From Opitutia bacterium (lineage in GTDB: Bacteria; Verrucomicrobiota; Verrucomicrobiia; Opitutales; Opitutaceae): DNA of 64,000 bases. The translations under genes were made by a program, and so were the position numbers. Below the pieces are notes generated by a model, which was given only the letters and a program-made list of their open reading frames with translations, was not told the origin of the DNA and did no database searches. Positions within the stretch are counted from its first letter, which is position 1. Each line of letters starts with the position of its first letter. The DNA lies in NCBI GenBank assembly GCA_016190985.1, contig JACPPI010000001.1, forward strand, positions 62,001-126,000, read 5' to 3'. This document shows, piece by piece, positions 1 to 64,000 of the stretch.

Positions 1-1598
1 CGATGGCGTTTGCCCGGCACCCGGGCATCGCGGCCATCCCGGTGCTCGACGAACGCTCGGCGGCGTTCTTCGCCCTCGGGCTGGCGCGGCAACACCGGCG
101 GCCGGTGGCGCTGTTGTGCACCAGCGGCACGGCGGGGGCCAATTACTTTCCCGCGGTCATCGAGGCGCAGGAGAGCGGCGTGCCACTGCTGGTCATCACG
201 GCCGACCGGCCCCCGGAGATGCGCGAGTGCCGTTCGGGCCAGACCATCGACCAGCAGAAACTCTTCGGCGGTCATGTTAATTTCTACCACGAATTCGCCG
301 TCCCGCAGGCGACGCTGCCGCTGCTGCGCTACCTGCGGCAGACGACCGCGCACGCCTGGGAGCGGACCCAATGGCCGGTGGCGGGTCCGGTGCATCTCAA
401 CGCGCCGTTCCGCGATCCGCTGCCGCCCATCGAGGATGGCCGGACGGCGGCGATCCGTGAGGAATTGAAGGGAGAGAGATTCTTCGCCGCACTCAGGCCG
501 CAGCTTCCGCCGCTGACAGCGCCAGCCGCGAGCTTCCGCTTGGGCGGGCGCGGCATCATTGTGGCGGGACAGGCCCGGCCGGGCGACGCTGCGGCCTATG
601 CGAAAGCGGTGGGGCGAATCAGCCGGAAGCTGGGCTGGCCGGTGCTCGCCGACGCCTTGTCGCCGCTGCGGCATCACGCGCACCTGGTGCCGGCGCTGGT
701 CACCACCTATGATCTGATGGCGCGTTCGGCGGCGCTGACGGGCGCGTTGCGACCGGCGCATGTGCTGTGCCTCCACGACTGGCCCACGAGCAAGGCGCTG
801 CGCCAGTGGCTGCAGGCGGGTGATGTCACCGTGACGTTTGTCAGCACGCAGTCGCAAAACCCCGACGCGCTGCACAACCGCTCGCGGGTGCTGCGTTGTT
901 CGGTTGAATCTCTGGCCGGCGCGGTGCGGGGCGGAGCGAAGCCCCGGGGCTGGCTGGCCGGCTGGTTGGCGGCGGACCGGCGCTTGAACCGGGGCTTGGT
1001 GCGCGCGCTGGCGCGGACGGATGAACTCTTCGAAGGGCGGGTGGGCGCGCTGCTGCCGTCGGTGCTTCCGAAGGGCACGCCGCTGTTCGTCGCAAACAGC
1101 ATGCCGGTGCGGGATCTCGAGCATTTCTGCCCGGCCAACCGGCGCCGCCTCGAGGTGCATTGCAACCGCGGGGCCAACGGCATCGACGGCACGCTCTCGA
1201 CGGCGCTGGGGCTCGCGCATGGCAACCGGCCGACGGTGCTGCTGACGGGCGACCTCGCGCTGTTGCACGACACCAACGGCTTTCTGTCGGGGCCAAGATT
1301 CAAAGGCAGCCTGACCGTCGTGCTGATCAACAATCGCGGCGGCGGGATCTTCGGCCACCTGCCGGTGGCGCGGTTCGATCCGCCTTTCGAGGAGTTTTTT
1401 GCCACGCCGCAGCAGGCTGACTTTCGGAAGTTGTGCGCGGCCTACGCTGTGAAGCATGTTGCGGTGCCTGATCAGGCGCACCTGGCCGGCCTGCTGCGAC
1501 GTTTGCCGGCCCGCGGCGTGCGCGTGCTGGAGGTGCGGACCGACCGCAAGCGCGACGCCGCGACCCGCCAGGCGATCTTCCGGCAGCTTACGGGCTAG
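1..1598 (+). CDS. menD: MenD, SEPHCHC synthase (5' partial)
   Basis: Thiamine-diphosphate enzyme of menaquinone synthesis that joins isochorismate and 2-oxoglutarate to give SEPHCHC. The visible 531 residues cover the family from the early DERSAAFFALGLA block through TSGTAGANYFPAVIEA, ITADRPPEMRE and AGPVHLNAPF to the C-terminal ThDP region (GANGIDGTLSTALGLA, LTGDLALLHDTNG, INNRGGGIFGHLP). By comparison with MenD proteins about 40-50 N-terminal residues lie before the window, and the reading frame is open to base 1, so the first ATG at 3 is internal. The 3' end overlaps the convergent kinase gene by 11 bases. menB lies 3.2 kb downstream on the same strand, separated by two unrelated minus-strand genes. 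The assignment is very secure. Confidence 0.95.
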   Translation, partial: MAFARHPGIAAIPVLDERSAAFFALGLARQHRRPVALLCTSGTAGANYFPAVIEAQESGVPLLVITADRPPEMRECRSGQTIDQQKLFGGHVNFYHEFAVPQATLPLLRYLRQTTAHAWERTQWPVAGPVHLNAPFRDPLPPIEDGRTAAIREELKGERFFAALRPQLPPLTAPAASFRLGGRGIIVAGQARPGDAAAYAKAVGRISRKLGWPVLADALSPLRHHAHLVPALVTTYDLMARSAALTGALRPAHVLCLHDWPTSKALRQWLQAGDVTVTFVSTQSQNPDALHNRSRVLRCSVESLAGAVRGGAKPRGWLAGWLAADRRLNRGLVRALARTDELFEGRVGALLPSVLPKGTPLFVANSMPVRDLEHFCPANRRRLEVHCNRGANGIDGTLSTALGLAHGNRPTVLLTGDLALLHDTNGFLSGPRFKGSLTVVLINNRGGGIFGHLPVARFDPPFEEFFATPQQADFRKLCAAYAVKHVAVPDQAHLAGLLRRLPARGVRVLEVRTDRKRDAATRQAIFRQLTG

Positions 1599-2685
1599 GT
1601 GTCAGCGGCAGCTGGATGGTGAAGGTCGTCCCGCGGCGGGTGGACTTGAAGGCGATCGCGCCGCGATGGGCCTCGATGACGGCCTTGGCGATGGCGAGGC
1701 CGAGGCCGGTGCCGGCGGTCTTGCCGTGGCTGACAAAGGGTTCGAACAGGGTGGTGCGGATTTCGTTGGGCACGCCCGGGCCGTTGTCCGCGACGGTGAT
1801 GAGGCACTGCGCCTGGACGCGGCGGGCGGCCACGGTGATCAGGCCGCCGGGTTTCGCGGCGAGCGCCTCGCCGGCGTTGGTGACGAGGTTCTGGAGCACC
1901 CGGAGCAGCCGGTCGGGATCGAGCGGCAGCTGGAGCACGGTGGGCTTGATGCGCAGTTTGATGCCGGCCCGGCCGAGGGACACGATGTTTTCCTCCTGCA
2001 ACTGGGTGAAGACCTCGGCGAGCGGCGCGACCTTGAGCCGCAGGCGCGTCTCGCCGCGGGCAAAGTCGAGCACTTCCTCCACCATGCCGCCGAGCCGGGC
2101 CACCTGGCGCAGGATCATGGCGCAGAGTTCCTGCGTCTCGGCCTTGCGGTCGTGCTTGGCGAGCAGCTCGGTGGCGAGCTTGATGGTGGAAAAGGGGCCG
2201 CGGAAGTCATGCACCATGCTGTTGGCCATCTCGCCGACGAGGGTGATCTTCTCCTTGCGCACCACGGCGGTAACGAAGCGGGCGTTGGTGGCGCGGAGGT
2301 CCTCGCCGATGTGGCTGAAAAGCCGGAGCACGGTGTGCCATGAGGATTGGGAGAGGAGTTGCAGGAACGGCTTCCGCGCGAGGCGGCCGAGCTGGACCGG
2401 GCCGTCGGCGATGGCCGCCGTGCTGCGGTCGGAGCCGTCGAGCACGCCGAGTTCGCCGAAGTAATCGCCGGGGCCCTTGTGGGCGATGACCTGGGGCGTG
2501 CCGCCGGGTGTCTGCTTGGTCAGTGCCACCCGGCCGTGCAGCACGAGGTAGATGCAGTTCGAGACACTGCCTTCCTCAAAGATGACGGCCTGATGGGGGA
2601 AGCGGACCAACCGCACCGCCGCGGCCAACTTGGCGCCTTGCAGGGCGGGAAAATGGCTGATGAAGCGGTGCGACCGGACGTCCAT
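1588..2685 (-). CDS. Cyclic-nucleotide-binding sensor histidine kinase
   Basis: A 365-residue protein with an N-terminal cNMP-binding-type beta-roll at about residues 10-115 (FEEGSVSNCIYLVLHGRVAL, GDYFGELGVLDGSDRSTAA). A HisKA dimerisation helix follows with the likely phosphoacceptor His159 in SMVHDFRGPFS. The C-terminal ATPase domain shows the N box (LVTNAGEAL), G1 (DNGPGVP), F box (LFEPFVSHGK) and G2 (GTGLGLAIAK). No membrane segment or signal peptide is visible, so it should be cytoplasmic. It may sense a cyclic nucleotide or simply use the fold, as Crp-like domains do. No response regulator gene is adjacent. The start is ATG and the partner is unknown. Confidence 0.85.
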   Translation of the reverse strand: MDVRSHRFISHFPALQGAKLAAAVRLVRFPHQAVIFEEGSVSNCIYLVLHGRVALTKQTPGGTPQVIAHKGPGDYFGELGVLDGSDRSTAAIADGPVQLGRLARKPFLQLLSQSSWHTVLRLFSHIGEDLRATNARFVTAVVRKEKITLVGEMANSMVHDFRGPFSTIKLATELLAKHDRKAETQELCAMILRQVARLGGMVEEVLDFARGETRLRLKVAPLAEVFTQLQEENIVSLGRAGIKLRIKPTVLQLPLDPDRLLRVLQNLVTNAGEALAAKPGGLITVAARRVQAQCLITVADNGPGVPNEIRTTLFEPFVSHGKTAGTGLGLAIAKAVIEAHRGAIAFKSTRRGTTFTIQLPLTPSP

Positions 2686-2758
2686 TGGTCTTCAAGGAAG
2701 CAGCCGGCGGCGGGCCGCGCAAGCCGCGAGAACGCCGGTCCAGTATGCGGCGACTTGG

Positions 2759-2806
2759 CAGGTGGCGCGCTTGCACGCCACGTTGCGCGCGAGCGCGCAA
2801 CCTACA
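2759..2806. repeat. Palindromic repeat, family J (GTTGCGCGC type)
   Basis: Two adjacent hairpins, GTGGCG/CGCCAC and GTTGCGCGC/GCGCGCAAC. Related copies occur at 44619-44686 and 56029-56109. The edge of the element (CCTAC on the plus strand) supplies the TAG stop of kup. Confidence 0.75.
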
Positions 2807-4709
2807 GCTGGATGGGCAGGCCGACCTCGATGATCTGCATGGGCGGCAGGCGGTAGTAATCGCGCACCGGGCGGGCGTTGCGGCTGAGCAGCGCGTAGAG
2901 GCGCTTCTGCCACTGCCACATCTTGGTGTCGCCGTCCGTGATGATCATCTCGCGGTTGAAGTAGTAGGTGGCCTCGTCGAGTTTCACCGGCACGCCGGTC
3001 GCTCCGATTTTCTCCATCAGCGCCGTGACGTCGGGCGATTCCATGTAGCCGTAGCGTGCGATGGCCCGCCAGACGCCTTCGCCGATCTCGCGCACCTCGA
3101 GGCGCGCGCCGTCCGGCACGTTCGGCACATCCTCGGTGACGACACTGAGCAACAGCACCGTTTCATGCAGGACCTTGTTGGCCTTCACATGATGCAACAG
3201 GACCAGGGGTGTGCCGGTGGGATTGCCGGCCATGAACACCGCCGTGCCGCGCACGCGGACGATCCGGTCGCTGCTGGCGATTTTGCAAAGCTCGTCCTCG
3301 GTGATCTCGTTCGCGTAGATGCGGCGGAAGATCTCGTCCTTGCCCCGCCGCCAGGTATGCATGATCGTGAGCACGGCCAGGCCGATGGCGATGGGCAGCC
3401 AGCCGCCGTCGATGAATTTGTGCAGGTTCGCCGCAAAGAAAGTGGTGTCGAAGAGGATGAACAGCCCGCACAACGGGGCCGCGAGCCAGAGCGACCAGCG
3501 CCAGCGCTGCCGGATGACCCGGAAGAAGGCGATAGTGGTGACAACCATCGTGCCGGTGACCGCCACGCCGTAGGCGATGCCGAGATTGTCGCTCGAGCGG
3601 AACAGCAGGACGACGGCGATGGTGGTGAGCGCCAGCGTCAGGTTGACCAGCGGCAGGTAGATCTGGCCGGACTGATCGGGGTTGGTGTAGGTGATCTTGA
3701 GGCGCGGGAAATAGCCCAGCTGGATGGCCTGCCGGGTGAGCGAAAACACGCCGGAGATGAGGGCCTGGCTCGCGACACTGGCCGCCGCGATGGAGAGGCC
3801 GATCAAGGCCAGTTGCGGGCCGCCTTCGGGGACGAGCGCGAAAAACGGGTGCGCCGCGGTTCCGGGGTGGGTGAGGGCATACGCGCCCTGGCCGAAATAA
3901 TTGGCGACCAGCCCGGGGAACGCGATAAGATACCATGCCCATGAGATGGCGCCGCGGCCGAAGTGCCCCATGTCGGCGTAGAGCGCCTCCGCGCCGGTGA
4001 TGGCGAGGATGACGGCGCCGAGCAGCGCGCCCGCCTGCCAGGGATGGGCGAGCAGCAGGCGGATGCCGTGCAGCGGATTGAGCGCGGCGAGCACCTGCGG
4101 TGTGTCTACAATGTGCCAGACCCCGATGACGCCGATGGTGAAGAACCATACCAGCATCAGCGGTCCGAAGACCCGGCCAATGGTCTTTGTGCCCTTGGAC
4201 TGGACGGCGAACAACAGGACCAGGATGACGCAGGCGATAGCCACGACCTGCGGCGTGGTGATCCGACTGTCGAAGCTCTTGAAACCCTCCGCCGCGCTCA
4301 GCACGGAGATGGCCGGCGTGATGACCCCGTCGCCGTAAAGCAGGGCGGCGCCAAACAGGATCACCAGCATGAAGGGCCCGGTGCCGCCACCGGGCTTTCC
4401 CTTGCCCCCGTCATGGTGGCTGAGGGCGAGCAAGGCAAAGATGCCGCCCTCGCCGCGGTTGTCCGCCCGCATGACGAAGCCGAGATACTTGAAACTCACC
4501 TCAAAAGTCAGCGCCCAGAAAATGAGGGACAACGCGCCGAGCACCGCCGCAGTGTGCTCCGCCGGGGGCAGGGCCGCGAGACATTGCCGGAGCGCGTAAA
4601 GGGGGCTGGTGCCGATATCGCCAAAGACCACCCCGAGGGCGCCCAGCGTCAGCCCAGCGCCTGCGGCGGTGCCAACCTTGTGCGGTGTAGTCTGCATGAA
4701 GCCGGTCAT
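2802..4709 (-). CDS. kup: Kup-type potassium uptake protein
   Basis: Low-affinity K+/H+ symporter of the KUP/HAK/KT family in the inner membrane. The N-terminal signature LGALGVVFGDIGTSPLYALR is clear, followed by about 12 hydrophobic segments to roughly residue 450 (for example PFMLVILFGAALLYGDGVIT) and a soluble C-terminal domain (about residues 460-635) with RVRGTAVFMAGNPTGTP and TYYFNRE. At 635 residues it has normal family length. ATG at 4709 is preferred; an upstream GTG at 4730 and a later ATG at 4697 are possible. The TAG stop lies in a palindromic repeat, so the last residues may differ from relatives. It is divergent from menB with a 129-base gap. Confidence 0.95.
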   Translation of the reverse strand: MTGFMQTTPHKVGTAAGAGLTLGALGVVFGDIGTSPLYALRQCLAALPPAEHTAAVLGALSLIFWALTFEVSFKYLGFVMRADNRGEGGIFALLALSHHDGGKGKPGGGTGPFMLVILFGAALLYGDGVITPAISVLSAAEGFKSFDSRITTPQVVAIACVILVLLFAVQSKGTKTIGRVFGPLMLVWFFTIGVIGVWHIVDTPQVLAALNPLHGIRLLLAHPWQAGALLGAVILAITGAEALYADMGHFGRGAISWAWYLIAFPGLVANYFGQGAYALTHPGTAAHPFFALVPEGGPQLALIGLSIAAASVASQALISGVFSLTRQAIQLGYFPRLKITYTNPDQSGQIYLPLVNLTLALTTIAVVLLFRSSDNLGIAYGVAVTGTMVVTTIAFFRVIRQRWRWSLWLAAPLCGLFILFDTTFFAANLHKFIDGGWLPIAIGLAVLTIMHTWRRGKDEIFRRIYANEITEDELCKIASSDRIVRVRGTAVFMAGNPTGTPLVLLHHVKANKVLHETVLLLSVVTEDVPNVPDGARLEVREIGEGVWRAIARYGYMESPDVTALMEKIGATGVPVKLDEATYYFNREMIITDGDTKMWQWQKRLYALLSRNARPVRDYYRLPPMQIIEVGLPIQL

Positions 4710-4838
4710 TGTCGGGCCGGGGCCACGCACTCCAAGCAGATTTGAGAAAAATGCCGAAAGTAGCTTGACCGGTTTTGGTAAAAAACGGCCTTTGGTGAAA
4801 ACGGTTGCGGCTCAAGGCATTTCCAACAGCTTGGCCTC

Positions 4839-5672
4839 ATGGCCACCGCTTGGAAAACCGCCAAGAAATACGACGACATCCTCTACCACAAGGCCGCCGG
4901 CATGGCGCGCATCACCATCAACCGGCCGGACAAGCGCAACGCCTTCCGCCCGCAGACGGTCGCCGAGATGCACGACGCGCTGCTTGATGCCCGCGAGGAC
5001 CAGAAAATCGGCGTCGTGTTTCTGAGCGGCGCCGGACCGGCCAAGGACGGCAAGTATGCGTTCTGTGCCGGCGGCGACCAGTCGGTGCGCGGCCACGGCG
5101 GCTACATCGACGGGAAAGGCGTGCCGCGCCTCAACGTGCTCGAGGTGCAGAAGCTCATCCGCTCGATACCCAAGGTCGTCATCGCACTCGTCGCCGGTTA
5201 CGCCATCGGCGGCGGGCACGTGCTGCATGTCATGTGCGACCTCACCATCGCGGCCGACAACGCCATCTTCGGGCAAGTCGGCCCCAAGATGGGCAGCTTC
5301 GACGGCGGGTTCGGCTCCAGCTACCTCGCGCGCATGGTCGGCCAGAAGAAGGCGCGCGAAATCTGGTTCCTCTGCCGCCAATACGACGCCGCCGAGGCGC
5401 TAGCCATGGGGCTGGTGAACAAGGTCGTGCCGGTCGCCCAGCTCGAAGCCGAGGGCGTGGCGTGGGCGAAAGAGATTCTCCAGCGCAGCCCGCTGGCCAT
5501 CCGGTGCCTGAAGGCGGCCTTCAATGCCGAGCTTGACGGCCAGAGCGGCATCCAGGAACTCGCCGGCAACGCCACCATGCTCTACTACATGACCGACGAG
5601 GCGAAGGAGTTCATGACCGCCCAGAGGGAAAAGCGCAGGCCGAAGGCGGAGCAGTTCCCCTGGCTGCCGTAA
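4839..5672 (+). CDS. menB: MenB, 1,4-dihydroxy-2-naphthoyl-CoA synthase
   Basis: Crotonase-fold enzyme that cyclises o-succinylbenzoyl-CoA in menaquinone synthesis. At 277 residues it has the usual length. It shows [33 protein letters not shown], the oxyanion-hole region [19 protein letters not shown] and the MenB-specific [20 protein letters not shown]. The C-terminus [17 protein letters not shown] is also typical. The ATG at 4839 has no clear Shine-Dalgarno sequence. It shares the strand and pathway with menD but not the transcription unit. Confidence 0.97.
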
Positions 5673-5686
5673 AGGGCCTGCGCTGG

Positions 5687-6166
5687 TCAGCCTTTGGTCT
5701 TGGTGGCGCTTTGCGCCGCCCAGACGACGAGCCAGCCGCTGTCCTTGTCCACATAGGCGATGGTGGTGGCCGTGGTCTCGGTCGGCGCGGGGGATGCACC
5801 AGGACGGGTGACAAAGAAGGCGATGGTGATGGCCGCGGCGGCGGCGAGGGGTGCGCCAAACCAGAATAGGTTTCGCGGCCTATTTCCATTGCGCAAAATC
5901 ACCGGCGCAAGCGGACGCTTCCTGGCCGGCTTCGCCGTCTCACCGCGAAGCCGGGCGCGCAGGGTGCGCCATTCCTTGTCGGCGTCGGGCACCGTGACAT
6001 TGGCGGCGTCGGTCTTGAGGAAGGTCACGGCCTCGCCGGTGACGGCGCGCAATTGCCGGCAGGCGGGGCAGGTGGCGACATGGGCCGCGAGAGCGGCGTG
6101 CTGCGCGGGAGTCAGCACGCCGTCCCGCTCGGCCAGCAGCAGGGGCTCGATGTCGTGGCAGTTCAT
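5687..6166 (-). CDS. Zinc-finger anti-sigma factor
   Basis: 159 residues. The N-terminus carries the HxxxCxxC zinc-binding motif of anti-sigma factors (HVATCPACRQL) at about residues 30-40, preceded by MNCHDIEPLL. A single hydrophobic segment (LFWFGAPLAAAAAITIAFFV, about residues 100-120) is followed by a periplasmic tail. The likely partner is the ECF sigma factor at 7382-7969, on the same strand at the head of the cluster. ATG at 6166 is chosen because the motif starts there; the longer frame upstream runs into a palindromic repeat. The partner assignment is inference. Confidence 0.75.
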   Translation of the reverse strand: MNCHDIEPLLLAERDGVLTPAQHAALAAHVATCPACRQLRAVTGEAVTFLKTDAANVTVPDADKEWRTLRARLRGETAKPARKRPLAPVILRNGNRPRNLFWFGAPLAAAAAITIAFFVTRPGASPAPTETTATTIAYVDKDSGWLVVWAAQSATKTKG

Positions 6167-6179
6167 GGGATTGGCCTGG

Positions 6180-6232
6180 TGTAGGAGCGGCTTTAGGCCG
6201 CGATTTGTATTCTGTGATTGTTGCTCCTGCAT
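6180..6232. repeat. Palindromic repeat, family A (TGTAGGAGCGGC type)
   Basis: Inverted ends TGTAGGAG and CTCCTGCA enclose an inner hairpin GCGGC-TTTAG-GCCGC. It lies between two minus-strand genes of the sigma cluster. The same family occurs at 8614-8666 and 45365-45435. Confidence 0.75.
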
Positions 6233-6240
6233 ATCTGCCG

Positions 6241-6648
6241 TTAGCCACGGCGGCCGTCGCCGAAGCGATAATCATCGTCGCGGTCGCCCCGGCCATGGCG
6301 GTCAGAGGCCACCCAGACGCGGTCGGTGCGATAGGTGTAGTAACCCTCGACATAGCGCCGGTAGCTGCGGCCATGATGGCCGCGCTCGACGACCCAGCAA
6401 CCGGGAACCCAAGTCCGCACGCGGATTTCCCTCCAATAACCCTCATCGTGGCGGTCCCTGACGATGACCGTGGTGTAGCGGGAGTCATAGGTGTCGTGGC
6501 GGCTGTCGTTGATGGCGGAGGCGACGATGAGGCCGCCGAGGAAGCCGCCGACGATGGCCAGGCCCTTGTCGTGGGCCTGGGCCGGCTTGGGCGCGAGGGA
6601 AAGGGCGAGGGCGGCGGTGAGGGCGAGAGCGGTGATTTTGGTTTTCAT
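6241..6648 (-). CDS. Small secreted protein, Tyr/Arg/Asp-rich
   Basis: 135 residues starting MKTKITALALTAALALSL with a Sec signal peptide that ends near PAQAHD. It continues with a small-residue helix (GLAIVGGFLGGLIVASAI) and a charged, aromatic tail (YWREIRVRTWVPG, GDRDDDYRFGDGRRG). The start is fixed by a strong Shine-Dalgarno sequence (GGAGGAAAC before the ATG), unusual among the genes here. Many Verrucomicrobia carry short exported proteins of this composition, but I recognise no named family. It sits between the ECF sigma factor and its presumed anti-sigma gene, so it may belong to that regulon. Confidence 0.7.
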   Translation of the reverse strand: MKTKITALALTAALALSLAPKPAQAHDKGLAIVGGFLGGLIVASAINDSRHDTYDSRYTTVIVRDRHDEGYWREIRVRTWVPGCWVVERGHHGRSYRRYVEGYYTYRTDRVWVASDRHGRGDRDDDYRFGDGRRG

Positions 6649-6743
6649 GTTTCCTCCAAGGTTGGGTTCATTTCTTGGGACGCGGCTCACGGCCGGTTTA
6701 TTCAAATATTTCCGGCTGCCTCGCAACTCACTGGCCGGCTGCC

Positions 6744-7169
6744 TTATCGGGCTAGCAACAGCACCGCGCGGACCTCGCCGCCCCGACCAGAAGGCCCGAT
6801 GAGCAGGGTGGTGCCGCCACCGCGCTGGACAACGTAGTCCTGGCGCACCGAGCCCCAGCGCGCGCGCAGCAACACCGTCTTCCCGTCGGCGCTCTCGGTG
6901 GTGATCTGCACACTCTGACCCCCAAGGGAGAGTTGGCCGCTGGACGGCACCGCCAGCGTGGTCGAATCCTCGTCGACGAGGCGCAGGCTCTCGGCGCGCA
7001 GGATGCGCTTGAGGTTGGCCGCATAGGCGGAGAGGCGCGGATCGGACTCGCCGGGCTCGCTGGAGGCGGAGATGAGCAGGCCGCGCACGCTGACGGATTC
7101 GGCGGCGCGGGCGAGAGGGCCGAGGGCGGCGATACTGGCGAGTAGCAGGACAAGGCGAACGGTCTTCAT
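6744..7169 (-). CDS. Exported hypothetical protein
   Basis: 141 residues with a signal peptide (MKTVRLVLLLASIAALGPLARA) and a mature part predicted to be mostly beta (SVSVRGLLISASSEPGESD, TVLLRARWGSVRQDYVVQRGG). No family is recognised. It follows the ECF sigma gene. The 16 bases at its start (7165-7180) are repeated at the 3' end of the sigma gene (7381-7396), indicating that the two genes once abutted or overlapped and were later separated by an inserted repeat. Confidence 0.7.
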   Translation of the reverse strand: MKTVRLVLLLASIAALGPLARAAESVSVRGLLISASSEPGESDPRLSAYAANLKRILRAESLRLVDEDSTTLAVPSSGQLSLGGQSVQITTESADGKTVLLRARWGSVRQDYVVQRGGGTTLLIGPSGRGGEVRAVLLLAR

Positions 7170-7180
7170 GGTTTGGCTCC

Positions 7181-7396
7181 AGGATTCAAGTTAACCAAAG
7201 ATACATATAGATACTAACGGATCAATAGGACGGGAAATCCGACCACCAAGGCAGTGATTGGCCACAAAAAGGCGCAAAAGCACGACGACAGACGAAGCTC
7301 TCGATGCGCCTCTAGGCGCACGGGTGATGTCAGCTGCCGGACGGAAAATTTTTGTGACTCTTTGTGGCAAAAAATCCGGGTTCATGGTTTGGCTCC
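7181..7396. repeat. Inserted repeat element flanked by 16-bp direct repeat
   Basis: The 16-base sequence TTCATGGTTTGGCTCC occurs at 7165-7180 and exactly again at 7381-7396. Between them lies AT-richer sequence with long inverted arms: GCCACAAAAAGGCGCAAAA at 7261-7279 against a tract ending CTCTTTGTGGC at 7368. The arms match the family at 31644-31723. The arrangement looks like an insertion of about 200 bp with duplication of the target. A 64-codon open frame at 7191-7385 (minus) exists inside it, but its sequence is just the repeat. Confidence 0.7.
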
Positions 7397-7969
7397 TAGT
7401 TTTTGCGCCAGCAGGCGGCGCGCGTGATAAAGTCGGGACATGACAGTGCCGGTCGGGACGGAAACAGCGTGGGCGATCTCCTCGTAAGAAAGCCCCTCCA
7501 CCTCCCGCAAGGCAAGCACGGCGCGCAGCTTGGGCGGCAGCGCGGCCAGGGCGGCGTGCAGGGCCGCGCGCCGTTCGCCGCTCTCGGCGAGGCTGCCGTC
7601 GTCGTCCGCCGTGGACGGCTCGGGCGCTGACTCCACGGCGTCGTCGCCGTTGGCGAAGGGCAGGAAGCGGTCGAACCAGCGGCGGCGTTTGCGCAGGTGG
7701 TCGAGCGCGCGCCGGGTGGCGATGGGATGCAGCCAGGTGCTGAACCGGGCCTCGCCGCGGAATCTCGGCAGCTCGCGCCAGACGGTCAGCCAGATTTCCT
7801 GGCACACATCCCGCGCATCGGCCTCGTGCCGCACGATCGCGTAGACCAGCCGGAAAATCCTTTCGTAGTGGCTGCGCATGATGATCCCGAAGGCCGCCTC
7901 GTCGCCCGCCTGCGCCCGGCGCAGCAGCTCGGGATCAGGGTTGGGTTGGGGCGGCTGGGTATTGGGCAC
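7382..7969 (-). CDS. ECF RNA polymerase sigma factor
   Basis: 195 residues. Region 2 is clear (AFGIIMRSHYERIFRLVY, DARDVCQEIWLTVWRELPRF, ARFSTWLHPIATRRALDHLR), and region 4 follows (LPPKLRAVLALREVEGLSYE, EIAHAVSVPTGTVMSRLYHA). The start is GTG at 7969. It is the first gene of a minus-strand set ending in a zinc-finger anti-sigma gene. The TGA stop overlaps an ATG, which in the probable ancestral arrangement would have been the start of the next gene. Confidence 0.92.
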   Translation of the reverse strand: MPNTQPPQPNPDPELLRRAQAGDEAAFGIIMRSHYERIFRLVYAIVRHEADARDVCQEIWLTVWRELPRFRGEARFSTWLHPIATRRALDHLRKRRRWFDRFLPFANGDDAVESAPEPSTADDDGSLAESGERRAALHAALAALPPKLRAVLALREVEGLSYEEIAHAVSVPTGTVMSRLYHARRLLAQKLGAKP

Positions 7970-7992
7970 GGGGGAAGGCGACAGCGGAATGC

Positions 7993-9219
7993 TCAGGCCG
8001 GTTCCGCGCCGGGCAGAATGAGGTCGGCCTCGATGGGCAGGTCGACGTGAACCAGGCTGCGGTTGAGTGCGCCGGCCTCGGGTGGATTTTGGCAGAAGCG
8101 GCAGGCCTCGCCGAGGGCGACGTGGCTTTGGGCGTTTTCGTCGAGCAAAGGATGATAAAACAGCCGGCCCGTGCGCCCAAGTGATGTCCTTTCAGGCACG
8201 ACTGCCACCTCGCCGAGCCGCGCCGCTCCCTCGTCGGTGTCCAGCAGCCGGGCCAGCAAATCGGCCCCGGTGCGGGCTGAGGCGGACACCACCCGGCCGC
8301 GGCGAAAACCAAGCTCAATGCCGTCGATGACGGAGCCGCCGTAGTTCACAGGCCGGGAGACACGCACTGTGCCTTCGGTTGAGTTGCGATGCGGCGCCGT
8401 GAAAATCTCCTCGGTGGGCAGGTTGGCCACGAACGGCACGCCGGACTTGGCGGTCATTTGCGCCGTGCACCAGACATGACCCGCCGGCAAGACCACCGAG
8501 AGATCGGTGCCCGGGCCTTGGTAGCGGAGCGGGCGGTGCTTCTGCGCATTCAGCACGGCACAGCGCCGCTGGAGCGCCGCGAGGTGCGACTGCCAGGCGG
8601 CGATGGGGTCATTGGTAGGAGCGGGTTTATCCCGCGATGGGTCGGGGCCTAAAGCCCCTCCTGTCACCGGAATTCGCATCGCCTCGAACACTGATTTCCA
8701 CAGCGCCGCGAGCCGCTGCTCCGAGGGCAGGCCGGTGTAGACGGCCTGGGCCCAAGCGGGTGCCGGGGCCGGTGCGACGGTCCAGTTGGTCGCGCCCTGC
8801 ATCAGTTGCTGGGCGACCGGCCCAAAATGCGCCCAACCGATCCGCCGCAGCTCGGCGACATCGTGCGCCGCCAGGCCGGCCAGCAGTTGCGGCTGGCTGC
8901 CCTGGAGAAAGAGCAGGGCGTCGTGATTGTCGATGGAGTGCTGCATCCGGCGGGCGTTGGCGCCCACGAGTTGGGCATAGCCGCGCCAGTCTTTATTCGC
9001 GGCATATGCCCGGAGCCGCGCGCCGTCGCCCCAGATGACCTCGACCTCGCACGCCGCCGCCCGGCGCACGGCGTCGACAATCACCTCGGCACTGCGGGCC
9101 ACGCCCTGCAACTCGTAGGGCTCGGCGATGAGCAGGCGCTGGCCCGGCTGCAAGTTGAGGCCCACGCGCACGACCACCTCGGCGAAGGCGCGCAGACGGG
9201 GCTCGAAGTCAGTTATCAT
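7993..9219 (-). CDS. M29 family aminopeptidase with in-frame repeat insertion
   Basis: A 408-residue metallo-aminopeptidase of the AmpS/thermophilic M29 type. Family landmarks are the N-terminal LQPGQRLLIAEPYELQGVAR, the metal-ligand regions NLPTEEIFTAPHRNSTEGTV and FYHPLLDENAQSHVALGEA, and the closing NRSLVHVDLPIEADLILPG. Residues about 185-202 (PVTGGALGPDPSRDKPAPTN region) are not family sequence: the DNA there (8614-8666) is a palindromic repeat of family A inserted in frame. The surrounding sequence joins naturally if it is removed (AMRI ... DPIAAWQSHLAAL). It is probably still functional, because the frame is kept and the site lies in a linker. A second M29 gene is at 16832-17950. Confidence 0.9.
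   Translation of the reverse strand: MITDFEPRLRAFAEVVVRVGLNLQPGQRLLIAEPYELQGVARSAEVIVDAVRRAAACEVEVIWGDGARLRAYAANKDWRGYAQLVGANARRMQHSIDNHDALLFLQGSQPQLLAGLAAHDVAELRRIGWAHFGPVAQQLMQGATNWTVAPAPAPAWAQAVYTGLPSEQRLAALWKSVFEAMRIPVTGGALGPDPSRDKPAPTNDPIAAWQSHLAALQRRCAVLNAQKHRPLRYQGPGTDLSVVLPAGHVWCTAQMTAKSGVPFVANLPTEEIFTAPHRNSTEGTVRVSRPVNYGGSVIDGIELGFRRGRVVSASARTGADLLARLLDTDEGAARLGEVAVVPERTSLGRTGRLFYHPLLDENAQSHVALGEACRFCQNPPEAGALNRSLVHVDLPIEADLILPGAEPA
8614..8666. repeat. Palindromic repeat inside a coding sequence, family A
   Basis: GGTAGGAGCGGG-TTTAT-CCCGC followed by GGGGC-CTAA-AGCCCC and closing CTCCTGTC. It has the same design as the intergenic copies at 6180-6232 and 45365-45435. It lies wholly within the M29 aminopeptidase gene and adds roughly 18 residues without breaking the frame. 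Confidence 0.85.
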
Positions 9220-9229
9220 GTCCTTCTCT

Positions 9230-9309
9230 TGTCATTCTGAGCGCAGCGAAGAATCCATGTCTTGGTGGCAAGTGCAAGAGGCTGGGTTCTTCGTTGCGCT
9301 CAGAATGAC
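9230..9309. repeat. Palindromic repeat, family B (GTCATTCTGAGCGCAGCGAA)
   Basis: The left arm GTCATTCTGAGCGCAGCGAA is mirrored by an arm ending GCGCTCAGAATGAC. A near-identical element is at 26454-26550 and a degenerate one at 11130-11216. It lies between the M29 aminopeptidase and the P-loop kinase-like gene. Confidence 0.85.
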
Positions 9310-9312
9310 CGG

Positions 9313-9846
9313 TCAATGGCGTCGAAAGTGCTCGGCTATTTGTCGCGCGGCTTCCGCGGGTTCCAGCGCGCCGGTGTCGATGCACAGGTCGGTGCGCGGA
9401 ATCACGGGAGTTGAGAAGGCGCCGCTGTCGCGCAGTTGCCGGTAAAGGGCCACATCCGTCAGCTTCCTGAACTGAGCGCGCTGCTTCAGGGCGATGCGGG
9501 CCTCGATCACCGCCTCGCTGGCCGTGACCGCGATTGAGCTGAGGCGGACGCCACGCCGGGCCATCTCGGCAAAGAGCCAGTCGATGAAGATCTGCGGAAC
9601 GGTGTTCTCCGGGTTGAAGGTGAAGATGATATTCTCCCGGCCTGAGCCGGGAAAGCGTCCGAAGAACTCGCGCCACAGGCGGTCGCGCTCCGCGATGAAG
9701 CCCGGCGTGCCAAAGGAGTGCTGCTTCAGCACCTCATCCACCACGACATGATTGTGGTAGAGCTCGAAGCCGGTGAGGACGGCGAGCTCTTTCGCCACCG
9801 TGTATTTGCCGGCGGCGACCGGGCCGTGGAGAAACATCAGGTGCAC
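9313..9846 (-). CDS. P-loop nucleotide kinase-like protein
   Basis: 177 residues with an N-terminal Walker A motif (MFLHGPVAAGKYT) and the layout of small P-loop kinases: an acidic segment YHNHVVVDEVL after strand 2, and a lid-like part near EARIALKQRAQFRKLTD. It resembles shikimate or adenylate kinase-like AAA proteins annotated only as ATP-binding, and the substrate cannot be told. The frame starts with GTG at 9846; ATG at 9837 is an alternative that still keeps the first strand. The 3' end abuts a family B repeat. Confidence 0.7.
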   Translation of the reverse strand: MHLMFLHGPVAAGKYTVAKELAVLTGFELYHNHVVVDEVLKQHSFGTPGFIAERDRLWREFFGRFPGSGRENIIFTFNPENTVPQIFIDWLFAEMARRGVRLSSIAVTASEAVIEARIALKQRAQFRKLTDVALYRQLRDSGAFSTPVIPRTDLCIDTGALEPAEAARQIAEHFRRH

Positions 9847-9871
9847 GGGGCAGGATAAGAGGAAATCGCTG

Positions 9872-9940
9872 AATCGCGGAAGGGCGAAAACACGGAAGGG
9901 GACTGGCTGAGTGCCTCAGCCCCTTCGTGCTTCCGCGATT
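9872..9940. repeat. Palindromic repeat, family C (AATCGCGGAAG)
   Basis: Perfect 11-base arms AATCGCGGAAG and CTTCCGCGATT enclose GCGAAAACACGGAAGGG. A related copy is at 14241-14331. The remaining gap up to the aldolase stop at 10051 shows no gene. Confidence 0.75.
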
Positions 9941-10050
9941 GGCTTGGAAATGAAAAACCGCAGCCGGGGGAGGCGACGTGGAAGCCCAGGGACTTCTTCG
10001 TCTCCGCCAAAGCTACGGCACGCTGAGCGGTCCCGCGGGGCAGGACACGC

Positions 10051-11001
10051 TCACTTGCCGAGGTTCTTGCGGAGGTCGTCGAGCTGGTTGGCGGAGCCGA
10101 GCAGCACGTTGCGGCTGGCGATGAACTTGGCGTATTCCTCGATGAAGACCTTGCCCGGCGGGCGGAAGTCGAACTCCTTGGGATTGTCGCGGAAGAATTC
10201 CCGGTGCACGCGGGTCCAGACGAGACGGCCGTCGGTGTCGATGTTGACCTTGGTCACGCCGCGCTTGGCGGCGGGCAGGTATTCGTTCACATCCACGCCC
10301 ATCGAGCCGGCGATGGTGCCGCCGGCTTTGTTGATCCGGTCGACCTCCTCCTTCGGCACGCTGGAGCTGCCGTGCATCACCAGCGGGAAGCCGGGCAGGC
10401 GGGCCTTGATCTTGTCGAGCACGTCGAAGTGGAGGGACTGCTTGCCCTTGAACTTGAAGGCGCCGTGCGAGGTGCCGATGGCGCAGGCGAGGGAGTCGCA
10501 GCCGGTCTGCTTGACGAAGGCCTCGGCCTCGGCCGGATCGGTGAGGCAGGCGTTGCCTTCCTCGACCTTGATGTCCTCCTCCACGCCGCCGAGCATGCCG
10601 AGCTCGGCCTCGACGGAGATCCCCTTCTTGTGGGCGGCGTCCACGACGCGCTTGGTGATGGCCACGTTCTTCTCGAACGGATCGTGCGAGGCGTCGATCA
10701 TCACCGAGCTGAAGAAGCCGGAGTTGATGCAGTCGTGGCAGGTCTCCTCGTCGCCATGGTCGAGGTGGACGGCGAAGATGGCCTCGGGGAAGATCTCGGC
10801 GGCGGCGCGGATGATGGCCTCGAGCATGCGCTTGTCGGTGTATTTGCGCGCGCCCTTGGAGATCTGGATGATGAAGGGCGCCTTCGACGAGATGCAGCCC
10901 TTGAACAGGCCCATGGCCTGCTCGGCGTTGTTGATGTTGTAGGCGCCGACGGCGTATTTTCCGTAGGCGTGTTTGAAGAGTTGGGCGGTCGTGACGATCA
11001 T
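10051..11001 (-). CDS. fba: Class II fructose-bisphosphate aldolase
   Basis: 316 residues. This zinc-dependent aldolase interconverts fructose 1,6-bisphosphate with dihydroxyacetone phosphate and glyceraldehyde 3-phosphate. It begins VTTAQLFKHAYGKYAVGAYN and has the zinc and catalytic segment FAVHLDHGDEETCHDCINSG, the VEAELGMLGGVEED glutamate region, AIGTSHGAFKFKG, LVMHGSSSVPKEEV and KVNIDTDGRLVWT. Length and motifs fit the FbaA-like (class IIB) subgroup. The ATG start is followed at once by family sequence. It is transcribed alone, with a repeat-rich gap upstream. Confidence 0.95.
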   Translation of the reverse strand: MIVTTAQLFKHAYGKYAVGAYNINNAEQAMGLFKGCISSKAPFIIQISKGARKYTDKRMLEAIIRAAAEIFPEAIFAVHLDHGDEETCHDCINSGFFSSVMIDASHDPFEKNVAITKRVVDAAHKKGISVEAELGMLGGVEEDIKVEEGNACLTDPAEAEAFVKQTGCDSLACAIGTSHGAFKFKGKQSLHFDVLDKIKARLPGFPLVMHGSSSVPKEEVDRINKAGGTIAGSMGVDVNEYLPAAKRGVTKVNIDTDGRLVWTRVHREFFRDNPKEFDFRPPGKVFIEEYAKFIASRNVLLGSANQLDDLRKNLGK

Positions 11002-11129
11002 GGCACTGGAAATTCAATTCCCGGCGCATGGGTGCCACAAGCCAATTCCCCGGTCCAATCGTGTCAAAAACCGCGCAGGAATTGTCCTGCTCGCTGAACG
11101 AGGCACGCCGACGGTCTCCGGGCGGCAGG

Positions 11130-11216
11130 CTGTCCTTCTGAACGAAGCGAAGAATCCCGCGGGCTATGCGCCTGCGGCCGTGCCACTGGATCCTTCGCTA
11201 CGCGCAGGATGACAGG
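11130..11216. repeat. Degenerate family B palindromic repeat
   Basis: CTGTCCTTCTGAACGAAGCG opposite an arm ending GCGCAGGATGACAG. It lies in the 327-base gap between the aldolase and topoisomerase genes (11002-11328). The rest of that gap holds only further GC-rich inverted tracts and no open frame I would call a gene. Confidence 0.6.
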
Positions 11217-11328
11217 CTGGGGAGTGACAAAACTACCGAGGCGGGAACTGTGACTGTCACTGCGCGAAGGGCACCCGCTCCAGTCATCCCTGCGGGACTC
11301 GGCCAGTCGGCCTCGCCATGTTTCCACC

Positions 11329-14151
11329 TCAACGCGGTGGAAACTCGAACTCCGCCTTGTCCTGCTTCTGCGAGAGGACGAGGTAGGCGCCGAACTTGTT
11401 GCCGCGCTTCGAGACGAAATTCTCGATGAGGTCCGAGCGGCCCTCGCCGACCAGCTTCAAGACCTGCGCCACCGGGATCTCCACCTCGCAGAGTTTCTTG
11501 GACAGCTTGAAGACCTGGCGGTTGTCCTGGTCGGGCTTGCGGACATAGTAGGCGTCGCCCAGCTCGACGAGCTGCCCGGCGGGATTCTTGCTTTCGCCCA
11601 GCACCGTGGCCTTGGACAGGTCGGCCACGACGCGCGGCTTGCGGGCGACCGGCTTGCCGTCCTTGTCGAGCTTCGGCTTGCGCGGCGGGAACTCCCAGGA
11701 GAACTTGCCGCCGTCGCGCTTCAGGAAGGCGTCGAAGGGCCGGCCCTTCTTGGAGATGAAACCCTGGATGAGGTCTGTCCTGCCCTCGCCGACGAGCTTG
11801 ATGGCCTGCTCGGGCGGAATCTGCTTCTGGCACATGATGCGGCCGACACGGAAGGTCTGCTCCCAGATTCCGTCGGGTTTCTTCTCGCGGACGATGAAGC
11901 TGCTGCCGTTCTCGCAGAGATCGGCCCCGGTCTTCGGGTCTGTCCAAAAGGGTGTGAGGGTGCCGAGGTCGACCTTGTCGCCGAAATCGAAGGCGGTCTT
12001 CCACTTCCTGGTGGTGACGTCCTGCTTGGTCTCCTTGTCCTTCTTCGTCTCCTCGACCAGCTCGAGCTTGAGCACGGCGGAGAAACGGTTGCGGGTCTTG
12101 TTGGAGATAAAACCGTCGAGCGGGCCCACGGCGCGTTTCTCCACCAGGTCCTTGACCTCGGGCTCCTCCATGCGGCGGCCGCCGACAATCTTGTAGACCA
12201 TCAGTTCGCCGTCCTGGGATTTGTAGCCGCGGAGGGTCTCCTTCATCGGCTTGCCGTCGGTGGGGGAGATGATGGCGGTCACGCGGGCGACGGAGTCGTC
12301 CTCCTCGAAGCCCTTCACGCGCTCCACGATGCCTTTCGTCTCCCTGACGATCTCGTCCATGAACTTCTTCCGCGAATACTTGCCGTGCTCCATCTCGCGA
12401 AGGTGCCACTCCCACTCGCCGGTCATGGAGGGGCTGGTGAGGTCGTCGACCTTCACCGCGGTGAGGAACTGGAGCAGCTGCTCGGCCTTGGTGGACGGCA
12501 CGAGCTCGCGCTGGTGGCGGTCGAGATACTTCTGGTTGACAAGCCCCTCGATGGTGTCGGCGCGCGTCGCCGGGGTGCCGAGGCCGCGTTCCTTCATGGC
12601 TTCGGCGTATTCCTCGTCGTCGATCAGCTTGCCGGCGCCTTCCATCGCGGAGAGCAGGGTCGACTCGGTGTAGCGCGGCGGCGGCTTGGTGGTCTCCTCG
12701 TGCAACGTGGTGTCGAGGGTCTTGGCCTTGCCCCTGTCGGCGGGGGTGAGCGCGGGCAGAGCCTTGGAGTCGGGCGAGTCGTCGTCCACCGTGCTTTTGC
12801 CGTAGACCGCGAGCCAGCCGGGCGCGGTGAGGACCTTGCCTTCGGTCTTGAAGGCGTGGTCGGCCACCGTGCTGATGCGCGTGGTGATGTCGAACTCCGC
12901 GACCGGGCAGAAGGTCGCCACGAAGCGCCGGGCGATCATGTCAAAGAGCTTGGCCTCCGCCTCGTCGAGATGCTTGGCCTCGTGCTGGGTGGGGATGATG
13001 GCGAAGTGGTCGGAGACCTGCGCGTTGTTGAAGATGCGCCTGTTCGGCCGCACCCAGCCGGCTTCCAGCACGCGCTCGGCGTGTTGCTTGAGCTCGCCGT
13101 GCAGGTTGCCGAGCGTCTGGCGGACGAGCGGGATGTAGTCCTCCGGCAGCGCGCGCGAGTCGGTGCGGGGGTAGGTGATCATCTTGTGGCGCTCGTAGAG
13201 GGCCTGGGCGATCTGGAGCGTGCGCTTGGCCGGGAAGCCGAAGCGGCTGTTCGCCTCGCGCTGGAGGGTGGTCAGGTCGTAGAGGCGCGGCGCGCCCTGC
13301 GTGCTGGCCTTTTTCTCCTCGGTGACGGTGGCGACCGGCTGGCCGGCGCAGGCGGCGACGATGGCCTCGGCGGTCTTCTTCACCCAGAGGCGGTCAATGC
13401 GGTCGTGCTCGTCGTCGCTCTTCTTGTAGTCCGGCCGCTGGTAGGCGCCTTCGTAGCTGCCGCTGGCCAGGCCGAAGTCCGCCGTGATGCGCCAGTAGTC
13501 GCGCGGCTTGAAGTTGCGGATCTCCAGCTCGCGGTTGTAGACGATGGCGAGGGTGGGCGTCTGCACGCGGCCGACGGAGGCCACGTTGCCGGCGCGGGAG
13601 CCGAACATGCGCTTGGTGAGCGCCCGGGTGCCGTTGATGCCGATGAGCCAGTCGCTCTCGCTGCGGCAGCGCGCGGCGTCGGCCAGGCCCTGCATCGACT
13701 CGGCGGTGCGCAGGTGCTGGAAGGCCTCGCGGATGCCCTCGTTGGTCATCGACGACATCCAGAGCCGCTGGAAGGGCTTTTTGCACTTCGTGAGCTGGTA
13801 GATGTAGGTGAAGATCAGCTCGCCCTCGCGGCCGGCGTCGCAGGCGTTGATGACGCTGGTCACGTCCTTGCGGGCCAGCAGCTTTTTGAGCTGGCCGAAC
13901 CGTTCCTTGCCCTCCGGCAGGGGCTGCAGCTCGAATTCCTTCGGGATGATCGGCAGCGTCTCCAGCCGCCAGTAGCCGTATTTCTTCTTGTCGATGTCCT
14001 CCGGCATCTGGAGGCCGACCAGATGCCCCACCGCCGACGAGATCACGTATTCGTCGTTCTCGTAGTGGTCGCCCTTTTTCGGCACTTTGCCGAGGGCGCG
14101 GGCGAGATCGGCCGCCACGGACGGCTTCTCCGCGATGATGAGACACTTCAT
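11329..14151 (-). CDS. topB: DNA topoisomerase III
   Basis: A 940-residue type IA topoisomerase. The TOPRIM domain has MKCLIIAEKPSVAADLARAL and INACDAGREGELIF. GRVQTPTLAIVYNRE follows, and the catalytic tyrosine is in MITYPRTDSRALPEDY. The C-terminal third (from about residue 620) is an extended tail of several topoisomerase-tail repeats (GFISNKTRNRFSAVLKLE, GFISKKGRPFDAFLKRDGGK, NFVSKRGNKFGAYLVLS), each followed by KFSWEFPPR-like strands. It lacks the Cys4 fingers of TopA. This long-tail form is known from other bacteria. It relaxes negatively supercoiled DNA and decatenates replication intermediates. Confidence 0.93.
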   Translation of the reverse strand: MKCLIIAEKPSVAADLARALGKVPKKGDHYENDEYVISSAVGHLVGLQMPEDIDKKKYGYWRLETLPIIPKEFELQPLPEGKERFGQLKKLLARKDVTSVINACDAGREGELIFTYIYQLTKCKKPFQRLWMSSMTNEGIREAFQHLRTAESMQGLADAARCRSESDWLIGINGTRALTKRMFGSRAGNVASVGRVQTPTLAIVYNRELEIRNFKPRDYWRITADFGLASGSYEGAYQRPDYKKSDDEHDRIDRLWVKKTAEAIVAACAGQPVATVTEEKKASTQGAPRLYDLTTLQREANSRFGFPAKRTLQIAQALYERHKMITYPRTDSRALPEDYIPLVRQTLGNLHGELKQHAERVLEAGWVRPNRRIFNNAQVSDHFAIIPTQHEAKHLDEAEAKLFDMIARRFVATFCPVAEFDITTRISTVADHAFKTEGKVLTAPGWLAVYGKSTVDDDSPDSKALPALTPADRGKAKTLDTTLHEETTKPPPRYTESTLLSAMEGAGKLIDDEEYAEAMKERGLGTPATRADTIEGLVNQKYLDRHQRELVPSTKAEQLLQFLTAVKVDDLTSPSMTGEWEWHLREMEHGKYSRKKFMDEIVRETKGIVERVKGFEEDDSVARVTAIISPTDGKPMKETLRGYKSQDGELMVYKIVGGRRMEEPEVKDLVEKRAVGPLDGFISNKTRNRFSAVLKLELVEETKKDKETKQDVTTRKWKTAFDFGDKVDLGTLTPFWTDPKTGADLCENGSSFIVREKKPDGIWEQTFRVGRIMCQKQIPPEQAIKLVGEGRTDLIQGFISKKGRPFDAFLKRDGGKFSWEFPPRKPKLDKDGKPVARKPRVVADLSKATVLGESKNPAGQLVELGDAYYVRKPDQDNRQVFKLSKKLCEVEIPVAQVLKLVGEGRSDLIENFVSKRGNKFGAYLVLSQKQDKAEFEFPPR

Positions 14152-14240
14152 GTGGGGGCGAGCCGTTAGGGGCCGCCGCCGACAATTTCAAGCAATACTT
14201 TTCCCGGCGCCTCCGGTTTCAGTCTCAAAAGGGGGGAAGA

Positions 14241-14331
14241 AATCGCGAAAGCGCGGAGGAGCGAAAACACGGAAGGGAATCCGATCTGCTCGTCCTGACT
14301 TCGCGCTTCAGCTCTTCCGTGTTCCGCGATT
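14241..14331. repeat. Palindromic repeat, family C
   Basis: AATCGCGAAAGCGCGGAGGA near one end and TTCCGTGTTCCGCGATT at the other. It shares GCGAAAACACGGAAGGG with 9872-9940. It lies between topB and the aminotransferase gene. Confidence 0.75.
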
Positions 14332-14347
14332 GATCTCCGGATCGGAG

Positions 14348-15430
14348 TCACTTCACGCCCAATTCCGCGAGCGCGGCGTCGAGCGCCTGGAGCAGCGCCG
14401 CAATGGTCGCGTCGGTCTCGTCGCCCATGTTGGAGATGCGAAAGGTCTTTCCCTTGAGTTTGCCGTAGCCGCCGTCGATCACGAGGCCGTGCTTGTTCTT
14501 GAGGAGGTTGTTCAGTGCGACGAGATCGACGTTCAGGGTGTTGGCAAAGCAGTTGAGCGTGACGGAGCCGTAGCGCTCCTCGGGGAACAGCTTGAAGCCC
14601 TTGGCGAAGGCCCAGTCGCGGACCATGTGGTTGAGACGGGCGTGCCGCGCATGGCGGTTTGCCAGGCCCTCGGCGGCAATGTCATCGAGCTTGGACTTGA
14701 GCGCATAGATGAGCGGGATCACCGGCGTGCTGGGCGTCATGCCGCCCTCGTGGTTCTGCTGGAACTCAAGAAAATCGAAATAGTAGCCCCGGCTGGAGAT
14801 CGTGGCGGCCCTGTCCAGGGCGCGCTTGGACACCGAGAACATCGACAGGCCCGGCGGCAGCGCGAAGGCCTTTTGCGAACCGGTGATCATGACATCGATG
14901 CCCAGCGCGTCCTTTGCGATCGGCAGGGCGCTGCACGAGCTGACGGTGTCGACGATGCTGATGACATCCGGGAAATCGCGCAGCACGGCCATGAGGGCCG
15001 GCAGATCGCTCATGCAGCCGCAGGAAGTCTCGTTGTGGATGAGGGTCACGGCGTCGTATTCGCCGGTGGCAAGCGCGGCGCGGAGGGCGACGGGGTCGAC
15101 AGGCCGGCCCCAGTCGAATGGCAGGGCGCCGGCGGCGAGGCCGCCGCGACGGGCGACATCCAGCCACTTGTCGGAGAAGGCGCCGTTCATGCAGCAGAGC
15201 ACCTTTTTCTTCACGACGTTCCGGAGGGAGCCTTCCATCACGCCCCAGGAGCTGCTCGTGCTGAGATAGACCGGGTCTTTGGTTTGGAAAACCGCCTGGA
15301 GCTGCGGCGTGATCGACCGGTAGAGCGCCACGAACTCGGGGCTGCGGTGCCCGATCATGGGCTGCGCCATGGCGCGGAGAGTCTTCTCCAAGACGGCGAC
15401 CGGGCCGGGAATGAAAAGTTTGTAGCTCAT
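14348..15430 (-). CDS. Class V aminotransferase (serine/alanine-glyoxylate type)
   Basis: 360 residues of the PLP-dependent aspartate-aminotransferase superfamily, class V. Landmarks are LFIPGPVAVLEKTLRAM at the N-terminus, the STSSSWGVMEGSLRN phosphate-binding turn, NETSCGC, IVDTVSSCSALP and the Schiff-base lysine Lys187 in ITGSQKAFALPPGL. It resembles alanine-glyoxylate, serine-pyruvate and SerC-like enzymes found in Verrucomicrobia and cyanobacteria, but the exact amino donor cannot be fixed from sequence. ATG at 15430 is chosen over 15457 because family sequence starts at once. Divergent from lpxK. Confidence 0.85.
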   Translation of the reverse strand: MSYKLFIPGPVAVLEKTLRAMAQPMIGHRSPEFVALYRSITPQLQAVFQTKDPVYLSTSSSWGVMEGSLRNVVKKKVLCCMNGAFSDKWLDVARRGGLAAGALPFDWGRPVDPVALRAALATGEYDAVTLIHNETSCGCMSDLPALMAVLRDFPDVISIVDTVSSCSALPIAKDALGIDVMITGSQKAFALPPGLSMFSVSKRALDRAATISSRGYYFDFLEFQQNHEGGMTPSTPVIPLIYALKSKLDDIAAEGLANRHARHARLNHMVRDWAFAKGFKLFPEERYGSVTLNCFANTLNVDLVALNNLLKNKHGLVIDGGYGKLKGKTFRISNMGDETDATIAALLQALDAALAELGVK

Positions 15431-15524
15431 CGCAGTTTGCTGAAGCCGGTGTTGCATGTGGCAAAACCAACGGCTAGCACTGACTCACAACCGCCCACCC
15501 CGTAGCGTCAAAGCCAATTTGCTC

Positions 15525-16733
15525 ATGCCCAACCGCTGGTTTCGTCATAAAGCCGATGAGTTCGAGCAGTTCGCCATCGACGTCATCATGGGGCGGCGGG
15601 AGGGGACGCTGGCCGCGCTGTTCGGCGCGTTCCTCCAGCTGTGCTCGTATCTCTTCAGCGGCATTGTGCAGCTCCGGCTCTGGCTTTACCACAACCGCAT
15701 CCTGCGCGACCAGCCGCTCGGCTGTCTCGTGGTGGTGGTCGGCAACCTGACGGTCGGCGGCACGGGCAAGACGCCTGTCGTCGAGATGTTTGCCAAGGCC
15801 CTGCGCGACCGCGGCCGCAAGGTCGCGATCCTCTCCCGCGGCTACAAGAGCAAGGCGCCGCCGCTCTGGCGGAAGTGGTGGTTCTGGCTCAACCACACCG
15901 AGGAGCCGCCGCCGCGCATCGTGAGCGACGGCGAGAAAGTGCTGCTCGATTCCGAGCTGGCCGGCGACGAGCCGTTCATGCTCGCGCGCAACCTCCCCGG
16001 GGTGGTCGTGCTCGTGGACAAGAACCGGGTGAAGGCGGGAGCCTACGCGATCCAGCGCTTCGGGTGCGACACGCTCGTGCTCGACGACGGCTTCCAATAC
16101 CTGCCGCTCAAGGGCCGGCTCAACCTGCTGCTCGTCGACAAGACCAACCCCTTTGGCAACGGTTTCCTGCTGCCGCGCGGCATCCTGCGCGAGCCGGTCA
16201 AGCACCTGCAGCGCGCCTCCTATGTTTTCCTCACCAAGTCCAAGGGCGTGCGCGACGAGGAACTGGAGGCGCTGATCCAGAAGTTCAACCCCGGAGCGGA
16301 GATCATCGAGTGCGCCCACAAGCCGCAATACCTCCAGCGCCTCGACACCGGCGAACGCCTGCCACTCACGGCGCTGGCCGGCCGCAAGGTCGGCGCGCTC
16401 AGCGGCATCGCGGCGCCGGAGAGCTTCGAGGCCTTCCTGCGCGAGACAGGCGCGAAGCTGATTTACGCGCGCCGTTTCCTGGACCACCACCGGTTCACGC
16501 ACGAGGATCTGGCCGGCGTCTTCGGCGACGCCGGCGACGCCGGGGCCGAGATCGTGGTCACCACGGAGAAGGACGCCGTGCGCATCGCGGCGAGCGAGAA
16601 ATTTCCCCTGCCGTGTTACTACCTGCGGCTCGAGATCGAGATTCTGCGCGGCGCCAAGGATTTTCACGAGGCGGTCGGCAAGATCTGCTTCCCGCGGGGC
16701 GAGCCGCTGGTGGCGACGAATCCGGCGGTGTGA
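15525..16733 (+). CDS. lpxK: Tetraacyldisaccharide 4'-kinase
   Basis: 402 residues. LpxK phosphorylates the 4' position of the lipid A disaccharide at the inner membrane. The N-terminus has a hydrophobic anchor ([20 protein letters not shown], about residues 32-52). Walker A is in [20 protein letters not shown] (Gly78-Pro84), followed by [34 protein letters not shown] and [10 protein letters not shown] longer loop ([19 protein letters not shown]) follows the SRGY motif. Its presence implies lipopolysaccharide or another lipid A glycolipid. ATG at 15525 is preferred to the in-frame ATG at 15456. The stop is directly followed by a family G repeat. Confidence 0.95.
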
Positions 16734-16737
16734 AAGT

Positions 16738-16787
16738 TGTAGCGGCGGTCTGTGACCGTCGGACGACGCTCATAGAGCGCCGCTACA
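16738..16787. repeat. Palindromic repeat, family G (TGTAGCGGC)
   Basis: Perfect 9-base ends TGTAGCGGC and GCCGCTACA with inner GGTCTGTGACCG. Sister copy at 37109-37176. It begins 4 bases after the lpxK stop. Confidence 0.8.
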
Positions 16788-16831
16788 GATTTGTGGTTGT
16801 AAGCCCCTCCGCCTGCCGCGTTAGTTGCCCC

Positions 16832-17950
16832 ATGAATGATCCCCGTTTTGCCCGGCTGGCCGAGGTGCTGACCGGCTTCTCCACCGACCTGAAGAAAGGC
16901 GAGCGCGTGCTCATCGATGCCTTCGATGTGCCCGACACCTTCACCATCGCCCTGGTGCGGGCGGCCCAGCAGCGCGGCGCGCTGCCCTATGTGAACCTCC
17001 AGCGGGCCCGCATCACGCGCGAACTGCTGAAGGAAGCCACCGTCGAGCAATACACCACGGCCTCCGAGGTGGAGTTGCAGCGCATGAAGAGCATGCAGGC
17101 CTACATCGCGGTGCGCGGGTCGGACAACATCTTCGAGACCTCCGACGTGCCGGCGGAGCGCGTCCAGGCCGTCGCCAAGATCATGAAGCCGGTTTTGGAC
17201 CATCGCGTGAACAAGACCAAGTGGGTCGTGCTCCGCTGGCCGTCGTCGGCCATGGCGCAGCAGGCGGGCATGAGCACGACCGCCTTTGAGGATTTCTATT
17301 TCCGCGTCTGCACCTTCGACTATCGCCGCTACGGCCCGGGCATGAAGGCGCTGGCCGACCTGATGAACAAGGCCGACCGCGTCCACCTGAAGGGCCCGGG
17401 CACCGACCTGAAGTTCTCGATCAAGGGCATCGGCGCCGTGCCCTGCGGCGGCCTGCGCAACATCCCGGACGGCGAGGTGTTCTCGTGCCCGGTCAAGGAA
17501 AGCGTCGAGGGCGTCATCCACTACAATGCGCCAACCGTCTATCTCGGCACTTCGTTCGACAACATCCGGCTCGTCTTCAAGAAGGGCAAGATCGTCGAGG
17601 CCACCAGCAACAACACGAAACGCCTGAACGAGATTCTCGATACCGACGCCGGCTCGCGCTACATCGGCGAGTTCGCCATCGGGTTCAACCCGCACATCCT
17701 CGAGCCGATGCGCGACATCCTCTTCGACGAGAAGATTGCGGGTTCCTTCCACTTCACGCCCGGCCAGGCCTACGAGATTGGTGGCAACGGCAACAAATCG
17801 GCGGTGCATTGGGACATGGTCAACATCCAGCGCCCTGAATACGGCGGCGGTGAAATCTGGTTCGACGGCAAACTCATCCGCAAGGACGGCCTCTTCACCA
17901 CGCCGGCCCTGAAGAAGCTGAATCCCGTCCAGCTGCTCAAACAGGGTTAA
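16832..17950 (+). CDS. M29 family aminopeptidase (second copy)
   Basis: A 372-residue metallo-aminopeptidase of the M29 type. It shows [18 protein letters not shown], the glutamate-bearing [39 protein letters not shown] and the metal-ligand [20 protein letters not shown], with the substrate-side ending [12 protein letters not shown]. It is much diverged from the copy at 7993-9219 and has no repeat insertion. Cytoplasmic, no signal peptide. ATG at 16832 is the first methionine after the upstream repeat and matches the usual family start. Confidence 0.93.
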
Positions 17951-18017
17951 CCGGCAATTTTCGCTAATGACCGCCAATCTTCGAATCATTGGCGGGGATT
18001 AGCGTCAATTAGCGGTT
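17951..18017. repeat. Imperfect inverted repeat (GCTAATGACCGCCAAT)
   Basis: GCTAATGACCGCCAAT faces ATTGGCGGGGATTAGC (14 of 16 paired), flanked by further TTAGCG motifs. It fills the gap between the aminopeptidase and the deaminase-like gene and starts right after the TAA stop. Confidence 0.7.
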
Positions 18018-18022
18018 CAAGA

Positions 18023-19012
18023 ATGCTTCCCGATTCATCGCTCCGCGCCTTCGTCCAGTCTTTGCCGAAGACCGAGACGCACCTGCATTTCGAGGGCGCG
18101 CTGCCGTTCGAACTGCTGCAGCGGGTGCGGCCGGAGTTCAAGCAGCCGCCGGCGTCGTGGGCGCCGGATTTCAAGTTCCGGGACTTCGGCCACTTCGAGC
18201 AGGAGCTGCTCGACATGGCATTCTCGTGGTTCACCTCGCCCGATCGCTACCAGGAGGCCGGGAAACTCATCTTCGCCCGGCACGTCGCACAAAATGTCAA
18301 ATACGTAGAGACGAGCTTCGCGTCGGGAATGCTGGAATTCGGCGGACTCGACGGCCGCGAAGTGCTCGCCGCCATCCGCGCCGCCGTGCCTGTCGGACTG
18401 GAGGTGCGCATCTTCCTTGGCATCCACCACAGCGGGGCTGGGCCGAAGATGTTGCCGGTGCTGGAGGACGCCCTCACCTGGCCCGATCTCGCCGGCATCG
18501 ATCTGCATGGTTTCGAGGACGCGCCGATCGAGCCCTGGACCGCACCTTACTGGGCCGCCGCACGCCGGGCCGGCAAATACACCAAGGCCCACGCCGGCGA
18601 GTTCATGGGCGCGGATTTCGTCCGGCGGATCCTTGACGAATTGCAGCCCCACCGCATCGAGCATGGTGTGCGGGCGGTGGAGGACTCCGTTCTTGTGGAC
18701 GAGTTGGCGCGCTCTGGCATCGGTCTGGATGTCTGTCCCATAAGCAATCACAAGCTCATGCTCGGCATCACCCTGGCCAATCACCCGATCCGCCAGCTGT
18801 TCGATGCCGGAGTGAAGGCAACCATCAGCACCGACGATCCCATCTCCTTCGGCAACACCGTCACGGATGAATACATCGCCCTGGCCGAGCGCGGCGGCTT
18901 CAGCCGCAAGGAACTGGTGCAACTGGCCCGCAATGGCTTCGAGGTGGCGCTGTTGAGCGAGGCGCAGAAGAAACCTTGGATGGACGCGCTTCAGAACATT
19001 GCTGTAGGGTAG
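18023..19012 (+). CDS. Adenosine deaminase-like amidohydrolase
   Basis: 329 residues with the metal-dependent adenosine/AMP deaminase signature: metal ligands in KTETHLHFEGALP, the KAHAGEF segment with the catalytic glutamate, HRIEHGVRA, and the second metal site STDDPISFG. The chain is typical in length. It may act on adenosine, adenine or another aminopurine, and substrate residues do not let me choose. The last codons (GCT GTA GGG TAG) come from a family K palindromic repeat whose left end supplies the stop. Confidence 0.88.
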   Translation: MLPDSSLRAFVQSLPKTETHLHFEGALPFELLQRVRPEFKQPPASWAPDFKFRDFGHFEQELLDMAFSWFTSPDRYQEAGKLIFARHVAQNVKYVETSFASGMLEFGGLDGREVLAAIRAAVPVGLEVRIFLGIHHSGAGPKMLPVLEDALTWPDLAGIDLHGFEDAPIEPWTAPYWAAARRAGKYTKAHAGEFMGADFVRRILDELQPHRIEHGVRAVEDSVLVDELARSGIGLDVCPISNHKLMLGITLANHPIRQLFDAGVKATISTDDPISFGNTVTDEYIALAERGGFSRKELVQLARNGFEVALLSEAQKKPWMDALQNIAVG

Positions 19013-19060
19013 GGCGAATCCTCCGGATGAGCCGCGGCTCGTCGGGACGACTCGCCCTAC
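19009..19060. repeat. Palindromic repeat, family K (GTAGGGCGA)
   Basis: Perfect ends GTAGGGCGA and TCGCCCTAC with an inner GAGCCGCGGCTC palindrome. It provides the stop codon of the upstream deaminase gene and covers the ATG at 19027 that could otherwise start the next gene. Confidence 0.8.
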
Positions 19061-19071
19061 CAACAATCAAT

Positions 19072-19995
19072 TTGTCGACAACTTCCTACACAGTTCCCGA
19101 AGGCCGCCGCCGCGAGCGCGCCGACAAGGTGTTGGCGCATGCCTTCCCCGCACACAGCCGCGCGGCCATCCAGCGCGCCATGGAGGCGGGGCTGGTGAAA
19201 GCCGACGGCAAGGTCATCGACCAGAGCCAGGACGTGGGGCCGGGACAGGTGTTGGAGTTTGCCCTGCCGGAAGTTGTCGCCGCCGAGCTGCGGGCGGTGG
19301 ATATCCCGCTCAATGTGATTTTCGAGGACAAGCACCTCATCGTGCTCAACAAGGCGGCAGGCATGGTGGTGCATCCGGGCACCGGCACGGGCGAGGACAC
19401 GATGGTGCATGCGCTGCTGGCCCACTGCGCCGGCGGACTCAGCGGCATCGGCGGGGTGGAGCGTCCGGGCATCGTGCACCGGCTGGACAAGGACACTTCC
19501 GGTCTGCTCGTCGTGGCCAAGAACGACGCCGCCCACCGCGCGCTCGCCGACCAGTTTGCCTCGCGCACGCTGAAGAAGGAATACGTGACCCTCGTCTCCG
19601 GTGTGCCCAAGACCGACAGCGGCAGCATCGACCGGAGCATTTCGCGCCATCCCGTGCACCGGCACCGGATGACGACGGGCGAGGGCGGACGCCCTTCGCG
19701 CACGGATTGGGCGATGGAAAAGAAATTTGGGGAGCAGGCCGCGCTTTTGCGCTGCCGCATCCACACCGGCCGGACGCATCAGATTCGCGTGCACCTCAAA
19801 TCACTTGGGCACCCAATCCTCGGCGACGCCACCTATGGTTGGAAGCAGAATCCCGCGCTGCCGCCGCCGCCGCGCGTGATGCTGCACGCCGAGCACCTGG
19901 TGTTCTCCCATCCCGTGAGCGGCAAAGCCATGGACCTCAACGCGCCGTTGCCTCCGGATTTCAGGAAGATGCTTGCCGCGCTGCGGAAATTGTAA
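19072..19995 (+). CDS. rluD: RluD-type 23S rRNA pseudouridine synthase
   Basis: About 308 residues with an N-terminal S4 RNA-binding domain (RERADKVLAHAFPAHSRAAI, VKADGKVI) and a catalytic domain with LIVLNKAAGMVVHPG, the catalytic aspartate in GIVHRLDKDTSGLLVVAKN, RTLKKEYVTLV and CRIHTGRTHQIRVHLKSLGH. Family members of this type modify the helix 69 region of 23S rRNA. The start is uncertain: TTG at 19072 gives the normal distance to the S4 domain, while ATG at 19027 lies in a palindromic repeat and ATG at 18976 inside the previous gene. The paralogue assignment is inference. Confidence 0.85.
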   Translation: MSTTSYTVPEGRRRERADKVLAHAFPAHSRAAIQRAMEAGLVKADGKVIDQSQDVGPGQVLEFALPEVVAAELRAVDIPLNVIFEDKHLIVLNKAAGMVVHPGTGTGEDTMVHALLAHCAGGLSGIGGVERPGIVHRLDKDTSGLLVVAKNDAAHRALADQFASRTLKKEYVTLVSGVPKTDSGSIDRSISRHPVHRHRMTTGEGGRPSRTDWAMEKKFGEQAALLRCRIHTGRTHQIRVHLKSLGHPILGDATYGWKQNPALPPPPRVMLHAEHLVFSHPVSGKAMDLNAPLPPDFRKMLAALRKL

Positions 19996-20037
19996 GGCAT
20001 GCCCCGGGGGCGCCGCCCGCGCCTTGGTAGTCTGTCT

Positions 20038-20979
20038 CTACAATTGCTCCAGCGCCTCGGCCGCGAGGCCCCAGCGGAGATTATGGAGCGAGTGGTGGAA
20101 ACGGGCGATGCGGGCGAACTCGGCGACGGCCACCATGGTGGCAAGGGCGGCCGGAAACACGTCAGCTCTGGCGGCAGGCAGACCAGGGACGGACTTGCGC
20201 TGCTCCAGTGTCATGGGCGCGAGTTGCTGCAGCAACTGCCCGAGGGTCTCGGTGTCGATGATCGCGGGCGTGTCCTCCAGTGCGAGGCCCTGGCGGGCGC
20301 CTTTGATCGCGCGCACGGTGCTCATGCTGCCGCCGGCGAAGACGGCGACCGGGACGGCGGGCGGAAAGCGAAAGCCGCTGCGCTGGAGTTCGTCGCGGAC
20401 ATGGCGGGCGAGGGCACTTCGCTCCTCGCGTTGGAGCGGCGCCGCCGGCTCCTTGATGAACCTCTCCGTCAGCCGCACGCAGCCAAGTTGCAGGCTTTGC
20501 GCCTGCTCGATATTGCGCTCGCGGAAGAGCAGACACTCCAGGCTGCCTCCGCCGAGATCAAAGACGAGGAAATCCTTCAGGGCGGCAAGCGCAGGATCAC
20601 AAGTGAGGCCGCGACCGATGAGGTTGGCTTCATCGTCGCCTGAGAGGATGCGGATGTCGTGGCCGGTGGCCGCCTTGACCCGGGCGCGGAAGTCAGCGCC
20701 GTTGCGGGCATCGCGCACGGCGCTGGTGGCGACGAGCACGGTGCGGGCCGGGGAGTAAGGGGCTGCGTCCGCAAGCAGCTCCTGGATGGCGGCGAGGCCG
20801 CGGGCCATGCCCTCCTCGCCGAGCTGGGGCTCGCTCTTGCTGATGCCGGCGCTGATCCGGGCGTCGATGGTCCTGGATTTCAGCGCCGTGACGACACCTG
20901 ACCTGTCGCGGGTCGCGACCAGCACCTTGATGGAATTGCTGCCGATGTCGATGACGGCGACTGAAGGATTTTTAACCAC
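20038..20979 (-). CDS. ppx: Ppx/GppA family exopolyphosphatase
   Basis: 313 residues with the actin-like ATPase fold of the Ppx/GppA family: phosphate 1 motif VAVIDIGSNSIKVLVA, VATSAVRDARN, ILSGDDEANLIGRG, phosphate 2 motif VFDLGGGSLE and VFAGGSMSTVRAI. The short form lacks the extra C-terminal HD-like domain of E. coli Ppx. It could hydrolyse polyphosphate or pppGpp. The only usable start is GTG at 20979, which lies inside the arm of an inverted repeat (20975-21040). Confidence 0.88.
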   Translation of the reverse strand: MVKNPSVAVIDIGSNSIKVLVATRDRSGVVTALKSRTIDARISAGISKSEPQLGEEGMARGLAAIQELLADAAPYSPARTVLVATSAVRDARNGADFRARVKAATGHDIRILSGDDEANLIGRGLTCDPALAALKDFLVFDLGGGSLECLLFRERNIEQAQSLQLGCVRLTERFIKEPAAPLQREERSALARHVRDELQRSGFRFPPAVPVAVFAGGSMSTVRAIKGARQGLALEDTPAIIDTETLGQLLQQLAPMTLEQRKSVPGLPAARADVFPAALATMVAVAEFARIARFHHSLHNLRWGLAAEALEQL

Positions 20980-21040
20980 AGATGGACACAGATTGGCACA
21001 GATGCATCAATGGATCGGGGAATTTGTGTTCATCTGTGGT
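20975..21040. repeat. Inverted repeat, family E (ACCACAGATG)
   Basis: Perfect 10-base ends ACCACAGATG and CATCTGTGGT with inner direct repeats GGACACAGATTGGCACAGAT. The same design, with ACCACGAA, occurs at 47366-47434 and 31607-31768. It contains the GTG start of ppx. Confidence 0.8.
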
Positions 21041-21763
21041 CTAAGGCACGAAGTCTTTCGGCGCGATCAGCACGACAAACTCGCCCTTGAGGCTCATCTT
21101 CGCCAGGCGGGCCTGCACGTCGCCGGCGAGGCCGACGAGGAAAGTCTCGTGCAGCTTGGTGACCTCCTTGGCAATGCAGATGACGCGGTCGGCGCCGAGC
21201 GCGTCGACGATCTCGGCCGCGAACTTGTCGATGCGGTGGCAGCTCTCGTAGAGCGCCAGCGTGTAGTCGAAGTCACGGTGTTTTTCGAGAAACGCGAGGC
21301 GCGCGGCGGACTTGGGGGGCAGGAAGCCGGCGAAAAGAAAGCCGTTGGTCGGCAGGCCGCTGGCGCTGAGCACGGCGGTGACGGCGCAGGCGCCCGGCAC
21401 CGGCACGACGGGCAGGCCGCGGCGGCGGCAGGCGCGGACGATGCGGAAGCCCGGATCGCTCAGGCCGGGCGTGCCGGCGTCGCTGACGACGGCGACGGAT
21501 TTGCCGAGCGAGATCTGCTCGGCGAGCTTTTCCGCCACCTCGGTCTCGTTGTGCTCGTGGTAAGGCGTGAGTTCGCGGCGCAGGCCGAGCCGCGTCAGCA
21601 TCGCGCCGGTGGTGCGGGTGTCCTCGCAGGCGACGATATCGACGGTGCCGAGGATGGCGCGGGCGCGGGCGGTCAGGTCGGCCAGGTTGCCGATGGGCGT
21701 GGCCACGACATAGAGGTGGCCGGGCTGGGGCACCAGCGAGGGATTGGCGGCAGGCGTGGTCAT
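21041..21763 (-). CDS. rsmI: 16S rRNA (cytidine1402-2'-O)-methyltransferase
   Basis: 240 residues of the tetrapyrrole-methylase fold that 2'-O-methylates C1402 of 16S rRNA with S-adenosylmethionine. It shows LYVVATPIGNLADLTARA, VACEDTRTTGAMLTRLG, HEHNETEVAEKL, SDAGTPGLSDPG and PVVPVPGACAVTAVLSASGL, plus GFLPPKSAAR. Normal length, ATG start. It lies 30 bases downstream of a tiny lipoprotein gene and is probably cotranscribed with it and the coiled-coil protein gene upstream. Confidence 0.96.
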   Translation of the reverse strand: MTTPAANPSLVPQPGHLYVVATPIGNLADLTARARAILGTVDIVACEDTRTTGAMLTRLGLRRELTPYHEHNETEVAEKLAEQISLGKSVAVVSDAGTPGLSDPGFRIVRACRRRGLPVVPVPGACAVTAVLSASGLPTNGFLFAGFLPPKSAARLAFLEKHRDFDYTLALYESCHRIDKFAAEIVDALGADRVICIAKEVTKLHETFLVGLAGDVQARLAKMSLKGEFVVLIAPKDFVP

Positions 21764-21793
21764 GACGTCGCCGGCAGGGCCGCGGAGGCGGCC

Positions 21794-21946
21794 TTACTTG
21801 CCCATGCCGGGGATGCGGCCTTCCCAATCGGCGGGACGGCTCCACGGAATCGAGGAGTCCTGCTTCGCGGGCCCGCAGCCGGTGAGGCCGACGAGCGCCA
21901 AGAGCGACCACAGGAGGACGAAAAGAGATTTGCGAGGAGAGGGCAT
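21794..21946 (-). CDS. Short lipoprotein (50 residues)
   Basis: A 50-residue frame starting MPSPRKSLFVLLWSLLALVG with a type II signal peptide whose lipobox LTGC puts the lipidated cysteine near residue 25. The mature peptide is only about 26 residues (GPAKQDSSIPWSRPADWEGR then IPGMGK). The proline/tryptophan-rich tail looks constrained. The start is 2 bases past the stop of the upstream coiled-coil gene and the stop is 30 bases before rsmI, which supports a real operon member. No family is recognised. It is too short for default gene callers. Confidence 0.7.
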   Translation of the reverse strand: MPSPRKSLFVLLWSLLALVGLTGCGPAKQDSSIPWSRPADWEGRIPGMGK

Positions 21947-21948
21947 GT

Positions 21949-22698
21949 CTAGGGGTTGAATACGACTAAATCGCCGGTCTGCAACTGTCCTTTCACGGTG
22001 CCGGGCAGCACCTGGGCGAGGGAAAAACGGGGGCGGACATCGCTGATTTGAACCTGGGCCAGCTCGGAAGTTCCCCGCCGCAGGCGGAATATGGCCTGCG
22101 GCCGGGCCCCGTGCTCCGCCCCGTAGTCCAGCACCACGAAGGTGTCGCCCGGCCCGACCCGGACGACCTGGTGCGGCTGGGGCGCGGGCGACTCAGTCGG
22201 CGAGGCGGCTTCAGCGGGCGTCTCGGCGAGGGAGCGCGCCAGCAGTTGGATGAGCTGCTGCTCCAACTCGGCGATGCGCCGCCGATACGGTTCCACGTCG
22301 CCGGGTGGTGGTTGGTCAGCGTTGTGAGACGCGCCAGCTGGCTGCTCTGCGGCGTTACTGGCGGACCTCTGGCGCAGCCCGGCCAGCTCCGCCATGAGGG
22401 AGACTTCGCGTTGCTCGCGGGCGGTCAGCTCCCGGGTGAGAAGCTGGTTCTTCGTCTCCGTGGCGGTGGTGCGCGCCTTGACCGAGCCGAGCTGGGAATC
22501 GAGTTCCACCGCGCGCTGGCCGACTTCGGTCGCCTGCCGGCTGGCCTGCTTCAACTCATAGCGCAGGTCGGCGTTCTGCCGGGAGAGGCGCGTCACCTGG
22601 GCCGCCAGCCCGGCGTTGTCGCGGAGCTTAAGGCCAAGCGCGACGCCCAGTCCCAGGGCGACCAGGCTGGCGAGCACGGCGTAGATGCGGGCATTCAT
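21949..22698 (-). CDS. Membrane-anchored coiled-coil protein
   Basis: 249 residues: an N-terminal membrane helix (YAVLASLVALGLGVALGLKL), a long coiled coil from about residue 25 to 155 (LAAQVTRLSRQNADLRYEL, ELDSQLGSVKART, RRRIAELEQQLIQLLARSL), a Pro/Ala linker and a C-terminal beta-rich domain (VVRVGPGDTFVVLDYGAEHG, IFRLRRGTSELAQVQISDV, LQTGDLVVF). The last part resembles the small domain found at the end of FlgT-like and other envelope proteins, but I make no firm claim. It precedes the short lipoprotein and rsmI, so an envelope role is likely. Confidence 0.7.
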   Translation of the reverse strand: MNARIYAVLASLVALGLGVALGLKLRDNAGLAAQVTRLSRQNADLRYELKQASRQATEVGQRAVELDSQLGSVKARTTATETKNQLLTRELTAREQREVSLMAELAGLRQRSASNAAEQPAGASHNADQPPPGDVEPYRRRIAELEQQLIQLLARSLAETPAEAASPTESPAPQPHQVVRVGPGDTFVVLDYGAEHGARPQAIFRLRRGTSELAQVQISDVRPRFSLAQVLPGTVKGQLQTGDLVVFNP

Positions 22699-22717
22699 GA
22701 CGGCACTTTCCGAATGG

Positions 22718-22793
22718 AGGAGCCTGCCTGCAGGCGATGGAATATGTGTGTGGCCGGACGAGGTGCTGAATCGCCTGCAAGCAGGCTCCTACA
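22718..22793. repeat. Palindromic repeat, family I (AGGAGCCTGC)
   Basis: Perfect 10-base ends AGGAGCCTGC and GCAGGCTCCT with inner CTGCAGGCGA and TCGCCTGCAA. It lies between pgi and the coiled-coil gene. Confidence 0.8.
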
Positions 22794-22803
22794 ACGAGAA
22801 GAA

Positions 22804-24399
22804 TCAACCCAGCCAGGCATAGGTTGACTCGGGCCAGGGCTTGGCGGCGGACTTGACGACCTTGCTGCCGGGATTGGCCGCGAGGTGCTCGAGCACCTTG
22901 AACACGAGCTCAGTTTTGTCAGGCGCGCCGATTTTGACCGCGAGCGACTCGGCGGTGAAGGCGGTGCCCGGGGCGGCCTTGAGGGCGGCGTCGATCCTGA
23001 GCTTGAGGGCGATGACCCCGCCGGCGGCCTTCTTGCCGGCCTCGACCCCGGGCTGGTGGTAGGCGTTGAGGCCGACGAGCGAGGCGTAGAGGCCGACGGC
23101 GCGCTCGTAGAGGGCGATGAGCATGCCGATGGTCTTGGGCGAAACCTCGTTGACGGTGATCGTGATCGAGTGGCGGTTCTTCTCGCTCAGCGCGTCGCGC
23201 GTGCCGAGCATGAAGCCCTGCAGGAAGTCGCCGCTGGTCACGCCCGGCTCGACCTCGAGCGAGTCGTCCGCCGCGCGGTCCTTGAGGACCTCGATGAAGG
23301 TGACGAAGAAGTTGTTCACGCCCTCGCGGAGCTGTTGCACATAGGCGTGCTGGTCGGTCGAGCCCTTGTTGCCGTAGACGGCGAGGCCCTGGTTGACCAC
23401 GTGGCCGGCGAGGTCGGTCTCCTTGCCGAGCGACTCCATGACGAGCTGCTGGAGGTAACGGGAGAAGAGGAGCAGGCGGTCCTTGTAGGGCAGGACGACC
23501 ATGTCCTTAGTGCCGCGGCCGTCGGTGGCCCAATACCACATCAGGGCGAGCAGCGCGGCCGGGTTGTCGCGGAGGGATTTCTTGCGCGTGACCACGTCCA
23601 TCGCGGCGGCGCCGGCGAGCATCTGGTCGATCTTGATGCCTTGCAGGGCGGCCGGCAGCAGACCCACGGCGCACAGCTCCGAGGTGCGGCCGCCGACCCA
23701 GTCCCACAGCGGGAAGCGGGCGAGCCAGCCTTCCTTCTGCGCGACCTGATCGAGCTTGGAGCCCTCGCCCGTGACGGCGACAAAATGCTTCGGATAATCG
23801 AGGCCGGCGGCCTTGAAGGCGGCCTGCGCCTCCAGCATGCCGTTGCGGGTCTCGGCCGTGCCGCCGGATTTCGAGATCACGATCACGAGGGTCTGCTTCA
23901 GCCGGCTGCCGATGGCCTTCAGGACGCAGTCGATGCCGTCGGGGTCGGTGTTGTCGAAGAAGGAGACGCCCATCTTGTCGCGGCCGCCCTTGAGCCGGCC
24001 GAGCGCGTGGCTGACGAACTGCGGCCCGAGCGCCGAGCCGCCGATGCCGATGACGAGGACTTCCTTGAACTTGGCGCCGCCGGGCGGCGCGGTGATCCCG
24101 CCCTTGTGGACTTTGGCCGTGAAATCCTTGATCGCGTCGAGGGTCGACGTGATGGCGGCGCGCAGCTCCGCCGTCGGGGCGAGTTTGGGCGCGCGCAGCC
24201 AGTAGTGGCCGACCATGCGTTTCTCGTCCGGGTTGGCGATGGCGCCGCCCTCGAGCGCCGCCATGGCGGCGAGGGCCTGCTGGAGCTTTTGCTCCATGGA
24301 CGGAAGGAAGTCGTCCGGGAATGGCATGCGGCTGATGTCGAGCGCCAGGCCGAGTTTGGGGTGGGGGCAGTAGAGCGACTTGAAGCGGTCCCAGTTCAT
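22804..24399 (-). CDS. pgi: Glucose-6-phosphate isomerase
   Basis: 531 residues. It interconverts glucose 6-phosphate and fructose 6-phosphate. Sugar-phosphate isomerase signatures are [37 protein letters not shown] and [20 protein letters not shown], with the [19 protein letters not shown] motif typical of the plant/chlamydia/Verrucomicrobia type. A small C-terminal extension ([20 protein letters not shown]) is present. ATG at 24399. Single gene, followed by a palindromic repeat. Confidence 0.96.
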
Positions 24400-24507
24400 A
24401 GGCGGATAGAAATAGCCGGGAACGGCGGCAGGGGCTAGTCCGAAAACCGGGAGATTTTATGGATTGCTTGGCCGTGGTCCGGGGCCATTCACTGCTGGCT
24501 CAAAATC

Positions 24508-25302
24508 ATGGCATTCGACCTTAAGCGCGTGTTGAAAGTGATGCTGTTCGCCTCGAACGGCCCGCTGTCGGTGAAGGACATCCAGACGGCGGTCAGCCGT
24601 TTCCATGAAACGGCGTCCGCGCTGCCGCTGACCGACGCGCCCGCCGCCGTCGAGGGCGGCGCGCCGATCCCAACCGCTCCCGAAGAGCCGGTGCTGCCCG
24701 CGCCAGTCGAGGACGATGAGTTCTACCGCGACGTGCCGGCCATGGTCACGGCCGCGCAGATCCGGGAAGCCATCGAGGCCATCTCGCTGGAGCTGCAGGC
24801 GGCGGACAGCGAGGTTGTGCTGGTCGAGGGCCACAGCGGCTGGCGGTTGGCCACGCACCCGCGTTTGGCCCGCTGGGTGCGACTGCTGCGCAACGAGCCG
24901 CCGCCGGTCCGCCTGAGCCCGTCGTCACTGGAAACCCTGGCGGTGATCGCCTACCGCCAGCCGGTGACCCGCGCCGAAATCGAGCGGATTCGCGGCGTGT
25001 CCGCCGAGGCCGGACTGAGCAAACTCCTGGAGCGGGAGCTGGTCTACATCGTCGGGCGCGCCGACCTCCCGGGCCGGCCGATCCAATACGGCACGACCGA
25101 GGCTTTTCTCGAATTCGTCGGCCTCAAGTCGCTCGACGACCTGCCGTCCTCGGACGTGCTCTCGCCGCGGCAGATCGACGCGTGGCTGCAAACCTCGAGC
25201 AGCCCCCGGGCGGCCAGCGATGCCGACATGGGGCTCGACGAGACCGAGGAGAAACAGCTGTCGCTGGAGCAGGCGGCCGCGCCGGAACGACCGGCCTCAT
25301 GA
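24508..25302 (+). CDS. scpB: Segregation and condensation protein B
   Basis: 264 residues. ScpB is the kleisin-associated winged-helix subunit of the SMC-ScpAB condensin. It shows LKRVLKVMLFASNGPLSVKD, SLETLAVIAYRQPVTRAEI, IRGVSAEAGLSKLLERELVY and the PGRPIQYGTTEAFLEFVGLK ending. The first winged helix is interrupted by a Pro/Ala/Glu-rich stretch of about 45 residues (APAAVEGGAPIPTAPEEPVL) absent from most ScpB. scpA is not in the window. The stop overlaps the start of the next gene as ATGA. Confidence 0.93.
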   Translation: MAFDLKRVLKVMLFASNGPLSVKDIQTAVSRFHETASALPLTDAPAAVEGGAPIPTAPEEPVLPAPVEDDEFYRDVPAMVTAAQIREAIEAISLELQAADSEVVLVEGHSGWRLATHPRLARWVRLLRNEPPPVRLSPSSLETLAVIAYRQPVTRAEIERIRGVSAEAGLSKLLERELVYIVGRADLPGRPIQYGTTEAFLEFVGLKSLDDLPSSDVLSPRQIDAWLQTSSSPRAASDADMGLDETEEKQLSLEQAAAPERPAS

Positions 25303-26341
25303 GCAAGCCGGTCCGCGTTGGCGTCATCGGGGCCGGTGGCAACACGCGGTCGCGGCACATCCCGGGATTCCAGGCGATTCCCGGCGCGGAGGTGGTGGCG
25401 GTGTGCAACCGGACCGTGGAGTCGGGCGACAAGGTGGCGAAGGAGTTCGGCATCGCCCGCGTGACTGACAACTGGAGGGAGATCGTCGAGGCGCCGGACA
25501 TCGACGCCATCTGCATCGGCACCTGGCCCAATCTGCACGGCAAGCTCACGGTGGCCGCGTTGCGCGCGGGCAAGCATGTGCTGACCGAGGCGCGCATGGC
25601 GAGAAATCTGGCCGAAGCTGAATTGATGCTCGCCGAGGCGCGGCAACACCCGGGACTCGTGACACAGGTCGTGCCGGCGCCGATGTCGCTGCCCTTTGAC
25701 GCGACGGTGACCGACCTGCTGCAAGCCGGCAGGCTGGGAGTGGTGCGCGAAGTATTCCTCACCGCGACCACGGCGGGGCTGGCGGACAGCTCGCGGCCGT
25801 TGAGCTGGCGAGCTGGCGGCAGGACCTGACCTTGAGCGGCAAGAACACCCTCTACCTTGGCATCTACTACGAGATGGCGCTGCGCTGGCTGGGCCGCGGT
25901 GTGACCTCGCTCGTGGCGGATGCGGCGATCTTCACCAAGGAGCGCAAGGATGACGAGGCCGTGCCGCAGGCCACCACGATCCCCGAGAGCGTGTCCGTGC
26001 TGGGCAGCTACGCCGACGGCGCGCGGTTGGTGGCGCACTTCAGCGGGGTCGAGACCACGGCGCCCCGGGCGGAGATCCGGCTCAACGGGAGCGCGGCGGG
26101 CCTGCGCCTGGATCTGGGCCGGGGCGAACTGTGGCTCGCGAAGCGAGGTGAACCTGAAAAGCCGGTGCCGATCACACCGGAGAAACGCGGGGAGTGGCGG
26201 GTGGAGGCGGATTTCATCGACAGCATCCGCGAGGGGAAGCCGGTGCGATTGACGGATTTTGCGACCGGGGTGAAATACATGCAGTTCACCGACGCCGTGT
26301 GGGAGTCGTGGAGCAAGGGCCGCTGGCGCGTCGCGTTGTAG
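25299..26341 (+). pseudogene. Gfo/Idh/MocA-family oxidoreductase, frameshifted
   Basis: Two frames together make one NAD(P)-dependent dehydrogenase of the Gfo/Idh/MocA family. The first (25299-25829) has the Rossmann GVIGAGGNTRSRHIPGF, VVAVCNRTVESGDKVA, AICIGTWPNLHGKLTVAALR and AGKHVLTEARMARNL. The second continues with SGKNTLYLGIYYEMALRWLG to the C-terminus. The break is an exact 8-base tandem duplication AGCTGGCG-AGCTGGCG at 25803-25818. Removing one copy restores LSWRQDLTLSGKN. This is either a recent inactivating duplication or an assembly error. The start overlaps the scpB stop (ATGA), and the TAG stop lies in a palindromic repeat. Confidence 0.85.
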
Positions 26342-26413
26342 GGCGGCTGGGCCGACTTCCGCCTCCCGAATGCTCTATGCATCCGTGGCGGGATCAGCGA
26401 CCCCGCCCCACAA
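26336..26413. repeat. Palindromic repeat, TTGTAGGGCGG type
   Basis: Ends TTGTAGGGCGG and CCGCCCCACAA pair with one mismatch, and an inner GGCGGGATCAGCGA motif recurs at 56127-56149. The left end supplies the TAG stop of the oxidoreductase frame. Confidence 0.65.
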
Positions 26414-26453
26414 ATCTACGGAGTGTTTTCAACCCCAGAAAATCCGCAAAGCC

Positions 26454-26550
26454 TGTCATTCTGAGCGCAGCGAAGAATCCAGATGGATACTCGATTCCGT
26501 CAGGGGGCAGCGTAAATCCTCATGGATTCTTCACTGCGCTCAGAATGACA
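26454..26550. repeat. Palindromic repeat, family B
   Basis: Perfect 17-base arms TGTCATTCTGAGCGCAG and CTGCGCTCAGAATGACA, each followed inward by CGAAGAATCC-like sequence. Same family as 9230-9309. The gap 26342-26571 holds only repeats. Confidence 0.9.
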
Positions 26551-26571
26551 AGCCGGGTTTGAATACACGCC

Positions 26572-26901
26572 CTAGATCCGCCGCGAGTAGATCAGATAGA
26601 TGGCGAGGGCGAAGAGCACGACGGCGCCCATGGCGCCGGCGAACCAGATATAGCAGCCGCGTTTGACGTCCCGCTCGGTGCTCTGCGGGTTCGGGCTGTA
26701 TTGTGCCAGGATCTCCTCGGTGTGGTCAGCGGTGGCCGTTTGAGGTGTCGCGCGGAGTGGGGGCACCCCGCCCACCGGAGCAGACGGAGCGGGTGCAGAT
26801 GGTTGGCCAGCAGTTTCCTGGGCGATCTCGCGGTCAAACCAGGCGACCTGCTCCTGGGCGAGGGCACGCTGGCGTTGGAGTTCGCGTAGGCGGTCGGACA
26901 C
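26572..26901 (-). CDS. Small membrane protein with N-terminal coiled coil
   Basis: About 109 residues from GTG at 26901: a short helical N-terminus (SDRLRELQRQRALAQEQVAW), a Pro/Ala-rich linker and a C-terminal membrane helix (WFAGAMGAVVLFALAIYLIY) ending SRRI. The upstream continuation of the frame is a palindromic repeat, so the longer version is unlikely. No family is recognised. It lies just beyond the rpmA terminator on the same strand. Confidence 0.5.
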   Translation of the reverse strand: MSDRLRELQRQRALAQEQVAWFDREIAQETAGQPSAPAPSAPVGGVPPLRATPQTATADHTEEILAQYSPNPQSTERDVKRGCYIWFAGAMGAVVLFALAIYLIYSRRI

Positions 26902-26937
26902 GAGGGGAAGAAAAGGTGAATTGGAATTGTCCGGCAA

Positions 26938-27029
26938 GGTGGAACCCGGCCTCCGGACGGGTTTGTTGGATGGACATCCTGAAAGCCAGACGAGCACGCG
27001 GAAAACGCGTCCACAGGCCGCGTTCCACC
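26938..27029. repeat. Palindromic repeat, family D (GGTGGAACCCGGCCTCCGGA)
   Basis: Opens GGTGGAACCCGGCCTCCGGA and closes with GGCCGCGTTCCACC. Sister copy at 59357-59427 with the same left and right ends but different middle. Confidence 0.75.
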
Positions 27030-27059
27030 AAAGAAAAAGGCGCACCGGGATGGTGCGCC
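27030..27059 (-). terminator. Intrinsic terminator after rpmA
   Basis: On the minus strand GGCGCACC-ATCCC-GGTGCGCC is followed by TTTTTCTTT: an 8-bp perfect stem with a U tract, 28 bases past the rpmA stop. Confidence 0.9.
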
Positions 27060-27086
27060 TGATAATGATAAGCGGAGGTTTCCGGT

Positions 27087-27326
27087 TCAGACCACGTTCA
27101 CCTTGCGGTGGGCCTTGTCGAACTCGACGGTGCCGTCGCGGAGCGCGAAGAGCGTCCAATCGCGACCGGTGCCGACGCCCTTGCCGGCATGGTGCTTGGA
27201 GCCGCGCTGGCGGACAATGATGCCACCGGCGAGAACCTTCTGGCCGCCAAAAAGTTTGACGCCGAGACGCTTCGACGCGCTGTCGCGCCCGTTGCTGGAG
27301 GATTTCTGACCTGTTTTATGTGCCAT
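27087..27326 (-). CDS. rpmA: 50S ribosomal protein bL27
   Basis: 79 residues: [20 protein letters not shown] at the N-terminus, then [20 protein letters not shown] and [20 protein letters not shown]. Standard L27, which reaches the peptidyl-transferase centre of the large subunit. It starts with AHK directly after Met, so no processed extension of the Firmicutes type. 12 bases downstream of rplU in the usual rplU-rpmA operon. Confidence 0.98.
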
Positions 27327-27338
27327 GGCAGTGGTTCC

Positions 27339-27653
27339 TTAGGCTTTGATGGATTCGATCTTGATGACCGAGAGTTCCTGGCGGTGGCCGCGCTTGCGCT
27401 TCGAGCCCTTGCGCTTGCGCATCTTGAAAACGATGACCTTCTTGCCGCGCTTGTTCTCGAGGACCTTGGCCTTGACCGTGGCGCCGGTGAGGAAGGGAGT
27501 GCCGACCTTGAAATTTTCGCCTTCGCCCGCAGCGAGGACTTCGTTGATTTCGACCGTGGAGCCGGCTTCCGTCTTGGGATAGCGGTCCACGATGAGGATA
27601 TCGCCCTCGCTGACCGAGAACTGCTTCCCCTGAGTTTTGATAGTGGCTTTCAT
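27339..27653 (-). CDS. rplU: 50S ribosomal protein bL21
   Basis: 104 residues from ATG at 27653: [20 protein letters not shown], then [40 protein letters not shown] and the closing VIKIESIKA. Standard L21 length. The 15 extra codons upstream in the frame are not family sequence. First gene of the rplU-rpmA operon. Confidence 0.98.
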
Positions 27654-27722
27654 AAGTTCAAAGGGGCGAAATAAGGGGAGTAGACCGGGGGTAATCAAGG
27701 ATTTATTTACGATTTGCGGGAA

Positions 27723-28355
27723 ATGATGGCGCCGAACGAAAAATCTCCCGGCAGAGTGGCCTTGCGCGCCATGACTTCAGCCGCCACATCGTCATCTGTG
27801 GCCAGGATTATCAAGGCGAGTGAATTGCAGATTGACGACACCGTGTCCTTGGCAAGGTGGCTGCTGGGCAAGGTTTTAGTCCGCACCACCGCGCAAGGCC
27901 GGGAGCGGCACGTCATCACCGAAGTCGAGGCCTACGATGGCGAACGCGACCGGGCCTGCCACGCCAGCAAGGGGCGCACGAAGCGCACCGAGGTGATGTA
28001 TCAGCCCGGCGGCATCTGGTATGTCTATCTCTGTTACGGCGTGCATGAGATGCTCAACCTGGTCACGGGCCCGGCCGGTTATCCCGCTGCGGTGTTGATC
28101 CGCGGCATCGAGGGGAGCCAGGGGCCGGGCCGGTTGACGAAGCGCCTGGCTATCAGCCGCACCTTGAATGGTTCAGTGGCGACGCGTGCTTCGGGCCTGT
28201 GGCTGGAGGACGACGGGTTCACGATACCGCGCCGGCTCATCAAGGCCAGCCCGCGCATCGGCGTGGACTATGCCGGGCCGGTCTGGGCGCGCAAACCGTG
28301 GCGGTTTTATTTCGAGCCGGCGGCTTTGCCGTCTGTGGGCGCCGTGGACTTGTAG
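27723..28355 (+). CDS. DNA-3-methyladenine glycosylase (Mpg/AAG type)
   Basis: About 210 residues. It removes alkylated purines such as 3-methyladenine from DNA. The catalytic glutamate region [20 protein letters not shown] is clear, followed by [20 protein letters not shown] and [25 protein letters not shown] and [11 protein letters not shown] come next, and the conserved [20 protein letters not shown] closes the fold. ATG at 27723 is taken; ATG at 27771 would give the more usual 194 residues. The 3' end overlaps the convergent DUF3108 gene by 49 bases. Confidence 0.92.
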
Positions 28356-29086
28356 CCGGACAATAGAAGCGTGGCGGTGCCGAAGTTCAGTTTGAGCTGC
28401 ATCTTGACGGGCAGGCTGCTGGCATCCTGGGAGATCCAGACCTTGATCTCGCCGCCTTTCTTGAAAAGTCCCTTGGGATCCTTCTCCATGCGCGGGACCA
28501 GCACGAGGGTCTTGTAGGTGCCGAGGGGCGTGCGCACATCCTCGTAGGCCTCGGCCTTGATGCTCAGCGGATAAAAATCGCGGCCGAACTGCACGACCAC
28601 GTCGCGCTTTTCCCCGGGCTTCAGGTGCCAGTCGCGGGTCTGCACGAGGGCGCTGATGAGATCCATCGGATCGCCGTTCGGAATGGAAATCTCCGCCGTG
28701 CGGCCGGTGCGCACCCGGTCGGTGTATTGGGCTATCCGTGTCTGGTAGTTGAACGTGATCTCGGTGTCCGTGGCGCGCTTGGGGTCGGCCCCGCTTTCCT
28801 TGACGTGCAGCATCCGGCCGGAGGCCTTGTCGATGAGCACCTCGGCCTTGTTGTCGAAGGCGTAGAGCCCGCGGACAATGCCGCGCGAACGGGTGTCGGT
28901 GGTGACACTCATCACGGCGGCGCCGTCCAGTTTCCGGTCATGGGCGGAGATGGTGATCTCGCCAGCCCGGGGGAAGATGGCGAAGCCGACCTTGTAGGTG
29001 AAGACCTCGCCGTCGCGAAACGCCGTGAAGGATGTGGCGGCGGCCATGACCGGAAGACAAAAAATAAGAAAGCGAAGAGGTTTCAC
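28307..29086 (-). CDS. DUF3108-like exported protein
   Basis: 259 residues from GTG at 29086 with a signal peptide (MKPLRFLIFCLPVMAAATSF) and one mostly beta domain (TYKVGFAIFPRAGEITISAH, VKESGADPKRATDTEITFNY, VFVRP-type strands replaced by VLVPRMEKDPKGLFKKGGEI). The pattern of conserved blocks (ISALVQTRDWHLKPGEKRDV, IKVWISQDASSLPVKMQLKL) matches DUF3108, thought to be a periplasmic or outer-membrane-associated fold. Function unknown. The GTG is preferred because upstream frame sequence is repeat-derived and lacks family similarity. Confidence 0.75.
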   Translation of the reverse strand: MKPLRFLIFCLPVMAAATSFTAFRDGEVFTYKVGFAIFPRAGEITISAHDRKLDGAAVMSVTTDTRSRGIVRGLYAFDNKAEVLIDKASGRMLHVKESGADPKRATDTEITFNYQTRIAQYTDRVRTGRTAEISIPNGDPMDLISALVQTRDWHLKPGEKRDVVVQFGRDFYPLSIKAEAYEDVRTPLGTYKTLVLVPRMEKDPKGLFKKGGEIKVWISQDASSLPVKMQLKLNFGTATLLLSGYKSTAPTDGKAAGSK

Positions 29087-29163
29087 GGGGATGGGGGACA
29101 GCACCAATGAGGGAAAGTGCGCCGGCCGTCGAGATTTTGGTGTCAGCCGGGCGTGGCTTTTCT

Positions 29164-29219
29164 TGTGGGAGCGAGCTGGCTCGCAACGGCCGAGAGTCGC
29201 GAGCCAGCTCGCTCCCACA
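29164..29219. repeat. Palindromic repeat, family H, 21-bp perfect arms
   Basis: Arms of 21 bases at 29164-29184 (begins TGTGGGAGCGAGCTGGCTCG) and 29199-29219 are exact inverse complements with a 14-base loop, making it the longest perfect hairpin in the window. It sits between the DUF3108 gene and the MBL-fold exonuclease gene. Confidence 0.9.
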
Positions 29220-29228
29220 TCAAGGCGC

Positions 29229-30209
29229 TCACAACGCCAGGTCCATCTGGTTTTGCTGGCCGATGGCCCAGGCCTCGGTGCCCCGGGCGCGCAGGGTGGC
29301 GGCGAATTCCTTCGCGAAACCGTGCAGAGTGTAGACGAGCTTCGGCTGCACCCGGTCGACAAAAGCCAGGAGGTCCGGGAAGTCCGCGTGATCGGACAGC
29401 GGGAAGGCGGCATCGCAGCCGTGGCGATGGATGGCGCCGGCGTCCATGGCCCAGCCGGTGGCGACCGCGGTGCGCTTGGGGTGGATCCAGGTCAACGGCT
29501 CGGTGTGGCCCTGCCTGGGCGGGCTGATGATGACGTGCCCGGCGTAGCCCCTGGGGTCGAGGAGGGCATAGGGCGGCAGCTTCATGCCCAGCTCCGCATA
29601 GCGCCGCGTGAGTTTGCAGCTTTGGGAGTGCAGCATGACCGGCAGGCCGGCGCGGCCGACAATCTGCAACAGCTCCTGGGTCTTCCCCAGACTGTAGGCG
29701 AGCAGCACCGGCGTCACGTTGTCCGCCAGCGCCTGGCGGCAGAAGGTGACGATGTCCTGCTCAATCTTCTCCTGCGGCGGAAACACATAGCGCGGCAGGC
29801 CGAAGGTGGTTTCCATGATGAGCACGTCGGCGCGGGGCGGCGAGCACGGTTCGGCGGCGTGGCCGGGGCGGAGCTTGAAATCACCCGTGTAGAGAAGGCG
29901 GCCGTGCTCCGTGGTCGCGTGCAGCATGGCGGAGCCGAGGATATGGCCGGCGGAATGGAGTTTCATCTCGCAGCCGAAGTCGGCGGTCCAGGTTTGCCCG
30001 AAGGCGAGGATGTTCTCCTGTCGCTTGCCGCCGACGCGCAGGCGCATCAGGCCGGCCGTCTCGCGCGTCGCGATGATTTCCCGGTGCGCAGCGATGTGGT
30101 CGGAGTGGGCGTGGGAGACAAAGGAGCGGGCCTGCGACTTCTGGGCATCCAGCCACCAGCCGATCTGCGGCAGGTGGACACCTTGCTTGAAGCGGACTTC
30201 CCAGGACAT
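29229..30209 (-). CDS. MBL-fold exonuclease (ligase-associated type)
   Basis: 326 residues of the metallo-beta-lactamase/beta-CASP group. Metal motifs are SFVSHAHSDHIAAH (HxHxDH), KLHSAGHILGSAML, LYTGDFKLRPGH and PLSDHADFPDLLAFVDR. Close in style to proteins annotated as ligase-associated DNA exonuclease or YSH1-like mRNA 3' processing homologues. No DNA ligase gene is adjacent here, so the ligase association is not supported locally. ATG at 30209 with GAGG upstream is chosen over 30224. Confidence 0.8.
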   Translation of the reverse strand: MSWEVRFKQGVHLPQIGWWLDAQKSQARSFVSHAHSDHIAAHREIIATRETAGLMRLRVGGKRQENILAFGQTWTADFGCEMKLHSAGHILGSAMLHATTEHGRLLYTGDFKLRPGHAAEPCSPPRADVLIMETTFGLPRYVFPPQEKIEQDIVTFCRQALADNVTPVLLAYSLGKTQELLQIVGRAGLPVMLHSQSCKLTRRYAELGMKLPPYALLDPRGYAGHVIISPPRQGHTEPLTWIHPKRTAVATGWAMDAGAIHRHGCDAAFPLSDHADFPDLLAFVDRVQPKLVYTLHGFAKEFAATLRARGTEAWAIGQQNQMDLAL

Positions 30210-30323
30210 AATGGCCTCACACAAAGGACGCTAAGGGCGCGAAGTCAAAGGCGGGAAGCTTGCAACCCCGAGGGGCGCAGCCTTGCTGCGCGCACCGATG
30301 TCACGCCGGTTAATTTGTAACGT

Positions 30324-30352
30324 ATTATATGACGAATTACCGGGAGTGTTCG
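30324..30352 (-). promoter_or_regulatory. Candidate sigma-70 promoter for the MBL exonuclease
   Basis: Minus-strand -10 box TATAAT is exact (plus-strand ATTATA at 30324-30329). A weak -35 (CGAACA) lies 17 bases upstream. The segment is an AT-rich island in otherwise GC-rich DNA, 115 bases before the ATG at 30209. Confidence 0.4.
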
Positions 30353-30385
30353 GGTGGGCTCCGGACTGACGGGCTGCGGGGTGGG

Positions 30386-31528
30386 TCAGGGGCCGGCGAA
30401 ATACTTGCGGCGCACAAAGCGCCAGGCGGCCACGAAAAACGCCGTGAGCGGCACCGCCAGCACCATGCCGAGGATGCCGCCGAGCGCCTGGCCCCAGAAA
30501 AACACGGCCACGATGATCGCCACCGGATGGAGCCCGGTCTGCCGGCCCATGATGCGCGGCGTCAGGAGCCACCCGTCGATCATCTGCACGGCAGCAAACA
30601 CGCCCGCGCAGATTCCCGCCAGCGCCAGGCCGCCGCCCTCGGGCTGCAGGTAGGCGAGCGGCAGCGCGACGCTCAGGCCGAGGATGCTGCCGAGGTAGGG
30701 AACGATGTTGAGCAGGCCGGTCAGCAGGCCGATCGCGAGGCCGAACTTGAGGCCCGCCACCGAGAACCCGGTCGCGAACAGCAGCCCCATGACGAGGCCG
30801 ATGAGCAACTGCCCGCGGAAGAAAGCCACCAGGATGCCGAGGAATTCCCGCACCAGAAACACCACGTCGTCGCGCGGTTCCTTTTTCAGAAAGGGCAGGT
30901 GCTCGGGCAGGGCCTGCGCCGGGTCGCCGTCCGAGAGCAGGAAGAAAAACAGGTAGACCGGGATCACCGCGAGGGAGGCCGCGAATCCGAAAATGCCAAA
31001 GAGGCCCGCCCCGGCCGACTTGAGCGCCGGGGTCAGGTGGCCGAACACATCCTGGGCCTGCCGGGACAGGCTGGCGATGGCGGCCTTGACCGTGGGGTTT
31101 TCGAGATAGGGCCGGATGAGCGCCAGCCACTCGGGGAAGCGGGCTTCGCTCCAGGCGACCGTCTTGTGCCACAGGACCGGCAGGTAGGCGATGAACTCGA
31201 GCAACTGCGTGATCAGCGCCGGCAGAAACGCCACCAGCAGCCCCGCGACGAGGAGCAGGAAAGTGACATACAGCGCCACGACCGCCACCGGCCGCTTCAC
31301 CCTGAGCCGCCGTTCCAGCAAGGCGACCACCGGCCGCAGCAGGAGGGCCAGGATGCCGGCGACCGCCAGCGGCCAGATGACGCTGGAAAACGCGCCGATG
31401 AAGCGGGCCACACCCGCCAGCACCACATAGAGCAGCCAGCCGATGCCGCAGAAGGCGGCGAAGCCCAAGGCGAAGCCCACCAGCTTGCGCTGGGCGGGAC
31501 TCAGGAGCGGGGTGGAGTCGGGGGACAT
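30386..31528 (-). CDS. AI-2E family transporter (PerM-like permease)
   Basis: 380 residues with about eight membrane helices: two near the N-terminus (LVGFALGFAAFCGIGWLLYV, VIWPLAVAGILALLLRPVVA), a large extracytoplasmic loop, and the conserved C-terminal set including GLKFGLAIGLLTGLLNIVPY, LGSILGLSV, GWLLTPRIMGRQTGLHPVAI and GGILGMVLAVPLTAF. The family includes TqsA and PerM, and substrate is not predictable. ATG at 31528 starts just before the first helix; the longer frame upstream is repeat sequence. Confidence 0.9.
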   Translation of the reverse strand: MSPDSTPLLSPAQRKLVGFALGFAAFCGIGWLLYVVLAGVARFIGAFSSVIWPLAVAGILALLLRPVVALLERRLRVKRPVAVVALYVTFLLLVAGLLVAFLPALITQLLEFIAYLPVLWHKTVAWSEARFPEWLALIRPYLENPTVKAAIASLSRQAQDVFGHLTPALKSAGAGLFGIFGFAASLAVIPVYLFFFLLSDGDPAQALPEHLPFLKKEPRDDVVFLVREFLGILVAFFRGQLLIGLVMGLLFATGFSVAGLKFGLAIGLLTGLLNIVPYLGSILGLSVALPLAYLQPEGGGLALAGICAGVFAAVQMIDGWLLTPRIMGRQTGLHPVAIIVAVFFWGQALGGILGMVLAVPLTAFFVAAWRFVRRKYFAGP

Positions 31529-31606
31529 CGGGAGGCGGATGACAGAGAACAGAGGACGGAAGAGGCGGCAAGCCCGGTAATGGTGGAAAGGAGGGCGAGT
31601 TTTTGA

Positions 31607-31768
31607 CCACGGATGAAGTTCGAGCCGATGCACTCGGAAATTTAGCCACGAAAAGGCACAACGATTCACGATAAACGGCTCGTCGGTCCGGATTTTCCCG
31701 CGTCTTTTTGCGCCTCTTTGTGGCCAACCTGTTTAGGATCTATCCGTGAGCATCCGAGTAATCCGTGG
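31607..31768. repeat. Nested inverted repeats, family E
   Basis: Outer arms TTTTGACCACGGAT and ATCCGTGGCCAAAA (13 of 14 paired, the perfect part being CCACGGAT/ATCCGTGG) surround inner arms GCCACGAAAAGGCACAA and TTTTTGCGCCTCTTTGTGGC at about 31644-31723. The 307-base gap between the AI-2E permease and padR (31529-31835) holds this and the padR promoter region, no gene. Confidence 0.75.
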
Positions 31769-31783
31769 CCAAAAGTTCTCGCC

Positions 31784-31827
31784 TTGACAATCTAGGGAAG
31801 AGGCGGCTCTCTCCTAGATTACCTAGG
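31784..31827 (+). promoter_or_regulatory. padR promoter region with CCTAG operator-like repeats
   Basis: TTGACA at 31784-31789 is an exact -35. It runs into an inverted repeat AATCTAGG (31789-31796) / CCTAGATT (31813-31820), and a third CCTAGG lies at 31822-31827, just before the padR ATG at 31836. No good -10 is found at 17 bases. The symmetry suggests autoregulation by PadR. Confidence 0.5.
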
Positions 31828-31835
31828 CAAAGACC

Positions 31836-32168
31836 ATGACCCAGAACAAAGCCGATCTCCTGCAAGGCACGCTCGACCTGCTCATCCTGAAGTCGCTCCA
31901 GAACGAGCCCATGCACGGCTTCGGCATCGCCCTCCGGATCGGCCAGATGTCAAAGGAGATGCTGACCGTGGAGCAGGGCTCGCTGTATCCGGCTCTCTAC
32001 CGGTTGGAGGAGCAGGGGTGGATCAAGGCGGAATGGGGCGTCTCCGAAAACAACCGCAAGGCGAAGTTCTACTCGCTGACCGCCACAGGCCGGAAGCAGT
32101 TGCAGGCCGAGGAGCAAAGCTGGGCCAAGCTCTCGCTGGCCATCAACTTCGTGCTGAGTCACGGCTAA
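31836..32168 (+). CDS. PadR family transcriptional regulator
   Basis: 110 residues with the winged-helix PadR pattern: LLQGTLDLLILKSLQNEPMH, GFGIALRIGQMSKEMLTVEQ, GSLYPALYRLEEQGWIKAEW and RKAKFYSLTATGRKQLQAEE. The short PadR-s2 type lacks a long C-terminal dimer domain. It is 11 bases upstream of a large ABC permease gene, the standard pairing with macrolide-efflux-like permeases in Acidobacteria and Verrucomicrobia. It probably represses itself and the permease. Confidence 0.95.
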   Translation: MTQNKADLLQGTLDLLILKSLQNEPMHGFGIALRIGQMSKEMLTVEQGSLYPALYRLEEQGWIKAEWGVSENNRKAKFYSLTATGRKQLQAEEQSWAKLSLAINFVLSHG

Positions 32169-32179
32169 CCCGCTGCACC

Positions 32180-34762
32180 ATGCGCTGGCTTCGCAAGATT
32201 TTCGCCTACGCCCAGCGGTCGCGCCTAGAGACCGAGATGGCCGCCGAGATGGAGCATCACATCGAATTGCAGACAGAGTTGAACCTGAAGGCGGGGATGA
32301 CACCGGCCGAGGCGCGCGCCGAGGCGCGACGGCAATTTGGCAACGCGGCGAGCATCCAGGAACGGGCGCGCGAGGTGCGCCACTGGGTGTGGTTGGAGGA
32401 TTTCCGGCGGGATCTGGAGCAGGCCGCCCGCTCCTTGCGGCAAAGCCCCGGGTTCACCGCCACGGCCGTCGTGACGCTCGCGCTCGGCATCGGGGCCAAT
32501 GCCGCGATCTTCAGCGTCGTCAACGCCGTGCTGCTGCGCCCGCTGGCCTATCCCCAGCCGGAGCAACTGATGCATCTGCTGGAGAACAATCTGCCGCGGA
32601 AGGTCACGGAGTTTTCGGTTTCGTATCCGAACTACGCCGACTGGAAGGCGCGCAGCCGGAGCTGGGCGGGGCTCTGCGCGACCCGCGACGACAGCGTGAA
32701 TTTGCTGACCGCTGGAGACCCCGAGCGCCTGGTCGCCTTGCGCTTCACGGCCGATTTTCCGGCGACATTCGGTCTCCGGCCGGCCTTGGGGCGCGGGTTT
32801 CTGCCGCAGGAGGACGTCAAGGGCGCCGCTCCGGTCGCGATGCTTTCCGTCGGCCTCTGGCGGCGACTCTATCACGCGGATCCGGAGGTGCTGGGCCGCA
32901 AGCTGACGCTGGATGGCGTGCCGCACACGGTGGTGGGGGTGGCCGCGCCGGATTTCGGGCTGGAGCGGGAGGTCGACATCTTCCTGCCCCTGGGCCCGCA
33001 CATCAACGAGCGGCGCAGCTACCATGAACTCGCGGTTTACGGGCGATTGCGGCCCGAGGTCAGCCGCGATCAGGCGGCGGCGGAGCTGGCGGCCATCGCG
33101 CGGCAGATCGAGCAGGAGAATGGCGAGGATTCGGCGGGGTGGAATGTCAGCCTCCGTCCGCTGTTCGACAGCCTGGTCACCAGTGATTATCGCCGCGTGC
33201 TGGGGCTGCTGTTTGCGGCGGTTGGCCTGCTGCTGCTGATCGCGTGCAGCAATTTCTCCAGCCTGCTCCTGGTGCGGGCCAGCTCCCGGACCCGCGAATT
33301 GGCGATCCGCACTGCGCTCGGCGGCGGGGGCGGCCGCCTGCTCCGGCAATTGCTCACCGAAAGCGTGTTCCTGGCCGGGTTGGGCGGAGGCGCGGGCAGC
33401 CTGCTGGCGATGTGGGCGGTGGAGTTTCTGCGCACGCTGGACAGCCCGCGCGCCGCGAAAATAACCATGGATGGCCGGGTGCTGGCGTTTGCCTGCCTCG
33501 TCTCGCTGGCCGCGGGCGTGCTGGCCGCAGCCGGCCCGGCCTGGCGCGCGACGCGCCTGGATGTGCAACGCGGGCTGAAGGAAAATTCCGCCGGCGCGCT
33601 GGGCGGCGGCCGCCGGCTGCGCAACGCCCTGATCATCGGCCAGCTCGCGCTGTCCATCGTGCTGCTGGCGACGGCCGGGCTGATGCTCCGGACGCTGTGC
33701 CACCTGGGGCGGGCCGACCTCGGGTTCAGGCCGGAGCAGGTTGTGACCATGCGCATTGCCCCGACGCATGACGCCACCGGGTTGTTCACGGCGCTGTTGG
33801 AGCGAGTGCGAGACCTGCCCGGGGTTGTGGCGCTGGGCGCAACCAGCGGGCCGCCGATGGGCGGCGGCCGCACGGCCGCGCATGTCTTTCCCGTGGGCCC
33901 GGCCTTGCGGCCGGCCACCGAGGCCTTGCAAGCCGAATGGCGGGTCGTAAGCGCCGACTGCTTCAAGGCCCTGGGCGTGCCGTTGCTGCGGGGCCGCTCT
34001 TTCTCAACGGGCGACGGCGAGAACGCGCCCAAAGTCATCGTCGTAAGCCAGGCTTTTGCGCGTCTCATGTGGGGCGAGGAGGATCCGCTCGGGCGTCAGG
34101 TCAGCGTGGGCTCGGGGAAAACTTACTCGACCGTGGTGGGTGTCGTCGGCGATGTCCGGACCCATGATCCGGCCACGCCGCCGGAGCCGGCCTTCTACAT
34201 GTCCCTGTATCGCGGGGTGCCCGGGGCCATGACCCTCGTCCTGCGCACCCAGCGGGAGGCCCAGGAACTGGTTCCGCTGGTCCGGGCGCAACTGAAAGGC
34301 CTGGACCCGACGCTGCCGATCTTCGAGGTGCGCAGCCTGACGGATTTGGTCAGCGGGCAACTGGCCACTTCGCGTTTGGTCGCCGGCTTGCTGGCGGGAT
34401 TCGCCGCCGTGGCGCTGTTGCTCGCGATGGTGGGACTCTACGGCGTCATGGCGCAGGCGACCAGCCAGCGCACCAGGGAAACGGGCATCCGGCTGGCCCT
34501 GGGGGCGCAGCGGCTGGATGTGCTCCGCCCCCTCATGGCCGAGGGGGCGCGCCTGATCATGGCCGGCTCCGTCTTGGGCCTGGGCTTGGCCGTAGTGGCG
34601 GCGCAATTGATCAGGAGCCTGCTGCACGGGATCGCCCCGACGGATCCGCTCACCCTGGCCGGTGCGATGTCTCTGCTGGCCGGGATCGCGCTGTTTGCGT
34701 GCTGGCTGCCGGCGCGCCGGACGGCGCAGGTCGATCCGTTGATTGCGTTGCGCGCAGAGTGA
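32180..34762 (+). CDS. ADOP-type ABC transporter permease (MacB/FtsX-like)
   Basis: 860 residues. The N-terminal cytoplasmic helix bundle (MEHHIELQTELNLKAGMTPA, EARAEARRQFGNAASIQERA) is followed by two copies of the MacB periplasmic core plus FtsX-like permease unit: helix 1 at LRQSPGFTATAVVTLALGIG, helices 2-4 near VLGLLFAAVGLLLLIACSNF, then RRLRNALIIGQLALSIVLLA and a final set ending CWLPARRTAQVDPLIALRAE. About eight membrane helices. No ATP-binding subunit gene is adjacent. Such permeases occur mostly next to PadR and may move macrolide-like compounds or lipoproteins. ATG at 32180. Confidence 0.92.
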   Translation: MRWLRKIFAYAQRSRLETEMAAEMEHHIELQTELNLKAGMTPAEARAEARRQFGNAASIQERAREVRHWVWLEDFRRDLEQAARSLRQSPGFTATAVVTLALGIGANAAIFSVVNAVLLRPLAYPQPEQLMHLLENNLPRKVTEFSVSYPNYADWKARSRSWAGLCATRDDSVNLLTAGDPERLVALRFTADFPATFGLRPALGRGFLPQEDVKGAAPVAMLSVGLWRRLYHADPEVLGRKLTLDGVPHTVVGVAAPDFGLEREVDIFLPLGPHINERRSYHELAVYGRLRPEVSRDQAAAELAAIARQIEQENGEDSAGWNVSLRPLFDSLVTSDYRRVLGLLFAAVGLLLLIACSNFSSLLLVRASSRTRELAIRTALGGGGGRLLRQLLTESVFLAGLGGGAGSLLAMWAVEFLRTLDSPRAAKITMDGRVLAFACLVSLAAGVLAAAGPAWRATRLDVQRGLKENSAGALGGGRRLRNALIIGQLALSIVLLATAGLMLRTLCHLGRADLGFRPEQVVTMRIAPTHDATGLFTALLERVRDLPGVVALGATSGPPMGGGRTAAHVFPVGPALRPATEALQAEWRVVSADCFKALGVPLLRGRSFSTGDGENAPKVIVVSQAFARLMWGEEDPLGRQVSVGSGKTYSTVVGVVGDVRTHDPATPPEPAFYMSLYRGVPGAMTLVLRTQREAQELVPLVRAQLKGLDPTLPIFEVRSLTDLVSGQLATSRLVAGLLAGFAAVALLLAMVGLYGVMAQATSQRTRETGIRLALGAQRLDVLRPLMAEGARLIMAGSVLGLGLAVVAAQLIRSLLHGIAPTDPLTLAGAMSLLAGIALFACWLPARRTAQVDPLIALRAE

Positions 34763-34770
34763 AGTCCAGC

Positions 34771-37101
34771 TCAGGCGGCGGGCTTGAGGCGGCTGGCGAG
34801 CTTGTCGCGGAAGAGCCAGCGGGCGAGCGCGGGCATGAGGATCATCGCGCCGAGCATGTTGAAGAAAAACAGAAACGACAGAAGGATGCCCATGTCGGCC
34901 TGGAACTTCAGCGCCGAGAACGCCCAGGTGCCGACGCCGACGGCGAGCGCGCTGCCGGTGAACATGACCGACGTGCCCATGGTGGCGAAGGCGAAGCAGA
35001 GCGCGTCCTCGAAGCAGTCGCCCTCGGCCAGCCGCTCCTGGATGGCCGAGAAGAGGTAGATGCCGTAGTCCACGCCGATGCCGACGCCGAGGGCGATGAC
35101 GGGCAGGGTCGAGGTCTTGAGGCCGATGTTGAGGTGGAACTTCAGCGCATAGCCGAGGTAGGAGACGACGATCAGCGGCGCGATGACGCACACCGCCCCG
35201 CGCCAGGAGCGGAAGGAGACGAGGCAGAGCACGATGACGGCGGCGTAGACCCACATGATCATCGGGGTCTGCGCGGCGGCGACGACCTCGTTGGTGGCGG
35301 CCATCACGCCGACGTTGCCGGTCGCGAGCTTGAACTTGGCCCGGTCGGTGTCGTTGACGGCGCGAAACTCCTTCACGGCGGCGACGACGCGCTTGATCGT
35401 CTCGGCCTTGTGGTCGCGGAGGTAAATCATGATGGGGATGACGCTGCCGTCGTTGTTGAGCAGGCCGCTGGCGGTCTCGACCGGGGAGACGGACTGGGCC
35501 AGGACGGCGGGATTGCGCGGGATGATGCGCCACTTGAGGCTGCCCTCGTTCCAGCCGGCGTTGATGGTCTTGGCCAGGTCGGCCAGCGACATCGTGGACT
35601 GCACGCCCTCGACGTTGCGCATGTGCCAGCCGAAGCGGTCGACCAGCGACATGATGTCGTGGTCGATCACGGCGTTGGGCACGGTCTCGACCAGCACGGT
35701 GATGACGTCCACGCCGATGCTGAACTCGCGGGTGATGACGGCGGTGTCCTTGTTGTAGCGGGAATCCTGCCGCAGCTCGGGCACCCCGGCGTGCAGGTCG
35801 CCGATCTTGACTTCGTGGGACTCGATCCAGCCGTAGACCAGCAGCACGGAGGAGACGGCGATGATGACCACCGAGGTGCGCGGCCCGGTGGTGAAGTTCA
35901 CCAGCCGGCGCCACCAGGGCTGCAGGGCAAAGCGGCGGAAGTTCACGCGCTTGCGGAAGCCCGCCGACATCTTGGTGTAGGAAATGAGCACCGGGAGCAG
36001 GAAGCGGTCGGTGAAGATGATGAGAAACACGCCGAGGCTGGCCGTGATGGCGAGTTCCTGGATGGTCGGCACGGTGACAAGGTAGATCGTGCTGAAGCCG
36101 ACCGTGCCGGTGAGGATCGCCACGCAGCCCGGGATGAAGAGGTTGCTGAACGAGGCGCGGGCGGCCGCGGGCTCGTCCTTGCCCATGTTGATCTCGTAGC
36201 GGAACGAGCGCAGCATCTGCGTGGCGTGGCTCAGCGCGATGGCGAAGACCAGGAACGGGACGAGGATGGAGAGCGGATCGATGCCGAAGCCGAGCAGGTT
36301 GAGGATGCCGAACTGCCAGATGACCGCGCAGAACGAGGTCAGGAGCGGCAGGACCGTGAGGATCAGCGACTGCGAGAAATAATAGAGCAGCACGGCGGAG
36401 ATGACGCCGGCAATGCCGAAGAACACCAGCACACCCTTGGCGCCGGCGGTGATGTCGCCGATGACCTTGGCAAAGCCGATGATGTGGATGCTGATGCCGG
36501 GGCTTTGGTATTTGTCCCGGATGTTTTTCTCGAGGGCGGCGGCGACCTGCGCGTAGTCGAGCCGCTGGCCGGTCTGCGGGTCCACCTCGAGGAGCGAGGC
36601 GATGACGGCGGCGCCGGTGAAGTCGTTGGCGACGAGCATGCCGACGCGGCCGGACTTGATGACGTTCTGCCGCACGCGCTCCAGGCCGGCGGTGTCCGGC
36701 GTGAAGTCGGCCGGGATGACGTTGCCGCCCGCCAGGCCGTCCTCGACCACCTCGATGTAGCGGACATTGGGCGTGAAGATGGAAGTGACCTGGGCGCGGT
36801 CGACGCCGGGCAGATAGTAGGCCTCGTCGGTGACCGCCTTGAGGGTCTTGAAGAACTCGGGCGTGAAGATGTCGCCTTTCTGCGCCACGAGGGCGATGAC
36901 GACGCGGTTGGCGCCGCCGAACTGGGTGCGGTGCTTCTTGAAGCTCTGGATGTATTCGTGGCCCGTGGGCAGCTGCTTGTCGAAGCTGGCGTCGATCCTG
37001 GTCTTGGCGGCAAACCAGCCGAGCACGGCCGTGACCAACAAGAACAGCCCGAGGGTGACCGGGCGGTAGCGGAAGACGAGTTCCTCGAGGCGCTTGATCA
37101 T
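34771..37101 (-). CDS. RND superfamily exporter (MMPL-like)
   Basis: 776 residues built of two halves, each with one helix, a large periplasmic loop and five further helices (first half LGLFLLVTAVLGWFAAKTRI, then VLVFFGIAGVISAVLLYYFS; second half VVIIAVSSVLLVYGW, then YAAVIVLCLVSFRSWRGAVC and ALGVGIGVDYGIYLFSAIQE). GVGIGVDYGIYL carries the acidic residue typical of proton-driven RND/MMPL proteins. It is the last gene of a four-gene set with the YCF48-like, DUF1329 and DUF1302 genes. Related clusters occur beside lipid, sterol or terpene catabolic genes in proteobacteria, so lipid transfer across the envelope is a reasonable inference. Confidence 0.9.
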   Translation of the reverse strand: MIKRLEELVFRYRPVTLGLFLLVTAVLGWFAAKTRIDASFDKQLPTGHEYIQSFKKHRTQFGGANRVVIALVAQKGDIFTPEFFKTLKAVTDEAYYLPGVDRAQVTSIFTPNVRYIEVVEDGLAGGNVIPADFTPDTAGLERVRQNVIKSGRVGMLVANDFTGAAVIASLLEVDPQTGQRLDYAQVAAALEKNIRDKYQSPGISIHIIGFAKVIGDITAGAKGVLVFFGIAGVISAVLLYYFSQSLILTVLPLLTSFCAVIWQFGILNLLGFGIDPLSILVPFLVFAIALSHATQMLRSFRYEINMGKDEPAAARASFSNLFIPGCVAILTGTVGFSTIYLVTVPTIQELAITASLGVFLIIFTDRFLLPVLISYTKMSAGFRKRVNFRRFALQPWWRRLVNFTTGPRTSVVIIAVSSVLLVYGWIESHEVKIGDLHAGVPELRQDSRYNKDTAVITREFSIGVDVITVLVETVPNAVIDHDIMSLVDRFGWHMRNVEGVQSTMSLADLAKTINAGWNEGSLKWRIIPRNPAVLAQSVSPVETASGLLNNDGSVIPIMIYLRDHKAETIKRVVAAVKEFRAVNDTDRAKFKLATGNVGVMAATNEVVAAAQTPMIMWVYAAVIVLCLVSFRSWRGAVCVIAPLIVVSYLGYALKFHLNIGLKTSTLPVIALGVGIGVDYGIYLFSAIQERLAEGDCFEDALCFAFATMGTSVMFTGSALAVGVGTWAFSALKFQADMGILLSFLFFFNMLGAMILMPALARWLFRDKLASRLKPAA

Positions 37102-37108
37102 GGGCGGC

Positions 37109-37176
37109 AGCGGCGGTCTGTGACCGCCGACGAAGGTGGAGCCGGCATCGACCGGCGGTCATAGACCGCCGCTACA
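37109..37176. repeat. Palindromic repeat, family G
   Basis: Arms at 37109-37129 and 37153-37173 pair 20 of 21 bases (left arm begins AGCGGCGGTCTGTGACCGCC). Same family as 16738-16787. It lies between the YCF48-like and RND genes, inside the presumed operon. Confidence 0.85.
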
Positions 37177-37204
37177 GGTTTCGGTCGCCTCCGGTGTGCG
37201 GTTC

Positions 37205-38164
37205 TCATGGCAGGGTGACGCGCACGGCGCCGGCTTCGCCGACCGTCAGCACCACGCCGTCGCCGGCGTCGATCACAGCGGCGATGCTGGTGCCGAAATC
37301 GGCCGGCTTCCAATGGGTGAAGGTCTTGCCGCCGTCGCGGCTGACGTTGAAATTGCCGCCCTGGCCGGCAAGCACGACCGGACCGGTGGCGAGGCGCGCG
37401 CCGCCCATGAGGAGCACGGGCACCGGACTGTCGTGCTCCGTCCAGGTGGCCCCGTGGTCGTCGGAGCGGAGGATGTGGCCGCGCAGGCCGTAGACCACGA
37501 TCCGTCCGTCCGCCAGGGGCAGCGCGCCAAAGAGGGAGCCATCGTAAGGCAGCTCGGCCTTGGTCCAGGTCTGGCCGTCGTCGGGTGAGATCAACAGCAG
37601 ACCGCCCTCGCCGGTCAGGTAAAGGTGGCGGTCGGGGCCGGCCGTGATGCGGTTGTAGTGGACTTCGTCCGCCGTCGGCTTGGCGGGGGTCCAGGTTTTG
37701 CCGCCATCGGCCGTCACCATGAACTTGCCATAGGCCCCGACCGCAATCCCGTGGTTCGTGTCGCGGAAAAGCACGTCGAGATAAACCGTGTCCAGATCCT
37801 GGCCCGAGTCCTGGCGGGTCCAGGTCTGGCCGGCGTCGGTCGTGGCCAGGATCACGCCGTCGTGGCCGACGGCCCAGCCGTGCCGCGTGTCGGCGAACGA
37901 CACGCCGGTGAGCAGCGCGCGGGTGGGGGCGGGGCGCTGCGACCAGGTGCGCCCCCGGTCGGCGGAGACGAGCACGTGGCCGTGGTCGCCGACCGCGACG
38001 AGGTTGTCGCCGGCCTTGGCCACCGCGAGCAGGAGGGAGCTGGCGGCCAGCGGAGCCGCCATTGAGTGCTCGGCGGCGGCGGCTCCGGCCGCCAGCAGAG
38101 CCAGCAGCGGAAGAAAAAAACGGCGGGCACGCGGGCCCGCCGTGATGGGAGAACTCGCCAACAT
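37205..38164 (-). CDS. YCF48/BNR-repeat beta-propeller protein
   Basis: 319 residues with a signal peptide (RRFFLPLLALLAAGAAAAEH) and a seven-bladed-like beta-propeller of BNR type repeats: VSADRGRTWSQRPA, ATTDAGQTWTRQDSG, VTADGGKTWTPAKP, ISPDDGQTWTKAEL, RSDDHGATWTEHDS, VSRDGGKTFTHWKP. Resembles the photosystem II assembly factor YCF48 in fold but here belongs to the RND/DUF1329/DUF1302 set, where it may act as a periplasmic adaptor. Codons 13-23 overlap a terminator-like hairpin plus T7 at 38114-38143. Confidence 0.88.
   Translation of the reverse strand: MLASSPITAGPRARRFFLPLLALLAAGAAAAEHSMAAPLAASSLLLAVAKAGDNLVAVGDHGHVLVSADRGRTWSQRPAPTRALLTGVSFADTRHGWAVGHDGVILATTDAGQTWTRQDSGQDLDTVYLDVLFRDTNHGIAVGAYGKFMVTADGGKTWTPAKPTADEVHYNRITAGPDRHLYLTGEGGLLLISPDDGQTWTKAELPYDGSLFGALPLADGRIVVYGLRGHILRSDDHGATWTEHDSPVPVLLMGGARLATGPVVLAGQGGNFNVSRDGGKTFTHWKPADFGTSIAAVIDAGDGVVLTVGEAGAVRVTLP
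38114..38143 (-). terminator. Terminator-like hairpin at the start of the YCF48-like gene
   Basis: Minus strand: ACGGCGGGC / GCCCGCCGT, a 9-bp perfect stem with a 6-base loop, followed by TTTTTTTC. It has every property of an intrinsic terminator yet sits within the signal-peptide codons of the YCF48-like gene, 30 bases past the DUF1329 stop. It may attenuate transcription of the two downstream genes. Confidence 0.6.
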
Positions 38165-38172
38165 CAGGCCGA

Positions 38173-39525
38173 TCAGCGCACGCCTTCCTGCCGCAGGGTG
38201 GAGGGAGTGTAGTCGAGCGGGCTGCGGGTGAGGCCGAAATTATACATCGAGGACTCGTTGTCGAGGCCGATGGCGAGATAGCGGCCGGCCAGCAGATCGG
38301 TGTGCACCTCAAGCGTGCTCCAGAAGATCTGGGCGTCGTAGTAGTTGATGCAGTGCGCCTCGGAGACGCGCCAGAGCTGGCCGCGGCCGTCGTATTGGTC
38401 GACGGCGAGAATCTGCCAGCTGTCCTCATCAAGGTAGAAGGTGCGGCGCGAATAGATGTGGCTGGTGCCGGCCTTGAGGGTGGCGTCGACGACCCACACG
38501 CGGTGCAGCTCGTAACGGGTGAGGCCCTGGTTGATGTGCAGCGGCGTGAGGATGTCCTTATACTTCAGCGAGGGGCTGTGGAGCTTGTAGGAGTTGTAGG
38601 GGACATACATTTCCCTTTTGCCGACGAGCTTCCAATCGTAGCGGTCGGGCGCGCCGTTGAACATGTCGAACTGGTCGGAGGTGCGCATGCCGTCGGCGGC
38701 GGTGCCGGGGTTGTCGTAGGCGACGTTGGGGGCGCGGCGGACGCGGCGCTGGCCGGTGTTGTAGAGCCAGGCGCGGCGGGGCTCCTTCACCTGGTCCATG
38801 GTCTCGTGCACGACGAGGATGGAGCCGGCGAGGCGGGCGGGGGCGGTGACCGCCTGTTTGAAATAGAGGAGCACGTTGTCGAGGTCTTTTTCCTGAATGC
38901 CCTCGCGGGCGTAGTTGAAGAGGAACTCGTCCTCGAAGTCCACGAGGGTATAGCTGCCGTTGCGCTGGGGGGCCGCCTGGCTGATCTTGCGGTTGGCGGC
39001 GACGCCGCGATAGCGCGTGAGGTGGTTCCAGATGGCCTCGAGCCCGTTCTGCGGGATGGGGAACGGCGCGCCCACGACCGAGCCGGTCACGCCGTTGCCG
39101 CCCTCGGCGAGCGCGGCGGTGGCGGCGTGCTGCTTGGTGGCGTCGTAGATCCGCTGCGGGTTGGAGGCGCTGCGGTGCGTCGGGTAGACCGGCATCGTGT
39201 AGGTCGGGTAGGCCTTGAGCAGGGCGAGGTGCCCGGCGCTGAGCTTGTCGGCATACTGGTCGGCGTTGGCCCCGGTGATGGTGAACTTGGCCGCATCGCC
39301 CGCGAACGGATCGGGGTGATGCTGGCCGACAGTATAGCCGGCCGGGGCGGCGGTGAGGCCTCCGGTCCAGGCGGGGATGGAGCCGTCGGCATTGCCGGCC
39401 TTTTCCCCGCCGAGCGGGGTCAGGTCGTTGCCCAGGCGGCTGGCATCGGCCGCGGAGAGGGCGGCCGAGGCCCACAGCGCGGAGGCCAGGAAGCAGGAAA
39501 GGGAGAGAAGGGATTTCGTATTCAT
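38173..39525 (-). CDS. DUF1329 outer-membrane lipoprotein-sorting-like protein
   Basis: 450 residues: signal peptide (LLSLSCFLASALWASAALSA), then the DUF1329 signature ASRLGNDLTPLGGEKAGNAD with GSIPAWTGGLTAAPAGY, TYTMPVYPTHRSAS, GVTGSVVGAPFPIPQNGLEA, AWLYNTGQRRVRRAPNVAYD, RYDWKLVGKREMYVPYNSYK and RVWVVDATLKAGTSHIYSRR. Full family length. DUF1329 proteins resemble LolA/LolB-type lipid-binding beta folds and are always found beside DUF1302 barrels. Second gene of the four-gene set, 20 bases after DUF1302. Confidence 0.95.
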   Translation of the reverse strand: MNTKSLLSLSCFLASALWASAALSAADASRLGNDLTPLGGEKAGNADGSIPAWTGGLTAAPAGYTVGQHHPDPFAGDAAKFTITGANADQYADKLSAGHLALLKAYPTYTMPVYPTHRSASNPQRIYDATKQHAATAALAEGGNGVTGSVVGAPFPIPQNGLEAIWNHLTRYRGVAANRKISQAAPQRNGSYTLVDFEDEFLFNYAREGIQEKDLDNVLLYFKQAVTAPARLAGSILVVHETMDQVKEPRRAWLYNTGQRRVRRAPNVAYDNPGTAADGMRTSDQFDMFNGAPDRYDWKLVGKREMYVPYNSYKLHSPSLKYKDILTPLHINQGLTRYELHRVWVVDATLKAGTSHIYSRRTFYLDEDSWQILAVDQYDGRGQLWRVSEAHCINYYDAQIFWSTLEVHTDLLAGRYLAIGLDNESSMYNFGLTRSPLDYTPSTLRQEGVR

Positions 39526-39545
39526 GGAGTAGGGTGGGCGCGGGG

Positions 39546-41525
39546 TTAGAACGAATACTTCAGATTGCAGGAGACGTAATCGCGGTCGCCGAGCAGGTTG
39601 TAGCGGCCGGCGCCGAAGAAGTTCACGTAGCGGAGATCGAGCGCCCAGGAATTCTGGAAGGTGAACTCCGCGCCGATGGTGAGCGACTTGCGGCCGCGCA
39701 GGAAGTTGCCGAGCGGCAGCGGGGTGTTGCCGCCGACATCGTGCGTGTAGACCAGGATGGGCGAGACGTTCACGCCGTGGAAGGCGTTGTTGTAGTCGAG
39801 GCGGCCGACCAGCTGGTAGCCCCACGAGAAGCTGTCGGCGAAGGCCGAGGCGGGCTCCGAGAGCGGCAGCACGCCCGAGGCGTTGCTGCCGGAGTTGGTC
39901 ATGAAGTTGACGTCGCCGCCGACAAAGGTGCCGGGGCCGTCGAAACGCAGCGTGCTCTTGGCGGGCAGGTCGGCCTTCACGAAGCCGGCCTCCGCGAGGA
40001 ACGTGGACTGGTCGGCGCCAAAGAAGCCGCGGGTGACCGCGGTGGCGGTCATCTGGCCGGTCCACACCTTGACGCGGCGGAAGCCCGGGATGTAGGTGTT
40101 GAGGGCGAAGGCCCCCATCTGGTTGTTGGCGCCGAAGCGCGCGCTGAGCGGCGAGAGCGCGGCGAAAAGCAGCTCCACATCGTCCACCTGCAGCGGCTGG
40201 CTGCTGCGGTAGCTGAGCTCGCCCTGGAGGGCGATGCCCTTGAGGCTGGTGTTGAAGCTGGCGCCGACGAGGCGGATGTCGTTGGGGAACTCGATCAGGT
40301 ATTGGCCGGTGGCCGCGGCCTTGAGCAGCTCGCGCTGCGCCAACTGGCCGGTGACGCCGGCGACGGTGGCGTAGAACGGCTGCAACGTGGCCGGCAACGC
40401 GCTGGCGGGCACGCCGGTGAGGGTGGCGCCGATGAGCGTGGTGAGCGCGCCACCGATGACGACCGGGTCCCCCGTGCCGAGGGCGGTGGCAAGGCCGGTC
40501 ATGAACGCCGGGTTGGCCTGGAGCGCCGCGCCGGAATCGGACGCCGCGAGCGCGCCGTTGACGGGCACGGTCGGGGTGTTGGCCGAGATGACCGGCAGGC
40601 GGCTGTGGTAATTCATGTAGTAGAGGCCGAACTCCGTGTCGGCCAGGCCGTGCGCCAGCCACTTGAGATTGAGGCCGTATTGGCCGGAATTGCCGGGCGT
40701 GCGGTCCGTGCCCCGGAAGATCGGGCCGAGCGCGGAGGTGTCGGCGATGGCGCCGAAGCCGAGGTAGACCTTCTTGCCGCCCTTGGCCACGAAATCGTTC
40801 GTGCTGAAATAGGTGCCCGGCGGGTCCACCCGGGTGCGCTCCCAGTCGAGGAGCACAAAGGCCTCCAGGCTCAGCGTCTCGGTCATGTTCAGGGAGCCGG
40901 ACACCATGAAGAGGGGCCGCAGCGCTTCCTTCAGCTCGGAGCCCGGGGTGCGCAGCTTGGCGACGTCGATCGGGTTGATGGAATTGACGCCGTTGGGGAT
41001 GAAGGTGCTCTCACCCCAGCTCAGGACCTGGCGGCCGATGCGCAGGGAGGCGGGCATCGAACCGATGGTGTCGTTGAAATAGACATAGGCATCGAGCAGT
41101 TGGGCGCTCTCGGCGACGAGCTTGCGGGCGTCATCGCTGAGGGGCGTCCGGAGGCGGTTGCCGTTGGAGTTGACGAAGTCGTTGAAATAAAACCCGCGCA
41201 CGAAGAGGCCGCCCTGGTCGTATTTGAGCAGGAGGTCGTGGTTGGCCTTGGCCAGGAAGGAGACGACGCCGCTGCGGTAGTTCAGGTTGCCATCGTCCGC
41301 GTTGACGGAGCGCTGGAGGCCGCCGGCGGCGAGACCGTAGAGATCCCGGTCCGGGTCGTTCACCCGGTAAAGCCCACCGATGGAAATGGTGGTGTCGAAA
41401 TTGCCCTTGGCGCCGGCGAATTCGAAAACGAACGCCTGGGCGGCGGGCGCGAATCCGAGGGCAAGGACGAGACCGGCGACGGCCTGACGGCGCAGACCGG
41501 GAGGGATGGCTTTGCTTAGGTTCAT
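39546..41525 (-). CDS. DUF1302 outer-membrane beta-barrel protein
   Basis: 659 residues. Signal peptide (RRQAVAGLVLALGFAPAAQA) then the DUF1302 opening FVFEFAGAKGNFDTTISIGG with LYRVNDPDRDLYGLA, LRIGRQVLSWGESTFIPNGV and NSINPIDVAKLRTPGSELKE, and amphipathic strands through to the terminal YNLLGDRDYVSCNLKYSF that ends in the aromatic residue expected for Bam-inserted barrels. Relatives are FadL-like in size and are suspected channels for hydrophobic compounds. First gene of the set, divergent from uvrA. Confidence 0.93.
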   Translation of the reverse strand: MNLSKAIPPGLRRQAVAGLVLALGFAPAAQAFVFEFAGAKGNFDTTISIGGLYRVNDPDRDLYGLAAGGLQRSVNADDGNLNYRSGVVSFLAKANHDLLLKYDQGGLFVRGFYFNDFVNSNGNRLRTPLSDDARKLVAESAQLLDAYVYFNDTIGSMPASLRIGRQVLSWGESTFIPNGVNSINPIDVAKLRTPGSELKEALRPLFMVSGSLNMTETLSLEAFVLLDWERTRVDPPGTYFSTNDFVAKGGKKVYLGFGAIADTSALGPIFRGTDRTPGNSGQYGLNLKWLAHGLADTEFGLYYMNYHSRLPVISANTPTVPVNGALAASDSGAALQANPAFMTGLATALGTGDPVVIGGALTTLIGATLTGVPASALPATLQPFYATVAGVTGQLAQRELLKAAATGQYLIEFPNDIRLVGASFNTSLKGIALQGELSYRSSQPLQVDDVELLFAALSPLSARFGANNQMGAFALNTYIPGFRRVKVWTGQMTATAVTRGFFGADQSTFLAEAGFVKADLPAKSTLRFDGPGTFVGGDVNFMTNSGSNASGVLPLSEPASAFADSFSWGYQLVGRLDYNNAFHGVNVSPILVYTHDVGGNTPLPLGNFLRGRKSLTIGAEFTFQNSWALDLRYVNFFGAGRYNLLGDRDYVSCNLKYSF

Positions 41526-41727
41526 AATTACTTGATTGCTTGTGCCGGCCCGCGAGGGGACGGGGGATAGCGTTGGGTTGGGGGAACAAGCCGGGGGCTT
41601 GGGTGTTGCTGGGGTCGCATGAAGCGGAAATTTTGCGGGGAGTTCAAGTGCTAAACCGCAGGCAGGCAGCGGGTTTCTTTTTGCATTAGCCTTTTGACGC
41701 CGCCCGCAAAACAACAACCTTGGGCGC

Positions 41728-44622
41728 ATGGACGCGGCGACGCACATCCACATCAAGGGCGCAAGGGAGCACAACCTGCGGGACCTGGAGCTGCGCATCC
41801 CGCGCGGCAAGCTCGTCGTGCTCACCGGCCCGAGCGGCTCGGGCAAGTCCTCGCTCGCCTTCGACACCATCTACGCCGAGGGCTACCGCAAATACATGGA
41901 AAGCCTCTCGGCGTCCGCGCGCCAGGTGCTCGACCAGCTCAGGCGGCCCGATGTCGACTTCATCCACGGGCTCTCCCCGGTGCTGGCCATCGAGCAGCGC
42001 ACGGGCGGCGGCTCGCCCCGCAGCACCGTGGCCACCGTCACCGAGGTGGCGGACTACGCGCGGCTGCTCTGGGCGCTGTGCGGCGAGCAACGCTGCCCGA
42101 AGGACGGCGGCCGCGTGGAGAAGCGCTCGCTCGACGACTGCCTCAACCAGCTCTTCCGCGACGCCCCGGGCGAGCGCGCCATCATCCTCGCGCCGTGGAT
42201 GACGGCCAGGCCGGCGGTGCTGCGCGACGAGCTGCCGCGCCTGCGGCAGCGGGGCTTCCAGCGCGTGCGCCTCGCCGGCGAGATCAAATCGCTGGAGGAG
42301 CCGAAGCTCCTGCCCAGCGGCCCGGCGGAGATCGTGGTCGAGATTGTCGTCGACCGCGTGCAGGTCGCCGCCGAGCAGCGCAGCCGGCTGGCCGACTCGC
42401 TCGAGCTGGCCTTCCGCGAGGGCGGCAACCGCGCCCTCGTGCTCGCCCAAAAGGGACCCGACGCGCCGTGGCGCGAGATCCACCTCAGCCAGAGCCTGGG
42501 CTGCGCGACTTGCGGCGACGTCTTTGACCCGCTCACGCCGCGGCATTTCTCCTTCAACCACGCCGAGGGCGCCTGCGAGACCTGCGGCGGCCTCGGCCGG
42601 CAGATGACGTTCAGCGAGGAACTGATCGTGCCCAAGCCGGAGAAATCCGTGCGCGAAGGCGCCATCAAGCCGTGGCGCATCGGCGGGCGGAACCTCATCA
42701 TCCGCCACAGCTCCATCCTCAAGCAGCTCGCGGAACAGTTGCCCTACGACCCGGAGACGCCCTGGCAGGATCTGCCGGCGGAAACGCGGCACGCACTCCT
42801 GCACGGCGCGGGCGAGCGCCTGTTCAGTTTCCGGGTGCGGCGCACGCAGAAGGCCGAGCTTCGGCCGTTCCCCGGTGTCATCGCGCTGCTCGAGGCCAGC
42901 CGCCGCGAGACGCGCAGCGACGGGTTCCGCGCCCGTCTGGCGACCTTCATGACCAGCGGCGGCTGCCCGGCCTGCCACGGCCTGCGGCTCAACGCCCGCA
43001 GCGCGGCGGTGCGCCTTGGTGCAGGGTCGGCGCTTGCGCCGACCTCAGGCAAGGTCGCCGCAAGCGCCGACCCTACAGGGATCGGTTTCGCGCAATTCAT
43101 GGCGCTCGATATCAGCCGCGCGCTGGAATTCATGCGCTCGCTTCCTGCGGTGTTGCCCGCGACCGACGCCGTGCGCGAGGTGCTCGACGGTGTGACGCAG
43201 CGCCTGCATTTTCTGAACGAGACGGGCCTGGGCTACCTGACCCTCGATCGTGAATACACGACTCTCTCCGGTGGCGAGGCCCAGCGCGTGCGGCTGGCGA
43301 CTCAGCTCGGCATGGGGTTGGTCGGCGTCATCTACGTGCTCGACGAGCCGAGCATCGGGCTGCATCCGCACGACAACCGGCGGCTCCTTGCCACCCTGCG
43401 CGAGCTGCGCGACCGCGGCAACACGGTGCTCGTCGTCGAGCACGACGCCGACACGATCCGCATCGCCGACGAACTGATCGAACTCGGGCCCGGGGCGGGC
43501 ACCGAGGGCGGCGAGATCCTTTTTCACGGGTCGCCGGCGGAGTGCGCCAAGCTTCCGGCGTCGGCCTCGCGCACCGGCCCTTACCTGGCCGGCAAGCTCG
43601 GCGTGGTGAAGGACGGCAAGGCCAGGGAGTCCGATGGACGCTGGCTGACGCTCAAGGGCGCCAGCGAACACAACCTGAAGAACGTCGAGGCGAAGTTTCC
43701 CGTCGGCCTGCTGACCTGCGTCACCGGTGTTTCGGGTTCGGGCAAAAGCTCGCTCGTGAACGACGTCCTCGCCACGGCCGCCACGCGAAAACTGAACGGC
43801 GCCAAGACGCTGCCGGGCCGGCATCGCGGCCTCACGGGGCTGGAGCATTTCGAGAAAGCCGTGGTGGTGGACCAGGAACCCATTGGCCGCAGCCCGCGTT
43901 CCAATCCGGCGAGCTACGTCGGCCTGCTCGACCTGCTGCGCGATCTGTTCGCCAAGCTGCCGCTGGCCAAGGTGCGCGGCTACAAGGCGAACCGCTTCAG
44001 CTTCAATGTGCGCGGCGGACGCTGCGAGCGCTGCCAGGGCGACGGCCAGATCCGGCTCGACATGCAGTTCATGGCCGACGCCTACGCGCCGTGTCCGAGC
44101 TGCGACGGCCGGCGCTTCAACCGCGAGACGCTCGAGGTGCGTTTTCACGGCAAAAGCATTGCCGACGTGCTCGCGCTCACCGTGCGCGAGGCGATGGAGC
44201 TGTTCCGCGCCGTGCCGCGCATCCTGGAGAAGCTGGCGACGCTCGACGCGGTCGGCCTCGGCTACCTGCAACTCGGCCAGTCGGCCACCACGCTCTCCGG
44301 CGGCGAGGCCCAGCGCATCAAGCTCTCGCTCGAACTCAGCAAGCGGGAGCAAGGGACCACGCTCTACATCCTCGACGAGCCGACGACCGGCCTGCACTGG
44401 ACCGACATCCAGCGTCTGATGGACCTGCTCTTCAAGCTGCGCGACGCGGGCAACACGCTGGTCGTCATCGAGCACAACCTCGACGTCATCCGCCTGGCCG
44501 ACTGGGTCATCGACCTCGGCCCCGGCGGCGGGCCCGACGGGGGCGAAATCGTCTATGCCGGGCCGGTGGCGGGGATGGGCGGTGAGCCACGCTCGCTGAC
44601 CGGGCGGGCGCTGAATGGGTAG
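41728..44622 (+). CDS. uvrA: UvrA excinuclease subunit with in-frame repeat insertion
   Basis: 964 residues with two ABC ATPase modules: Walker [10 protein letters not shown] (residues 34-42) and [15 protein letters not shown], signature [16 protein letters not shown] and [16 protein letters not shown], Walker [17 protein letters not shown] and [15 protein letters not shown], plus zinc-finger cysteines ([38 protein letters not shown]). Recognises bulky DNA lesions with UvrB. Residues 432-451 are encoded by a palindromic repeat (43021-43080). The [20 protein letters not shown] segment differs from canonical UvrA (IDQKTT), so this may be a second, UvrA-like paralogue. The stop TAG belongs to another repeat. 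Confidence 0.93.
43021..43080. repeat. Palindromic repeat inside uvrA (GGGTCGGCGCTTGCG)
   Basis: Left arm GGGTCGGCGCTTGCG (43024-43038) and right arm CGCAAGCGCCGACCC (43059-43073) are perfect 15-base inverse complements. The inserted segment is exactly 60 bases long, keeps the frame and encodes [20 protein letters not shown]. Removing it rejoins the normal UvrA sequence AVRLG-IGFAQF. Confidence 0.9.
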
Positions 44623-44686
44623 GTGGCGTGCTCACACGCCACGCGCCGCAGGCGCACCAGCGTTGCGCGCGAGCCCGCAACCTGCA
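44619..44686. repeat. Palindromic repeat, family J
   Basis: Starts GTAGGTGGCGTGCTCACACG, followed by GGCGCACCAGCGTTGCGCGC and ending GCCCGCAACCTGCA. Same family as 2759-2806. Its first bases provide the uvrA stop codon. Confidence 0.75.
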
Positions 44687-44768
44687 GCGAGAGGGGCGAA
44701 TCCCCTGCAACTTTGGCAGGGTCTGCGGTGTGCTGGGGTATCGGCAACGATCCTCAATCCCATCCCCC

Positions 44769-45350
44769 ATGAAAAACCTGATTCCTTCCTCCCTCGCCGC
44801 CGCGACTCTGTCGCTGGCGTTGCTTGCCTCCTCCCGCGCCGCTGAAATCGAAGTCGGCGCCATCGACATCGGCCAGCTCATGCCCTCCGCCAAGGGCCAG
44901 TTTGTCGAGGTCAACATCTCGCCGGCCATGCTCAAGTTCGCCGCCCGCATCGCGGCCCGGCAGGAGCCCGAGGCCGCCGAGATGATCCGCAATCTCAAGA
45001 GCATCCGCGTCAACGTCGTCGGTCTGGACGACTCCAACCGCGCGGCCACCGTCGAGAAGATCGAGGCGGTCCGCCGCAAGCTGGAGTCCGAGGGCTGGAC
45101 GAAGATGGTCACCGTGCGCGAGAAGAACGACGGCGACAATGTCGACGTCCACGTCAAGCAGCACGGCGAGGAGGCCATCGACGGCCTGGTCGTCACCGTG
45201 ATCGACCGCAAGGGCGAGGCCGTTTTCGTGAACATCGTCGGCACCATCAATGCTGACCAGATCGCCAAGATCGCCGACAAGTTCGACATCGAGCCCCTGC
45301 GCAAAGTGCATCTGAAGATCGATGCCAAGAAGAAGGACAAGGAAGTTTGA
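44769..45350 (+). CDS. DUF4252-like exported protein
   Basis: 193 residues with a signal peptide (LIPSSLAAATLSLALLASSR) and an alpha/beta domain (KGQFVEVNISPAMLKFAARI, NLKSIRVNVVGLDDSNRAAT, EGWTKMVTVREKNDGDNVDV, GLVVTVIDRKGEAVFVNIVG, TINADQIAKIADKFDIEPLR). Layout matches DUF4252, known from Bacteroidetes and Verrucomicrobia with no known function. A membrane-anchored relative follows at 45459, separated by a palindromic repeat. Such genes often sit with ECF sigma factors, though none is next to it here. Confidence 0.7.
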   Translation: MKNLIPSSLAAATLSLALLASSRAAEIEVGAIDIGQLMPSAKGQFVEVNISPAMLKFAARIAARQEPEAAEMIRNLKSIRVNVVGLDDSNRAATVEKIEAVRRKLESEGWTKMVTVREKNDGDNVDVHVKQHGEEAIDGLVVTVIDRKGEAVFVNIVGTINADQIAKIADKFDIEPLRKVHLKIDAKKKDKEV

Positions 45351-45364
45351 TTCTGGATTCCAAA

Positions 45365-45435
45365 GGTGGGAGCGGCTTTACGCCGCGACATAGGATGACC
45401 GCAGCGAAAAGTCGGGGCATAAAGCCCCTCCCACC
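45365..45435. repeat. Palindromic repeat, family A
   Basis: Ends GGTGGGAG and CTCCCACC, with inner GCGGC-TTTAC-GCCGC and GGGGC-ATAAA-GCCCC hairpins. It matches the copy inserted in the M29 aminopeptidase gene, including the GTCGGGGC and AAAGCCCCTCC segments. Confidence 0.85.
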
Positions 45436-45458
45436 CAAAAATCTAGCCAACCCTTTCC

Positions 45459-46085
45459 ATGAACGCCACTCCTCAAATCCCCGCGCCCCGCCGCCATGTC
45501 TGGCGGTGGGTGCTGCTTGGCGCCGGTCTCTGCCTGACACCATTTCTGCTCCTCGGCATCGCGGCCATCAGCTACCTGACCCTCGATCGCGACGTGCGGG
45601 TGCTGCGCCAGCACGTGATGGCCGCGACCGGCGCCCAGTGGCACACCAAGGTCCAGATGAGTGTCGGCGGCTTTACCCTCGGGGCAATCCGGCAGGGCCT
45701 GCGTTTCGTCCATCAACCCAACATTGAAGACGCCCGGCTCGCCCTACGCGCCGTCCGGCATGCCAGCGTCGGCGTCTACGAACGAACCTCGGGTGGCACC
45801 AACAATTCGCGCGAGCAGCTTTTCACCGAAACCGACCGCGCCATGCAGAAGCGCGGCTGGACCCGGCTGGTTGGCGTGGCCGACAGGCAGGAGAGCGTCC
45901 TCGTCTATGTGCAGGAGAAGCTCGACGAGGACGAGCCGATCGAAATCTGTGTCGCCGTGGTGAACGGCAAGGAAATGGTCGTGGCCTCCACCACCATCGA
46001 CGCCGCGGCGCTGGGCGAATTGGTCGCCAGGCACGCCGGCGACGACATCAAGGGCCACCTGCGCTTCGCGAAGCTGAAGATGTGA
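45459..46085 (+). CDS. Membrane-anchored protein related to the DUF4252-like neighbour
   Basis: 208 residues: a membrane helix near the N-terminus (WVLLGAGLCLTPFLLLGIAA), then LTLGAIRQGLRFVHQPNIED and a domain (GWTRLVGVADRQESVLVYVQ, EICVAVVNGKEMVVASTTID, AALGELVARHAGDDIKGHLR) that parallels the C-terminal half of the upstream DUF4252-like protein block by block. I infer an old tandem duplication followed by change of membrane topology. Function unknown. Confidence 0.65.
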   Translation: MNATPQIPAPRRHVWRWVLLGAGLCLTPFLLLGIAAISYLTLDRDVRVLRQHVMAATGAQWHTKVQMSVGGFTLGAIRQGLRFVHQPNIEDARLALRAVRHASVGVYERTSGGTNNSREQLFTETDRAMQKRGWTRLVGVADRQESVLVYVQEKLDEDEPIEICVAVVNGKEMVVASTTIDAAALGELVARHAGDDIKGHLRFAKLKM

Positions 46086-46093
46086 TGGATCAA

Positions 46094-46150
46094 GGTGGAG
46101 CGGCTTGCCCTCAAGCCGCTCTCAGCGCGTTGAGGTCAACGCGCTCCACC
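46094..46150. repeat. Palindromic repeat (GGTGGAGCG)
   Basis: Perfect 9-base ends GGTGGAGCG and CGCTCCACC with an inner GCGGCTTGCCCTCAAGCCGC hairpin. Lies between the previous gene and dinB. Confidence 0.8.
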
Positions 46151-46198
46151 CATGACACGGGGTTGAATATCTAGCCGGGCCATGTCATCCGTGGCCTC

Positions 46199-47356
46199 AT
46201 GCCCGCCCTGCCTTTGATAGCGCACCTCGACGCCGACGCGTTCTTCGTGTCGTGCGAGCTGTCGATGAACCCGCAGCTTCGCGGCACCAAGTGCGCCGTG
46301 GGCGGCCGGGAGCGGGGCATCATCTCCTCGGCGAGCTACGAGGCCCGGGCCTGCGGCGTCTACACGCCGATGCCGACCAAGCTGGCCCTGAAGGTCTGCC
46401 CCGACCTGATCCTGCTGCCGCACACTTCCGGCATCTACAGCAAGAAGTCCCGTGAGATGTTCGACCTCTGCGAGGCCCTCACGCCGATCGTGCAGCGCAA
46501 CTCCATCGACGAGGGCTACCTCGACCTCGGACCCTGCGGCTTCAAGTCGGCGGCTGAAGTCGAAAAACGCGTCCGGGCCCTCCAGCAGCGCATCTGGGAC
46601 GACCTGCAGATTCCCACCTCGCTCGGCATCGCCGCCAACAAGCTCGTGTCGGCCATCGCCAGCAAGGCCCGCAAGCCGCGCGGCTTCACCGTGGTCCTGC
46701 CGGGTGACGAGGCCGCGTTTCTGGCGCCGCTGAAGGTCAGCGTCATTCCCGGCATCGGCAAGAAGAGCGAGGAGCGGCTGGCCGCCGTCGGCATCAGTCT
46801 GGTGGGCGACATTCTCATCCGCTCCGAATCGGAACTGAAGAGCCTCTTCGGCAGCGGCTGGGAGGAGATGCTGCGCACCGCGCGCGGCGAGGACGACCGG
46901 CCGGTGCACACCGACCACGAGGACGCGAAGTCCTATTCGGTGCAGGAAACCTTCAACGCGGACATCGGGGGTTTCGCCGAGATCGAGCGCATCGCCAAGC
47001 GGATGATCGACGAGCTGATGCCCGCCATCCGCGCCGACGGGAAGCGGGTGAAGACCATGACGGTGAAGGTGCGCTATCCCGGCATGGAGGACAGCTCGAC
47101 GGGCCGCAGCCTGGCCGAGGCGACCGACCTGGAGGCGCCGTTTTACCCGCTGGTGCAGCCGTTGCTGAAGGCAGCGTGGACCAAGCGCCGGCCGCTGCGG
47201 CTGGTCAGCGTGCGCTTCTCCGGGGTGGAGGAGAAGGGCGGTCAGTTGGAGATGTTCGGCCAGACCGATGAGAAGAAACGCCGGCTGGCGGCGGTGCTGG
47301 ACCGGCTCAATGACCAAGGCAAGAAGGGCGTCGTCCGCCACGGGCATCAGATTTAG
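46199..47356 (+). CDS. dinB: DNA polymerase IV (Y family)
   Basis: 385 residues. Translesion polymerase. Metal site residues are seen in HLDADAFFVSCE (Asp11) and NSIDEGYLDL (Asp104, Glu105); relatives have EAYLD at the latter place. ASYEARACGVYTPMPTKLAL is the finger segment, and VSVIPGIGKKSEERLAAVGI is the helix-hairpin-helix. The tail ends with QLEMFGQTDEKKRRLAAVLD, which carries the QLxMF-type clamp-binding motif. Normal length. Single gene. Confidence 0.95.
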   Translation: MPALPLIAHLDADAFFVSCELSMNPQLRGTKCAVGGRERGIISSASYEARACGVYTPMPTKLALKVCPDLILLPHTSGIYSKKSREMFDLCEALTPIVQRNSIDEGYLDLGPCGFKSAAEVEKRVRALQQRIWDDLQIPTSLGIAANKLVSAIASKARKPRGFTVVLPGDEAAFLAPLKVSVIPGIGKKSEERLAAVGISLVGDILIRSESELKSLFGSGWEEMLRTARGEDDRPVHTDHEDAKSYSVQETFNADIGGFAEIERIAKRMIDELMPAIRADGKRVKTMTVKVRYPGMEDSSTGRSLAEATDLEAPFYPLVQPLLKAAWTKRRPLRLVSVRFSGVEEKGGQLEMFGQTDEKKRRLAAVLDRLNDQGKKGVVRHGHQI

Positions 47357-47365
47357 TAATCAGGA

Positions 47366-47434
47366 AACCACGAATGGACACGAATAGACACTAAGGGCTT
47401 GGTCATTCGGGTGAATTCGTGTCCATTCGTGGTT
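47366..47434. repeat. Inverted repeat, family E, 20-bp perfect arms
   Basis: Left arm AACCACGAATGGACACGAAT (47366-47385) is exactly complementary to the right arm at 47415-47434. It ends 3 bases before the start codon of the next gene, so it could form a hairpin that hides the ribosome binding region. Confidence 0.9.
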
Positions 47435-47436
47435 CA

Positions 47437-48234
47437 ATGTCTCAAGGGGAAATAGATTCACGCATCGTTGTCGCCAAGCAGGCCGTCCTGGCCGAGACGG
47501 CGCTGCTGCACGCGGAATTCGGCCGGGCCAAGACCGAGATCAAGGCCGACGGCACCAAGGTCACGCCGGTGGACATCGCCATCTCGCAGCACCTGCAAGG
47601 CACCATCACATCGGCGTTTCCCACCGACCAGTTTTTCAGCGAGGAGCTGACGCCCGGCACGGCCGCCATCCCAGTCACGGCGCGCTTCTGCTGGGTGTGC
47701 GACCCGATCGACGGCACCAACAACTACATCAACGGCATCAGCTACTGCGCCGTCTCGCTCGGTCTGCTGGAGAACGGCGTGCCGGTCTATGGCGTCATCT
47801 ACGACCTGGCGAGGCGCGTTCTCATCCACGGCGGCCCCGGGCGCGGCGTGTGGGACGGCGACAAACGCGCTTCGGCCCGTAATGTCGCCCCGCACAACCA
47901 CAGCCTGATCGGGTTTCATTCCCCGGTGGAGAAGACATTTGCGGTGGAAGGCAAGAAGCTCATCGAGAATTTCAAGATCCGCGGTCTTGGCAGCAGCACG
48001 CTGCACCTGGCCTACGCGGCCATCGGCCTGCTCGACGGGGTGGTGGACCACAACAACAAGGTGTGGGACATCGCCGCCGCCGCCGCGCTGTTGGCGGAGG
48101 CCGGCATCGAGATCCGCTACCTGGAGAACCCGCCGTTCCCGCTGACGGAGTTCACCCTCAAGGCCAAACGCATCCAATACGCCGCCGGCAATCCGGCGAT
48201 GGTGGCAAAGCTGCGGGAAATCTTTGGGCGGTAA
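47437..48234 (+). CDS. Inositol monophosphatase family protein
   Basis: 265 residues of the Li+-sensitive, Mg2+-dependent phosphatase fold. Metal-binding motifs are FFSEEL, CWVCDPIDGTNNYINGISYC (DPIDGT) and NNKVWDIAAAAALLAEAGIE (WDIAA). Substrates in the family include inositol phosphates, fructose 1,6-bisphosphate and PAP; none can be chosen here. ATG at 47437; the upstream GTG in frame is part of a palindromic repeat. Confidence 0.9.
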   Translation: MSQGEIDSRIVVAKQAVLAETALLHAEFGRAKTEIKADGTKVTPVDIAISQHLQGTITSAFPTDQFFSEELTPGTAAIPVTARFCWVCDPIDGTNNYINGISYCAVSLGLLENGVPVYGVIYDLARRVLIHGGPGRGVWDGDKRASARNVAPHNHSLIGFHSPVEKTFAVEGKKLIENFKIRGLGSSTLHLAYAAIGLLDGVVDHNNKVWDIAAAAALLAEAGIEIRYLENPPFPLTEFTLKAKRIQYAAGNPAMVAKLREIFGR

Positions 48235-48346
48235 TCCTCCTCGAATTGAGCGTCAGCTCCGGCCTTGTCATGCTGAGCGAAAAGGCAGCCCGGCGTGACA
48301 TCGCCCGGCTTGACTGAGTCGCATGTTATGACATCTTAGCCGCATC

Positions 48347-48589
48347 ATGAGTGTCGAGCAGATGCAACAGGCTGTGGGCAAACTGCCGGAAATAGAGCGG
48401 CGGAAATTTGCCACTTGGTTGCTCGCCAAATATCCGCCGCGTTCCACCGGCGACTTGCTCTCCCGGGCAGAGGCCCAGGCCCGGCAGGGGAAATGGGTGC
48501 CTCAGCCTCCTGGCAAGGGCAATATTCCCACGGGCAAGGCTCTGGCCAAGGCCGTCGGACGGGCCAAGGCGCTCGGATTGACGCAGTAG
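48347..48589 (+). CDS. Small antitoxin-like protein
   Basis: 80 residues. The N-terminal MQQAVGKLPEIERRKFATWL helix resembles the opening of addiction-module components (leucine-rich, LPxxERxxLA). The remainder is basic and flexible (AQARQGKWVPQPPGKGNIPT). It precedes, by 6 bases, a 97-residue RelE/ParE-like frame, the usual type II toxin-antitoxin order. Supported only by pattern, not by a clear family match. Confidence 0.5.
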   Translation: MSVEQMQQAVGKLPEIERRKFATWLLAKYPPRSTGDLLSRAEAQARQGKWVPQPPGKGNIPTGKALAKAVGRAKALGLTQ

Positions 48590-48595
48590 CCGTTC

Positions 48596-48889
48596 GTGCC
48601 GACGCCCCGGACACTGGTTCACTCGGCGTGGTTCGATTACGCGGTCAACCGACTGGGTGGCGCCGAGGCGATGGATGAACTGCTCGGGCGCGAGCTTTAC
48701 CGGCTGGCGCTCTACGCCGACCTGGTGCCGGTGGCGGCCGGATGCGACGAGCTGAGAATCTACCGGACCGATCCCTTTCTGCGCGAGGACGGACACCTCA
48801 TCCGCGTTTGGATCTACTTCACTTTGCAGAAGGATGGCGCTGTGGCGCTACAGCACATCGAAGCCATCGAGGAGGACATGGAAACGTGA
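48596..48889 (+). CDS. RelE/ParE-like putative toxin
   Basis: 97 residues from GTG at 48596. Strand pattern LVPVAAGCDELRIYRTDPFL, HLIRVWIYFTLQKDGAVALQ and HIEAIEEDMET recalls the late strands of RelE/ParE toxins, but the usual catalytic residues cannot be placed with confidence. The start codon lies 6 bases after the upstream stop, suggesting translational coupling. Alternatively it is an uncharacterised pair of unknown role. Confidence 0.45.
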   Translation: MPTPRTLVHSAWFDYAVNRLGGAEAMDELLGRELYRLALYADLVPVAAGCDELRIYRTDPFLREDGHLIRVWIYFTLQKDGAVALQHIEAIEEDMET

Positions 48890-48920
48890 GCGCCCTACAG
48901 TAGGATCTCGTTCGTCTCTA

Positions 48921-48949
48921 TTGACGTTTCGCACTATGCCAGCGATAAA
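48921..48949 (+). promoter_or_regulatory. Candidate promoter of the DUF4468-like lipoprotein gene
   Basis: TTGACG at 48921-48926 and GATAAA at 48944-48949 with a 17-base spacer, in AT-rich sequence 11 bases before the ATG. If real, the mRNA would be almost leaderless. Confidence 0.35.
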
Positions 48950-48959
48950 AGATAAAACC

Positions 48960-49448
48960 ATGAAGCCAGCCAAACTCCCCATACTATTATCTGCATGTAT
49001 TGGCCTACTTTTCTCGGGCTGCATGACTACACCCGCCCCCGCTGACCAATCTGACTATGCTGGCTTTGAGTATGTGACAAATGTCGAAGGCCTGAAAAAA
49101 GATGCGCTGCATGAAGGCGTCAAACTATGGGTCGCTGAGAATTTCCGATCAGCCAAGCAAGTGATCGATTTCGAAAATAAAGATCAGGGCATAATTATCT
49201 GCAATGGCGTGATTCCAAACATCATTCTTGATACAGGAATGATCAAAATGCCGCAGCAGGCGGCCTTTAAGATGAAGGTTGAGGTCAAAGACGACAAAAT
49301 GCGCCTTGGTTTCTCTCAATATCAAATCGTAGGACGAACCAACGACAGCCTGTTTAAGGACGAGGTCGCTCAGATTAAAGCGCAGCTATCGAAGTTTGGC
49401 GATAGCATCGCCAGCTACTTGAAGAATCCGAAGGATAAAAATTTCTGA
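48960..49448 (+). CDS. DUF4468-like lipoprotein, low-GC
   Basis: 162 residues with a lipoprotein signal peptide (lipobox LLFSGC after LPILLSACIGLLFSG) and a DUF4468-like domain (FEYVTNVEGLKKDALHEGVK, LWVAENFRSAKQVIDFENKD, GIIICNGVIPNIILDTG, KMRLGFSQYQIVGRTNDSLF). Base composition is visibly lower in GC than all neighbours and codons such as AAA, ATA and TTT are common, which suggests acquisition by transfer. DUF4468 is commonest in Bacteroidetes. Function unknown. Confidence 0.65.
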   Translation: MKPAKLPILLSACIGLLFSGCMTTPAPADQSDYAGFEYVTNVEGLKKDALHEGVKLWVAENFRSAKQVIDFENKDQGIIICNGVIPNIILDTGMIKMPQQAAFKMKVEVKDDKMRLGFSQYQIVGRTNDSLFKDEVAQIKAQLSKFGDSIASYLKNPKDKNF

Positions 49449-49466
49449 CCGGATGGGTGCAGATCG

Positions 49467-49559
49467 TCACACCTGCTACGTCTGCAGCGGGACGGGGTCG
49501 AGGATCTTGGACTTCGGGAGCTTGGCGGTGAGCTGCTCCATGAACCAGGCGCGGGCGGG
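49467..49559 (-). pseudogene. Duplicated 3' fragment of the beta-CASP RNase gene
   Basis: 93 bases with 5 mismatches and no gaps to 50223-50315, the last 31 codons of the adjacent RNase gene (WFMEQLTAKLPKSKILDPVP). Same orientation. It lies on the far side of the DUF433/DUF5615 module, so the module is now flanked by a direct repeat of the RNase tail. Confidence 0.9.
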
Positions 49560-49587
49560 AAATCGTTGACTCGACAACAGCAGCTTC

Positions 49588-49842
49588 ATGGCCATTTTCC
49601 ATGGCATGGACTTCCCGGAACTCGACCGCATTACCATCGACCCCACTGTCATGGGCGGGAAGCCGTGCGTGCGCGGGATGCGGGTGACCGTCGGCATGAT
49701 CACCGGCCTGGTCGCCAGCGGGACACCCTTTGCGGAAATCCTCCGGCTCTATCCTTATCTTGAGGAGGCGGACATTCGCGCCGCACTGGCGTATGCCACC
49801 TGGCGCGCGGAAGAGCGCGACGTTCCCGTTACCGCCGGGTGA
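49588..49842 (+). CDS. DUF433 antitoxin-like protein
   Basis: 84 residues of the DUF433 family: DRITIDPTVMGGKPCVRGMR, VTVGMITGLVASGTPFAEIL, RLYPYLEEADIRAALAYATW. These winged-helix proteins are the antitoxin-like partners of DUF5615 PIN-like proteins. The stop overlaps the GTG start of the next gene (GTGA). ATG at 49588; ATG at 49606 is also possible. Confidence 0.88.
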   Translation: MAIFHGMDFPELDRITIDPTVMGGKPCVRGMRVTVGMITGLVASGTPFAEILRLYPYLEEADIRAALAYATWRAEERDVPVTAG

Positions 49843-50232
49843 AACTCCTGCTCGACATGAACCTGTCGCCGGACTGGGTTCCGGTCCTGGAAGCGGCGGG
49901 GGCATGAAGCGAGGCATTGGAGCAAGGTCGGCGCTTTCACGGCTCCTGATACCGTCATCATGGCGTGGGCGCGCGAAGCGGGATGCGTGGTGCTGACCCA
50001 GGATTTGGACTACGGCGCCCTGCTGTTCGCCACACAGGCCCGCGCGCCGAGTGTCGTGGTGCTCCGCACCGAGGACATTAGGCCGTCTGCCATCACGAAC
50101 CTTGTGCTGGCGGCGCTGCGGAAGGCGGAGGCCGATTTGCTCGCGGGCGCGCTCGTGACAGTGGATCCTCGCAAGGCACGGATCCGCACCTTGCCCTTAA
50201 AGCGGAAAAGCTCCGGGCCGGCTCACACCTGA
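49839..50232 (+). pseudogene. DUF5615 PIN-like toxin, frameshifted
   Basis: GTG at 49839 opens MKLLLDMNLSPDWVPVLEAA, the typical DUF5615 start with the PIN-like aspartate, but the frame ends at TGA 49905-49907. In the +2 frame it continues GHEARHWSKVGAFTAPDTVI then MAWAREAGCVVLTQDLDYGA to 50232 as the normal C-terminal part. The break is a run of five G at 49898-49902 where four would keep the frame. Loss of the toxin with an intact antitoxin is a plausible neutral outcome; a homopolymer sequencing error or programmed slippage are alternatives. The 3' end overlaps the RNase gene by 10 bases. Confidence 0.82.
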
Positions 50233-51581
50233 TATGTCTGCAGCGGCACGGGATCGAGGATCTTGGACTTCGGGAGCTTGGCGGTGAGCTGTTCCATGAA
50301 CCAGGCGCGGGCGGGCGGGTCGCCGTGGGTGAGGACGACGGAGCGCGGGGCGCATTTCACGGCGAAGTTGAGCAGCTCGTCGCGGGTGGCGTGGCCGCTG
50401 AATTCGAAGCGCTCGATGTGGGCGCGGACACGGGTCTTCACGTTGATCGTGTCGAAGAGGAACTGGTCGCCGTTCTTGGCCGCGAGCAGGTGGCCGCCGG
50501 GGGTGTCGGGATCGCAGTAGCCGACGAAGAGGATGCTGTGCTTCGCATGGCCGACGAGGCAGGAGGCGAGGGTGTAGGAGGGGGTGTTCTCCGCGACCAT
50601 GCCGGCGCTGACGACGTAGATGCCCTGCACGGGCGGCTCCTTGCCGGGCTTGAGGTCGCGGGGGGATTTCTTGACCTTGAGGTCCTTGAGGATGGTGCGG
50701 GAGAAGTGGACGAGGCCGGTCTTCTTGTTGATCTGGTCGAAGTAGTCGGCGAGGTCCATGCCGAGGCCGGAGACGAAGATGGGGCACTCGGCGAGGCGGT
50801 CGAATTTCCGGGCGTCGTGCAGGATGGCCATGATCTCCTGCATGCGGCCGAGGGCGAAGACCGGGATGAGCACCGAGCCGCCGCGCTGGATGGTGGCGTT
50901 GATGGTCTCGACGAGGCGGATCATCTCCTTGGAGCGGGTAAGGCCCTTGGGTTTCTCGGTGGCGCCGTGGGTGGTCTCGGTGACGAGCGTGTCGAACTTG
51001 CCGGTGGGGAACTTGGCGCCGGGGAGGATGCGCTGGACCTGGAACAGGACGTCGCCGGTGAAGAAGATGCGGCGGTGCTTGTGGTGGAGCTCGACGCCGG
51101 CGGCCCCGGGGATGTGGCCGGCGGGATGGAAGGTGAACTCGATCTCGTCGCGCGCTCCGGCGAACTTCTTGGGGCTGTTGAAGGCGAGGGGATGGAGCCG
51201 GCCCTTGAGGCGGTCGATCTCCTCGTGGGTGAAGAGCGGGTAGTCGGCGATGCCCTTCTCCTCGCGCTCGCGCAGCATGACGTTGGCGGAGTTGTGCAGC
51301 ATGCGCTCGATCAGCATGTGGCTGGGCTGCGTCATGATCACCGGGGTGTTGGGCTGGGCGCGCATCAGCAGCGGCAGCGACCCGATGTGGTCGAGATGGC
51401 AGTGAGTGATGATGATCAGGTCGAGCTTCACGCCCTGCAACGGGCGGAGGTTCGGCGCGGCGATGCGGCCGACCTTCTTGGGGTGCAGGCCGCTGTCGAT
51501 GACGAGGTGGAAATCGCCCACCTGGACGTAAAGGGAGTTGGCGCCGATGCCGCCGTCCGCGTTGAGGTCAATGAGCTTCAT
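50223..51581 (-). CDS. Beta-CASP metallo-beta-lactamase RNase
   Basis: 452 residues. MBL domain motifs: IIITHCHLDHIGSLPLLM (HxHxDH), FTFHPAGHIPGAAGVELHHK and FFTGDVLFQVQRIL. The inserted beta-CASP domain carries SVLIPVFALGRMQEIMAILH and VVSAGMVAENTPSYTLASC; then RVRAHIERFEFSGHATRDEL and VVLTHGDPPARAWFMEQLTA close the fold. Probable RNA endonuclease similar to archaeal CPSF/bacterial Ysh1-type enzymes. A 93-base copy of the 3' end occurs at 49467-49559. Confidence 0.9.
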   Translation of the reverse strand: MKLIDLNADGGIGANSLYVQVGDFHLVIDSGLHPKKVGRIAAPNLRPLQGVKLDLIIITHCHLDHIGSLPLLMRAQPNTPVIMTQPSHMLIERMLHNSANVMLREREEKGIADYPLFTHEEIDRLKGRLHPLAFNSPKKFAGARDEIEFTFHPAGHIPGAAGVELHHKHRRIFFTGDVLFQVQRILPGAKFPTGKFDTLVTETTHGATEKPKGLTRSKEMIRLVETINATIQRGGSVLIPVFALGRMQEIMAILHDARKFDRLAECPIFVSGLGMDLADYFDQINKKTGLVHFSRTILKDLKVKKSPRDLKPGKEPPVQGIYVVSAGMVAENTPSYTLASCLVGHAKHSILFVGYCDPDTPGGHLLAAKNGDQFLFDTINVKTRVRAHIERFEFSGHATRDELLNFAVKCAPRSVVLTHGDPPARAWFMEQLTAKLPKSKILDPVPLQTYQV

Positions 51582-51594
51582 TAATCAGGGCCAG

Positions 51595-51975
51595 TCAGTC
51601 GCCGGGAATCTCCATGTCAAACGCCGGGATGCGGACAAAGATGCGCCGGCCCTGGTCGTCGAGGCCGTGAAAACTGCCGTGGACCCTCGCCGGCTGGCCG
51701 GTCACGTGGTAGCTGCTGTAGGAGAAATGCCCGCCGGGCGCCAGGGTGGGGGTCTCGCCGACGATCTTGTCGCCCTCGACGACGAGGTGTGTGCCGTCGG
51801 CGTGCTCGATGACCCATTTGCGGCCGAGCAGGGTGACGGTGCGGTCGGAGTCGTTGTGGATGGTCAGGTAATAGACGAAGGCGTGCGGCTGGTCGGGCGG
51901 CAGGTTGCCCCCGTGGTGGTAAACGAGCTTGTCCAGGACGACCTTCAGGCCGGGCAATTCGAGGGGGGCGGTCAT
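51595..51975 (-). CDS. apaG: ApaG domain protein
   Basis: 126 residues with an all-beta ApaG fold: DQPHAFVYYLTIHNDSDRTV, TLLGRKWVIEHADGTHLVVE, GDKIVGETPTLAPGGHFSYS and SYHVTGQPARVHGSFHGLDD. ApaG is linked to Co2+ resistance and diadenosine tetraphosphate metabolism in enterobacteria but its molecular role is not settled. ATG at 51975; the longer frame upstream is repeat sequence. Divergent from purH. Confidence 0.93.
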   Translation of the reverse strand: MTAPLELPGLKVVLDKLVYHHGGNLPPDQPHAFVYYLTIHNDSDRTVTLLGRKWVIEHADGTHLVVEGDKIVGETPTLAPGGHFSYSSYHVTGQPARVHGSFHGLDDQGRRIFVRIPAFDMEIPGD

Positions 51976-51990
51976 GCAGTGAAGCCAGAT

Positions 51991-52021
51991 GAACCACGAA
52001 GGCCACGAAGAGCACGAAGAA
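51991..52021. repeat. Half element of family E (AACCACGAAGGCCACGAAGA)
   Basis: Contains AACCACGAAGGCCACGAAGA, the arm type of the family E inverted repeats, without a visible partner arm. Lies between apaG and purH. Confidence 0.5.
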
Positions 52022-52088
52022 AATGAGACCGGAATGACGGGCTTTCGACTTGCCGTGAAAATGCGCGGGACGCACAAAGTCCCTCTCT

Positions 52089-53636
52089 ATGGAAAAACTC
52101 GCGCTGCTCTCCGTCAGTGACAAACGCGGCCTGGTCGAATTCGCCACCGGACTCGTCCGGCAACACGGCTACCGGCTGCTCTCGACGGGCGGGACGGCAA
52201 AGCTGCTCGCCGACGCGAAGCTGCCCGCGACCGAGGTCAGTGCGCACACGGGTTTCCCCGAGATCATGGAGGGGCGCGTCAAGACGCTGCACCCGAAGAT
52301 CCACGGCGGCCTGCTCTGCCGGCGCGACAAGGCCGAGCATCTGGCGCAGGCGGCGAAGAACGACATCGCCCTCATCGACCTCGTGGTGGTGAACCTATAT
52401 CCGTTCGAGCAGACGGTGGCGAAACCGCGCGTGGAGTTCGAGGAGGCGATCGAGAACATCGACATCGGCGGGCCGTCCATGCTGCGCAGCGCGGCCAAAA
52501 ACCACGAGAGCGTCACGGTGGTCTGCGACCCGGCCGACTACGGCGCGGTGCTTGCGGCGCTCGGCGAACCGGCGAAGCTCCCCGCGCTCCGCCGCCAGCT
52601 CGCCCTCAAGGTCTTTCAGCGCACGGGCGCCTACGACACGGCCATCGCGAAATACCTCGAAGACCAGCAGGCCGAGCCGGACATGGAAGCGCTCAGCGGG
52701 TTTCCGGCGAGCTATTCGCTCACGCTGAAGAAGGCCCAGAGCTTGCGCTACGGCGAGAATCCGCACCAGAAGGCGGCGCTTTATGGCACGTTCCATGAGC
52801 ACTTCGAGCAGCTCCAGGGCAAGGAACTGAGCTACAATAATATTCTGGATATCACGTCCGCGACCTACCTGATCGGCGAGTTCGAGCGCCCGACGGTGGC
52901 GATCCTCAAGCACACCAATCCCTGCGGCGTCGGCAGCGCCGACACCCTGCTGGAGGCGTGGGAGAAGGCCTACGCCACGGACCGTCAGGCGCCGTTCGGG
53001 GGCATCATCATCGTCAACAACACGCTCGACGGCGCGCTGGCCAAGACCATCGCCGGGATTTTCACCGAGGTCATCATCGCACCGCGCTTCAGCGACGAGG
53101 CGCTCGCGATTTTCGGGAAAAAGAAAAACCTGCGCCTGATGATCGCCAAGGAAGGGCTCGGCGCCGACGCGCTCCAAGAAGTCCGGTCCGTGGTCGGCGG
53201 CGTGCTGGTGCAGGACCGTGATCGGGCGATGGAGAAGCCGGCGGACTGGAAGGTGGTCACCAAGCGCCAGCCGACCCCCGAGGAAATGGCGGCCATGCTT
53301 TTCGGCTGGAAGGTGGGCAAGCATGTGAAGTCGAACTCCATCGTTTATTGCCGGGGCGAGCAGACGCTCGGCATCGGCGCGGGTCAGATGGCGCGGGTGG
53401 ACAGCGCGCGCATCGCCGTGTGGAAGGCGGGCGAGGCCAAGCTCGACCTGAAGGGCTCGGTCGTGGCCAGCGAGGCGCTTTTCCCGTTCGCCGACGGCCT
53501 GATCGCGGCCGCCGAGGCCGGGGCGACGAGCGCCATCCAGCCGGGCGGGTCGGTGCGCGACGCGGAGGTCATCCAGGCCGCCGACGAGCGCGGCATGGCG
53601 ATGGTCTTTACTGGCGTCCGGCACTTCAAACACTAG
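52089..53636 (+). CDS. purH: PurH bifunctional AICAR formyltransferase/IMP cyclohydrolase
   Basis: 515 residues catalysing the last two steps of IMP synthesis. N-terminal cyclohydrolase: [76 protein letters not shown]-terminal transformylase: [83 protein letters not shown] and [20 protein letters not shown]. Normal length, ATG start. Confidence 0.97.
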
Positions 53637-53645
53637 TCTGTCGGC

Positions 53646-54428
53646 ATGAACACGCGCCACCTTCTCCCGAGCCTGCTTGCGGCCCTGCTGTTTCTGGGCG
53701 GTTGCTACACCGTGCCCGAGACCGGCCGCAGCTCATTCATCATTCCGCTGGGCGACGATGTGGCGCTGGGCGCGGCGGCGTTTGCCGAGGTCAAGGCCAA
53801 GGAGAAAATCTCCGACAACCCCATCGCCACCGAGCGGGTGCAGCGCATCGGCAAACGGATCGCCGCCGCCGTGGGCGACGCGCTGCCCGGCGCGAAGTGG
53901 GAGTTCGTCGTCTTCGAGGCGCCGAAGACGGTCAACGCCTTTGCTCTGCCCGGAGGCAAGGTGGGCGTCTATTCCGGCCTGCTCGACTTGGCGGAGTCGG
54001 ACGACGAGGTCGCCATCGTCATGGGCCACGAGATCGGCCATGTGACGGCGCGGCACGGCGCCGAGCGCATGACGCAGGGCGTGATCGCGGCCGGCGTCGG
54101 CGTGGCGCTGGACAGCGCGACCAAGGACAGCAAGAATCACGATCTGCTTCTGGCGGGCTACGGACTGGCCGCCGGTGGCGGGATGCTGGCCTTCTCGCGT
54201 GCGCACGAGAGCGAGGCCGACTTCATCGGACTCCGCTATGCGGCGAAGGCGGGCTACAATCCGATGGCGGCAATCACGTTTTGGCGGAAGATGGCGAAAA
54301 CCGGCTCCGGCCCCAAGATGCCCGCGTTTCTCTCGACCCATCCGTCGCACGAGCGGCGCATCGCCGACCTCCAGGGCTGGATGCCGCAGGTGCTGCCGCT
54401 TTATGAGAAGGCGAAGCTGCGTTACTAG
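53646..54428 (+). CDS. M48 family metallopeptidase, lipoprotein
   Basis: 260 residues. Lipobox LGGC places the lipidated Cys20. The zinc site is HEIGH (His128-His132) in VAIVMGHEIGHVTARHGAER, with the third ligand in HESEADFIGLRYAAKAGYNP and STHPSHERRIADLQGWMP. Resembles LoiP/YggG outer-membrane-associated proteases that act on misfolded envelope proteins. 9 bases after purH, possibly cotranscribed. Confidence 0.93.
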   Translation: MNTRHLLPSLLAALLFLGGCYTVPETGRSSFIIPLGDDVALGAAAFAEVKAKEKISDNPIATERVQRIGKRIAAAVGDALPGAKWEFVVFEAPKTVNAFALPGGKVGVYSGLLDLAESDDEVAIVMGHEIGHVTARHGAERMTQGVIAAGVGVALDSATKDSKNHDLLLAGYGLAAGGGMLAFSRAHESEADFIGLRYAAKAGYNPMAAITFWRKMAKTGSGPKMPAFLSTHPSHERRIADLQGWMPQVLPLYEKAKLRY

Positions 54429-54461
54429 ACGCCATCTGAAACCCCATTCGTTTGGATCTGT

Positions 54462-54522
54462 GGGCCAGCGACCTTGGTCGCGCTTCAATGAGGAACGAGC
54501 GCGTGCGAGCACGCTGCCCCAC
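54462..54522. repeat. Imperfect palindromic repeat (GGGCCAGCGACC)
   Basis: GGGCCAGCGACCTTGGTCGC pairs imperfectly with GCGTGCGAGCACGCTGCCCC. Lies in the 221-base gap between the M48 and M20 genes. The rest of that gap has only GC-rich inverted tracts. Confidence 0.55.
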
Positions 54523-54649
54523 CACGGAATCCCCGTATTCGACAGTCCCCAGCCCGGGCGGCCGTGCTGCCAGCCCGGTGTTTGTCCGGGCCGGTCGCCC
54601 GGCAAAACTTCGGGCTAGCGCACGGGCGGAACTTGGTTCACCTTGCGGA

Positions 54650-56020
54650 ATGTTCGACCCGGTTGAAAAGCTCAAGGAATACGTCCGCCATGGCAGTGTC
54701 TCCGCCGACCCGCAGTTCAAGGCGGGCATGGCCGGCGCGCAGCAATTTCTCAGCGACCTGCTGACCGAAACCGGCTTCGCGGTGGAGCTGGTGCCCACGG
54801 CGCTGCATCCGGTGCTCGTCGCCAAGCGCGGCACGAACCCGGCCTGGCCGCACGTCATCATCTACGGACACTACGACGTGCAACCGCCCGACCCGCTGGA
54901 CCAGTGGAAGACGCCGCCCTTCGAGGCCACCATCAGGGGCGACCGCATCTACGGCCGCGGCACGGCCGACAACAAGGGCCCGCTGCTGGTGCACATCACC
55001 GCCGTGGCCCGGCTGCTGGAGAGGAACCCCAACCTGCCGCTGCGCCTGACCTTTGTGATCGAGGGCGAGGAGGAGATCGGCAGCAAGAACTTCAAGGCCT
55101 TCCTCAAGGAGAACAAGGAGAAGCTGCGCGGCGATTTCATCTACATGTCGGACAACGGCATTTTGTCGCCCGACCAGATGATCGTCACCGTCGGCCTGCG
55201 CGGCATGCTGGCCTTTGAGATCGAGCTGACCGGCCCGAACTCCGACCTGCACTCCGGCATGCACGGCGGCGTGCTCATGAATCCGCTGCAGGCGCTCGCC
55301 GAGCTGTGCGCCTCGCTCCACACGCCGGACGGCCGCGTGAACCTTCCGGGCTTCTACGACGCCGTCGTCGAGCCGCAGCCCTGGGAGCGAGAGCAACTGG
55401 CCAAGGTGGGCCTGAAGGAGAAGGACTACGCCGCGTTCCTCGGCATCTCGCAATTCCACACGCCGCCCGGCTACACGCCGTTCGAAGCCATCCGTTTCCT
55501 GCCGACGCTCGAGTTCAACGGTTTCAGCGGCGGCTACCAGGGCGAGGGGACCAAGACCGTCATCCCGAGCAAGGCGCGGGTGAAGATCACCTGCCGGCTC
55601 GTGCCGAACCAGACGCCCGACAATCTGAAGGACCGCGTCTTTGAAGCCATCAAGGGCCGCTGTCCGAAGGGCGTGACGATGAAAATCACACCGCAGCACA
55701 ATGCCACGCCCTACGTCGTCATTCCCCCCGACCGCTCCAACACGCCGAAGGACCAGTCGCCGGCATTGGCGAAATGTTTCCGCGCCGTGGACAAGGCGGC
55801 GACCGAGGTTTTTGGCAAGCCGCCGATCTACCTGCGCGAGGGCGGCAGTGTCGGCCTGCTCGCCGATCTCAAGGAAGTGCTCGGCCTCGACGCGGTCATG
55901 ATGGGCCTCTTCCTTCCGGAAGACAACCTGCACGCGCCCAACGAGAGCTTTCACCTCGGCGTCATGAAACGCGGCATCGAGACCTCGGAACGCGTGCTGG
56001 CCGAGCTGGCGAAGAGGTAG
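54650..56020 (+). CDS. M20 family metallopeptidase (dipeptidase type)
   Basis: 456 residues. Two-zinc aminoacylase/dipeptidase: VIIYGHYDVQPPDPLDQWKT (His, Asp), YGRGTADNKGPLLVHITAV, catalytic glutamate in TFVIEGEEEIGSKNFK, and GPNSDLHSGMHGGVLMNPLQ in the dimer lid. EGGSVGLLADLKEVLGLDAV and HAPNESFHLGVMKRGIETSE contain the last ligand. Cytoplasmic. ATG at 54650 follows TTGCGGA; the long upstream frame is repeat sequence. Confidence 0.92.
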   Translation: MFDPVEKLKEYVRHGSVSADPQFKAGMAGAQQFLSDLLTETGFAVELVPTALHPVLVAKRGTNPAWPHVIIYGHYDVQPPDPLDQWKTPPFEATIRGDRIYGRGTADNKGPLLVHITAVARLLERNPNLPLRLTFVIEGEEEIGSKNFKAFLKENKEKLRGDFIYMSDNGILSPDQMIVTVGLRGMLAFEIELTGPNSDLHSGMHGGVLMNPLQALAELCASLHTPDGRVNLPGFYDAVVEPQPWEREQLAKVGLKEKDYAAFLGISQFHTPPGYTPFEAIRFLPTLEFNGFSGGYQGEGTKTVIPSKARVKITCRLVPNQTPDNLKDRVFEAIKGRCPKGVTMKITPQHNATPYVVIPPDRSNTPKDQSPALAKCFRAVDKAATEVFGKPPIYLREGGSVGLLADLKEVLGLDAVMMGLFLPEDNLHAPNESFHLGVMKRGIETSERVLAELAKR

Positions 56021-56028
56021 TGGAGGGC

Positions 56029-56109
56029 CCCGCGTCCCTGCGGGTCCAGGCTTGCGCCGCAGGTTGCGCGCTCGCGCGCAACGTGGCGGGCAAACACGCC
56101 ACCCGCAGA
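56029..56109. repeat. Palindromic repeat, family J
   Basis: TTGCGCCGCAGGTTGCGCGC-TCGC-GCGCAACGTGGC followed by AACACGCCACCCGCAG. Same modules as 2759-2806 and 44619-44686 in another order. Confidence 0.7.
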
Positions 56110-56115
56110 TCCGCC

Positions 56116-56149
56116 AAAACAAAAAAGGCGGGATCAGCGCGATCCCGCC
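56116..56149 (-). terminator. Intrinsic terminator after pal
   Basis: Minus strand GGCGGGATC-GCGCT-GATCCCGCC followed by TTTTTTGTTTT: 9-bp perfect stem with U tract, 22 bases past the pal stop. The stem shares GGCGGGATCAGCG with the repeat at 26336-26413, so the terminator may derive from a repeat. Confidence 0.9.
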
Positions 56150-56170
56150 CTACAGAAAACCCACCGCAGC

Positions 56171-56716
56171 TTACTGCCTCTTCAACTCGACGAAGTCGAC
56201 GCGGCGGTCTTTCTGCCACTCGGCTTCACCACCGGCCTGCTTGGCGTCGGTCGAGCCCTTGGAAAGGGTCTCCAGGCGCTTCGGATCGGCGCCGAGCGAC
56301 TCGAGGTAGCGCTTCACGGCATTGGCGCGGCGGTCGCCGAGGCCGAGGTTGTATTCGGCGGTGCCGCGCCAGTCGCAATGGCCGACGAGCACGAGACTCT
56401 TTTCCGGGTTGGCTCCGAGCCACTTGAGGGCGGCGTCCAGCTTCGGGCGCTCGGGTGCGGCCACGGCGGCGCGGTCGAGGGCGAAATAGACGGCGTCGAC
56501 GACGCTTTGGTTCTCGTTGACCGGCTTGTCCTCGGTGCGCGGGGCGAGGGTGGTGTTGGGATCCTCGGTCAAGGCGACCGCGTTGGGGTCGATCGTGCTG
56601 CTGGAGCCCGTCGCGGGGAGCGTGGAGGCGTCGCGGACCGGCTTCTTTTTGCAGCCGGAGAAAATCAGGGCGGACAGGGCCAGCGTGAGGCCGAGGAGTT
56701 TGGCAAAGTTCTTCAT
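56171..56716 (-). CDS. pal: Pal-like OmpA-family lipoprotein
   Basis: 181 residues. Signal peptide with lipobox FSGC (KLLGLTLALSALIFSGC), a low-complexity linker, then the OmpA C-terminal peptidoglycan-binding domain: VYFALDRAAVAAPERPKLDA, LVLVGHCDWRGTAEYNLGLG and DRRANAVKRYLESLGADPKR, ending DRRVDFVELKRQ. Tethers the outer membrane to peptidoglycan as part of the Tol-Pal system. tolA/tolB are not in the window. Confidence 0.92.
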   Translation of the reverse strand: MKNFAKLLGLTLALSALIFSGCKKKPVRDASTLPATGSSSTIDPNAVALTEDPNTTLAPRTEDKPVNENQSVVDAVYFALDRAAVAAPERPKLDAALKWLGANPEKSLVLVGHCDWRGTAEYNLGLGDRRANAVKRYLESLGADPKRLETLSKGSTDAKQAGGEAEWQKDRRVDFVELKRQ

Positions 56717-56798
56717 GATGTGGCGAGGAAAGGAGAGGCGTCGTTATTGGTTAATCACCAGGGGCGCGCAAGAACGAAACTTGCGGCGAAAACGCCCT

Positions 56799-57494
56799 TC
56801 AGAGGCTCTGATTGCGGTGATCGACCAAGCCGATTTCCAGGGCGTAGCGGGTGAGGCTGGCGACGTCGTGGAGGTTGAGCTTGCGCATCAGGTTGGTGCG
56901 GTGGTTGTCGACCGTCTTGCTGCTGATGCGGAGCTTCAGGGCGATCGCCTTGGTGCTGTTGCTCTCGGCGACGAGTTTCAGGATCTCGCGCTCGCGATCG
57001 GTGAGGGAGTCGGTGCCCGATCTCGGGCTGTTGTTGGCCACGACCGTGCGGAGGAGGGCGGCCACGCCGGGCCCGAAATAGGTGCCGCCGCTGGCGATGG
57101 TCTCGAGCCCTTTCTTGAACTCGCCCAGGCCGGCCGTCTTCTCCACGAAGCCGTGGGCGCCGGCCTCGAGCATCTCGCGGACGAGGGCGGGGCTTTCGTA
57201 GGCGGAAAAGACGAGCACGCGGGTGTGCTTGAGCTGCCGGGCGACGCGGCGGAGGATGTCCACGCCGCTCAAGCCGGGCAGGCGGGCGTCCAGCACCAGC
57301 AGGTCGGGCTTCAGTTCCAGGCATAGCTGGCAGGCCTGCTGGCCGTCGCCGCTTTCGCCCACGATCTTGTAGGCCGGATCGTTGCGGAGGATCTCGGCGA
57401 GCATCTCGCGGATGGCGGTCTGGTCCTCGACAATGACAATGCGCTTGGTCGTGGCGATGGGGGGCAGGGAGGACACTTGGGAGGGAGAAGACAT
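56799..57494 (-). CDS. LuxR-type (NarL/FixJ) response regulator
   Basis: 231 residues from ATG at 57494. Receiver domain: RIVIVEDQTAIREMLAEILR, phosphoacceptor Asp in DLLVLDARLPGLSG, Ser/Thr switch VLVFSAYESP, conserved Lys in GAHGFVEKTAGLGEF. C-terminal HTH LuxR domain: SLTDREREILKLVAESNSTK, AIALKLRISSKTVDNHRTNL and RKLNLHDVASLTRYALEIGL. No adjacent sensor kinase; the orphan kinase at 1588-2685 is far away. ATG at 57518 is the alternative. Confidence 0.93.
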   Translation of the reverse strand: MSSPSQVSSLPPIATTKRIVIVEDQTAIREMLAEILRNDPAYKIVGESGDGQQACQLCLELKPDLLVLDARLPGLSGVDILRRVARQLKHTRVLVFSAYESPALVREMLEAGAHGFVEKTAGLGEFKKGLETIASGGTYFGPGVAALLRTVVANNSPRSGTDSLTDREREILKLVAESNSTKAIALKLRISSKTVDNHRTNLMRKLNLHDVASLTRYALEIGLVDHRNQSL

Positions 57495-57625
57495 TTGGTG
57501 GCGGCGACTCTTGGCCATTGGGCGGAAAACTCAACCCCGATTAGCAAAAGGGGGCGTTCGGCCAAGCTGCGCCGCCATCGTCGCCGCGCGAGGCAAATGC
57601 GGGGCGACTCCCGCGCGGGCTTGCC

Positions 57626-57766
57626 CGCCGTAGCTCCGGAGGAGCGAAGAACCAGCAGGAATGCTATTCGGCCAAATTGGGCTTAAACGCGTAAGTTGGA
57701 TGTAATGCCCTCCTTCGCCAAGGCTACGGACGGCAGCCTCCGCTCTCGCTTCGCTCGGCGGAGGCT
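57626..57766. repeat. Inverted repeats between the regulator gene and tRNA-Lys
   Basis: GCCGTAGCTCCGGAGGAGC near 57628 faces GGCTACGGACGGC near 57722-57735. A second hairpin AGCCTCCGC / GCGGAGGCT (9 bp) ends at the tRNA 3' side and could end or define its transcript. No gene in 57519-57765. Confidence 0.55.
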
Positions 57767-57840
57767 GGTGGGGCGACTGGGATTCGAACCCAGAACCAAT
57801 TGCTTAAAAGGCAACTGCTCTACCATTGAGCTATCACCCC
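57766..57840 (-). tRNA. tRNA-Lys (TTT)
   Basis: 75 bases including encoded CCA. Acceptor stem GGGGTGA/TCGCCCC, D arm AGCTCAATGGTAGAGC, anticodon arm with loop CTTTTAA (anticodon TTT), T arm TGGGTTCGAATCCCAG, discriminator A then CCA. All helices pair, with one G-T in the acceptor stem. Confidence 0.97.
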
Positions 57841-57982
57841 GTGCCAGAACCAAGGGCGCATAGTTTTTCCCTTCGCCGGCAAGGCAAGGATTATTTGCCC
57901 CGCCCGGGACCGGGCGGCCGGCAGGCGGGCATTGACCGGGCGGCCGGGTTTCGGGCAATCTGCCGGCACCAGAGACGCTTTC

Positions 57983-58633
57983 GTGGGAACAATCCTCAAA
58001 TTTCCGGATCAGAACGAGCCTGAGCACATGACCGCCAAGGCCCAGGAAGTCGCATTGGATCGCATGCTGGTTGACCGCTTCAAGGGCGGCGACGCGACGG
58101 CGTTTGACCAGCTCGTCAGCCGGTATTGGGACCGCATCTATGCGATGACCAACCAGCTTCTGCGCAACCAGCAGGACGCCGAGGAGGTCACGCAGGACGC
58201 CTTCATCCGCGCCCATCGCGGCCTGGGGAATTTCCGCGGCGACTCGGCCTTCTCGACCTGGCTCTACCAGATCGCCACCAACCTCGCGCGCAACCGGTAT
58301 TGGTATTGGTGGCGGCGCAAGCGGGACAAATCCATCTCCTTCGAGGCCCCGGTCAGCGGCGAGAACGACACCACGCTGGCCGAGCTGATCCCCGCCGAGC
58401 AGGAGACCCCGGAGGACGCCGCCGTCACGCAGGAGTTCGTCAACCGCGTCGCCGAGTGCATGGAGGAGCTGAACGAGAAGCACCGCGAGATCCTCATCCT
58501 CCGCAATGTCCAGAACCTGGCCTACGAGGAAATCGCCGAGATCCTCAGCATCAGCGTCGGCACCGTCAAAAGCCGCATCGCCCGCGCCCGCGAGAGCCTG
58601 CGCGAGAAACTCGGGGGAGAATTTCAGCCATGA
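57983..58633 (+). CDS. ECF RNA polymerase sigma factor
   Basis: 216 residues from GTG at 57983 (ATG at 58028 is the alternative). Region 2: AFDQLVSRYWDRIYAMTNQL, QDAEEVTQDAFIRAHRGLGN, FRGDSAFSTWLYQIATNLAR, NRYWYWWRRKRDK. Region 4: LNEKHREILILRNVQNLAYE, EIAEILSISVGTVKSRIARA. RpoE-like. Its stop overlaps the start of an anti-sigma-like gene (ATGA). Divergent from tRNA-Lys. Confidence 0.95.
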   Translation: MGTILKFPDQNEPEHMTAKAQEVALDRMLVDRFKGGDATAFDQLVSRYWDRIYAMTNQLLRNQQDAEEVTQDAFIRAHRGLGNFRGDSAFSTWLYQIATNLARNRYWYWWRRKRDKSISFEAPVSGENDTTLAELIPAEQETPEDAAVTQEFVNRVAECMEELNEKHREILILRNVQNLAYEEIAEILSISVGTVKSRIARARESLREKLGGEFQP

Positions 58634-59301
58634 AAGACAGCCGCTTCATAGAACTGGTGAACCTCTACATCGACCGGCAGATCACCGCCGAGGAAACCGC
58701 CGAGCTGGAGGCGGAGATGCAGGGCCATCCGCGCCGCCGCGCCGTCTACCGGCGGTATTGCCAGCTGCACAGCGCCACCAAGCAGGTCTACGACCGGTTT
58801 CGCGCGCACGCCGAGCCCGTGCCCGCCGTGCCGGCCGGGCGCGCGGGCCTCGCCCGGTTTGAGCGCCAGCCGCGCCGCCACTGGATCCACTATGCCGGCG
58901 GACTGGCGGCCGCAGCGGCGGGCCTCGCCTTCGTCTTGGTCCGCTATGACGGCGGGACCCCGCCGGCCACCGCGCCCATCGCGCAAGTGGAGACGAAACA
59001 GCCTGTCGCCACCGCCGTGACGGTCGCGCCTGTGGCGGCCGAGCAGGCGCCCAGCCTCCTCAGCCTCGAGCGCGGCCCGGCGGTGGAGCGCGAGTTCTCG
59101 GCGTTGCTGGCGGCCCTGCGCGAGGAAGAGCAGAATGTCTTCACCAACCCGGAGATTCAAGCCACCCGCCTGCCTTCGCTCTTTGACGACGGCGTGTTCG
59201 AGGAGCGTCCGCTCTTGCCGCTGAACGGGCAACGGACCTTCCGCAGCAAGCACACGCCGGCGCAGAAGGCGGAATTCACGGCGTTTCAGTTCCAACGCTG
59301 A
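58630..59301 (+). CDS. Anti-sigma factor-like membrane protein
   Basis: 223 residues. The N-terminus resembles anti-sigma domains (IELVNLYIDRQITAEETAEL, MQGHPRRRAVYRRYCQLHSA) but the HxxxCxxC zinc motif is degenerate (one His and one Cys only). One membrane helix at about residues 78-100 (YAGGLAAAAAGLAFVLV), then a periplasmic tail (LLSLERGPAVEREFSALLAA). Translationally coupled with the ECF sigma gene by ATGA overlap, which makes it the likely regulator of that sigma factor. Confidence 0.75.
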   Translation: MKDSRFIELVNLYIDRQITAEETAELEAEMQGHPRRRAVYRRYCQLHSATKQVYDRFRAHAEPVPAVPAGRAGLARFERQPRRHWIHYAGGLAAAAAGLAFVLVRYDGGTPPATAPIAQVETKQPVATAVTVAPVAAEQAPSLLSLERGPAVEREFSALLAALREEEQNVFTNPEIQATRLPSLFDDGVFEERPLLPLNGQRTFRSKHTPAQKAEFTAFQFQR

Positions 59302-59326
59302 AGCTTCACAGGAATATAGAGCGACG

Positions 59327-59355
59327 AAGCCCGCCACCTCGGCGGGCTTGGCTTT
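59327..59355 (+). terminator. Intrinsic terminator after the sigma/anti-sigma pair
   Basis: AAGCCCGCC-ACCTC-GGCGGGCTT, a 9-bp perfect stem, followed by GGCTTT. The U tract is short, so efficiency is uncertain. 26 bases past the stop. Confidence 0.65.
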
Positions 59356-59356
59356 G

Positions 59357-59427
59357 GGGTGGAACCCGGCCTCTGGACGGGTTGCTGGGATACAGCCGGA
59401 AGCGCGTCCGGAGGCCGCGCTCCACCC
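59357..59427. repeat. Palindromic repeat, family D
   Basis: GGGTGGAACCCGGCCTCTGG at the left, GAGGCCGCGCTCCACCC at the right. Sister of 26938-27029. Lies between the terminator and ruvA. Confidence 0.8.
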
Positions 59428-59436
59428 TGAGCCATT

Positions 59437-60048
59437 TCAACCCAGCGCTTTCTTGATCAGCGCCTCGGTGGAGGCTTTGGTCCCGAGCGCCACCCAGGCT
59501 TGGCGCACGGCCTTGTCCGCGTCGGCGGCCTTGTAGCCGAGCGCCGTGAGCGCCAGCACGGCGTCGCGAATCTTGTTTTCGCCGGCGGGAGCCGCGGCGG
59601 TGGCCGTCGTCGCGGCTCCCGCCGCCGCGTGGCCGAAATCAGCCGGGTTCAGTTTGTCGCGCAATTCCATGACGAGGCGCTCGGCGGTTTTTTTGCCGAT
59701 GCCGGGGCACTTGGCGAGCAGGCCGACATCGCCGGCTGCGATCGCGCCCTTGAGGGTGGGGAGCGAGAGCTTGCTCAGGACGCTGAGCGCCATCTTCGGG
59801 CCGACACCGGTGACTTTCTCCACCAGCAGGCGGAAAAAATCGCGCTCCGCCTCGGTCGCGAAGCCGTAGAGCGTCGCCGAATCCTCGCGATAGACCGCGA
59901 GCGTGTGGAGCTTCACCGCCGCACCGGACGAGGGGAGCCGCTCCGCTGTGGTGACGGGAATGTGGACTTCGTAGCCGATGCCGCCGGTCTCGATGACGGC
60001 GGACAGCGGGGTCGCGGAAACGAGGACGCCGGAGACGGAGGTGATCAT
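59437..60048 (-). CDS. ruvA: Holliday junction DNA helicase RuvA
   Basis: 203 residues: OB domain (MITSVSGVLVSATPLSAVIE, GIGYEVHIPVTTAERLPSSG), helix-hairpin-helix region (LLVEKVTGVGPKMALSVLSK, LAKCPGIGKKTAERLVMELR) and the flexible C-terminal domain (IRDAVLALTALGYKAADADK, AVRQAWVALG) that binds RuvB. Overlaps dapB by 4 bases. ruvB and ruvC are not in the window, so ruvA has been separated from its usual partners. Confidence 0.96.
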   Translation of the reverse strand: MITSVSGVLVSATPLSAVIETGGIGYEVHIPVTTAERLPSSGAAVKLHTLAVYREDSATLYGFATEAERDFFRLLVEKVTGVGPKMALSVLSKLSLPTLKGAIAAGDVGLLAKCPGIGKKTAERLVMELRDKLNPADFGHAAAGAATTATAAAPAGENKIRDAVLALTALGYKAADADKAVRQAWVALGTKASTEALIKKALG

Positions 60049-60776
60049 GTGAGGCCGAGCACGTCCTGCATGTCGTAGAGGCCGGGCTTCTGTTTGACAA
60101 CCCAGTGCGCGGCGCGGAGAGCACCGCAGGCAAAGATGACCCGGTCGCCGGCCTTGTGGGTCAGCTCCAGGCGCTCGCCGAGCGCGGCGAACAGCACGGT
60201 GTGCTCGCCCACGACATCGCCGCCCCGCAGGGCGTGCACGCCCACTTCGGAGGACTTGCGCTCGCCGGTGAGGCCGGAGCGGCCGTGGCGCAGGGCCTTC
60301 GCGGTCAGCTTGCGCTCCTCGAGGATGATCTCAAGCAGACGGGCGGCGGTGCCGCTCGGGGCGTCCTGCTTGAAGCGGTGGTGCATCTCCACGACCTCGA
60401 CGTCGTAGTCGGCCCCGAGCACGGCGGCGGCGCGACGCGTGAGGGCGAACAGCAGGTTCACGCCGACGGAGAAATTGCCGGCCCACACGCAGGGCACCTT
60501 GCCCGCCAGTGTCCGCAGGCGCTTCTTCTCGGCGGCGCTGTGCCCGGTGGTGCCGATGACCACCGGTTTCGCATTCGCGACCGCCAGCTCCAGCAATTGG
60601 CCGGTGGCGGAGGGCGAGCTGAAATCGATGATCACATCGCAGCCGGCGACATGCCGGGCCGGGTTGTCACCGGCGTCGTCGGTCGCGTGGATGACGGCAT
60701 TCATCTCGCCGGCCACGCCGGCAATGGCGCGGCCCATGCGGCCCCTGGCTCCGTGGAGGAGAATCTTGAGCGGCAT
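60045..60776 (-). CDS. dapB: 4-hydroxy-tetrahydrodipicolinate reductase
   Basis: 243 residues. NAD(P)H-dependent step of diaminopimelate/lysine synthesis. Rossmann motif LLHGARGRMGRAIAGVA, VIIDFSSPSATGQLLELAVA, VIGTTGHSAAEKK, and the catalytic block VVEMHHRFKQDAPSGTAARL (HHxxKxDxPSGT). Overlaps ruvA downstream and lies 4 bases after dapA. Confidence 0.97.
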   Translation of the reverse strand: MPLKILLHGARGRMGRAIAGVAGEMNAVIHATDDAGDNPARHVAGCDVIIDFSSPSATGQLLELAVANAKPVVIGTTGHSAAEKKRLRTLAGKVPCVWAGNFSVGVNLLFALTRRAAAVLGADYDVEVVEMHHRFKQDAPSGTAARLLEIILEERKLTAKALRHGRSGLTGERKSSEVGVHALRGGDVVGEHTVLFAALGERLELTHKAGDRVIFACGALRAAHWVVKQKPGLYDMQDVLGLT

Positions 60777-60780
60777 GGGC

Positions 60781-61674
60781 TCAGCCCCTGTTGAAGGCCG
60801 CGACGGTGGCGAGCACGGTCTTGCGGCTGGCGGCGCTCAGCGGGCAGAGCGGCGGCCGCACTTCTTCCGAGCCGATGTGGCCGGCCCGTTGCATCGCGAG
60901 CTTTATCGGCGCGGGGTTGGACTCGATGAACATGTGCTTGAACACGGGATAAAGCCGGCGGTGCAGCGCGCGGGCCTTGGCGTAGTCGTGCGCCAGGGCG
61001 TGCGCGACGAGCTTGCCGACTTCGCGGGGGTAGAGGTTGCTGACGACACTGACCACACCTTGCGCGCCCACGGCCATGAAGGGGAGAATGAGACTGTCAT
61101 CGCCGCTGAGCACCGTGACAGAGTCGCCGAGCGCCGAGATGATCTGGTCCACCCGGTCCACGCTGCCCCCGGCCTCCTTGATGTGGGCGACATGCGGAAA
61201 CCGCGCGCGGAGGCGTTCGATGACCGGCACGCCGATCTCCACGCCGCAGCGGCCGGGGATGGAGTAAAGGATGATCGGCTTCTCCGTCGCCTCGGCGATC
61301 AGGGCGAAATGGCGGAACAGTCCCTCCTGGGTCGGCCGGTTGTAATAGGGCGCGACCACCAGCATGCCGTCGGCCCCGGCCTCGTCGGCCGCCTCGGTGA
61401 GGTCGATGGCCTCGCGCGTCGAGTTGGAGCCCGTGCCGGCGATGACCGGCACGCGGCCGCGCGCCGCCTCGATGGCGCAGCGGACGATGTCCATGTGCTC
61501 GATGTGCGAGACGGTCGGCGATTCGCCGGTGGTGCCGACCGGCACCAGGCCGCTGATGCCCGCCTTGATCTGAGACTCGACCAGCCGGCGCAGCTCGGCG
61601 TAGGCCACGGCCCCGTGGCGGAAGGGCGTGACCAGCGCGGTGTAGGTGCCGGTGAAGGTGCGGGGGCGATTCAT
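60781..61674 (-). CDS. dapA: 4-hydroxy-tetrahydrodipicolinate synthase
   Basis: 297 residues of the pyruvate-dependent lyase family. TGTYTALVTPFRHGAVAYAE, LVPVGTTGESPTVSHIEH, VIAGTGSNSTREAIDLTEAA, APYYNRPTQEGLFRHFALIA, Schiff-base Lys in PHVAHIKEAGGSVDRVD and GVVSVVSNLYPREVGKLV. First gene of the dapA-dapB-ruvA operon. Divergent from the pilT-like gene. Confidence 0.97.
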   Translation of the reverse strand: MNRPRTFTGTYTALVTPFRHGAVAYAELRRLVESQIKAGISGLVPVGTTGESPTVSHIEHMDIVRCAIEAARGRVPVIAGTGSNSTREAIDLTEAADEAGADGMLVVAPYYNRPTQEGLFRHFALIAEATEKPIILYSIPGRCGVEIGVPVIERLRARFPHVAHIKEAGGSVDRVDQIISALGDSVTVLSGDDSLILPFMAVGAQGVVSVVSNLYPREVGKLVAHALAHDYAKARALHRRLYPVFKHMFIESNPAPIKLAMQRAGHIGSEEVRPPLCPLSAASRKTVLATVAAFNRG

Positions 61675-61752
61675 TGGAAAGTTACCTTGAACGATGCATG
61701 GAGACCTTGTATCGAAAGCACAGCTTTAATGCCGGTTCACGCATAAAATATC

Positions 61753-62847
61753 ATGAGCACCACCCTGCATACCGAAATCATCAACGATCTGCTGAAACTG
61801 GCCGTCGAGAGCGGCGCGAGCGACATCGTGATCAAGTCCGAGAAGCCGGGCTACCTGCGCCTGGGCGGCAAGCTCCGGCCGGTCGAGATGGACCCCATCA
61901 CCTGCGACACGGCGCAGGCCTGGGTCGACGAGCATGTGCCGCGCATCTTCAAGGGCAAATGGGAGAAGGACGCGCAGGTGGACTTCGCCTACGCGGCGGA
62001 CGATGTCGGGCGCTTCCGCGTGAACGCCTTTCACCAGCGCGGCCTCGTGAGCGTCGTTCTGCGTCATATCAAGAGCCGGCCGCCGACCTTTGCCGACCTG
62101 AAGATCGAGCCGGACACCTTCATCAAGATGGCGCAGGCCAAGGACGGCATCCTGCTCGTCTGCGGCGCCACCGGCTCCGGCAAGAGCTCGACGATGGCCG
62201 CCATGCTCAACTGGATCAACCAGAACCTCGACAAGCACATCGTCACCATCGAGGACCCGATCGAATACACCTTCAGCGACGAGAAGTCGCTGTTCCAGCA
62301 GCGCGAGATCGGGCTCGACGTGCCGAGCTTCGAACTGGCGATCAAGTCCGTGCTGCGCCAGAATCCCGACATCATCCTCATCGGCGAAATGCGCGACCGC
62401 GAGACCTTCGAGACCGCCATCTCGGCCGCCGAGACGGGCCACCTGGTCATCTCGACCATGCACGCCGCCACCGTGAAGCAGTCGCTGACCCGCCTGTTTG
62501 AGTTCTTCCCGCCGGAGCAGATCGAGCAGGCGCGCCGCCAGATCGCCGGCACCTTGCGCGGCTTCATCTGCCAGAAGCTGATCCCGGCGCTGGAAGGCGG
62601 CGGACGCTACGCGGCGCACGAGATCCTGGTGGCCGACGCCACCGTGAGCAACCTGATCCTCGACGGCCACAACGACAAGATCCAGCAGCTCCTCGAGTCG
62701 GCTTCCGACCAGGGCTCGAAGTCCTTCAACAAGGATCTCTACCGCATGATCAAGGAGGGCAAGATCAGCAAGGCCGACGGCATGCGCTTCTCGCCAAACG
62801 CGCCGGCGCTGGAGATGAATCTGAAGGGCATCTTCTTCAAAACCTGA
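61753..62847 (+). CDS. pilT: PilT/PilU-type type IV pilus retraction ATPase
   Basis: 364 residues: N-terminal PAS-like domain (LKLAVESGASDIVIKSEKPG), Walker A in LLVCGATGSGKSSTMAAMLN, Asp box HIVTIEDPIEYTFSDEKSLF, Walker B PDIILIGEMRDRETFETAIS, His box GHLVISTMHAATVKQSLTRL and FFPPEQIEQARRQIAGTLRG. PilU-like versus PilT-like cannot be settled; the end FSPNAPALEMNLKGIFFKT with a longer C-terminus leans toward PilU. Drives pilus retraction. No other pil gene in the window. Confidence 0.92.
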   Translation: MSTTLHTEIINDLLKLAVESGASDIVIKSEKPGYLRLGGKLRPVEMDPITCDTAQAWVDEHVPRIFKGKWEKDAQVDFAYAADDVGRFRVNAFHQRGLVSVVLRHIKSRPPTFADLKIEPDTFIKMAQAKDGILLVCGATGSGKSSTMAAMLNWINQNLDKHIVTIEDPIEYTFSDEKSLFQQREIGLDVPSFELAIKSVLRQNPDIILIGEMRDRETFETAISAAETGHLVISTMHAATVKQSLTRLFEFFPPEQIEQARRQIAGTLRGFICQKLIPALEGGGRYAAHEILVADATVSNLILDGHNDKIQQLLESASDQGSKSFNKDLYRMIKEGKISKADGMRFSPNAPALEMNLKGIFFKT

Positions 62848-62918
62848 CGGCCAGGCCGCGGGGAATTTTTAGGGCTTGGTTTTTGGGCGGCGGACCGGTT
62901 TAACCGCTCCTTTCATCT

Positions 62919-63824
62919 ATGTCACTCGCTCTGATTTTCGCCGGACAAGGTGCCCAAAAAACGGGCATGGGGAAGTCCTTGCATGAAGGTTCCGCGGCCG
63001 CCCGGGCCCTCTACGACGAGGCCGACGGGGTGCTGGGCTGGGACTTGAGGAAGATCAGCTTCGAGGGCCCGGAGGCCGAGCTGACCCAGACCAAGGTCTG
63101 TCAGCCGGCGCTTTTCGTCCACGGGCTGGCCGTCGTGGCCGCGTTGCGTGAGGCTGGGAAACTGCCGGAGGCGAAGTTTGCCCTGGGCCTGAGCCTCGGC
63201 GAGGTCACGGCGCTGACGGCGGCGGGCGTCTTTGACTTTGCCACCGGCCTCAAGGTTGTCGCCGAGCGCGGGCGCCTGATGCAGCTGGCCTGCGAGAAAT
63301 CGGTCGGAGGCATGGCGGCCATCATCGGCGAGGAGCGCGCCAAGGTCGCGGAGCTGTGCGCCGCGTTCGACCTCGAGGCCGCCAATTTCAACGCGCCCGG
63401 CCAGATCATCGTCTCGGGCGACAAGTCCAAGGTCGACGCACTGGTGGCCGCCGCGAAGGACAAGGGCCTCAAGCGCGTCATGGCGCTCAACGTCGCCGGC
63501 GCCTACCACAGCCGCCTGATGGAGCCGGCGCGCGCCGCGTTTGCCGCCTATCTGGCGGGCGTGAATTTCCGCCGCCCGCGATTCGCCGTTTTCAGCAACA
63601 CCACCGGGCAGGTCGTGGCCGCGCCCGCGCAGATCCGCGAGGCGCTCGTGAAGCAGGTCGTGTCGTCGGTGCTGTGGGAGGATTGCATGCGGGCCTGCGC
63701 CGCGGCGGGCGCCACGGAATTCTGGGAGTGCGGCCCCGGCGGGGTGCTGGCCGGACTGGCGCGGCGCACCGAGAAGGCGTGGGTCGTGAAGTCATTCGCG
63801 GAGTTCGCCGACACCACCGCCTGA
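62919..63824 (+). CDS. fabD: Malonyl-CoA:ACP transacylase
   Basis: 301 residues. Transfers malonyl groups to acyl carrier protein for fatty-acid synthesis. [39 protein letters not shown], nucleophile Ser in [20 protein letters not shown] (GLSLGE in place of the usual GHSLGE), [28 protein letters not shown] and the catalytic His in [19 protein letters not shown]. The glycine-flanking His-to-Leu change next to the nucleophile is also seen in some relatives. Start ATG at 62919. Confidence 0.95.
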
Positions 63825-63825
63825 G

Positions 63826-64000
63826 ATGCCCGCCAAGCTCACACGCAATTTCTGCATCATCGCGCACGTCGACCACGGCAAGACGACGCTGTCCGACCGC
63901 CTGCTCGAATACACGAGCACGATCACGAAGCGGAACATGACGGACCAGCACCTTGACTCGATGGACCTCGAGAAGGAGCGCGGCATCACGATCAAGATGC
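63826..64000 (+). CDS. lepA: Elongation factor 4 (LepA), 3' truncated by window
   Basis: The first 58 codons only: [20 protein letters not shown] (G1), [20 protein letters not shown] and [13 protein letters not shown] (G2 region). The spacing of [12 protein letters not shown] after [12 protein letters not shown] and the DSMD motif are those of LepA rather than TypA or EF-G. The gene begins 1 base after the fabD stop. Confidence 0.9.

Follow-up and report, generated by a model that had tools for sequence, protein, structure and literature searches.

A REP dimer in an Opitutaceae M29 aminopeptidase gene, probably acquired by in-frame insertion, and the reading frame of its intragenic relatives

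Introduction

REPINs consist of two REP units in opposite orientation that behave as one mobile unit, with a RAYT transposase present in the lineage, and they have been described mainly between genes. The Rickettsia palindromic elements of Ogata and colleagues are short palindromes that reportedly occupy tolerated positions in proteins and decay there over time.

REPs of the GTAG superfamily have been described inside the genes of several species, with the highest count in a verrucomicrobium, Opitutus terrae, which is also known to carry a GTGG variant of the tag (Di Nocera et al. 2013, PMC3733652). According to that study, more than half of the intragenic copies are dimers or groups that add 20-30 amino acids, some genes are hit twice, and flexible linkers or loops are suggested to tolerate the insertions. 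The recB REPs of X. campestris and X. oryzae lie at about the same site, whereas genes of the same category are otherwise hit at different sites (PMC3733652). The same source notes that the Rickettsia palindromes are kept in frame in functional genes, places RPE-4 and RPE-6 in the CGTC superfamily, a group lacking a dedicated transposase, and describes the E. coli RAYT as recognizing single-stranded REP DNA and cutting at GTAG (PMC3733652).

Here we analyse a repeat, family A, in a 64,000-nucleotide stretch of Opitutaceae DNA (the window), in the genome from which the window was taken (G000; 2.95 Mb, 34 contigs, 99.47% complete) and in other genomes of the genus. In-frame REP insertion is already a published phenomenon (PMC3733652), and the M29 aminopeptidase gene described below adds a case of a known kind.

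Results

A head-to-head REP dimer lies in an intact M29 gene

The original prediction placed an in-frame family A element in an M29 aminopeptidase gene, and we found it at 8615-8664, with an open frame running through the whole of 7993-9219. The element is an exact head-to-head REP dimer of 50 nt, composed of two 24-nt units with GTRG tags and a 2-nt spacer (Table 1). Its minus-strand reading is in frame and encodes residues 185-202 of the 408-amino-acid ORF. Both stems (GCGGG/CCCGC and GGGGC/GCCCC) and the head-to-head order are retained, and both stems form in the predicted RNA fold of the insert. An unusual mRNA hairpin was considered as a reason for retention and rejected, as the fold is unexceptional (z -1.42, with 18 of 200 shuffles as good).

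Table 1 Family A features of the window and the gene that carries the insert
Feature	Position	Strand	Description
M29 aminopeptidase gene	7993..9219	-	408 aa, carries the insert; identified by Pfam match and conserved residues
REP unit 1	8615..8638	+	GTAGGAGCGGGTTTATCCCGCGAT; GTAG tag, GCGGG/CCCGC stem
REP unit 2	8641..8664	-	ACAGGAGGGGCTTTAGGCCCCGAC on the minus strand; head to head with unit 1; degenerate tag
Codons of the REP-encoded peptide	8614..8667	-	VTGGALGPDPSRDKPAPT, residues 185-202; loop between predicted helices 166-180 and 205-226
Family A unit	6181..6204	+	directly upstream of a probable start codon; partner half degraded to about 6229
Family A head-to-head dimer	45366..45434	.	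outside genes by codon score

The ORF matches Peptidase_M29 over residues 6-397 (Pfam, 334 bits against a cut-off of 27), and a profile built from the M29 alignment matches the solved structures of AmpT, AmpS and PepS. Five residues that are invariant in an alignment of 31 sequences, E271, E337, H366, H391 and D393, are kept in the window protein, and we take them to be the metal ligands. A pseudogene or non-coding ORF is unlikely given the profile match, the conserved residues and the codon usage. An AlphaFold2 model of the protein has a mean pLDDT of 92.5, with lower values of 70 and 53 in the ten-residue blocks 181-190 and 191-200; the REP-encoded segment is, in this model, a low-confidence loop between the two helices given in Table 1.

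The same loop is short in most orthologues and carries different elements in others

We compared the loop between a conserved Arg and a conserved Ala-Trp (site 1) among M29 orthologues. The window protein has 26 residues here. Of 80 named relatives, 76 have 9, and the remaining four have 10, 20, 23 and 26 (the last being L100). The 9-residue form is also present in L039-L043, the five closest orthologues, which share about 70% identity with the window protein. Orthologues lacking the insert are thus common, and the comparison bears out the original prediction that the frame is kept and that family sequence resumes on both sides. These alignments support an in-frame insertion that would have added about 17 amino acids to the predicted loop. 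Neither a target-site duplication nor an exact empty site could be defined among the available orthologues, the nearest being only about 71% identical.

Intact repeats were also found in other orthologues. In L100, an Opitutaceae MAG, site 1 holds a 50-nt dimer of the window type, L047 has a 56-nt dimer of a different type at site 1 together with half an element at a second loop, and L051 has a full dimer at this second loop. Several orthologues without an intact repeat have a site 1 loop of 18-24 residues. By eye, decayed-looking copies are present in L101 at site 1 and in L100 at site 2, and site 1 of L053 holds an apparent remnant of another palindrome family. From these sequences, one M29 loop appears to have been struck by different elements, which is possibly a new detail.

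In a tree of M29 proteins, the window protein groups with L100 and L103, both named Opitutaceae, in a clade of 20 rows with support 100/100. The character 'intact repeat at either loop' requires at least three changes over well-supported branches, with 9 of 21 inner branches drawn open and gain indistinguishable from loss. The intact repeats are not clustered on the tree, as all 500 label shuffles required just as few changes. The M29 protein of L101 (CAMCYT010000170.1), on a contig labelled as a Prosthecobacter debontii MAG, forms a pair with L051, a member of the window's genus (support 88/88); either a misbinned contig or a transfer would account for this placement.

Family A is a dispersed repeat of the GTAG type

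Allowing up to three mismatches, the family A unit pattern matches the window at 6181-6203 (+), 8615-8637 (+), 45366-45388 (+) and 45412-45434 (-), and it has no match in 100 dinucleotide shuffles of the window. At the same threshold, 50 units were found genome-wide, compared with none for the pattern read backwards. Chance resemblance to a repeat family is ruled out by these two controls. Further copies had been predicted between genes at 6180-6232 and 45365-45435, and both were recovered there (Table 1). From the reading of the ORFs, the gene downstream of the first looks like an anti-sigma factor and lies beside an ECF-like sigma factor.

Of the family A clusters in three genomes, 99 are head-to-head dimers, 55 are single units and 4 have other arrangements. 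Dimer lengths recur (for example 50, 59 and 68-71 nt), which fits two REPs moving as one unit, and 50-nt dimers with the stem pairing of the M29 element occur elsewhere in G000 and in a second genome, G013. Units start with GTAG or GTGG, the tag of the second M29 unit being degenerate. Family A therefore combines the traits of the GTAG superfamily, namely an unpaired GTAG-type tag, a short stem with a short loop, dispersal, and dimers that are mostly head to head.

The original prediction also held that a palindrome of a different family interrupts a second gene within the 64 kb. This was not confirmed: we examined 12 other palindromes of the window for coding-type codon usage to either side, and none is clearly internal to a gene. 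The best of the 12, at 56056-56115, has two opposite frames (scores 0.30/0.03 and 0.22/0.03), both near an ORF start. It belongs to a repeated family of GTTGCGCGCGAGCGCGCAACCT palindromes, with further copies at 2749-2808 and 44661-44689, one copy of the family lying near the start of a 503-amino-acid ORF. Inverted repeats of the form CATTCTGAGCG...GAATCC occur at 9231-9309, 26451-26553 and 11131-11213, with no spanning coding frame by codon score. At 26935-26964 and 59400-59429 we observed halves of a palindrome, GTGGAACC...CGTCCGGAGGCCGCG, of a family (family B) that is also present in FtsY of two other genomes (G018 and G019).

RAYT genes are bracketed by family A units in sister genomes

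Of 14 RAYT loci scanned, 5 are bracketed immediately, head to head, by family A units and 9 are not. The five are in four sister genomes of the same genus (G012:C42, G010:C98, two in G011:C14, and G005:C202). The G012 protein passes the equivalog cut-off of the NCBIfam model REP_Tyr_transpos (86.8 against 80 bits) and matches the solved TnpA-REP structure 4er8 (E 3.7e-7). In the window's own genome, none of seven Y1_Tnp matches lies between family A units, as compared with the listed units, so the cognate enzyme may have been lost, missed or be acting in trans. This genome does contain a RAYT gene (G000:C30:79307-80016; L078, L313) that carries on both flanks a sister repeat, GTGGGAGCGAGCTTGCTCGCGAC, whose tag is of the same type.

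Intragenic copies of family A are read in one frame

We scored a cluster as intragenic when codon usage on both flanks indicated coding and a frame was open through the element, using our own codon score and not annotation. In five genomes of the genus, 30 of 243 family A clusters were scored intragenic (6 of 34 in G000, 4 of 48 in G013, 11 of 76 in G012, 1 of 43 in G005 and 8 of 42 in G004). The sample comprised the listed family A places of G000 and G013, 75 of 142 counted units in G012 (joined into 60 stretches), and fifty loci each in G005 and G004, of 117 and 83 units and with several loci over one cluster; three G005 clusters at contig ends were left out. Dropping four copies at ORF starts leaves 26 internal copies, in line with the earlier suggestion that coding insertion is a general phenomenon. 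One copy (L460) that starts at residue 61 of a stop-to-stop ORF, with its start as predicted only, was kept among the 26. Of the dropped copies, L097 lies upstream of a folE2 domain and its likely start, and follows the usual frame. The other three (L420, L423 and L455) are at the very start of their ORFs, and none follows the usual frame throughout: L420 and L455 have the left half in that frame and the right half in another, L423 has a different left frame, and the dimer lengths of all three are not 2 mod 3.

All 26 internal copies use one frame, which reads VGGALxPD for the forward unit and SGxKAPPT for the reverse unit; with nothing dropped, 27 of 30 intragenic clusters are in this frame. 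The chance of a single frame in all 26, given their open frames, is about 10^-7 (log10 -7.25), a value that becomes weaker if three likely inherited pairs (L202/L467, L082/L456 and L228/L439) are each counted once and to which 6 of the 26 contribute no weight, having only the usual frame open in the reading direction. The window element is among these six; with one open frame per direction, it is by itself uninformative on frame choice. The single frame was predicted before G004 and G005 were classified; the six internal copies in these genomes follow it, and the three dropped G004 copies do not. Length agrees with frame: 17 of 17 internal dimers are 2 mod 3 long, compared with 57 of 133 among those that the score puts outside genes (Fisher p = 2e-6). 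The dropped dimers were left out of both groups.

The peptide read in the used frame is Gly- and Pro-rich and free of aromatic residues, and the other frames of a typical unit read WEGLYAP, GRGFTPR or RGxKPLP. A T precedes the unit at 194 of 253 unit ends, so either the site is non-random or the T is part of the element. As a control we classified the sister repeat, which has 104 units in G000, in a sample made up of the window, earlier stretches of G000 and 30 new loci. Of 32 clusters, nine were classed as intragenic; with L348, which lies near an ORF start, set aside, forward-unit frames 0, 1 and 2 all occur inside genes. The classification method therefore does not force one frame, although the control is imperfect because stop codons are scarce in the sister repeat (99 of 108 frames are open in its dimers outside genes). 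The single-frame use of intragenic family A copies is possibly a new detail.

An FtsY linker holds repeats of different families

FtsY is essential in most bacteria. A single full-length match was found in each of 20 genomes out of 21 searched; the match in G014 is only a distant paralogue. The linker between the N and G domains is short in 11 of the 20 aligned orthologues of the genus. It holds family A dimers in G013 and G004, family B units in G018 and G019 (by a pattern that had no shuffled control) and, in G012, a stretch resembling decayed family B. A third hairpin, family C, occurs in G005 and G010 and is tentative because the FtsY copies themselves served as the model for its pattern, which matched only one further unit; the linkers of G007 and G016 are also long. 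Across species of the genus (L468-L487, L202 and L467), at least two, and probably three, palindrome families are seen in this one linker. Judged from sequence, a single FtsY linker would thus have been struck by different repeat families, again possibly a new detail. By eye, two stem pairs differ between the two copies of family A, with both sides changed and pairing kept; replacement by another copy would explain this as well as constraint would.

Pfam was run on 8 of the 26 carrier ORFs and gave matches for 7. Among the further carriers are two TIR-TPR proteins, an MmeI-like methyltransferase and a flavodoxin/FAD reductase. The orthologues L082 and L456 share a single unit that is identical at 24 of 24 positions between two species, with flanks that differ (by eye); the G000 copy of this pair had no Pfam match.

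Discussion

We propose that a RAYT-linked REP dimer was inserted into this Opitutaceae M29 gene and that the family is selfish, its genic copies being filtered by selection to loops and to one frame; we give this reading a probability of about 0.87. The 50-nt element would be a REPIN-like dimer of the GTAG superfamily, non-autonomous and mobilized by a RAYT (TnpA-REP) tyrosine transposase, as we infer for the M29 copy. A dimer copied into a gene would survive only if the frame is kept, no stop is introduced and the extra residues (17 in M29) are tolerated. Selection would remove most genic insertions, leaving survivors in loops and linkers in the frame VGGALxPD...SGxKAPPT. The REP peptide probably stays in the M29 protein as a flexible loop, and the element is likely to be about neutral rather than useful to the enzyme. 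As the used frame is Gly/Pro-rich and lacks aromatic residues, selection on the peptide would account most simply for the single frame.

The age of the insertion is a separate question. It could be ancestral to the Opitutaceae M29 lineage and lost in L039-L043 and others, as the same dimer type at the same site in L100 and the probable decayed copy in L101 would suggest. We regard this as unlikely though still worth considering: the exact 9-residue loop in five close orthologues would require precise losses, L047 has a different dimer type at site 1, and 50-nt dimers with the same stem pairing elsewhere in G000 and G013 mean that the L100 copy could be independent. That the loop is merely an ordinary variable linker resembling a repeat, with no mobile insertion, is scarcely credible. 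Loops of 18-24 residues do occur in orthologues that lack an intact repeat, but those of L101 and L053 look by eye like decayed repeats, the window element retains both stems and the head-to-head arrangement, and the 50 dispersed units have no counterpart in the reversed pattern or in the 100 window shuffles.

Two further alternatives bear on why such copies persist and why they share a frame. Recruitment of the loop or hairpin for a function, for example in translation regulation or protein interaction, would fit the L082/L456 unit, which is identical amid differing flanks, and the paired stem changes in FtsY (both by eye). We consider it very unlikely, because the M29 RNA fold is not unusually stable, the element sits in unrelated proteins whose orthologues commonly lack it, and replacement by another copy also explains the kept pairing. 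An insertion-site preference of the transposase, rather than selection on the peptide, could also produce a single frame, and the T that precedes most unit ends is what such a preference might leave; but the used frame puts this T at the third codon position, where it should be rare in genomes of 64-66% GC, the sister repeat, which shares the tag, has genic copies in three frames, though with fewer stops to avoid, and different repeat families struck the same FtsY linker. This explanation therefore seems improbable to us.

A more speculative idea, which we rate as rather doubtful, is that the family has itself become adapted to being translated. A head-to-head dimer whose length is 2 mod 3 can give a similar Gly/Pro-rich peptide from either strand, and family A might represent protein-compatible transposons that can spread through the flexible linkers of conserved genes, with coding copies feeding back on the family sequence. 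If so, linkers hit by unrelated REP families, such as those of FtsY and M29, would be standing reservoirs for mobile hairpins. More generally, the addition of peptides to functional proteins by tiny transposons is an easily overlooked route to protein change. The genus offers a useful comparison set, with different elements in the same loop, numerous orthologues that lack an insert and a sister repeat that serves as control, and it makes the choice between selection on the peptide and transposase bias testable.

Relation to known systems

Compared with REPINs, which have mainly been described as intergenic, family A has 26 of 243 classified clusters inside genes. It shares with the Rickettsia elements the retention of short palindromes in frame in genes, and differs from RPE-4 and RPE-6 in having a GTRG rather than a CGTC tag and in having RAYT genes bracketed by the repeat within the genus. 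Our literature searches found no published single-frame monopoly of translated REPs, and the passages of PMC3733652 consulted here do not mention one, although the peptide list in its Additional file 3 may hold frames. With the GTAG superfamily, as that study describes it, family A has in common the GTAG/GTGG tag, the short stem-loop, the predominance of head-to-head dimers, RAYT REPtrons (in the sister genomes), intragenic copies and genes hit twice (PMC3733652). Unlike the cases other than recB described there, the M29 and FtsY loops have been struck repeatedly, and by different elements.
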